In this document: piece by piece, positions 1 through 34,408 of the stretch
How positions within the stretch are numbered: position 1 is the first letter of the stretch
Layout of the letters: each line of letters starts with the position of its first letter
Assembly (NCBI GenBank): GCA_947258875.1
Contig: CAMYKB010000039.1
Span: 1-34,408 of the forward strand
Length of the DNA: 34,408 bases
Origin: an uncultured Gammaproteobacteria bacterium
Lineage (GTDB): Bacteria; Pseudomonadota; Gammaproteobacteria; CAMYKB01
Reading direction: 5' to 3'
Position numbers and translations under genes: made by a program
The notes under the pieces: model-generated
Told to the model about the DNA's origin: nothing
Database searches by the model: none
What the model saw: the letters and a program-made list of their open reading frames with translations, nothing else

Positions 1-2
1 CC

Positions 3-262
3 CACTGCTGTCCCACTAACGCGTCATTTCCGCGCAGGCGGAAATCCAGTGAATATGAATAGGCTATAAATCAATCGTTTACTGGATACCCGCCTCGGCT
101 TTGGCATCCTGCGTCGCTCTACCGCCTACCTCCATGTAGGTGTGCGCGGGTATGACGACAGTTTGTTTTTCAGATTTCATGTCGATAACCACCATTGAAT
201 GCTTATCTCCTAAAATAATAGCCTGAAACGAGATAACATCATTATCTTGTGGGACAGCAGTG
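3..262. repeat. Candidate MITE-like element bounded by 14-bp inverted repeats
   Basis: CACTGCTGTCCCAC at 3-16 is repeated as its exact reverse complement GTGGGACAGCAGTG at 249-262. The roughly 260-bp segment between them has no plausible open reading frame and contains a second nested palindromic repeat (22-157) and a 7-bp inverted repeat (203-209 with 230-236). Small non-coding elements with terminal inverted repeats resemble MITEs or insertion sequence remnants. No target-site duplication can be checked on the left, because the arm begins two bases from the window edge. It could instead be the end of a larger element lying to the left. The inverted repeat is seen directly; the mobile-element reading is inference. 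Confidence 0.4.
22..157. repeat. Nested palindromic intergenic repeat
   Basis: Inverted arms are nested. CGTCAT (22-27) pairs with ATGACG (152-157), and ATCCAGT (44-50) pairs with ACTGGAT (81-87). TTTCCGC (27-33) pairs with GCGGAAA (38-44), and ATACCCGC (86-93) pairs with GCGGGTAT (146-153), enclosing a small hairpin CCTAC/GTAGG (125-140). This is the layout of the short GTCAT...ATCCAG/CTGGAT...ATGAC palindromic repeats dispersed in intergenic DNA of many proteobacteria. The right half carries about 50 extra bases between its arms. Copy number elsewhere cannot be judged from one window. Confidence 0.5.
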
Positions 263-264
263 CC

Positions 265-315
265 TTTATCCCCTTTATCCCCTTTATCCCCTTTATCCCC
301 TTTATCCCCTTTATC
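265..315. repeat. 9-bp tandem repeat, TTTATCCCC x5 plus a partial copy
   Basis: Five exact copies of TTTATCCCC (265-309) are followed by TTTATC (310-315). The array begins three bases after the right arm of the 14-bp inverted repeat and is not inside any gene. Such an array could vary in copy number by slipped-strand mispairing. The unit resembles but does not match a DnaA box (TTATNCACA). Confidence 0.95.
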
Positions 316-540
316 ACTCCTTTTGTCTTTTTATGCTTCTATAAATAAGTGGTTAGGAGAGAGACTGTAGTGTATGGACCGATGTTGCTCTGGGCATGCG
401 CGTGCGTAATAATTGGGCCGGCACTTGCTTCTCAGGCATCTTGTTGCGTACTTTGGTCAGGGCTTTATGATTGAGGTTCCACAGGCGTGTCATGCGTAAG
501 CATTATTTGGGGAATGAATTTTTTTAGAGGATTAGGGGTT

Positions 541-2541
541 ATGGACTTGGAAAGTCGTCGGTTTTTGTCTCGTAGAAAGTTAGGTGTTTTCTCCATTATT
601 GCTGCGCTTGCATTGAGTGCTTGTAGCGGTGACGATGACAATGGTTCTACTGGCTTTCCAGAACCTGTTCCGCCTGTAATGACTACAGCAATTGTAGATG
701 CCAATGGCAATGCAACAACGAGTGTTGATGTATGGGATTCCGTTGTTTTCGATGCAAAAAACCTTGATCCAAATACTCAATACTCCATCACAGTGGCTAA
801 CCCTGGTGGGACGGAATTAAATCCTGCCGATGGATATATCGCTACCACTGATGAGGCCGGTTCGATCCCTAATGCCACGATTGTACATGACTTTAATACT
901 GGTTCTGCCGCCCAGCTGGGTACTTATACGGTAACGGTTTCAGATTCAGGTGGGACAGAGGTTGATACACTGACGTTCGCTGTTGAAAACAATAGCCACG
1001 TATACTGTACTGATAACACTCAGGTTGCCCGAGCTTCATTTTTGCCAACGGAGAATGCCTTCGCGAAAGTCGAAAGAGGTGGGGGCGCGTTGGCGGATGG
1101 CAGCTATGATGCTTATGTCATCCCAGACTTCAATCCGGCATTACAGACAGGTGATCTACTGATTGGCAGTGTTGGTGTAGTTACGGTTGCCAGTGGTGAG
1201 GGTGTTCTCGACCTGGGCCAGTATCCACCTGGCAGCTATGACGTCGTTATCGATACGACTGGCAACGGTCGTTATGATGAAGGTGCAGACTTGATCTCGA
1301 GGCCCCAACGGCTGCATTCCTGTTTCACTGTTCAGGCTGCAAATTCTGCCTCTCCTATGATTGGCCAGATTTGTTCAGATAGAAATGGTAACAACCGCGA
1401 TGTATTTGATACGAATTCAAATGCCGTAGGTATACGCGATATGTTCGCGTCTATAACACCCGGAGAACAGTCTTCAAATCAAGCGGCCCTGGGGGTCGAT
1501 AAGTATGTGGTTCAGCATCAAAATGTCTGGACTAACGGTGATGTACTAAATGATGTTTCTGCAGTTGTTGAGGTTGATCCTGTGCGGAGGTCAAGTAGCA
1601 ATGAGACACCATGGTTAGTCTGGCCGCGCCAGAATATGGCAGCCGGTTGTTATGATGTGGTTATCGATGTAAACCGTAATGGTGTCTTTGATGCCGGTAT
1701 TGATTATGTTGATAATGTTGACAATACGGGGCAGGCAAGTTGTGGTTGCCGAGTTGCGGATAGTGCATGTAGCAGCAATATCACTATTACAAGTCCTCTT
1801 TCCGGTTCACTGACTAATGCAACCGCTGTGACGATTGCTGGATCTGTGGCTGGAACGCCGGTATCAGGTTTTGTCACCGTTACGGCAGGCAGTCAATCTA
1901 ATCGCATTGATATTACTGTAACTGATGGTAATTTTTCTCCGCTTATACCGCTGTTTGACGGTCGCAACGAGATCACCGTGTCATTCATCTATGCCGATGG
2001 TTCTGCATGTGCGAGGACACTTATCCTTTCCTCCTCGTCTACTATCGGTGAAAGTTTGTTCCGGGTGCAACTGACTTGGGATGGTGATACGGATATGGAT
2101 CTTCATCTTGTGCGCCCAACCGGGTTATACGATAACGGAGCCTCTTCAGGGAGCAATGATGATTGTAACTATGCTAACTGTAATGTTGGCCTTACGGCGT
2201 CGAGTGCAAATACTATTGATTGGGGTAGTGTGGGTGAAGCGGATGATCCGAAACTTGATGTCGATTGTATTGCCTGTGGTAATGGTATTGAGAATATCTG
2301 GATGACCCAGATTAGTGAGGATGGTAATTATACGGTTTACGTCGATGCCTTTAGTGGCACAGAAACTGATGTTACCGCAACAATCTTCATTGGCAACGCC
2401 CAGGTTGGGCGGGTGAATTGTGGAGATATGGACGCGGGTAACGTCACTGATAGTTGCCGCGTCGGCACAATCAACTGGACAGGTGGCACTAGCGGTTCGG
2501 GTTTCTTTACCCCGGATGGTACTAAAGCAGCTGATTTCTGA
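541..2541 (+). CDS. Uncharacterised secreted lipoprotein with Ig-like and DUF2135-like regions
   Basis: A 666-residue protein of unknown function. The N-terminus has a basic stretch, a hydrophobic core and the lipobox LSAC at about residues 25-28, followed by Ser-Gly-Asp-Asp-Asp. This predicts a lipoprotein, and Ser at +2 suggests the outer membrane. Residues of about 40-150 look like an Ig-like beta domain. Two copies of a G-x-YDVVID-x3-NG-x-(F/Y)D motif (near residues 235-255 and 375-395) have Asp/Asn spacing like calcium-binding loops. The last 150 residues begin LTWDGDTDMDLHLVRP, resembling the DUF2135/YfaP family, and are Cys- and Asp-rich. The ATG at 541 is preferred over a GTG at 487, because it opens the signal peptide and has GAGG 10 bases upstream. 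The gene stands alone, with repeats before it and its own terminator after it. The domain names are by eye and tentative. Confidence 0.8.
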   Translation: MDLESRRFLSRRKLGVFSIIAALALSACSGDDDNGSTGFPEPVPPVMTTAIVDANGNATTSVDVWDSVVFDAKNLDPNTQYSITVANPGGTELNPADGYIATTDEAGSIPNATIVHDFNTGSAAQLGTYTVTVSDSGGTEVDTLTFAVENNSHVYCTDNTQVARASFLPTENAFAKVERGGGALADGSYDAYVIPDFNPALQTGDLLIGSVGVVTVASGEGVLDLGQYPPGSYDVVIDTTGNGRYDEGADLISRPQRLHSCFTVQAANSASPMIGQICSDRNGNNRDVFDTNSNAVGIRDMFASITPGEQSSNQAALGVDKYVVQHQNVWTNGDVLNDVSAVVEVDPVRRSSSNETPWLVWPRQNMAAGCYDVVIDVNRNGVFDAGIDYVDNVDNTGQASCGCRVADSACSSNITITSPLSGSLTNATAVTIAGSVAGTPVSGFVTVTAGSQSNRIDITVTDGNFSPLIPLFDGRNEITVSFIYADGSACARTLILSSSSTIGESLFRVQLTWDGDTDMDLHLVRPTGLYDNGASSGSNDDCNYANCNVGLTASSANTIDWGSVGEADDPKLDVDCIACGNGIENIWMTQISEDGNYTVYVDAFSGTETDVTATIFIGNAQVGRVNCGDMDAGNVTDSCRVGTINWTGGTSGSGFFTPDGTKAADF

Positions 2542-2569
2542 GATTTAGTGCTGGCCGTGTTTTAACGGA

Positions 2570-2599
2570 GGCTGCCCGGGCAATTCGGGCAGCCTTTTT
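2570..2599 (+). terminator. Rho-independent terminator of the lipoprotein gene
   Basis: A perfect 9-bp stem, GGCTGCCCG with CGGGCAGCC, and a 7-base loop are followed by five T. It lies 28 bases after the lipoprotein stop codon and separates that gene from rnpB. Confidence 0.9.
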
Positions 2600-2878
2600 A
2601 TTTGCCCAGTCAGATAATACCTATGCAAACTGCTCAAGCAGAATATTCAGTCAACTGACGATATCCACTTCAAGCTACACCGGGACAGCTGAGCTGAGGG
2701 TGACGGTTGCAAATATGTGATCGGCGAGTAGGATGCGCGCCAACTAAACTCCCAAGTTAGAACCTCAGAGAAGGGTGCTCTTAAAGACTGAAGATGCCTT
2801 TCTACATGGATAATAATCGCCCGCTGTCGCTGAAACTTCCCAACACCACTATGTTCCAACATGGTATCTTCGCGTACG
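2600..2878. other. Non-coding gap before rnpB
   Basis: I recognise no gene or RNA here. The minus-strand reading frame that enters this stretch runs on through rnpB antisense and looks spurious. A possible -10, TATCTT (2865-2870), lies 8 bases before the rnpB 5' end, without a convincing -35. Confidence 0.5.
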
Positions 2879-3238
2879 GAGTCGGCCGGGCAGTCGCTGT
2901 ACCTGTTTGGGTATAGAGGAAAGTCCGGGCTCCACAGGGCAAGGTGCCAGGTAACGCCTGGGGGGTGCGAGCCCACGGAAAGTGCCGCAGAAAATATACC
3001 GCCTAAGCAGCTTCGGCTGACGGTAAGGGTGAAATGGTGCGGTAAGAGCGCACCGCGCTGCTGGTAACAGCGGTGGCAGGGTAAACCCCACCTGGAGCAA
3101 GACCAAATAGGGGAGTTGGCAGTTCGACTGCCGCGTGTGGCCCACACGACTCCCGGGTAGGTTGCTTGAGGTGCGCGGTGACGCGCATCCCAGATGAATG
3201 ACTGTCCACGACAGAACCCGGCTTACAGGCCGACTCCA
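2879..3238 (+). ncRNA. rnpB: RNase P RNA, bacterial type A
   Basis: This is the catalytic RNA of ribonuclease P, which removes 5' leaders from tRNA precursors. The ends form the P1 helix: GGAGTCGGCC (2879-2888) pairs perfectly with GGCCGACTCC (3228-3237). The conserved core is clear: GAGGAAAGTCCGGGCTCCAC near 2918, GGTAACAGCGG near 3063, the GAGCAAGACCAAATAGGGG block near 3097, and ACAGAACCCGGCTTA near 3211. The length of about 360 nt fits type A. A run of seven T follows the P1 strand at 3239 and probably marks termination. rnpB next to mraZ is common in gammaproteobacteria. The ends are inferred from P1, not mapped. Confidence 0.97.
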
Positions 3239-3245
3239 TTTTTTT

Positions 3246-3496
3246 AATGCCGATCAAATTTTAATCAAATCTGTAGTATTTAGATGTAAATCAATGAGTT
3301 AAACCTGGTGGGTTTGAAGTGCATGCACAGCCCATGGGGGACGCACAACTTAATGTAACTTGTGAAGAGTTACGCCTAAAAATCTGAAAATCAGCCCGAT
3401 ATTCGGGCGCTTTAACTGCTCTTCTCCCACCTTCACCGGTTGCGCTAAGTTGTTGTTTCAAAAAGCACTATTGCGTCTCATAAGTGGCAAATTCCC
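3246..3496. other. Non-coding gap between rnpB and the dcw promoter
   Basis: No gene is recognisable. The only structure noted is a small hairpin, GCCCG-ATATT-CGGGC (3394-3408), with a poor T-tract, which is too weak to call a terminator. Confidence 0.5.
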
Positions 3497-3526
3497 TTGA
3501 CAGTCCACGCATTCCCTACCTATAGT
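3497..3526 (+). promoter_or_regulatory. Sigma70-type promoter of the dcw operon (Pmra)
   Basis: TTGACA (3497-3502) matches the -35 consensus exactly. It is followed after 18 bases by TATAGT (3521-3526), five of six to the -10 consensus. Predicted transcription starts near 3533, immediately before the MraZ boxes and about 50 bases before the mraZ start codon. The position is equivalent to the known Pmra promoter of E. coli. Confidence 0.8.
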
Positions 3527-3534
3527 GTCGGAAT

Positions 3535-3560
3535 GTGGGAGGAAGTGGATAAATGTGGAA
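3535..3560 (+). promoter_or_regulatory. MraZ operator, three GTGG boxes at 10-bp spacing
   Basis: GTGGG (3535), GTGGA (3545) and GTGGA (3555) begin exactly 10 bases apart. MraZ is known to bind direct TGGGN repeats separated by 5 bases just upstream of its own gene. The boxes lie just downstream of the -10 element, over the predicted start of transcription, so bound MraZ would block the promoter. Autorepression is inferred from the family; the repeats are seen directly. Confidence 0.8.
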
Positions 3561-3584
3561 TTTTTGGCTGCCGGGGAGACTCGA

Positions 3585-4037
3585 GTGTTTCGTGGTGTCA
3601 GTAACCTAAATCTGGATGCTAAGGGTCGTATGGCGATGCCCACGAAGTATCGCGAGCGCTTGATCGAGTCCTGTGGCGGCCGCCTGGTGATCACCCTGGA
3701 TCGCGACGGTTGTCTGCTGCTGTACCCGCAGCCCGAATGGGAGCGGATTGAAATCGAATTAATGAAATTGCCCAGTCTCAACAAACAGGCGCGTGGCCTG
3801 CAGCGGTTGTTGCTGGGGCACGCCACAGAATGTGAATTCGACGGCCAGGGCCGAATTCTGTTGCCTGCTCCGTTGCGCAAGGTATGCGACCTCAATAAGG
3901 AAGTGGTGTTGATAGGTCAGGGCAATAAATTCGAGTTGTGGAATGAACAGGCCTGGGGTGACCGCAGGGAACAATGGCTGCAAGAGGAAAGTGTCTCTGA
4001 TGAAGTCAGCGCAGCATTGACTACACTGTCGCTCTAG
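3585..4037 (+). CDS. mraZ: Transcriptional regulator MraZ
   Basis: A 150-residue DNA-binding regulator of the AbrB-like superfamily that controls the dcw operon from its first position. The two family DxxxR signatures are present: DAKGR (11-15) and DGQGR (86-90), one per half of the duplicated fold. The start is the GTG at 3585, which gives the usual (M)FRGVSNLNLDAKGRM N-terminus; GGGGAGA at 3573-3579 is a good ribosome binding site six bases away. An upstream in-frame start near 3525 would fall inside the promoter and is unlikely. The gene ends two bases before rsmH. Its operator is visible just upstream. Confidence 0.96.
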   Translation: MFRGVSNLNLDAKGRMAMPTKYRERLIESCGGRLVITLDRDGCLLLYPQPEWERIEIELMKLPSLNKQARGLQRLLLGHATECEFDGQGRILLPAPLRKVCDLNKEVVLIGQGNKFELWNEQAWGDRREQWLQEESVSDEVSAALTTLSL

Positions 4038-4039
4038 TT

Positions 4040-4981
4040 ATGGGCGAACAACACGCGTTTCAACACCTGCCGGTTTTGCTGGACGAGGTGATAAAGGGAT
4101 TGGCGATCAAGGCCCAGGGGATTTATGTCGACGGAACGTTCGGTAGGGGTGGACACAGTGCGGCAATACTCGAACAGCTGGCAGCAACAGGACGCTTGCT
4201 TGCGTTGGATAAGGATCCCGAGGCGGTGCGCTATGCGCGGCAGAGGTTTGCAGATGAACCCCGTTTATCAATAGAAAACAACTCATTCGCGCACTTGAAA
4301 CAAGTGACCGACAACGCACAAATAACCGGTAAGGTCGATGGCATTCTCCTCGACCTGGGCGTTTCTTCGCCACAACTTGATGACCCGCAACGCGGTTTCA
4401 GTTTTCAGCATGATGGCCCACTGGATATGCGTATGGACCCGAACTCCGGGATTACTGTTGCCGACTGGCTTGCCGGGGCTAAGGAAGCAGAGATCGCCGA
4501 GGTTATCAAAACCTACGGTGAGGAGCGCTTCGCCAAACGCATTGCTCAAGCCATCATTATTGCGCGTGATGAAACGCCCATCACAACTACGGCACAGTTG
4601 GCTGCGTTAATCAGTAAAGCAATTCCCCGCCATGAAAAGCACAAACACCCGGCGACGCGCAGTTTTCAGGCGTTGCGTATCTTTATCAACCGCGAGTTGC
4701 AGGATCTGGAGGCCGGACTTCAGCAGAGTATCGAGGTGCTGGCACCCGGCGGGCGCCTGGCGGTGATCAGTTTTCATTCGCTGGAAGATCGCATCGTCAA
4801 ACGGTTTATTCGTAAACACTCACAAGGTGAGGTGTTGCCACGCAAGTTGCCTGTCACCGGCGGCGGCAAGCAAGGTGCATTGCGTGCCATAGGCAAGGCC
4901 AGCCGCAGCACCGAGGCCGAGTGCCAGCGCAATCCACGGGCGCGCAGTGCGGTATTGCGTATCGCGGAGCGCATGCAATGA
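4040..4981 (+). CDS. rsmH: 16S rRNA (cytosine-1402-N4)-methyltransferase RsmH
   Basis: RsmH (MraW) uses S-adenosylmethionine to methylate N4 of C1402 in the ribosomal P-site. The 313 residues equal the E. coli length. The SAM-binding signature DGTFGRGGH is at 31-39 and the acidic loop DKDP at 57-60. LDLGVSSPQLD is at 104-114, followed by RGFSF...DGPLDMRM (118-132). The C-terminal half holds the family's ISFHSLEDR motif. The gene follows mraZ after two bases, and its TGA overlaps the ftsL ATG (ATGA), so the two are probably translationally coupled. Confidence 0.97.
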   Translation: MGEQHAFQHLPVLLDEVIKGLAIKAQGIYVDGTFGRGGHSAAILEQLAATGRLLALDKDPEAVRYARQRFADEPRLSIENNSFAHLKQVTDNAQITGKVDGILLDLGVSSPQLDDPQRGFSFQHDGPLDMRMDPNSGITVADWLAGAKEAEIAEVIKTYGEERFAKRIAQAIIIARDETPITTTAQLAALISKAIPRHEKHKHPATRSFQALRIFINRELQDLEAGLQQSIEVLAPGGRLAVISFHSLEDRIVKRFIRKHSQGEVLPRKLPVTGGGKQGALRAIGKASRSTEAECQRNPRARSAVLRIAERMQ

Positions 4982-5247
4982 GCTGGCGCGTTGTGGCGAC
5001 AGGGCTGTTGTTCCTGGGTGTGTTGGCGTCTGCGGTCGGTGTGGTCTACAGCAAACACCAGAGTCGTAAGTTATTTATTGAATTGCAGGCGCTGCAGGCG
5101 TTACGTGATGACCTTGCTGTGGATTGGGGACGCTTGCAGCTTGAGCAAAGCAGTTGGGCGACGCATGGGCGTATCGAAAAAATTGCGCGCGAGAAGCTCA
5201 ATATGCATCTACCAGAGCCGGGCTCTGCGGTGATCGTGAAACCATGA
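4978..5247 (+). CDS. ftsL: Cell division protein FtsL
   Basis: An 89-residue bitopic inner-membrane protein. FtsL forms a complex with FtsB and FtsQ, which helps switch on FtsWI synthesis at the septum. A single membrane segment (about residues 4-22) has a very short cytoplasmic tail. A heptad-like periplasmic region rich in Leu, Gln and Glu (about 26-62) then predicts a coiled coil. The conserved ending RIEKIAREKLNMHLPEP is typical of the family. The start at 4978 overlaps the rsmH stop; an upstream in-frame start at 4921 would lie deep inside rsmH. The stop overlaps ftsI by ATGA. The family is poorly conserved in sequence, so position and topology carry weight. Confidence 0.93.
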   Translation: MSWRVVATGLLFLGVLASAVGVVYSKHQSRKLFIELQALQALRDDLAVDWGRLQLEQSSWATHGRIEKIAREKLNMHLPEPGSAVIVKP

Positions 5248-6959
5248 GTGCTGCGAGTGAACTGCACATCTATACGACACGGCGTGGCCTGGTGCTCGCG
5301 TTGTTCGTGATGGCGATGGGTGCCTTGCTGGCACGTGCGGGTTTTCTGCAGATTTATGAGCGTGATTTTCTGCAGGGGCAGGGTGATTCCCGTCAACAGC
5401 GCGTCATGAGTATCCCGGCGCATCGCGGCATGATAATGGATCGTAACGGCGAGCCCCTGGCCATCAGCACGCCGGTGGATTCCGTGTGGGCAAACCCACA
5501 GGAAACCCTGTTGGCGCGCGAGCAGTTGTCTGCTGTGGCTAAATTATTGAAGATCAACAGGGAAGATTTATATGAACGTCTGGCCCAGCGCGCAGATAAA
5601 CAGTTCGTTTATCTGCAGCGGCGTGTCAACCCGGATATCGCCCGGCAAGTGATGGCACTGAATGTGCCGGGCGTGAATCTGCAACGTGAATACCGCCGTT
5701 ATTATCCGTTGGGCGAGGTTGCAGCACATGTGTTGGGTTTTACTAACATCGATGACAGCGGTCTGGAAGGGCTCGAGCTGGCCTACAATGACTGGCTCAG
5801 TGGTGAACCCGGTTCCAAGCGTGTTCTCAGGGATCAGCTTGACCGCGTGGTTGAAGATATTGAGCGTTTGCGGGCGGCTCGGCCTGGCAAAGACCTGACG
5901 CTGAGCATCGATCGGCGTATTCAATACCTTGCGTACCGTGAATTGAAGGCAGCAGTGTTGCAACATGGCGCGCGCTCCGGATCGATTGTGGTTGTCGATC
6001 CAAAAACGGGCGAGATTCTCGCCATGGCCAATCAACCGGCTTTCAATCCCAATAATCGGAAGACCTTGCGCAGCAGTCACTACCGAAACCGTGCTGTGAC
6101 GGATGTGTTTGAGCCGGGTTCAACGATTAAGCCTTTTACTGTCGCGGCCGGAATTGGGGCGGGAAAATTCAAACCGGAGACTGTCATTAATACCTCGCCT
6201 GGTTATTACATGGTTAGCGGACATACGGTACAGGATGAGCATGATTACGGAAAAATCAATCTTTCTCGTGTGATTTTGAAGTCCAGTAATGTTGGCGCCA
6301 GCAAGATCGCGTTAGGGGTAACACCAAAACAATTGTGGCAGGCATATCGTGATGTCGGTTTTGGTGAAATAACGGGTTCGGGGTTCCCCGGCGAATCTGC
6401 CGGTTTGTTGAGTGACTATCGTCGCTGGCGCAAGATCGAGCGTGCCACCTTGTCATTTGGTTATGGTCTGTCGGTGACACCGCTGCAACTGGCGCAGGCC
6501 TACACTGTGATTGCAAATGACGGCGTACTGACCAGCTTGTCGTATACGCATAACAATCCACATGTAACAAGCTCGCGCGCAATGAATGCCACTACAGCAA
6601 AAACCTTGCGCAGAATGTTGCATGGTGTGACTGGTGATGAAGGGACCGGGCGGCGTGCGCGTATCGAAGGCTATAGTGTTGCAGGAAAGACAGGCACAGC
6701 GCATAAATCCACAGTTGGTGGCTACGATGAGGATCGCTACGTGTCAGTATTTGCGGGTATGGCACCTGTAGAACAACCGCGACTGGTAACTGTAGTGATG
6801 ATCAATGAACCGAGCAATGGCGATCATAGCGGAGGCAAGGTCGCCGCACCGGTATTTTCGCGTGTCATGAGTGGCGCATTGCGCCTGCTGAATGTGCCGC
6901 CGGATAATTTGCCAACGCTGCAGGCAAATACGCCCGAGCCGGAGGCGGGGGCCGCATGA
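5244..6959 (+). CDS. ftsI: Septal peptidoglycan transpeptidase FtsI (PBP3)
   Basis: A 571-residue monofunctional class B penicillin-binding protein that cross-links septal peptidoglycan in the periplasm. A single N-terminal membrane anchor lies at about 14-33. It is followed by a pedestal domain, with the conserved R-G-x-I/M-x-DRNG block at 61-69, and the transpeptidase domain. The three active-site motifs are intact: STIK (293-296, nucleophile Ser293), SSN (347-349) and KTGT (482-485). The ATG at 5244 overlaps the ftsL stop as ATGA; longer in-frame starts lie within ftsL. It partners FtsW, encoded downstream. Confidence 0.97.
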   Translation: MSAASELHIYTTRRGLVLALFVMAMGALLARAGFLQIYERDFLQGQGDSRQQRVMSIPAHRGMIMDRNGEPLAISTPVDSVWANPQETLLAREQLSAVAKLLKINREDLYERLAQRADKQFVYLQRRVNPDIARQVMALNVPGVNLQREYRRYYPLGEVAAHVLGFTNIDDSGLEGLELAYNDWLSGEPGSKRVLRDQLDRVVEDIERLRAARPGKDLTLSIDRRIQYLAYRELKAAVLQHGARSGSIVVVDPKTGEILAMANQPAFNPNNRKTLRSSHYRNRAVTDVFEPGSTIKPFTVAAGIGAGKFKPETVINTSPGYYMVSGHTVQDEHDYGKINLSRVILKSSNVGASKIALGVTPKQLWQAYRDVGFGEITGSGFPGESAGLLSDYRRWRKIERATLSFGYGLSVTPLQLAQAYTVIANDGVLTSLSYTHNNPHVTSSRAMNATTAKTLRRMLHGVTGDEGTGRRARIEGYSVAGKTGTAHKSTVGGYDEDRYVSVFAGMAPVEQPRLVTVVMINEPSNGDHSGGKVAAPVFSRVMSGALRLLNVPPDNLPTLQANTPEPEAGAA

Positions 6960-8467
6960 TGCCGGCAAAACAAATGAAACAAGGTTGGTCGTTGTCCGAA
7001 TTGCTGGCAGGTATTGCTGAGGTGCCGCCGCAGCATGATGTAACGATCAGTGGTATCTGCGCTGACAGCAGGGAGGTGTGCGAGGGCGACCTGTTTCTGG
7101 CGGTCAAAGGTACTCAGGTGCACGGCTTGCGCTATCTTGATCAGGCACTGGCGCGTGGTGCGGTTGCAGTTGCATGGGAGACAGACGAACTACAGCAGCA
7201 ATCAGCAGAGAGTAGCGCTGTGCCTCTGGTTGCCGTTGATGAATTGACGCAACAGCTGGGTTACATCGCCGACCGCTTTTATCGGCATCCGTCGCATGCC
7301 ATGAGCGCTATTGCTGTTACAGGTACCGATGGCAAGACCTCGGTCAGTCAGTTTGTTGCCCAGGCGTTACATGATGATGCGCATCAATGTGGTGTCATCG
7401 GTACCTTGGGGTATGGCGTGTATGGCGATCTGACGTCAGGAATACATACGACTCCCGATGCGATTCGTTTACAGGCCGAGCTCGATGTCTTGCGAGCACA
7501 CAACGCCGCTTATGTATCGATAGAAGCATCATCTCACGGTCTCGATCAGGGACGCCTCAACGGTGTGGCACTCGACATAGCGGTGTTTACCAATCTGAGC
7601 CGCGATCATTTTGATTATCACGGCAGCGAACAGGCCTATGCTGATGCCAAGCGGCGCTTGTTCTTGATACCGGGTATCCGTCATGCGGTGATCAACCTGG
7701 ATGATGATTTTGGGTATGAACTCGCGCAATCACTGCCGGGTAATATCGATGTTATCGGCTACGGCCAGGGCAAACGTTGTGCAGCGCACCATAATCCCGT
7801 AACTGCATCGCAATTGGAATTATCGTCGCAGGGTGTGTGCTTTACGGTAACGAGTCCGCGTGGTCGCGGCGAAGTGCAAAGTCGTTTGCTGGCGCGTTTT
7901 AATGTCAACAATCTGCTTGCGGCGTTGGGCGTAATGCTGGCGCTCGATATGCCTTTCGAAGACGCGTTGGCTCGCCTTTCCCGGATCAAGACGGTAGCCG
8001 GGCGCATGGAGGCCTTTGGTGGCGGAGATAAGCCACTAGTGGTAGTGGATTATGCGCACACGCCAGCTGCATTGACGCATGTGTTGACAGCCTTGCGGGA
8101 ACATTGTGAGGGCGAGCTCTGGTGTGTGTTTGGTTGTGGCGGCGATCGTGATAAAGGCAAGCGGCCGCTGATGGCGCGTGCAGTGGAACGCTGCGCCGAC
8201 CACATCATTGTCACCGATGACAATCCGCGCAGCGAAGACCCGCAAGGAATAGTCAACGACATACTGGCTGGTTTTTCAACACCGGGTGTTGAGCAAGTGC
8301 TGCACGATCGAGGTGAAGCCATTACACAGGCGATATCGCGCACACGCCGCGGCGACGTGGTGCTGGTTGCGGGCAAGGGTCATGAAGCGGTGCAGATAGT
8401 GGGTGCCGAACCGCGGCCGTTTAGTGATCGTGGGTTGGTCAGGGAACTTGTCGGGGAGTTGCAGTAA
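6956..8467 (+). CDS. murE: UDP-MurNAc-tripeptide synthetase MurE (meso-DAP-adding)
   Basis: A cytoplasmic Mur ligase of 503 residues that adds the third stem-peptide residue to UDP-MurNAc-L-Ala-D-Glu using ATP. The P-loop GTDGKTS is at 123-129. DNPRSEDP begins at residue 422; DNPR is the known signature of enzymes that use meso-diaminopimelate rather than lysine, which fits a Gram-negative host. The N-terminal uridine-binding, central ATPase and C-terminal ligase domains are all present. The start overlaps the ftsI stop (ATGA), and the stop shares one base with the murF start (TAATG). Confidence 0.97.
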   Translation: MMPAKQMKQGWSLSELLAGIAEVPPQHDVTISGICADSREVCEGDLFLAVKGTQVHGLRYLDQALARGAVAVAWETDELQQQSAESSAVPLVAVDELTQQLGYIADRFYRHPSHAMSAIAVTGTDGKTSVSQFVAQALHDDAHQCGVIGTLGYGVYGDLTSGIHTTPDAIRLQAELDVLRAHNAAYVSIEASSHGLDQGRLNGVALDIAVFTNLSRDHFDYHGSEQAYADAKRRLFLIPGIRHAVINLDDDFGYELAQSLPGNIDVIGYGQGKRCAAHHNPVTASQLELSSQGVCFTVTSPRGRGEVQSRLLARFNVNNLLAALGVMLALDMPFEDALARLSRIKTVAGRMEAFGGGDKPLVVVDYAHTPAALTHVLTALREHCEGELWCVFGCGGDRDKGKRPLMARAVERCADHIIVTDDNPRSEDPQGIVNDILAGFSTPGVEQVLHDRGEAITQAISRTRRGDVVLVAGKGHEAVQIVGAEPRPFSDRGLVRELVGELQ

Positions 8468-9837
8468 TGGCCTGGTTAACACTGACCGATATTGCCGCCA
8501 TAGTGCGGGGCCGTGTGATTGGTAATGATGCCGGTGTCGATGCTGTGTCTACCGACACACGCGCTTTGCAGCCCGGTCAGTTATTCATAGCGCTACAGGG
8601 CCCGCATTTTGATGCACATGATTTAATCGCCAACGGTAGCGCGGATGCGGCGGTTGGCGTCATGGTGTCACGAGAGCTTGCAACATCGTTACCGCAGATC
8701 CTGGTTAAAGACACACTCAAGGCTTTGCAGGAGCTGGCGGCTGCCTGGCGTCAACGATTGAGTCTGCCGGTGATCGCTTTGACCGGTAGTAATGGCAAAA
8801 CCACCGTCAAGGAAATGATCGCAGCAGTCCTCGCACGCAAGGGCAGGGTGCTGGCAACCAAAGGTAATCTCAATAATCACATCGGCGTGCCGCTGACGGT
8901 GCTGTCGATTCGTAATGAACATGATTATGCCGTTGTTGAGATGGGTGCCAATCATGCGGGCGAAATTGCGGCGCTGACGGTAATAGCGCAACCTGATGTG
9001 GCACTGATCACGAATGCGGGACCCGCGCACCTGGAAGGTTTCGGCGACATTGAGGGTGTCGCCAGGGGCAAGGGCGAAATCTTTCGTGGATTAAACACAA
9101 ATGGTGTGGCCATTATTAATGCTGATGACCATTATGCAAGTTACTGGCGTGAGCTGACGGCAAATTACAAACAAATGAGTTTTGGTATTGCGCCTGGTGC
9201 GGATGTTTTTGTCGAGGCGCAGGATAAAGACCTTTTGCTAGTCAACACCCCTCTGGGTGAAGTGCAGATCCTGCTGCAACTCAAAGGCACGCATAACATA
9301 TTGAATGTACTGGCTGCAGCTGCAGCAACAATAGCAGTGGGCGCTGAACCTAATGATATTTCGTCTGGCCTGGAAAATATGCTTCCGGTGGGTGGGCGCC
9401 TGGTTGCAAGACCCGGGCGCCAGGATACACAAATCCTTGATGATACCTACAACGCTAACCCGGCATCACTAGCGGCCGCGTTAGAGGTGTTGATGGGGGA
9501 AGGCAATGATTGTTGGCTGGTATTGGGAGACATGGGGGAGTTAGGGGATATGGGCGAGGAACTGCACAGACAAGCGGGTGCAGATGCGCGCCATCATGGT
9601 GTGGCACGTTTGTATGCCTTGGGTGAACTCAGCCAACACGCGGCAAATTCATTTGGTGAGCAGGGCAGGCATTTTAATGATGCGCAGGCCTTGGTCGAGC
9701 AACTGCTACGCGACATCGAGCCGGGGGTGCATATCCTGGTGAAAGGTTCGCGCAGTATGCATATGGAAACTATTGTCGAGGCCTTGCTTGAGTCGGCAGG
9801 TGGGGCCGCAGGCCAGGAGGATGACTATGCTGCTTGA
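8467..9837 (+). CDS. murF: UDP-MurNAc-tripeptide--D-Ala-D-Ala ligase MurF
   Basis: A 456-residue ligase that adds D-Ala-D-Ala to UDP-MurNAc-tripeptide, giving the pentapeptide precursor. The P-loop GSNGKTT is at 107-113. The family motif [10 protein letters not shown], where the ligase domain begins, and the Mur central motif [10 protein letters not shown] are present. The length matches E. coli MurF (452). The dipeptide substrate comes from Ddl, encoded in the same operon. The last 11 bases overlap the start of mraY. Confidence 0.97.
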
Positions 9838-10918
9838 TCTGTTTGCCTGGCTCTCACAGCAGAGAGAGTATCTTAGTGTGTTCGGTGTGGTTCAGTACAT
9901 TACCTTCCGCGGTATTCTTGGTGTACTGACGGCATTGATCATCAGTTTCATTGTCGGTCCGGTCATGATCCGCAAACTCAGTGATTACAAAGTTGGCCAG
10001 ATGGTGCGCCACGAAGGACCGAAATCTCATCATATCAAGGCGGGTACACCCACCATGGGTGGTGCATTGATACTCGTGGCAGTGAGTATCAGCACGTTGC
10101 TGTGGAGTGATCTTGGTAACCGTTATGTGTGGGCGGTTATCAGTGTGACTTTAATGTTCGGTCTCATCGGCGGTATCGATGATTACAAGAAACTGCGTTA
10201 TGGCAATAGCAAGGGCCTGTCTGCGCGTAACAAATTCTTCTGGCAATCCGTGGTTGCACTGGCTATGGCGTTTATTTTGTTTTACAGCGCCAAGTTGCCG
10301 GCTGAAACCGAATTGATTGTGCCGTTCTTCAAAAACATCGTGATTGATCTTGGCTGGTTGTACATCCCAATGGTGTATTTCGTCATTGTCGGTTCGAGCA
10401 ATGCCGTGAATCTTACTGATGGTCTCGATGGCCTGGCCATTATGCCTACGGTACTGGTGGCCGGTGCGCTGGGTGTATTTGCCTACGCCGGTAGTCACGC
10501 AACATTCGCAAATTACCTCGCTATCCCGCATATCCCGCTGGCGGCGGAATTGGTGGTGTATTGCGGTGCCTTGGTGGGTGCAGGCCTTGGCTTTCTCTGG
10601 TTTAACGCGTATCCCGCACAGGTATTTATGGGGGATGTCGGTGCACTGGCGTTGGGCGCGGCGATAGGTTTACTGGCGGTGCTGGTACGGCAGGAGCTGG
10701 TGCTGGTGATTATGGGCGGTGTGTTCGTGGTGGAAACCGCATCGGTCATTTTACAGGTTGCGTCATATAAGTTGACCGGGCGACGTATTTTCCGCATGGC
10801 GCCGTTACACCATCATTTTGAGTTGCGGGGTTGGCCCGAGCCGCGTGTCATTGTGCGTTTCTGGATCATTACAGTCATCCTGGTGTTGACCGGTTTGGCT
10901 ACATTGAAGTTACGGTGA
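9827..10918 (+). CDS. mraY: Phospho-MurNAc-pentapeptide transferase MraY
   Basis: A polytopic inner-membrane enzyme of 363 residues (E. coli 360) that transfers phospho-MurNAc-pentapeptide to undecaprenyl phosphate, making lipid I. About ten hydrophobic segments are visible. Conserved cytoplasmic motifs include GTPTMGG near the N-terminus, the DDYKK pair of aspartates, [13 protein letters not shown], and the [19 protein letters not shown] block near the C-terminus. I chose the ATG at 9827, because AGGAGG (9815-9820) lies six bases before it; the in-frame ATG at 9821 touches that site. Further upstream starts fall within murF. Confidence 0.96.
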
Positions 10919-10952
10919 TGGGTTAATTGTGCAGGCAGAGACAGACATTATC

Positions 10953-12287
10953 ATGACGCAGAATAAGGCGGAGCGCAGCGTAATCGTTGGTTTGGGCAAG
11001 ACCGGTCTGTCGGTTGCGCGCTATCTTTCTGCCTGTGGTGAATCTTTCGTCGTCGCCGACAGTCGCGATATTCCGCCTGGTTTGCAGGTCCTCAAGTCAT
11101 TTGCAGCAGACACGCAGGTATCCAGCGGCGAGTTTGATGTAGCAGTGTTTACGCAAGCCACGCGCCTGATTGTGAGTCCAGGTGTGCCCGTCAGGCATGC
11201 AGCGATACAGGCGGCGATGCAACAGGGTATTGAAGTCATCGGTGATATCGAGTTATTCGCGCGTGCAGCACATGCGCCGGTAGTGGCGATCACCGGTTCC
11301 AATGGCAAGAGTACGGTCACCAGCCTGTTGGGCGAAATGGCAGAGCAAGCCGGTAAGGATGTGCGCGTAGGCGGTAACATAGGTACACCTGCGCTAGATT
11401 TGCTGCAAGACAGCGAACCGGATCTGTATGTACTGGAACTTTCCAGTTTTCAGCTCGAAACCACTTCCAGTCTGCAACCTGCCGCGGCAGTGGTGTTGAA
11501 TGTCAGCGAAGACCATATGGATCGTTATACCGATATAAGGGATTACGCCCACGCCAAGGCGCATATATATGAGCATGCGCATACGGCTGTCATTAACCGT
11601 GACGATGCGCATGTGATGGCCATGATGCATGGCAACGTTGTGATCAGTTTCGGCCTCGGTGTACCAGAGGCAGATCAATACGGTATCAGGGAATTACAGG
11701 GCGAAGTCTGGTTATGCAAGGGCGATACATTATTAATGTCGGAAGCCGCCTTACGTATACGGGGCAGGCATAACCTGGCCAACGCACTCGCAGCCCTGGC
11801 ACTGGGTGAGGCAATTGCGCTACCGCAAGATGCCATGCTGTCTGCCTTGAAAACATTTGCCGGCCTGCCGCATCGTAGTCAATGGCTGTGTGAACACGGA
11901 GGTGTCAATTGGTATAACGATTCCAAGGGCACCAATGTCGGTGCCGCCGTGGCGGCCTTGCAGGGGCTACCCGGCAAGACGGTTCTGATCGCCGGCGGTG
12001 AGGGTAAGGATGCAGATTTCTCGCCGTTGCGTAATGCCGCCGCTGATCATGCGCGCGCCCTGGTTTTATTGGGACGTGATGCACATAAGATTGCCGATAC
12101 CGTTGGTGATGTGGTCGCTGTCAGTTTCGTGGATGACATGCGTGCAGCAGTCATCGAAGCTGCGCATCTTGCGCAAAGTGGCGATAACGTATTGTTGTCG
12201 CCGGCCTGTGCCAGCTTCGATATGTACAGTGGTTATATTGAGCGCGGTGAAGATTTCATGCGCTGTGTTGAAGAGCTGTTGTCATGA
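10953..12287 (+). CDS. murD: UDP-MurNAc-L-alanine--D-glutamate ligase MurD
   Basis: A cytoplasmic Mur ligase that adds D-glutamate to UDP-MurNAc-L-Ala. An N-terminal Rossmann-like motif VIVGLGKTG is followed by the P-loop GSNGKST (115-121), the NVSEDHMDRY block and the C-terminal domain containing YNDSKGTN. At 444 residues it is close to E. coli MurD (438). The ATG at 10953 puts VIVGLG at the usual distance from the N-terminus; an in-frame GTG at 10929 adds eight residues and cannot be excluded, since neither has a clear ribosome binding site. The stop overlaps ftsW (ATGA). Confidence 0.95.
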   Translation: MTQNKAERSVIVGLGKTGLSVARYLSACGESFVVADSRDIPPGLQVLKSFAADTQVSSGEFDVAVFTQATRLIVSPGVPVRHAAIQAAMQQGIEVIGDIELFARAAHAPVVAITGSNGKSTVTSLLGEMAEQAGKDVRVGGNIGTPALDLLQDSEPDLYVLELSSFQLETTSSLQPAAAVVLNVSEDHMDRYTDIRDYAHAKAHIYEHAHTAVINRDDAHVMAMMHGNVVISFGLGVPEADQYGIRELQGEVWLCKGDTLLMSEAALRIRGRHNLANALAALALGEAIALPQDAMLSALKTFAGLPHRSQWLCEHGGVNWYNDSKGTNVGAAVAALQGLPGKTVLIAGGEGKDADFSPLRNAAADHARALVLLGRDAHKIADTVGDVVAVSFVDDMRAAVIEAAHLAQSGDNVLLSPACASFDMYSGYIERGEDFMRCVEELLS

Positions 12288-13489
12288 GCGCGGCAATGCA
12301 GGCATCCCGGGCTCAGGGCCAAAGCTTCGGCATCATGCTGCGCCAGTACGTCGATATTAATCTGCTGCTGGCGGTGTGTGTCCTGGTTGGCCTGGGGCTG
12401 GTTATGGTCGCTTCTTCCTCGATCGGTATTGCGGATAAGCTCACGGGTGATCCATTTTATTATTTCAATCGGCAGGTGGTGTTTACAGTAGCTGGAGTAG
12501 TGTGTGCGTTGATGGTGTATCGCATCCGACTCACACACTGGGAGAATTCCAGCCTGGGCCTGCTGTTGTTTGTATTGTTCTTGCTGACATTGGTGCTGAT
12601 CCCGGGAATTGGCAAGACCGTCAATGGCAGTAGCCGTTGGTTGGCGATCGGACCTTTCAGCCTGCAGGCATCGGAATTCGCCAAGTTGTTCATGATCATC
12701 TATCTGGCCGGATACATGGTGCGTCACGGTAAAGCGGTGCGCGAGACCTTTGGTGGTTTTCTACGACCTATTGTCGTGTTGGGTATCGTATGTACCTTGC
12801 TGCTGCTGGAACCTGACTTCGGCGCCTCTGTGGTGTTGATGGCGACGGCACTAGGTATGCTATTCCTGGGTGGTGTACGCCTGTTTCAGTTTGCCGGGTT
12901 ATTGATGCTGAGCCTTGGTGCCATGGCGATACTCGCGATTTCTTCGCCATATCGCATGGAGCGCCTCACGGCATTTTTAAACCCATGGGCTGATCCATTC
13001 GATAGCGGCTTTCAGTTGACCCAGTCGCTGATCGCCATTGGTAGTGGTTCATGGTCCGGAGTCGGGCTTGGCGGCAGTGTACAAAAATTGTTTTACCTGC
13101 CCGAAGCACATACCGATTTCCTGTTCGCCGTGATGGCGGAAGAACTGGGCCTCATCGGTATCGTGGTGGTCATAGGCCTGTACAGCATTTTTTTCTGGCG
13201 TTGTTTCATGATTGGCCGCGACGCGGAGCTCAAGGGACTGCGTTTCCCCGCCTACCTCGCCTATGGCATCGGGATCTGGCTGGGATTGCAGGCGTTTATC
13301 AATATGGGTGTCAACATGGGCTTGCTGCCGACCAAGGGGTTGACGTTGCCTTTCATGAGTTCTGGCGGCAGTAGCATGCTCGTTGCCTGTGTTGCGGTGG
13401 GTCTATTGATGCGCGTTTACCGTGAGGTTAACGAAACCGAAATGACATCCACGCGACGTGGCAGTACCCGCAGGAAGGCCAGGGCATGA
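12284..13489 (+). CDS. ftsW: Septal peptidoglycan polymerase FtsW
   Basis: A 401-residue SEDS-family inner-membrane protein that polymerises glycan strands from lipid II at the septum, together with FtsI. About ten membrane segments are visible. The SEDS signature near the C-terminus, PTKGLTLPFMSSGGSSM, is intact, as are the conserved region around YRMERLTAFLNPWADP and the EAHTDFLFAVMAEELG loop. The gene starts on the murD stop (ATGA), and its own stop overlaps the murG start in the same way. Confidence 0.97.
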   Translation: MSAAMQASRAQGQSFGIMLRQYVDINLLLAVCVLVGLGLVMVASSSIGIADKLTGDPFYYFNRQVVFTVAGVVCALMVYRIRLTHWENSSLGLLLFVLFLLTLVLIPGIGKTVNGSSRWLAIGPFSLQASEFAKLFMIIYLAGYMVRHGKAVRETFGGFLRPIVVLGIVCTLLLLEPDFGASVVLMATALGMLFLGGVRLFQFAGLLMLSLGAMAILAISSPYRMERLTAFLNPWADPFDSGFQLTQSLIAIGSGSWSGVGLGGSVQKLFYLPEAHTDFLFAVMAEELGLIGIVVVIGLYSIFFWRCFMIGRDAELKGLRFPAYLAYGIGIWLGLQAFINMGVNMGLLPTKGLTLPFMSSGGSSMLVACVAVGLLMRVYREVNETEMTSTRRGSTRRKARA

Positions 13490-14465
13490 GCCAGGACGTC
13501 ACTCAAGACATTGCAATGGCGCGTCGTCCCGTGATGATCCTGGCAGGTGGCACCGGCGGGCATGTCTACCCCGGTTTGGCTGTGGCGCGCCGCCTCATAA
13601 ATATGGATGTGCCGGTGGTGTGGATGGGAACGCGCAAGGGCCTGGAAGCACGTGCCGTACCTGCAGCGGGTATACCCATCGCCTGGTTATCGGTCAGCGG
13701 CTTGCGCGGTAAGGGTGTTTTCACCTGGTTAATGGCGCCATTTCGTTTGTTGTTTGCGATTGCCCAGGCATTCCTGATCCTGTTGCGTTATAACCCAAGG
13801 TCAGTGTTAGGCATGGGTGGTTTTGTGGCAGGACCTGGCGGGTTGGTTGCAGGACTTATGCGTAAGCCACTGGTTATTCATGAGCAAAACGCCATCGCAG
13901 GATTGACTAACCGCCTGCTTGCGCGACTTAGTCGGCGCGTGCTGGAAGGGTTTCCTGGTACTTTTGATTCAAAGGCAAGCTTTACGGGTAATCCGGTACG
14001 CAGTGATATCGCTGAAGTGCCGTCTCCCGAGAGCAGATTGCCTGGGCGCACTCACAAGGGGCAGCCAGTTACCGGAACGCGGGTATGGAGGCGCGCGTTG
14101 TCCCATTTATAGAAGATATGCCCGCTGCGTATGAGTGGGCGGATGTGGTGTTGTGTCGCGCCGGTGCATCGACTATTGCTGAGCTGGCAGCAGTTGGGAT
14201 TGCTTCAATCCTGGTGCCTTATCCCTATGCCGTTGATGACCACCAGACAGCCAATGCCCGCTATCTGAGCGCTAGTGGTGCTGCGGTATTAATGCAGCAA
14301 AACGAATTATCAGCCGCTAGCCTGGCGGCATTGCTGCGACAGTTGTGCGCTGACCGCGGACGTTTGCTCAAGATGGCTGTGCTGGCACACCAACAAGCCA
14401 GGACCGATGCAACCGAACAAGTGGCGCGCGCCTGTGTCGACGTCGCGCAGCAAGGTGCAGCATGA
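13486..14465 (+). pseudogene. murG: murG, broken by an internal deletion and frameshift
   Basis: MurG transfers GlcNAc to lipid I to make lipid II on the cytoplasmic face of the membrane. Frame one (from the ATG at 13486) encodes the N-terminal domain, with GGTGGH at 21-26, GMGGFVAGPGG, HEQNAIAGLTN and GNPVRSDI. It leaves the MurG pattern after SRLPGR, near 14050, and ends at 14112. MurG-like sequence resumes in the -1 frame by about 14052 (YRNAG, then RVVPFIEDMPAAYEWADVV with CRAG and the AELAAVG acceptor region) and runs to 14465. Compared with known MurG, about 40 residues are missing at the junction, including the GGSxGA loop that contacts the nucleotide. The frame change implies a loss of 3n+1 bases. 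Both flanking overlaps (ftsW, murC) are intact. Either the assembly is wrong here or the gene is dead and another copy exists. Confidence 0.9.
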
Positions 14466-15919
14466 GCGCACCTACTGATAAAACCATGCTCAACGACATG
14501 GTGATGCGGCGTATCCGGCGTGCGCACTTTGTTGGTATTGGCGGTTCAGGCATGGGTGGTATCGCCGAGGTGATGATTAATCTTGGCTATGAGGTGAGCG
14601 GTTCCGATCTCGCCGAGAATGCCATGACGCAACGACTTGCCGGATTGGGTGCATCGATTACCTTCGGTCATCGTGCCGAGAATGTGCAGGATATAGATGT
14701 TGTCGTGGTCTCGAGTGCGGTCAGGGATGATAACCCCGAAGTGATGGCGGCGCGGGGGTCACGTATTCCGGTGGTGCAGCGCGCAGAAATGCTGGCGGAA
14801 CTGATGCGCTTCCGTTACGGCATAGCCGTAGCAGGTACGCATGGCAAGACCACGACCACTAGTTTAACCGCCAGTCTGTTGGCTGAAGGCGGGCTGGATC
14901 CGACGTTTGTTGTGGGTGGCCTTGTCAATAGCACGGCGAGTCATTCAAGGCTGGGTGCAAGTCGCTACCTGGTTGCCGAAGCCGATGAAAGCGATGCCTC
15001 ATTTTTGTATCTACAACCGATGATCTCGGTTGTCACTAATATCGATGCCGACCACTTGTCTACTTATGAGGGTGATTTCAATAAGTTGTTGGGTACCTTC
15101 GTTGAGTTTTTACACCACTTGCCATTTTATGGGTTGGCGGTGTTATGTGCGGACGATGAACATGTGCGTGGCTTGCTGGATGATATTTCGCGACCGGTAA
15201 TCACCTATGGCATCGAGCAGCAAGCGGATGTGCGTGGTTTTGATTTGCATTTCGCGGGTGCGCAGTCACATTTTAAAGTGAGTTTACCGCAACGTAGCGA
15301 AGCGGTAACGGTGACGCTCAATCTGCCGGGGCGTCACAACGTACTCAATGCGTTGGCAGCCATAGCGGTTGCGCATGAACTGGGTGTGAGTGATGAGGCG
15401 ATTCAACATGCACTGAGCCGTTTCCAGGGTATAGGTCGGCGCTTCCAGAATTACGGTGAAATTAGCATAACTAATGGCGGGGTGTTGCTAGTAGATGATT
15501 ATGGCCATCACCCAACTGAAGTCGCCGCGACTATCGGTGCAGCGCGTAGTGCCTGGCCGCAACGGCGCCTGGTGGTGGTGTTTCAGCCGCATCGTTATAC
15601 CCGTACCCGCGATTTGTTTGATGATTTTGCAAGCGTGCTCGGTGATGCCGATGTGTTGGTATTGCTCGAAGTCTATGCCGCGAATGAAGAGCCTATCCCC
15701 GGTGCAGATGGCCGCGCACTGTCGCGTGCCATACGTGCGCGCGGCAAACTCGATCCGATCTTTGTCGATGAGTTGGTTGCGCTACCTGCCACTCTTGACA
15801 ACATCCTTCATGATGGTGATGTGTTACTGACCCTGGGTGCAGGCAGTATTGGTGCGATGGCGAGTAAATTACCGGACATGCTGGCGGATGCTGAAAAGCG
15901 TCAGGGAGAGGTGCAATGA
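14462..15919 (+). CDS. murC: UDP-N-acetylmuramate--L-alanine ligase MurC
   Basis: A 485-residue cytoplasmic Mur ligase that attaches L-Ala, the first stem-peptide residue, to UDP-MurNAc. An N-terminal dinucleotide-fold motif [13 protein letters not shown] is followed by the P-loop GTHGKTT (125-131). [10 protein letters not shown] and the [10 protein letters not shown] block, both typical of MurC, follow, then the C-terminal domain with FQPHRYTRT. The size is that of E. coli MurC (491). ATGA overlaps join it to the murG remnant and to murB. Confidence 0.97.
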
Positions 15920-16821
15920 TGACGGTGCGTGCGAGTCAGGCATTGCGTGGCGAATTGCAGGAGAATGCGCCATTACAAAAATTGAACAGTTGGCGTGTGG
16001 GTGGTACAGCCGATCGCCTCTACCGGCCCGCGGATATTGAAGACCTCAGCTATTTCCTGAGTTCGCTCGATGACGAAGAACCGCTGACCTGGCTAGGGCT
16101 GGGTAGCAACCTGCTGGTGCGTGATGGTGGCATTCGCGGCACGGTGATTCTCATACACGCTGCGTTGGCGCGCATAGAGTTGATCGAGCCGACAGACATT
16201 CGTGCCGAGGCCGGAGTGCCCTGTGCCAAGATCGCGCGTTATAGCGCCAAACGCAACTTGACTGGTGCAGAATTCATGGCTGGTATTCCCGGCACCGTGG
16301 GCGGCGCGCTGGCGATGAATGCAGGCGCCTTCGGTGGCGAGACCTGGGAACGGGTGATTGCAGTCGAAACCATTGATCGTCGTGGCACCATTCGTCTGCG
16401 CAAGGCCGATGAGTTCGAGGTGGGTTATCGCAGTGTGCGCCTGCCTGCAGAAGAATGGTTTATCGCAGCCCGTTGGCATCTTGCAAAAGGTAATAAAGAG
16501 GAATCACTACAGCGCATCAAAAGCCTGTTGGCGAAACGCAGCGAGACCCAGCCCATGGGGGTCGCCAGTTGCGGTTCGGTTTTCCGTAATCCCCCCGGTG
16601 ACTATGCCGCGCGCATCATCGAGCAGAGCGGTTTGAAGGGTTATCGTATTGGCGGTGCCTGTGTCTCCGAAAAACATGCCAACTTTATCATTAACGATCG
16701 AGCTGCCAGCGCCGCTGACATTGAGTCGTTGATCAAGTATGTGCAACAACAGGTGCATGACAAACACGGTGTCTATCTGAGGCCGGAAGTGCGTGTCATA
16801 GGGGAGCGGTCCGGTGACTAA
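15916..16821 (+). CDS. murB: UDP-N-acetylenolpyruvoylglucosamine reductase MurB (short, type II-like)
   Basis: A 301-residue FAD-dependent cytoplasmic enzyme that reduces UDP-GlcNAc-enolpyruvate to UDP-MurNAc with NADPH. The FAD-binding signature [33 protein letters not shown], and the catalytic segment SCGSVFRNP (218-226, with Ser221 as the likely proton donor) are present. At about 300 residues it is shorter than E. coli MurB (342) and resembles the type II form. Its stop overlaps ddl by eight bases. Confidence 0.96.
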
Positions 16822-17752
16822 TGCACTGCGCGAACATTTTGGCAAGGTGGCTGTGTTAATGGGTGGTTTGTCCGCGGAACGTGATGTGTCGCTGCAAAGC
16901 GGTGCTGCGGTGTTGGCCGCGCTCAAGGATCAGGGTATCGATGCACATGGAATAGATGCGCAACGTGATGTGTTTGAGCAGTTGGCAAAAGGTCGCTATC
17001 AGCGCGCGTTTCTTATGCTGCACGGACGTGGCGGTGAAGATGGTGCAATCCAGGGTGCGCTGGAGTTTATGGAAATACCTTATACCGGCAGTGGTTCAGC
17101 AGCCTCGGCCGTATGTATGAATAAAGTCCTGACCAAACAATTGTGGCTGTCGGCAGGTTTGCCGACGCCATCATTCGTGGTTATGGACGATGCTGCGCAA
17201 AGTGCCGAGGTTGTCGAGAAACTCGGTTTACCCTTGATCGTTAAACCTGCGCTGGAAGGTTCCAGTATTGGTATGAGTAAGGTTGAGGTGTCGGGGGAAC
17301 TGCCCGACGCCTGGGAACTGGCAGCCGGTTATGGCGCGCCAGTCATGGCGGAGCGTTGGATACAGGGCAATGAATATACCGTTACCTTGCTGGGCAAGCA
17401 GGCGCTACCCGTTATCCGCTTGCAAACCCCGCATAATTTTTATGACTACAGCGCGAAATATATTGCCAATGACACCTTGTATCACATCCCCTGCGGGTTG
17501 AGTGAGCAGCAGGAAACGGCTGTGCAGGAATTGTCGAAAAAGGCATTTTTCATGACAGGTGCGTCAGGATGGGGGCGTGTCGATCTTATGATGGACGCGG
17601 ATGCAAATCCCTGGCTGATTGAAGCCAATACGGTTCCGGGAATGACTGATCACAGCCTGGTGCCGATGGCAGCAAAAGCAGCCGGTATCGATTTTCAACA
17701 ACTGGTGGTGCGGATCCTCGAGACTTCCTTTCGTGATGAGGCAGCAGGGTGA
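16814..17752 (+). CDS. ddl: D-alanine--D-alanine ligase
   Basis: A 312-residue ATP-grasp enzyme that joins two D-Ala in the cytoplasm, supplying the dipeptide used by MurF. The N-terminal motif GGLSAERDVSLQSG is at about 17-30. The ATP-grasp core includes KPALEGSSIGMSKV, and the C-terminal metal-binding segment reads LIEANTVPGMTDHSLVP. The start is the GTG at 16814: GGGGAG (16801-16806) is well placed, and the nearby ATG at 16821 is out of frame. Its place between murB and ftsQ corresponds to ddlB of E. coli. Confidence 0.96.
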   Translation: MTNALREHFGKVAVLMGGLSAERDVSLQSGAAVLAALKDQGIDAHGIDAQRDVFEQLAKGRYQRAFLMLHGRGGEDGAIQGALEFMEIPYTGSGSAASAVCMNKVLTKQLWLSAGLPTPSFVVMDDAAQSAEVVEKLGLPLIVKPALEGSSIGMSKVEVSGELPDAWELAAGYGAPVMAERWIQGNEYTVTLLGKQALPVIRLQTPHNFYDYSAKYIANDTLYHIPCGLSEQQETAVQELSKKAFFMTGASGWGRVDLMMDADANPWLIEANTVPGMTDHSLVPMAAKAAGIDFQQLVVRILETSFRDEAAG

Positions 17753-17771
17753 GTATTGAGGACACAGAGAT

Positions 17772-18548
17772 ATGGCGAAACGTCAACATGCCCGGCCAAA
17801 GGCAAAACCTAAGGCGGCGCTTAAATCAAGATTGCCGCATATCGCATTACGCGATATCAGGGACATGATACTGATGATCACAGTATTTTCATTAATTGTA
17901 ATGGGTGTGCAGAAAATGCGAGAACCGGGGACTTTACCCATACGTCGTGTGCACTTTGAGGGTGAGCTGGTGAATGTGAAGGCCTCTGAGTTAAGGCGCA
18001 TCGTTGCGGCTCAGCCCCTGGGCGGTTTTTTTAATAGTGATCTTGAGTCGATTGAAAATGCATTGGAAACATTGCCGTGGATCGATACTGCTTCTGTGAG
18101 ACGCCAGTGGCCCGATGCAATGCGTATACATGTATATGAACAGGTGCCGATTGCGCGTTGGGGTGAAGATGCCTTGCTGAATGTTAGGGGGGAGATGTTC
18201 TATCCGCCACGCGAAGGGTTTCCAAAGAATGTGCCGGTGTTGTTCGGGCCTGAAGGTCGGCAACGTGATGTAGCCGCGTATTTCAGACGTGTTGCCGAGA
18301 TGTTGCAACCGATCGACCTTGGGGTGCGCGCCCTGGTGCAGGACGAGCGTCGTTCGTGGCGTGTGTTGTTGAGTAATGGCATCCAGGTCGAACTTGGCCG
18401 GCAAGAAGGCGAGGAACGTATGACGCGATTTGCGCGTGTTTACGAAAATATGCTGGTGCACAAACAGGCTGACATTGCTGTTGTGGATTTACGGTATACG
18501 AATGGTTTTGCAGTGCAATGGAAGCCAACGCAGGCTAAACAAGACTAG
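17772..18548 (+). CDS. ftsQ: Cell division protein FtsQ
   Basis: A 258-residue bitopic inner-membrane protein that recruits FtsL and FtsB to the divisome. A basic cytoplasmic tail (residues 1-30) is followed by one membrane segment (about 32-47). A periplasmic POTRA domain (about 55-125) contains the family's LPWIDTASVRRQWPD motif, and the C-terminal beta domain ends with VDLRYTNGFAVQWK. GAGGA (17758-17762) lies nine bases before the ATG. It is the first gene since the operon start with a real gap before it (19 bases), so a local transcription start is possible, but I see no clear promoter. Confidence 0.96.
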   Translation: MAKRQHARPKAKPKAALKSRLPHIALRDIRDMILMITVFSLIVMGVQKMREPGTLPIRRVHFEGELVNVKASELRRIVAAQPLGGFFNSDLESIENALETLPWIDTASVRRQWPDAMRIHVYEQVPIARWGEDALLNVRGEMFYPPREGFPKNVPVLFGPEGRQRDVAAYFRRVAEMLQPIDLGVRALVQDERRSWRVLLSNGIQVELGRQEGEERMTRFARVYENMLVHKQADIAVVDLRYTNGFAVQWKPTQAKQD

Positions 18549-18571
18549 ATGAATCGGGGAACTGAAGACTG

Positions 18572-19807
18572 ATGACCAGAAAATCCGATAAGGGGATGAT
18601 TGTGGGGCTCGACATTGGCACCTCCAAGGTGGTGGCGATAGTCGGCGAGATCAACGATGACAATGAGATCGAAATTGTCGGAATCGGTTCGCATCCGTCG
18701 CGCGGTATGAAAAAAGGCGTGGTGGTAAATATTGAATCGACCGTGCAATCAATTCAACGTGCAGTTGAGGAAGCGGAATTGATGGCCGGCTGTCAGATCC
18801 ATGCGGTGTATGCGGGCATAGCTGGCAGCCATATCCGTAGCGTAAATTCTCACGGTATCGTGGCGATCAAGGATCGCGAAGTGAATCAGAGCGATGTTGA
18901 ACGGGTCATCGATGCCGCACGCGCAGTGGCGATTCCCGCCGATCAGCGTGTGCTGCATGTGTTGCCACAGGAATACATTATCGATCAGCAAGAAGGTATC
19001 CGTGAACCGGTTGGTATGTCAGGTGTGCGGCTTGAAGCAAAGGTTCATCTGGTCACCGGAGCTGTGAGTGCCGCACAGAATATCGTCAAATGCGTGCGTC
19101 GCTGTGGCCTGGAAGTTGATGACATCATTCTAGAACAGTTGGCTTCAAGTTATTCGGTATTGACGGAAGATGAGCGTGAGTTAGGAGTATGCCTGGTCGA
19201 TATCGGTGGCGGTACCACGGATGTCGCCGTATTTACCGAGGGTGCGATCCGCCATACCGCGGTGATTCCAATAGCGGGTGATCAGGTAACTAACGACATT
19301 GCAGTGGCGTTGCGTACACCGACACAGTACGCGGAAGACATCAAGATCAAGTATGCCTGTGCGCTTAGGCAACTAGCGAATCCGGACGACACGATAGAGG
19401 TTCCTAGTGTGGGAGATCGTTCTCCGCGGCGACTGTCACGGCAAACACTGGCAGAAGTGGTTGAGCCGCGTTACGAAGAATTACTCAGTCTGGTGCACGC
19501 CGAACTACGGCGCAGTGGTTTCGAGGACATCGTGGCGGCCGGTGTGGTGCTTACCGGTGGCAGTTCCAAGATGGAAGGCGTCATTGATCTCGCTGAAGAA
19601 GTGTTCCACATGCCGGTGCGGCTGGGTATGCCTCAGTTTGTCACGGGTCTTGTGGATGTGGTGCGCAATCCTATTCATGCAACCGGGGTCGGGTTGCTGT
19701 TGTTTGGTCATCAGAGTCGCCAGGCAGGCAACATGGAAACTTTCAGGGAGAAAAGTTTCGGTTCGGTATGGCAACGAATGAAAAGCTGGTTTCAGGGTAA
19801 TTTCTAA
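18572..19807 (+). CDS. ftsA: Cell division protein FtsA
   Basis: A 411-residue actin-like ATPase that tethers FtsZ filaments to the membrane. The phosphate-1 motif GLDIGTSKV is near residue 12, and phosphate-2 DIGGGTTD is at 210-217. The 1C-domain insertion typical of FtsA and the adenosine motif [12 protein letters not shown] are present. The C-terminus, [15 protein letters not shown], is the expected amphipathic membrane-targeting helix. A 23-base gap separates it from ftsQ, and 59 bases from ftsZ. Confidence 0.98.
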
Positions 19808-19866
19808 TCAGGAATTCGGAAGAGTTACACAATTTATTTACGAATTACATCAAGAGGAGAATCGTT

Positions 19867-21039
19867 ATGTTTGAATTGATGGATGCTTATAGTCAAAGCG
19901 CTGTCATCAAAGTCATCGGTATTGGTGGCGGCGGTGGTAACGCGGTGCAGCATATGGTGGCATCGAATATCGACGGTGTTGATTTTATCTGTGCCAACAC
20001 CGATGCGCAGGCTTTGAAAAATACTAATGCGAAAACGGTTCTGCAACTGGGTAGTGATATCACCAAGGGTCTGGGTGCAGGCGCCAATCCCATGGTGGGA
20101 AGAGAAGCTGCATTAGAGGATCGTGAACGCATCAAGGAGATGATCGGCGGCGCCGACATGTTATTCATTACTGCGGGCATGGGTGGTGGCACGGGTACAG
20201 GTGCAGCTCCGATAGTGGCCGAGGTTGCCAAGGAGATGGGTGTGCTTACGGTCGCCGTAGTGACCAAGCCATTCCCATTCGAAGGCGTCAAGCGTATGCA
20301 AATCGCACTTACCGGTATTCAGGAACTGGGCAAGAATGTCGATTCGCTGATTACCATACCCAATGAGAAATTGCTTACGGTATTGGGGAAGGACACCAAT
20401 TTACTGCAGGCTTTCAAGGCGGCTAATGATGTATTGTCCGGTGCAGTACAGGGTATTGCGGAGTTAATTACCTGTCCTGGTCTGATTAATGTCGACTTTG
20501 CTGATGTACGTACGGTGATGTCAGAAATGGGTATGGCGATGATGGGTTCGGGTATTGCCAAAGGTACAGACCGTGCCAGAGAAGCAGCTGAGTCTGCGAT
20601 TTCCAGCCCGTTGCTTGAAGATATCAATATCGCCGGTGCCCGCGGTATCCTGGTCAATATTACAGCAGGAATGGATTTGTCGATTGGTGAGTTTGAGGAA
20701 GTGGGTAACTCGATCAAATCGCTGGCTTCTGATGACGCTACCGTTGTGGTCGGTACTGTGATTGATACCGATATGGGTGATGATCTGCGTGTAACGCTGG
20801 TCGCCACGGGTCTGGGTGGTCAGGCCCTGGGTCAGGCTGCGCCGCAGCAAGAGAAACCGGTAGTGAAATTGATCGAAAAGGAGAGGCAGCCCCGAGAACA
20901 GGCCGATATCAATTATGACAAGCTGGATCGTCCGGCCGTGATGCGGAAGAACACGCCGTCCGCGAAGTCGGAGAAACAGGGCGACTATGATCTGGATTAC
21001 CTGGATATCCCGGCTTTCCTGCGGAAACAGGCCGACTAG
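19867..21039 (+). CDS. ftsZ: Cell division protein FtsZ
   Basis: A 390-residue tubulin-like GTPase that forms the Z-ring. The tubulin signature [10 protein letters not shown] is at 106-115, and the synergy (T7) loop NVDFAD at 208-213 supplies the catalytic aspartates. A linker of about 50 residues leads to the conserved C-terminal peptide [13 protein letters not shown], which docks FtsA, ZipA and ZapD (the last encoded at 28893). AGAGGAG about seven to eight bases before the ATG is the strongest ribosome binding site in the cluster, in line with the high FtsZ level needed. It is the last gene of the dcw run. Confidence 0.98.
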
Positions 21040-21312
21040 AGATATGACGGGGGGTTAAATATGTGCTGTCGCTAATTTGCAACACAATTTGCAATTATGT
21101 GACGCTTGTCGGCAATTAAGCAACTGTAGTCGCCAAACTTGTATATAAGTGATGCAAGATTAAATTCTTATGACATAATAGCGCCTGTTTTTAAGGTCCA
21201 GTGTCGTCCTGAGCCGGGAAATGAAGGTATATCGGCCGCGTTGGCGTGATTATTGCCTGAATCCGTATAACAGGCTGTGATGCCACCAGGGCCTACTAAC
21301 CGGAAGTTGACA
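21040..21312 (+). promoter_or_regulatory. ftsZ-lpxC intergenic region with a direct repeat
   Basis: No gene is seen. AATTTGCAA occurs twice 12 bases apart (21074-21082 and 21086-21094), in an AT-rich stretch that could be an operator. CATAAT near 21173 is a possible -10 for lpxC, but no good -35 is at the right distance. I find no clear terminator for ftsZ, so read-through into lpxC is possible. Confidence 0.35.
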
Positions 21313-22227
21313 TTGATTAGACAACGTACACTCAAAAACACGATTCGCGCCACGGGTGTTGGTTTGCACACGGGTGAAAAGATCTATCTCACCCTGAGGC
21401 CTGCCCCGGTAAACACTGGCGTTGTATTCCGTCGTGTCGATCTGGACGTGCCTGTCGAGATCAAGGCTTGCCCTGATAATGTCGGTGATACCCGTTTATC
21501 CACCACATTGGTGCAAGACGGCGTGCGTATCTCCACAGTGGAGCATTTGCTATCAGCTGTAGCCGGTCTTGGTATTGATAATCTATGTGTTGATCTTAGT
21601 GCGCCCGAGGTGCCTATCATGGATGGCAGCGCCGGCCCGTTTGTATTCCTGATCCAGTCAGCAGGGATCGTCGAGCAGGATGCACCCAAGCGGTTTGTAC
21701 GTATCAAGCGCCCAGTCATGGTTGAAGATGGTGACGAGTGGGTCAGACTGGAGCCTTTCGATGGTTTCAAGGTAGGTTTCACCATCGATTTCAATCATCC
21801 GATTTTTAAATCCAGCAAGCAGCATGCGGAGCTGGATTTTTCCGCCACTTCATTCCTCAAGGAAGTCAGTCGCGCCCGTACCTTCGGCTTCATGCGGGAT
21901 GTCGAAATGTTGCGTGAACATAACCTTGCCCTGGGTGGCAGTCTTGATTGTGCGGTGGTGCTGGATGATTACCGGGTCCTGAATGAAGATGGCCTGCGTT
22001 ATGACGATGAGTTCGTCAAGCATAAGATACTGGATGCTATTGGCGATCTTTATCTGCTAGGACATAGCCTGATCGGCGCGTTTCAGGGCTATAAATCCGG
22101 ACACGATTTGAATAATATGCTGCTTCGCAAGTTATTGGCGGAGAAGGATGCCTGGGAAGAGGTCACTTTCGAGGATGACCAGACAGTGGCACCGATCTCC
22201 TATAGCAACCCGGTTTTGGTTGGCTGA
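21313..22227 (+). CDS. lpxC: UDP-3-O-acyl-N-acetylglucosamine deacetylase LpxC
   Basis: A zinc enzyme that catalyses the first committed step of lipid A synthesis. Zinc-site motifs are present: STVEHLL (His78), and [17 protein letters not shown] carrying the second His and the Asp. [14 protein letters not shown] and [11 protein letters not shown] are also family blocks. The TTG at 21313 gives the standard MI(R/K)QRTLKN N-terminus (304 residues) and has GGAAG (21302-21306) six bases upstream. An in-frame ATG at 21280 would add 11 residues with no counterpart in E. coli or Pseudomonas LpxC. A rare TTG start may lower translation of this tightly controlled enzyme; that is inference. The gene converges on dciA. 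Confidence 0.95.
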
Positions 22228-22245
22228 TAACGGGGTTATTTTTTT
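22227..22245 (+). terminator. Weak terminator-like hairpin between lpxC and dciA
   Basis: ATAAC-GGG-GTTAT followed by six T lies over the lpxC stop and the last codons of dciA. The stem is only 5 bp and AT-rich. The T-tract also encodes two Lys codons of dciA on the other strand, so the match may be fortuitous. Confidence 0.35.
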
Positions 22246-22664
22246 GTCTGGCCGCGTTTTGCCAGGCTCTGGAGGGCGGATTTGAGTTCAGGATCCGCAA
22301 TAGTAGAGGCCAGGGAGGCCAGCTGGCGTGCATTCGAATGCGATAAAACTGGCCTGTTGATCGGTTTTTTGTCGCCGTATGTGCCACTAACCACTTTAAT
22401 TTTGAGTCGGATTAGTGTTTCCTTCAATTGTGCGCCAAATTCCTCATTAATTTGTTTGAGGAGCTCGTGCTGCTGATAGCGGATGGGAGTTGCCCAATGG
22501 CTGCTGTCAGTCACCACTATCAAGGTTCTACCTGAATACCCGCCCACCCAGAAATGTGCGGCGAGCGGGGCAGGAAGGCGACTCCGCGCACTGATTGTGA
22601 GCTGGTGGTGGAAGCGGGCCTTGTGTATCAGCTCGGGTTTGATCAGGGTTTTGACAGGTTTCAT
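22236..22664 (-). CDS. dciA: DciA family protein (DUF721), predicted DnaB helicase loader
   Basis: A 142-residue protein of the DUF721 family. DciA is known to load or operate the replicative helicase DnaB in bacteria that lack DnaC. The N-terminal half (about residues 20-110) shows the family pattern: a short helix, then LAAHFWVGGYSGRTLIVVTDSSHWATPIRYQQHEL-type alternation with the conserved SxxWA(T)xLR-like segment, and EEFG...LKETLIRLKIKV. The tail is Ala- and Leu-rich. The position between lpxC and an M23 peptidase gene is where this gene sits in Pseudomonas and relatives. Its stop is eight bases from the lpxC stop, on the opposite strand. Confidence 0.85.
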   Translation of the reverse strand: MKPVKTLIKPELIHKARFHHQLTISARSRLPAPLAAHFWVGGYSGRTLIVVTDSSHWATPIRYQQHELLKQINEEFGAQLKETLIRLKIKVVSGTYGDKKPINRPVLSHSNARQLASLASTIADPELKSALQSLAKRGQTKK

Positions 22665-22701
22665 GAATATCAGTTTATAGCATGATCTGAACTACGGATG
22701 T

Positions 22702-22731
22702 TTGAATGTTACGGCACTACACAACTATAAA
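22702..22731 (+). promoter_or_regulatory. Probable promoter of the M23 peptidase gene
   Basis: TTGAAT (22702-22707) and TATAAA (22726-22731) are 18 bases apart in the short divergent gap between dciA and the peptidase gene. The ATG follows about 20 bases after the -10. Confidence 0.4.
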
Positions 22732-22751
22732 TAATCGGTAATGGTTTCTTT

Positions 22752-23675
22752 ATGAATATTATTCTGTTCTCGCGCAAGAATGGTAAATCTTACAATCTCC
22801 AACTTACTCGCTGGTTTCATCTAGCAATACCAGCAGCAGTTATGATATTTGTTGTTGGTCTGACCCTGGGAACGGGTTACTTCATGGGGTTAAGAGGTGG
22901 TAACCAACCCATTATCTCCAACTGGAAAGCCGATATTTCACAACAACGCTGGGAAATTCAATCCGTCAAAGAAGAAAGTCAGGCACATATCAATGCGCTT
23001 ACCCAGCGGCTGGGTAAATTGCAGGCCCATGTCAATCGGCTGGATGCGCTGGGCAATAAGCTGGTTACCATGGCAGGACTGGACGATGGCGAATTCAATT
23101 TCAGTCAGTCTCCTGGCATCGGTGGCCCGGCCGCAAGTATGGACAAGCCGGTGGCAGAGGCGCATGTTACTCAGATAGATGAGGCGTTTTACCGGCTCGA
23201 GAAAAAACTCGAGGATCGTCAACAGCAGCTACAAGTGCTGGATCATCTCATTATGTCGCGCAACCTGCATAAACAAGTCTATCCGGCGGGCCGTCCCGTC
23301 AACCAAGGTTGGATCTCTTCCAGTTACGGTCTACGCACCGATCCCTTCACCGGTAAGCCCGAGCATCACCAGGGTATGGATTTTGCTGCCAGACTTGGCT
23401 CCGATGTGGTCGCCGTCGCAGCAGGGGTCGTGAGCAATGCCAGTGAGCGGCATGGTTATGGTTATATGGTCGAAATCGATCACGGTAATGGTTATGTCAC
23501 CCGTTATGCCCATAATAAAGGGGTCGAAGTAAAGCCGGGTGACGCTGTCAAACGCGGGCAGGTTATTGCAAAGGTTGGCAGCAGTGGCCGTTCTACCGGA
23601 CCACATGTTCACTTTGAGGTTTTACAGAACGGCAAGCGGGTCAATCCTGCGAAATTTATCGAGACGAGTAGCTAA
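22752..23675 (+). CDS. M23 family membrane-anchored metallopeptidase
   Basis: A 307-residue predicted cell wall endopeptidase. An N-terminal membrane segment (about 22-46) is followed by a heptad-like helical region (about 60-108, and again 140-170) and a C-terminal LytM domain (about 185-300). Zinc ligands are intact: H206 and D210 in HQGMD, and H285 and H287 in GPHVHFE. It is therefore likely to be catalytically active, cutting peptidoglycan cross-links, rather than a degenerate EnvC/NlpD-type activator. The layout (membrane anchor, coiled coil, LytM) matches the MepM-like gene often found between lpxC and secA. It has its own promoter and terminator, so it is a single-gene unit. Confidence 0.92.
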   Translation: MNIILFSRKNGKSYNLQLTRWFHLAIPAAVMIFVVGLTLGTGYFMGLRGGNQPIISNWKADISQQRWEIQSVKEESQAHINALTQRLGKLQAHVNRLDALGNKLVTMAGLDDGEFNFSQSPGIGGPAASMDKPVAEAHVTQIDEAFYRLEKKLEDRQQQLQVLDHLIMSRNLHKQVYPAGRPVNQGWISSSYGLRTDPFTGKPEHHQGMDFAARLGSDVVAVAAGVVSNASERHGYGYMVEIDHGNGYVTRYAHNKGVEVKPGDAVKRGQVIAKVGSSGRSTGPHVHFEVLQNGKRVNPAKFIETSS

Positions 23676-23704
23676 ACCCTCACAGATAGTGTTATAGATT
23701 AATT

Positions 23705-23733
23705 ACCCGGCCGATTTCTTCGGCCGGGTTTGC
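23705..23733 (+). terminator. Rho-independent terminator after the M23 peptidase gene
   Basis: A perfect 10-bp stem, ACCCGGCCGA with TCGGCCGGGT, encloses a 5-base loop and is followed by a mixed T-rich tail (TTGCTTTAT). It lies 30 bases after the stop codon. Confidence 0.85.
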
Positions 23734-23790
23734 TTTATACCTGACTCTGGCCTGGAGTTAGGCAGGAACGAAAGCTAACTACCCCTGAGT

Positions 23791-23796
23791 TATAAT
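23791..23796 (+). promoter_or_regulatory. Possible -10 element upstream of secA
   Basis: A consensus TATAAT lies between the M23 terminator and secA, leaving a leader of about 100 bases. No acceptable -35 is visible at 16-18 bases. No secM-like regulatory reading frame was recognised in the leader. Confidence 0.3.
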
Positions 23797-23902
23797 CTCC
23801 GACAATTTCAGTAATTTAATGTGCCGGAAATGCGCGTAACCGCACGAAAATCGTCCGGGATAGGTTATGATTGCAGGCTGATTTCACCAGGACCCTCAAT
23901 TC

Positions 23903-26692
23903 ATGTTTGGCAAGGTAGTCAAGAAAGTATTTGGTAGCCGTAACGATCGCATGGTCAAGCGTTATGCGCGTGACGTCAAGAAGATCAATGTGTTGGAAGA
24001 AGCATTGCAAACGTTGGATGACGATGCGTTACGCGTGAAAACGGCGGAATTTCGCGAGCGCCTCGCAAATGGTGAGACACTTGATGCGATCCTCCCTGAG
24101 GCCTTTGCTACCGTGAGGGAAGCAGGCAAACGTGTGCTGGGCATGCGTCACTTTGATGTGCAGATGATCGGTGGCATGGTGCTTAACGATGGCCGCATTG
24201 CTGAGATGCGTACCGGTGAAGGTAAGACGTTGGTTGCAACACTGGCTGTTTACTTGAATGCGCTTTCCGCTGAAGGTGTGCACGTTGTGACGGTCAATGA
24301 TTATCTGGCGCGACGTGACGCGGCCTGGATGGGCCGGCTTTATCACGCATTGGGTCTGACGGTTGGGGTAATCAATTCATCGGGTGCTGGAACTGCCGAC
24401 ACCTCGTCGTATTTGTTAGAGCCGGGGTATGCCGGTGAGGATAGCAGCACGGCGAATCTGCGGCCGGTTTCACGGCGCCAGGCATATGCCGCTGATATCA
24501 CATACGGCACCAATAATGAATTCGGTTTCGATTACCTGCGCGATAACATGGCATTTGATGCCGAAGGGCGGGTGCAGCGCGGGCTTAATTTTGCGGTGGT
24601 GGATGAAGTCGATTCCATTCTTATTGACGAGGCGCGCACACCGCTGATTATTTCCGGCCCTACCAGTCAGAATTCAGATCTCTACCTGGCTGTCGATAAA
24701 CTGGTGCCACGACTTACACGGCAGGAAGAGGAAGATGGCCCCGGTGATTACAGTGTGGATGAAAAATCCAAGCAAGTGCATCTGACGGAAGAGGGGCACG
24801 AACATGTCGAGCAACTGCTGGAAGAGGCGGGTCTCCTCAGCACTGAGAACAGTCTCTATGACGTCAGCAATATCGGCCTGATGCACCATCTCAATGCCGG
24901 TCTGCGTGCGCATAAACTCTTCAGCAGGGATGTCGACTACATCGTAAAGAATGATGAAATCATCATCGTCGACGAGTTTACTGGCCGTACCATGCCGGGC
25001 AGGCGCTGGTCCGAGGGTTTGCATCAGGCTATCGAAGCCAAGGAAAAGGTATCGATCCAGAGTGAAAACCAGACGCTGGCATCGATTACTTTCCAGAATT
25101 ATTTTCGCCTCTATAACAAGCTCTCGGGTATGACCGGTACAGCTGATACCGAGGCCTTCGAATTCCAGTCGATCTATGGTCTTGAGGTTGTAGTGATCCC
25201 CACGCACCGGCCAATGGTGCGTGATGATATGGGTGATCTTGTGTACATGAGCGCGCGTGAGAAATTCAACGCCATTATCGATGATATCAAGCACTGTATG
25301 GATCATGACACGCCAGTCCTGGTGGGTACTGCATCCATCGAAACCTCAGAATACCTGTCAAAACTGTTGAACGAGGCTGCAATCAAACACCAGGTGCTGA
25401 ATGCCAAGCAGCATGAAGCCGAGTCTCAGATTGTTGCCCAGGCGGGGCTTCCGGGCACGGTAACGATTGCCACCAACATGGCCGGTCGTGGCACCGATAT
25501 CGTGCTGGGTGGTAGTCTTGATGCGGAACTTGCCAATATAGATGAAGCTGAAACGTCGCGCATCGAAGAGGTCAAGGCGCAGTGGCAAAAGCGGCATGAG
25601 GAGGTGATCGCCGCGGGTGGCCTGCACATTATCGGTACCGAGCGACATGAATCACGTCGTATCGATAACCAGCTGCGCGGTCGCTCCGGCAGGCAGGGTG
25701 ACCCCGGATCGAGCCGTTTTTATCTGTCGATGGAAGATAATCTGATGCGCGTGTTCGCCTCGGACCGGGTCAAGGGCTTGATGCAACGACTGGGAATGGA
25801 GGAAGGTGAGTCTATCGAACACCCGTGGGTGACCAAGGCGATTGAGAATGCTCAGCGAAAGGTGGAGGCACATAACTTCGATATTCGTAAACACCTACTT
25901 GAATATGATGATGTGGCTAACGACCAGCGTAAAGTGGTCTACCAGCAACGCAACGAAATTATGGAGGCTGAAAGCATAGCCGACAGTATCGAGGCGATTC
26001 GTCATGATATTGTGGAATCTGTTATTAGTGAATATATCCCACCAAGCAGTATCGAAGAGCAATGGGATATAGCCGGGTTGACTGCGGCTCTGGAGCGTGA
26101 GTTTGGCGAGCAGATGTCGGTGCAACAATGGCTGGATGAAGATGACGGTCTATACGAAGAAACCCTGCGCGAGCGTATCCATACACAAATCAATGACAGT
26201 TATCAGGTGAAGGAAGCAACTATCGGCGGTGACAATATGCGACGCGTCGAGAAGGACCTGATGTTGCAGATTCTGGATAATCACTGGAAGGAACATCTGG
26301 CCGCGATGGATTATCTGCGCCAGGGTATCGGTCTGCGTGGTTATGCCCAGAAAAACCCCAAACAGGAATACAAACGCGAAGCTTTCGAAATGTTTCAGCA
26401 GATGCTGGAACAGATCAAGCACGAAGCCGTTTCGATGCTATCACGTGTACATGTGCGTTCTGAGGATGAGTTGCGTGAGCTCGAGGAACAACAACGACAA
26501 CAACAGGCGATGCAGTTCAATCACGCAGCGGCCGAAGACGTCCTGCACCCCGGAGAAGAGCAACAGCGACAACCCGCCCAGGGAGAGCCGCAACAACCCT
26601 TCAAGCGGGACGGTCGTAAAATTGGTCGCAATGAACCCTGTTACTGTGGTTCCGGCAAGAAGTTCAAGAACTGTCATGGCAAACTGTCCTGA
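23903..26692 (+). CDS. secA: Preprotein translocase ATPase SecA
   Basis: A 929-residue motor that drives unfolded preproteins through SecYEG. Walker A GEGKT is at 105-109 and the DEVD Walker B box at 234-237. The preprotein cross-linking domain lies between the two nucleotide-binding folds, and NMAGRGTDI with [13 protein letters not shown] mark the second fold. The C-terminal zinc motif is complete (C913, C915, C924, H925), as needed for SecB and ribosome contact. A loop of about 25 residues near 160-185, rich in Ser, Thr and Gly, is longer than in E. coli; such insertions are usual in related gammaproteobacteria. The length compares with 901 in E. coli. Confidence 0.98.
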
Positions 26693-26705
26693 CGCGTTGT
26701 AGTCA

Positions 26706-27923
26706 ATGACTGCAGGCCTGGATTCGTCACAATCACTACTGGCTGTAGCCGGTGTTCGTTTGGCAGTAGCCGCCGCGGCGTTGCGCTATAAAGATCGTCC
26801 AGACCTGACCCTGATTGAATTGGCAGCTGGCAGCCAGGTGGCGACAGTGTTCACTCGTAATGCATTTTGCGCCGCACCGGTGGTAGTGGCCAAACAGCAT
26901 CTTGCAGAGCAACCATCCCCACGATACCTGTTGATTAATGCCGGTAATGCGAATGCCGGCACCGGTGAGGCAGGTCTGCAGGCGGCACGGGAGTGCTGTT
27001 CGGCAGTTGCGCAACTTATGGATTGCGAGTTACAGCAGGTGATGCCATTTTCTACTGGTGTGATTGGTGAGCCACTCTCAGTTGAACCGATAGCGAGAGC
27101 CCTCCCGGGACTCAAAATGGCTCTCAGTGAAGATGCCTGGATGGCTGCTGCCGGGGCAATCATGACCACCGATACCCTTCATAAAGGGATTTCCAGAACG
27201 CTAATACTGGATAACAGGCCTGTCACCATCACCGGTATCGCCAAGGGTTCCGGCATGATTTGTCCCGATATGGCTACCATGCTTGCGTTCATAGCAACCG
27301 ATGCTGACATGCCGCAGGCAATGCTGGAAAAGGCCTTGCGCGAGGCTGTTGCTACCTCATTTAATTGCATTACTGTTGACGGCGACACCTCAACCAATGA
27401 CGCCTGTATGCTGATGGCTACCGGCAAATCCGGTGTTAGTCTTGCGAAGAAGGAAGCCCACTACCAGGCTTTTATGCAGGGCCTGAATGAGGTGATGCGT
27501 TATCTGGCGCAAGCGATTGTGCGCGATGGTGAGGGCGCCACAAAATTCATCAGCGTCAGGGTCAACGGGGCGCATGAGGCAGAGGAAGCCCGACGTGTGT
27601 GCTATACCGTTGCGCATTCACCGCTGGTAAAGACGGCTTTTTTTGCCAGCGACCCCAATTGGGGCCGCATCCTCGCGGCTGTAGGCCGAGCAGGTGTGGC
27701 ATCACTGGATATCAACAAGGTTCGGCTTTACCTGGATGATGTGTGTATTGTCCGTGACGGGGGTGTTGATGCAGGTTACCGCGAGGCTGCTGGGCAGGCG
27801 GTGATGGATAAAACGGATATTGTCATAACCATAGAACTCGGTTGCGGTGAACATAGCGCAGAAGTCTGGACCTCTGACTTGAGTTATGACTATGTGCGCA
27901 TAAATGCTGATTACCGCTCCTAA
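26706..27923 (+). CDS. argJ: Bifunctional ornithine acetyltransferase / N-acetylglutamate synthase ArgJ
   Basis: A 405-residue arginine synthesis enzyme. ArgJ recycles the acetyl group from N-acetylornithine to glutamate; many versions also use acetyl-CoA. The precursor cleaves itself at the conserved ATM sequence, here within KGSGMICPDMATML, making T191 the new N-terminal nucleophile of the beta chain. Other family blocks are NAGNANAGTG, TVDGDTSTND and the ending INADYRS. The presence of ArgJ suggests the cyclic acetyl pathway. The start lies 13 bases after secA without a strong ribosome binding site, so coupling to secA is likely. Confidence 0.96.
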   Translation: MTAGLDSSQSLLAVAGVRLAVAAAALRYKDRPDLTLIELAAGSQVATVFTRNAFCAAPVVVAKQHLAEQPSPRYLLINAGNANAGTGEAGLQAARECCSAVAQLMDCELQQVMPFSTGVIGEPLSVEPIARALPGLKMALSEDAWMAAAGAIMTTDTLHKGISRTLILDNRPVTITGIAKGSGMICPDMATMLAFIATDADMPQAMLEKALREAVATSFNCITVDGDTSTNDACMLMATGKSGVSLAKKEAHYQAFMQGLNEVMRYLAQAIVRDGEGATKFISVRVNGAHEAEEARRVCYTVAHSPLVKTAFFASDPNWGRILAAVGRAGVASLDINKVRLYLDDVCIVRDGGVDAGYREAAGQAVMDKTDIVITIELGCGEHSAEVWTSDLSYDYVRINADYRS

Positions 27924-27937
27924 GATCTGTTCTTAAT

Positions 27938-28891
27938 ATGGGCGCAACTTACCTGCATGTCGCCGCAGCCGTTATCAGCAACCACCTCGGCGAGATTCTG
28001 ATCACGAAACGTCTGGATCACCTTCACCAGGGCGGCAAATGGGAATTCCCCGGCGGTAAACTCGAAGCCGGGGAAACACCACAGGCTGCATTACAGCGAG
28101 AACTTGAGGAAGAGCTGGGTATTGTTGCGGTCATCGATGAACCGGTGATCCAGGTGCGCCACGATTATCCCGAAAAATCTGTACTGTTGGATGTATGGCA
28201 AGTCAGGCAGTTCGAGGGACACCCCGAAGGTAAGGAAGGCCAAGAATTCCGTTGGGTTGCGCCATCCGGGCTGGCGCAATACAGGTTTCCGGAAGCGAAT
28301 ATACCGATATTAAAAGCAGTCACTCTCCCGCAGGAATATTTGATTACACCCGAGCCCGGAAGTGATAGCGCTGTATTTTTGGCGAAACTCGATGCTGTTC
28401 TGGCTCAGGGGATTGCGCTGGTGCAATTACGCGCAAAATCACTCGCACCGAACATGTATCTTAAGCTCGCGAAACATGCGGTAGAACTCTGCCATCGGCA
28501 TGGTGCAAGGCTATTGATCAATGGCGAGCCCGAGTGGCTGCCCGATACCGGTGCTGACGGTGTACATCTCACAAGCAACAGACTGCATGCTTGTACGGAA
28601 AGGCCGCTGAGTCGTGACTGTCTGGTGGCGGCTTCCTGTCATACGCCTGCTGATATCGCTCAGGCCGAGAAAATCGAAACTGACTTCATCGTGGTATCAC
28701 CCGTTAAGAAGACCGTTAGCCACCCGCAATCCAGGGCGTTAGGTTGGCAGACGTTCAGAGAACTGTGTAACGCTGCGCATATACCGGTATATGCCCTTGG
28801 CGGGATGTCGTCCGAGGATATCACCGAGGCGAAACGTGCGGGAGGGCAGGGCATCGCGGCAATCAGTGGCTTATGGGAAAAGTCAGTTTGA
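27938..28891 (+). CDS. Nudix hydrolase fused to a ThiE/TenI-like domain
   Basis: A 317-residue two-domain protein. The N-terminal domain (about 1-130) carries an exact Nudix box, G40-x5-E46-x7-R54-E-L-x-E-E-x-G61-I, and resembles MutT, which removes 8-oxo-dGTP from the nucleotide pool. The C-terminal domain (about 133-317) resembles thiamine phosphate synthase/TenI, with QLRAKSL, GADGVHL, VAASCHT, VSPVKKT and a GGM/GISG-type phosphate loop. This fusion is known in many gammaproteobacteria at this locus, and the function of its second domain is unclear. It follows argJ by 14 bases and ends one base from the zapD stop on the other strand. Confidence 0.92.
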   Translation: MGATYLHVAAAVISNHLGEILITKRLDHLHQGGKWEFPGGKLEAGETPQAALQRELEEELGIVAVIDEPVIQVRHDYPEKSVLLDVWQVRQFEGHPEGKEGQEFRWVAPSGLAQYRFPEANIPILKAVTLPQEYLITPEPGSDSAVFLAKLDAVLAQGIALVQLRAKSLAPNMYLKLAKHAVELCHRHGARLLINGEPEWLPDTGADGVHLTSNRLHACTERPLSRDCLVAASCHTPADIAQAEKIETDFIVVSPVKKTVSHPQSRALGWQTFRELCNAAHIPVYALGGMSSEDITEAKRAGGQGIAAISGLWEKSV

Positions 28892-28892
28892 C

Positions 28893-29663
28893 TTAAAGCG
28901 CACAGACGGTAATTTCAAACGTTATGTCGTCACTGGCCTGGGATGGCCGTTGGTTCATGTCGGCGTGCTCGAAGAAGCGGATCGTAAAACGTTGTTTGCC
29001 GGCGCTTATCTCGGGGTAGAAGACGCTGTCTGCGGGTAACCTGACACGTATCAGTTGATTGGGTTGATCACTCACCAGAGCCTGTTCATAAAATCCTCTT
29101 GTGGCCTCGGCCTGCTGCAAAGTGCTGCTTTCGCGAACCAGGGTGATTACGACCTTGATGACATTATGAATCTGTATAAATGGATCAATCCAGTCACTAA
29201 GGGTTTTATGTCGTTGTTCATGAGAACGTGTTAACCAGTGATGGTATGCCGGCAGATCGAAGTCGCATGTGCCTCCGGGTATACTGGCCCGTTGTTTTAT
29301 GCTGTTGATAAAATCGTTTTTCCTCAATAGTGCTGCAGGCTGACCACTGATATCGTGCAGGGAGTCGATCAATTGCTTGTGGTTGCTGATAATGGTCTCG
29401 AGTTTTTTCCCATCGACATTGGGTGAGCGGGTCAGGTGCTCGATATTGGCGACCTGCCGCTTGAGTTCCTTCATGAGCTCACTTTTGATATCGCCTCTCG
29501 ATATCAGATCGATGATTTCCAGCAAAGTGATAATGGCGTTGTGGGCATGCCATGCACTTTTTCCATTTAGAGATGTCTTGTAATGCGTGATCAGGTAATC
29601 GAGGCGCAAGAACATTCTGATGCGTTCATTCAGGGGCTGTTCGTATGTAACCGATTTTGTCAC
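28893..29663 (-). CDS. zapD: Cell division protein ZapD
   Basis: A 256-residue cytoplasmic FtsZ-associated protein (formerly YacF, DUF1342) that cross-links FtsZ filaments through the FtsZ C-terminal peptide. The N-terminus, VTYEQPLNERIRMFLRLDYL, lines up with the E. coli ZapD start, which supports the GTG start at 29663. The family ending with FFEHADMNQRPSQASDDITFEITVC is also clear. The gene lies after coaE, as in other gammaproteobacteria. The small zinc protein gene yacG, often found next, is absent, and the Nudix gene stop is one base away. The 95-base gap to coaE contains half of a perfect hairpin. Confidence 0.95.
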   Translation of the reverse strand: MTKSVTYEQPLNERIRMFLRLDYLITHYKTSLNGKSAWHAHNAIITLLEIIDLISRGDIKSELMKELKRQVANIEHLTRSPNVDGKKLETIISNHKQLIDSLHDISGQPAALLRKNDFINSIKQRASIPGGTCDFDLPAYHHWLTRSHEQRHKTLSDWIDPFIQIHNVIKVVITLVRESSTLQQAEATRGFYEQALVSDQPNQLIRVRLPADSVFYPEISAGKQRFTIRFFEHADMNQRPSQASDDITFEITVCAL

Positions 29664-29738
29664 TAATCCATTCCATGTTCGCGGTCGTGATCTGTAGTTA
29701 ACAGATATCTCGCGGCCTATTGTTTTTATTGCGGCATA

Positions 29739-29784
29739 TTAAGGAGTCCATGAACGAATTATGATTCGTTCATGGACTCCTTAA
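29739..29784. repeat. Perfect 46-bp palindrome over the coaE stop codon
   Basis: Two 21-base arms (29739-29759 and 29764-29784) are exact reverse complements around a 4-base loop. The right arm encodes the last residues of CoaE (KESMNES) and includes part of its stop context. Each arm carries AAGGAG, three bases, then ATG AAC GAA, ending after four codons in TGA (plus strand) or TAA (minus strand). Neither side has a T-tract, so it is not a standard terminator. It would form a very stable RNA hairpin at the coaE-zapD junction. Its function is unknown; a local inverted duplication or an assembly fold-back are alternatives. Confidence 0.95.
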
Positions 29785-30361
29785 GGTACTGTTGGTGCAG
29801 TTCCTGTACGCGGTTTTTCAGGTCCACGAGGCTGCTGTTATTTTCAATAATATCATGGGCGTGCTCAAGGCGGGTAGAGCGCGGCAATTGACGGCTCATG
29901 ATCGCCCGAACCTGTGCTTCAGGGCAAGCATCGCGAGTGGTTGTGCGTTTAATTTGTTGACCCTCATCACAGTCAACTACCAGGATTCGGTCAACCAGGT
30001 CCTGCATGCCGGTTTCAATGAGTAAGGGCACAACGATAATGCAATAGGGCGCAGACAGCTGCTTGATCTCAGTACTGATCTCAGCACGCACACGGGGGTG
30101 CAGAATCTGTTCGACGATCTCGCGTTTAGCGGGGTCTGCGAAGATCTGTTCCCTGAGCGCAGCTCTGTTTAACTGGCCGTTTTCGAATAATATGTCCGCT
30201 CCCAGTTGTGCCGCCAATGCCTGTAGCTCAGGCGTGTCAGGTTTGAGTAGGCGGCGAGTGATGTGATCAGCATCAATCAGGGGCGCCCCAAGCTGTGCAA
30301 ACAGCTCTGCAGTAGCGGACTTGCCACAACCGATACCACCGGTAAGACCTATAACCAGCAT
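29759..30361 (-). CDS. coaE: Dephospho-CoA kinase CoaE
   Basis: A 200-residue P-loop kinase that phosphorylates the 3'-hydroxyl of dephospho-CoA in the last step of coenzyme A synthesis. The nucleotide-binding loop GGIGCGKS is at 8-15, and the substrate motif LIDADHITRRLL follows at about 28-39. The conserved VVPLLIETG and VDCDEGQQIKRTTTRD segments are present. It starts 15 bases after the pilD stop on the same strand, and this pilD-coaE-zapD order is typical. The last few codons lie within a perfect palindrome and seem to extend slightly beyond the usual family end. Confidence 0.96.
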   Translation of the reverse strand: MLVIGLTGGIGCGKSATAELFAQLGAPLIDADHITRRLLKPDTPELQALAAQLGADILFENGQLNRAALREQIFADPAKREIVEQILHPRVRAEISTEIKQLSAPYCIIVVPLLIETGMQDLVDRILVVDCDEGQQIKRTTTRDACPEAQVRAIMSRQLPRSTRLEHAHDIIENNSSLVDLKNRVQELHQQYLKESMNES

Positions 30362-30376
30362 TGAGTAACCGCGCTA

Positions 30377-31158
30377 TCAGCCTGGTAGGGCGAAGCGCAG
30401 GTAGGCCTTGATGATCTGCTCTCCCCATAACAGGGCAATCCAGCCGGCAATCGCAATATAGGGCCCAAAGGGGATAGGATTGTTTTTATCCCGGCCACGA
30501 AACACGATCAGGCCGATACCGAATGCGGCGCCCACAAACGATGACAGTAAAATAATGAGGGGTAACAATTGCCATCCGAGCCAAGCGCCGAACACGGCCA
30601 GTAACTTGAAATCGCCATAGCCCATGCCTTCCTTGCCGGTGATCAATCTGAAGATATGGTAAACAGTCCAAAGAGAAAGATACCCCGCCATTGCGCCGAT
30701 TACAGCAGTGGGTAAGTCTGTATAAACATTAAATAAATTGAAGAGTAGGCCGAGCCACAGCAGTGGCAGCGTGATGTTGTCCGGCAATAGCTTGGTGTGA
30801 TAGTCGATCATGCTCAAAGCGATCAGGCCCCAGGTCAGCAGCAGGGCCCCTGCGGCTTGCCAGCTATAACCAAAGTGCCAGGCAACGGTAAATGACAATA
30901 CACCGGTCAGAATTTCAATGAGCGGGTATTGTATTGAAATGCCCGTGCCACAGCCTGAACATTTACCACGCAGGAAGATGTAACTGATCACCGGGCGTCC
31001 TCGAGTTCCAGGAAGTCATGGCACTCCGAGCGCCACTGACGTTGCAGCATAACGGGTACGCGATGAATAACGACATTAAGGAAACTGCCTATCAACAGCC
31101 CCAGGATTGTTGCAGATAGAAAAAAAAGCGCGGGATTACTCGTCAGTATGTTATGCAA
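30377..31158 (-). pseudogene. pilD: pilD prepilin peptidase, broken by an internal deletion and frameshift
   Basis: PilD cleaves and N-methylates type IV prepilins in the inner membrane. The larger frame (30377-30991) keeps LRGKCSGC (the second Cys pair), both catalytic aspartates in SMIDYHTKLLPD and GMGYGDFKLL, and about six membrane segments. The missing N-terminus lies upstream in another frame. From a probable TTG at 31158 it reads through ILGLLIGSFLNVVIHRVP and RQWRSECHDFLELEDAR, then stops at 30988-30990. The normal sequence between these parts (about 30 residues, including the first CxxC pair and the start of the NIPVISY motif) is absent. The frame change implies a loss of 3n+1 bases near 30991-30999. 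The combined remnant of about 260 codons compares with roughly 290 in the family. It could be an assembly error. Confidence 0.88.
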
Positions 31159-31175
31159 TGCTATGGTCCGGAATA

Positions 31176-31202
31176 CAAAAAGCTGCCCGGTTTGGGCAGC
31201 TT
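31176..31202 (-). terminator. Rho-independent terminator after pilC
   Basis: On the minus strand AAGCTGCCC pairs with GGGCAGCTT around a 5-base loop and runs into a T-tract. It lies about 30 bases after the pilC stop and just before the pilD start, so it should end most pilBC transcripts and leave pilD-coaE-zapD to partial read-through or a separate promoter. Confidence 0.85.
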
Positions 31203-31232
31203 GTGTGAATTTAGATCCAACAATTCTGAGGC

Positions 31233-32450
31233 TTAGACAACAGAGCCCAGTTTAAAGATTGGCAGGTACATGGCAATAACCAGTCCACCTACGACGACAC
31301 CGAGTACCGCCATGATGAGGGGCTCGAGCAGGCTACTGAGACCGTCGACCAGGTTGTCTACCTCTGCTTCGTAGAAGTCAGCAACCTTGCTTAACATATC
31401 ATCCAGGGAGCCAGACTCCTCGCCGATGGCGACCATTTGGATCACCATATTGGGGAACAACTCAGTACTGCGCATGCTCTGTTGCAGTTGCATGCCGGTC
31501 GCGACATCGTCTCTCATTTTAAGTGTGCCTTCATGATAAAGCGCATTACCCGTGGCGCCGGCGACTGACTCCATAGCCTCAACCAGAGGTACACCTGCTG
31601 TGAACATGGTTGCCATGGTGCGGGCGAATCGGGCTATTGCTGATTTTCTCAAAATATCGCCAACAACAGGGATCTTGAGTGACACCATGTCAAGAAAACG
31701 CCGAAACGAAGCTGAACGTTTCTTGCCTTGTATGAAGGCGTAGGCAGTCGCACCGATACCCAGTAACACCAGTACCCACCATTTCTGCATAAACTCTGAT
31801 AGATTGATGACAAATAGTGTAAATGCCGGTAAATCGGCACCGAAACCCTGGAATAATTCCTGAAACTGCGGAACGACGAAGATGAGCAAAATGGCAGAAA
31901 CAATGAATGCAACAACTACAACTGCTGCAGGATAGAAAAGCGCTTTTTTGACCTTGGCCTTTAATTCCTCCGTTTTTTCTTTATAGATTGCGATCTTATC
32001 GAGCAATGTTTCCAGGGCGCCAGATTGTTCACCTGCGTTAACAAGGTTGCAAAACAGGTCATCGAAATGCTGTGGGTGCTTGGATAATGCATCTGCCAGG
32101 TTGGTGCCACCTTCTACATCGCCCTTGACTGCCATCACCAGCTTCGCCATGGAGGGGTTGTCGTGGCCCTTGCCAATGATCTCAAAGGATTGTACCAGCG
32201 GAACACCTGCGGCCATCATGGTTGCAAGTTGCCTGGCAAATATCGCGATATCTTTCGGGGTGATCTTTTTTTGACCGCCGAAAAGTGGCTTGGGTTTTTT
32301 CCTGACTTTTAAGGGATTGATGCCTTGGCGCCGAAGATCAGCCTTTAATGCAGTTTCATTCGATGCTTGGCTCTCACCCTTGACGCGGCTGCCTTGCCTG
32401 TCCAGGCCTTCCCAGGTAAATGTAAGCGTTTGGGTTGCTTGCTCAGCCAT
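31233..32450 (-). CDS. pilC: Type IV pilus inner-membrane platform protein PilC
   Basis: A 405-residue polytopic protein (GspF family) on which the pilus assembly motor works. Two T2SSF repeats are visible, at about 70-193 and 273-395, each with the (F/A)ARxLATM(M/F)xAGVPLVxxxE pattern. Three long membrane segments lie near 172-192, 218-240 and 375-397. The N-terminal segment FTWEGLDRQGSRVKGE is typical. The gene follows pilB with two bases between the stop and start codons, and a strong terminator follows it. It is full length for the family. Confidence 0.96.
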   Translation of the reverse strand: MAEQATQTLTFTWEGLDRQGSRVKGESQASNETALKADLRRQGINPLKVRKKPKPLFGGQKKITPKDIAIFARQLATMMAAGVPLVQSFEIIGKGHDNPSMAKLVMAVKGDVEGGTNLADALSKHPQHFDDLFCNLVNAGEQSGALETLLDKIAIYKEKTEELKAKVKKALFYPAAVVVVAFIVSAILLIFVVPQFQELFQGFGADLPAFTLFVINLSEFMQKWWVLVLLGIGATAYAFIQGKKRSASFRRFLDMVSLKIPVVGDILRKSAIARFARTMATMFTAGVPLVEAMESVAGATGNALYHEGTLKMRDDVATGMQLQQSMRSTELFPNMVIQMVAIGEESGSLDDMLSKVADFYEAEVDNLVDGLSSLLEPLIMAVLGVVVGGLVIAMYLPIFKLGSVV

Positions 32451-32452
32451 GA

Positions 32453-34171
32453 TTAGTCCTTGGTTACTCGGTTAATTTCTTCGAGACTGGTCACGCCGTT
32501 GCGTACCTTCTGCAGGCCGGAGGCGCGCAAGTCGGGGACATTTTCTTTCGCGGCCTGGTCCGCCAGTTGCATGGAATTGCCGCCCGCCATGATGATACGA
32601 CCCATATCCTCGGATATTGGCATCACCTGATAGACGCCGACGCGGCCTTTGTAGCCATTCGTGCATTGATCGCAACCCACGGCCTTGAAGACTTTGAGAG
32701 TGCCCAGTTCATCTTCACGGAAGCCTTCCTCAATGAGTGCTTCATGTGGGATGTCATCGACAGTCTTGCAGTGTTCGCACAAGCGTCTTGCAAGGCGTTG
32801 TGCAATGATCAGGGAGACGGCGGAGGCAATATTGAATGGGGGTACTCCCATATTGGCCAGACGCGTCAGCGTTTGTGGTGCATCATTGGTGTGCAGTGTC
32901 GACAACACCATATGGCCTGTCTGGGCGGCTTTGATGGCAATCTCCGCCGTTTCCAGATCGCGTATCTCACCTACCATGATTACGTCTGGGTCTTGACGCA
33001 GGAAGGCGCGCAATGCGGAAGCAAAGGTCAGCCCAACCTTGGGGTTGACGTTGACCTGGTTAATGCCGGGCAGGTTGATTTCCGCTGGGTCCTCTGCGGT
33101 AGAAATGTTCGTGTCGGCGGTGTTGAGAATATTTAGACCGGTATACAGAGACACTGTTTTACCGCTACCGGTTGGCCCGGTCACCAGGATCATGCCATAG
33201 GGTTTACCGAGCGCATCCAGATAGAATTTCTTTTGCTCAGGTTCGTAGCCTAACACCTCGATCCCCAGCATGGCACTGGATGGATCGAGGATACGTAACA
33301 CGATTTTCTCGCCAAATAAGGTTGGACAGGTGTTAACACGAAAGTCAATGGCGCGCTTTTTGGAGATCTGCATCTTGATGCGGCCGTCCTGGGGGATGCG
33401 GCGTTCGGAGACATCCATTCTCGACATGACCTTGATGCGAGCCGAGATACGCGGTGCCAATGTGACTGGTGGGTTGGTTATTTCCTGTAATATGCCGTCA
33501 ATGCGGATGCGAACGCGGAATGATTTTTCATAGGGCTCGAAATGGATATCCGATGCCTTTTTATTGATCGCATCCAGCAAGACTTTATTGACAAAACGTA
33601 CCACGGGTGTGTCGTCGATGTCAGAATCGGCAACCTCGGGTCCGGCGTCCTCATCAATACCGGTTACCTGTAAATTATCAAGGTCATCATCCAACAGGCC
33701 ATCCATAGATGCCATGGAGTCGTTCTCTTCCAGGGCTTTTTCGATGATCTTGCCAAGTTTGTCTTCTTCGACCAGGACAGGTTCGGTTGCAACGCCAGTG
33801 TTGAACTTGATTTCGTCGAGTGCAACGAGGTTCATCGGGTCTGAAATCGCGACAAACAAGCGATTACCTCTCTTGAAGATCGGCAAAGCATTGTGCTGCC
33901 GAACAAGTTTTTCATCGACCTGTTGTTTGGGAATGGTTTCGGGGTCAATGGTGGTGATATCAAATACCGGTATGCCAAATTCGGAAGATGCTGCCTGAGC
34001 AATGGCGCGGGGTTTGGCAAGCTTGTTTTTAACCAGATAAGAAACGAGAGGCGTCCGATCCGCGTGTGCGCGTTCCTGTGCCTCCATTGCAGCAGAATCG
34101 GTGATCAAGCCTTCACTGATAAGCCTGCGGGCAAGCCCCCCCAGTTTGATCGTGGTTGCGGTTGTAGCCAT
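32453..34171 (-). CDS. pilB: Type IV pilus assembly ATPase PilB
   Basis: A 572-residue hexameric ATPase that powers pilus extension. An N-terminal MshE-like (GspE N-terminal) region of about 160 residues is followed by the ATPase core. Walker A GPTGSGKT is at 332-339, followed by the Asp box (STAEDPAEI), the atypical Walker B with DPDVIMVGEIRD, and the His box GHMVLSTLHTNDAP. The zinc-binding tetracysteine site is formed by CEHC and CDQC. It is full length. No pilin gene (pilA) lies in the window, although pilA often adjoins pilB. PilB and PilC are intact although PilD is broken. Confidence 0.97.
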   Translation of the reverse strand: MATTATTIKLGGLARRLISEGLITDSAAMEAQERAHADRTPLVSYLVKNKLAKPRAIAQAASSEFGIPVFDITTIDPETIPKQQVDEKLVRQHNALPIFKRGNRLFVAISDPMNLVALDEIKFNTGVATEPVLVEEDKLGKIIEKALEENDSMASMDGLLDDDLDNLQVTGIDEDAGPEVADSDIDDTPVVRFVNKVLLDAINKKASDIHFEPYEKSFRVRIRIDGILQEITNPPVTLAPRISARIKVMSRMDVSERRIPQDGRIKMQISKKRAIDFRVNTCPTLFGEKIVLRILDPSSAMLGIEVLGYEPEQKKFYLDALGKPYGMILVTGPTGSGKTVSLYTGLNILNTADTNISTAEDPAEINLPGINQVNVNPKVGLTFASALRAFLRQDPDVIMVGEIRDLETAEIAIKAAQTGHMVLSTLHTNDAPQTLTRLANMGVPPFNIASAVSLIIAQRLARRLCEHCKTVDDIPHEALIEEGFREDELGTLKVFKAVGCDQCTNGYKGRVGVYQVMPISEDMGRIIMAGGNSMQLADQAAKENVPDLRASGLQKVRNGVTSLEEINRVTKD

Positions 34172-34220
34172 CTAAGCTTTTACTCTAGTGGAATAAAGTG
34201 CGATTTCTAATAATAACAGC

Positions 34221-34248
34221 ATGTTAGCGAAATTATCTAGATTGTCAA
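34221..34248 (-). promoter_or_regulatory. Probable promoter of pilBC
   Basis: On the minus strand a perfect TTGACA (34243-34248) is followed after 16 bases by TAACAT (34221-34226), four of six to the -10 consensus. Transcription would start about 40 bases before the pilB ATG. The -35 lies immediately beside the broken 5' side of the divergent membrane protein gene. Confidence 0.5.
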
Positions 34249-34258
34249 TCCATGCGCC

Positions 34259-34408
34259 ATGTGGGTGTTGCTGTTCTTGCTGGCAATGTTGGTCAATCTT
34301 CGTGACCGAGCGCGGATTCTCTTGATTGCCGGCACTTTCGTGTTTGTCAGTGGGGCCGTCTACTTCGCATTCATGGCTGCCTGGCTCAACCTGTTCCTGA
34401 TCATCGGT
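34259..34408 (+). CDS. Polytopic membrane protein, partial, 5' side apparently broken
   Basis: The open frame runs off the window end. It encodes two strongly hydrophobic segments separated by a basic loop (VNLRDRAR), then GAVYFAFMAAWLNLFLIIG. Read three codons further upstream, the frame gives Asn-Pro-Cys-Ala-Met-Trp. This resembles the D-x-FNPCA(F/M)(W/F)VLLFLL motif inside CcdA-like membrane proteins that often carry a redox domain before the membrane part. In such proteins the motif is internal, yet here a TAG stop lies three codons before the Asn and no ribosome binding site precedes the ATG. A 5' truncation or frameshift is therefore likely. The family assignment is from memory of the motif and is tentative. 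Confidence 0.5.
   Translation, partial: MWVLLFLLAMLVNLRDRARILLIAGTFVFVSGAVYFAFMAAWLNLFLIIG

Follow-up and report, generated by a model that had tools for sequence, protein, structure and literature searches.

The coaE-zapD junction and its hairpin

The window (the whole stretch of DNA analysed, 34,408 nt) carries on its minus strand pilB, pilC, a prepilin-peptidase-like frame, coaE and zapD, which are faced on the plus strand by argJ and a Nudix/ThiE gene. The prepilin-peptidase-like frame had no NCBIfam match, and its name is presumed from its sequence and its neighbours. Dephospho-CoA kinase, 200 aa long, is encoded by coaE (29759-30361, minus strand; TIGR00152, 169 bits for a cut-off of 65.55), and a cell division protein by zapD (28893-29663, minus strand; NF003656, 284.8 bits for a cut-off of 213). 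Their order suggests that the two genes share one transcript. At its far end, zapD converges with the plus-strand Nudix/ThiE gene at 28891-28893, where a single base separates the two stops and no space is left for a terminator.

The end of coaE is occupied by a perfect hairpin of 46 bases (29739-29784), whose two arms (29739-29759 and 29764-29784) match each other perfectly in reverse complement (21 pairs out of 21, of which 8 are G-C). On the minus strand, the proximal arm (29764-29784) encodes the end of CoaE, KESMNES, after part of the codon for Leu-193. It is followed by a loop of 4 nt (29760-29763), and then by the distal arm (29739-29759), which lies beyond the coaE stop. The stop codon itself (29761-29759) has its first two bases in the loop and its last one as the first base of the distal arm. 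A T-tract is absent directly after the stem on both strands (TATGCCGCAA on the minus strand, GGTACTGTTG on the plus strand). The first-pass annotation had described a perfect 46-bp hairpin placed over the coaE stop, overlapping coaE codons and lacking a T-tract, and this description was borne out throughout.

Within the window this is the strongest short-loop perfect hairpin, the runners-up having arms of 10 bp. Folded as RNA, the stem reached −35.3 kcal/mol, against a mean of −8.4 for shuffled sequences (z −10.3), and none of 200 shuffles folded as well. The number of such stems expected by chance, computed from single-base composition with ten loop lengths, is 7×10^-8 in the window and 6×10^-6 in the 3.01 Mb genome. 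This excludes chance and nothing else, because genomes carry selected hairpins, and base composition is the wrong yardstick for a genome that uses them. The hairpin is single-copy: with up to 3 mismatches allowed, its matches in its own genome were its two arms, where a REP-like or other mobile palindromic element would be found in several copies. No RNA family scored above its curated threshold near the hairpin. A relaxed scan returned microRNA precursor families only, with a best score of 36.7 bits for 74 needed, which is what any perfect hairpin would give.

The predicted fold of the whole junction also forms the 21-bp stem. It is followed by an A/U-rich linker (29717-29738, minus strand), predicted to be unpaired save for a weak 3-bp helix, then by a small stem of 6 pairs with a 5-nt loop in the zapD leader (29690-29706, minus strand), and finally by the GTG start of zapD, 75 nt past the hairpin. 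The linker is a possible RNase E entry site.

Each arm had also been noted to carry a ribosome binding site and a start codon, opening a four-codon frame on either strand. These elements are present: AAGGAG is found at 29742-29747 on the plus strand and at 29781-29776 on the minus strand, ATG at 29750-29752 and 29773-29771, respectively, and the frames read M-N-E-L-stop (plus) and M-N-E-S-stop (minus). The minus-strand frame is nothing else than the last four codons of coaE, in frame, its AAGGAG being the Lys and Glu codons of coaE, with the Ser and Met codons next, and the plus-strand copy is the mirror of it. As ribosome binding sites they did not hold up. In both copies the motif and the ATG are 3 nt apart, which is short for a Shine-Dalgarno spacing, and both lie inside the stem, so that we see no reason for either copy to be used. 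Translation of the four-codon frames was rejected on these two grounds, spacing and burial, and the AAGGAG...ATG copies are probably by-products.

The junction in related genomes

A search of genome contigs with coaE recovered no close relative, the best CoaE identity being about 53% in a class sample of 274 genomes. Two sets of relatives were used. The first holds 55 same-class loci, among them the best-scoring part of the 251 genomes that matched in the 274-genome sample. The second holds 80 loci collected through PilB, which are the best 80 among the matches listed, and coaE was found in 64 of them. Among those listed matches the best PilB identities were 78% (L102) and 75% (L101); coaE was not found in L101, and the contig of L102 ends inside coaE. 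Doubtful cases were kept in the counts, namely L052 and L144, in which the frame continues into zapD so that the "stop" is that of zapD, and L102 and L108, which are cut before the stop. Since L041 and L159 have an identical CoaE tail, some records may be present in both sets, which are therefore not strictly independent.

A perfect stem with arms of at least 8 bases over the coaE stop was found in none of the 55 same-class relatives (one of them being L052, with its frame running into zapD), and in none of the 64 PilB-derived loci, of which 61 have a usable coaE stop. Perfect hairpins of this size did occur near the stop, never over it, in 3 of the 55 relatives and 6 of the 64 loci of the second set. 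When 150 nt around the coaE end were folded, the window had the lowest z of the 56 rows (−8.3), as well as the best 50-nt stretch, and the next-lowest values were −5.2 (L026), −3.3 (L048) and −2.8 (L025). In total energy of these 150-nt folds, several relatives were lower than the window.

All the relatives compared are distant, with CoaE about 53% identical or less, and the hairpin is therefore lineage-specific relative to genomes this distant. For the same reason, the nearest CoaE found being about 53% identical, the ancestral junction is not reconstructable. The CoaE proteins of the relatives could mostly be aligned only up to about residue 192 to 196 of 200; the proximal arm thus falls in the variable tail, where the RNA is not constrained by the protein. 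As the stem is not conserved, any selection on it is hypothetical. The first-pass annotation had proposed that the hairpin might control coupling between coaE and zapD. As a conserved device this was not supported, since no perfect stem lies over the coaE stop of the relatives and the zapD start is 75 nt beyond the stem. It had also named the finding that would count against the hairpin, relatives whose arm sequence is mere coding DNA with no pairing partner. With respect to conservation this is what was observed (0/55 and 0/64), but the hairpin is nonetheless real in the present genome.

In L052 and L144, coaE and zapD apparently form one continuous open frame, of 600 aa in L052, which is possibly a CoaE-ZapD fusion.

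Perfect hairpins at gene ends

We counted 38 perfect hairpins with arms of at least 13 bases in 834 kb of the same genome, made up of 41 stretches including the window. Of the first 40 stretches, half start at a contig end, a place where repeats accumulate. The centre of 26 of the 38 hairpins (25 of 37 without that of the window) fell in the 3'-end zone of an ORF, a zone which makes up 9.7% of the bases. A T- or A-run was present near the stem base in 22 of the 38, and 19 of these 22 were in the 3'-end zone. Hairpins devoid of such a run numbered 16; 7 of them were in the 3'-end zone, and 7 had further copies in the sample. Among the single-copy hairpins with no T- or A-run, 4 of 9 were in the 3'-end zone (3 of 8 when that of the window is left aside). 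The test for T-runs is a rough one, and the ORFs were called mechanically. Terminator-like stems thus cluster strongly at 3' ends, and stems like that of coaE do so modestly. Longer stems, with arms of at least 19 bases, numbered 9 in 800 kb of the genome outside the window (5 of them with no T-run), compared to 1 in 888 kb of the relatives. This single case, a 21-bp stem with no T-run located 16 nt past an ORF end in L141, shows that such stems occur in other genomes too.

Placement relative to the stop codon was scored on 1086 ORF ends, covering 1.2 Mb of the genome, and on the 30 ORF ends of the window. Stems with arms of at least 14 bases lay over the stop in 3 of the 1086 cases and 1 of the 30. 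None was found at a control point 200 nt upstream of the stop (0/1086 and 0/30), and 60 nt past the stop there were 10 in the genome and 0 in the window. Even when the arm length was lowered to at least 11, the within-CDS control point gave 0 of 1086. In the relatives, the stop, upstream and downstream points gave 1, 0 and 4 stems out of 760. More stems thus lie 60 nt downstream of the stop than over the stop itself (10 versus 3 of 1086), which is not a favoured place. Two of the three over-stop stems of the genome have A/T-runs like terminators. The third, at L075:11165-11214, is a 19-bp stem with no T-tract. Its 12-nt loop holds the stop of a 329-aa ORF and one of its arms lies in the last codons, which is the layout seen at coaE.

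The coaE hairpin is therefore real, unique in its genome and well outside chance, yet of an ordinary kind, a gene-end RNA stem with no T-tract. However striking, a perfect palindrome should be judged in the light of the gene-end hairpins that its genome already contains, and the present one illustrates neatly, on a small scale, how a perfect gene-end RNA stem can appear with no conserved family behind it.

Origin and possible role

A recent inverted duplication had been listed among the possible explanations in the first-pass annotation, and it fits the anatomy well: the arms are perfect, the spacer is 4 nt, one arm is the coaE tail, and no over-stop stem was found in the relatives, all of them distant. 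According to the available text of PMC8794818, template switching during replication can generate a perfect stem in a single event. The coaE hairpin resembles the stems described in that text by its perfect reverse-complement repeat, its short spacer and a possible one-step origin; it differs in that the event at coaE is deduced rather than reconstructed, for want of a close sister sequence. A replication template switch would have written the terminal coaE codons a second time, as their reverse complement, immediately after the stop, producing the perfect stem at once. The hairpin is probably young.

What such an event left behind may be read in two main ways. The one we tentatively prefer, although we would not put it at an even chance, is that of a lineage-specific gene-end RNA hairpin with no T-tract, of probable template-switch origin, whose function, if any, would be that of a 3'-end or processing stem at the coaE-zapD junction. 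Its main rival, quite possible in our opinion if somewhat doubtful, is that neutral template switching or fold-back repair happened to copy the coaE tail in reverse complement, and that the resulting distal arm has no role. Perfect arms, a 4-nt spacer and the lack of any mismatch suggest youth and suit this neutral origin, as do the single copy, the lack of over-stop stems in the relatives examined, the reported one-step formation of perfect stems (PMC8794818, same text) and the modest 3'-end clustering of single-copy stems with no T-run (4 of 9). On the other hand, not one of the 1086 within-CDS control points carried a stem, even with arms of 11, and the L075 stem shares the layout. Neutral switching alone would not favour gene ends, though purifying selection inside genes could yield the same distribution.

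The preference for a 3'-end or processing stem comes from the junction fold, which resembles stems that stop exonucleases, and from the presence of genes for RNase III (TIGR02191, 218.8 bits for a cut-off of 166.25) and PNPase. The latter is encoded across a run of N, pnp appearing as two frames around unknown bases (L227, about 1459-1500); the run is an assembly gap or a masked stretch, and pnp need not be broken. In the coaE-zapD transcript, the stem would fold once the terminating ribosome has left, since most of the 5' arm, and roughly half of the 3' one, would lie under a ribosome positioned at the coaE stop. Closed, it would block 3'-to-5' exonucleases, be cut by RNase III, or both, and the coaE message would be separated from the downstream zapD part. 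Protection of the mRNA, which had been suggested earlier, is a plausible part of this putative function. Every ribosome that terminates will open a stem spanning the stop, a point against a role as a constant 3' block, and RNase III might destabilise the message instead of protecting it.

Precedents exist in E. coli. The available text of PMC10667835 describes stems that halt 3'-to-5' exonucleases after endonuclease cuts in operons. It also reports on two reporter genes separated by a stem-loop that an RNase E site follows: the upstream gene was expressed more strongly with a stem-loop of −25.4 kcal/mol than with one of −9.3. Like the intercistronic 3'-end stem-loops of selective RNA processing and stabilization presented in that text, the coaE hairpin is highly stable, separates two cistrons at the 3' end of the first one, and is followed by an A/U-rich stretch, here predicted to be mostly unpaired. 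It differs from them in covering the stop and the last codons, in not being conserved, and in being known from its sequence only. With regard to RNase III processing stems, the likeness lies in the perfect 21-bp duplex, whose length of roughly two turns of the helix agrees with the size rule for such stems, and in the presence of the enzyme's gene; cleavage is putative here.

A transcription terminator or attenuator between coaE and zapD would also account for a very stable stem-loop at a gene 3' end, of which the genome has many, but we consider it unlikely. Intrinsic terminators have a T-tract directly after the stem, and none is present here; 8 of the 21 pairs are G-C, the stop codon lies in the loop, and the hairpin was not among the 5 terminator-like sites given by a scan. 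Nor was a minus-strand promoter-like site found between the hairpin and zapD. A ribosome at the coaE stop would moreover hold the hairpin open against terminator action; in E. coli, according to the available part of PMC4824070, the efficiency of a terminator placed 5 bp past a stop codon fell from about 90% to below 10%. A DNA site, either a protein operator or the remnant of a mobile palindromic element, appears very unlikely. The dyad is perfect, and the genome holds a repeated palindrome family and an operator-like palindrome pair (L068:11452-11495, between divergent ORFs), but the hairpin is single-copy, no phage record and only one weak, partial plasmid record (E 0.6) matched it, and a position over a stop codon in an apparent operon would be unusual for an operator. 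Direct support for the protein-binding site put forward earlier was not found. Least probable of all is an assembly or amplification artefact of the fold-back chimera type. The genome is a draft of 67 contigs, with 8 runs of N in 1.2 Mb. The window, however, contains no N; past the distal arm the sequence leads directly to zapD, as expected and after a gap of ordinary size, and on the other side it continues for another 4.6 kb to the end of the window; most of the other long stems of the genome (26 of 38) are at gene 3' ends, as biologically expected.

Finally, hairpins with the stop in the loop, as at coaE and L075:11165-11214, could be ribosome-gated switches that arise repeatedly by one-step template switching of gene tails, a proposal to which we give little credence. 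Ribosomes terminating at the stop would keep the stem open, and the downstream cistron would be transcribed and kept. If upstream translation failed, the stem would close, and a cut by RNase III or a block to exonucleases would change the ratio of the messages. If true, this would make the control of downstream message stability by translation termination easy to test; unless it is, the hairpin is an ordinary one.

A few other palindromes of the genome were noted in passing. The repeated palindrome family mentioned above includes a perfect 34-bp hairpin with no T-tract at L086:5266-5343 (G000:C6:55266-55343), located between convergent ORFs just past the stop of a 631-aa ORF which we take to be acyl-CoA-synthetase-like. 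It had 26 matches in its own genome, a count that includes itself and matches of both strands at the same places. At L068:11452-11495, two adjoining palindromes lie between divergent ORFs and resemble a regulator's operator pair. A 20-bp perfect hairpin with a 4-nt loop at L083:7817-7860 has no nearby ORF in the set and is single-copy in the sample.
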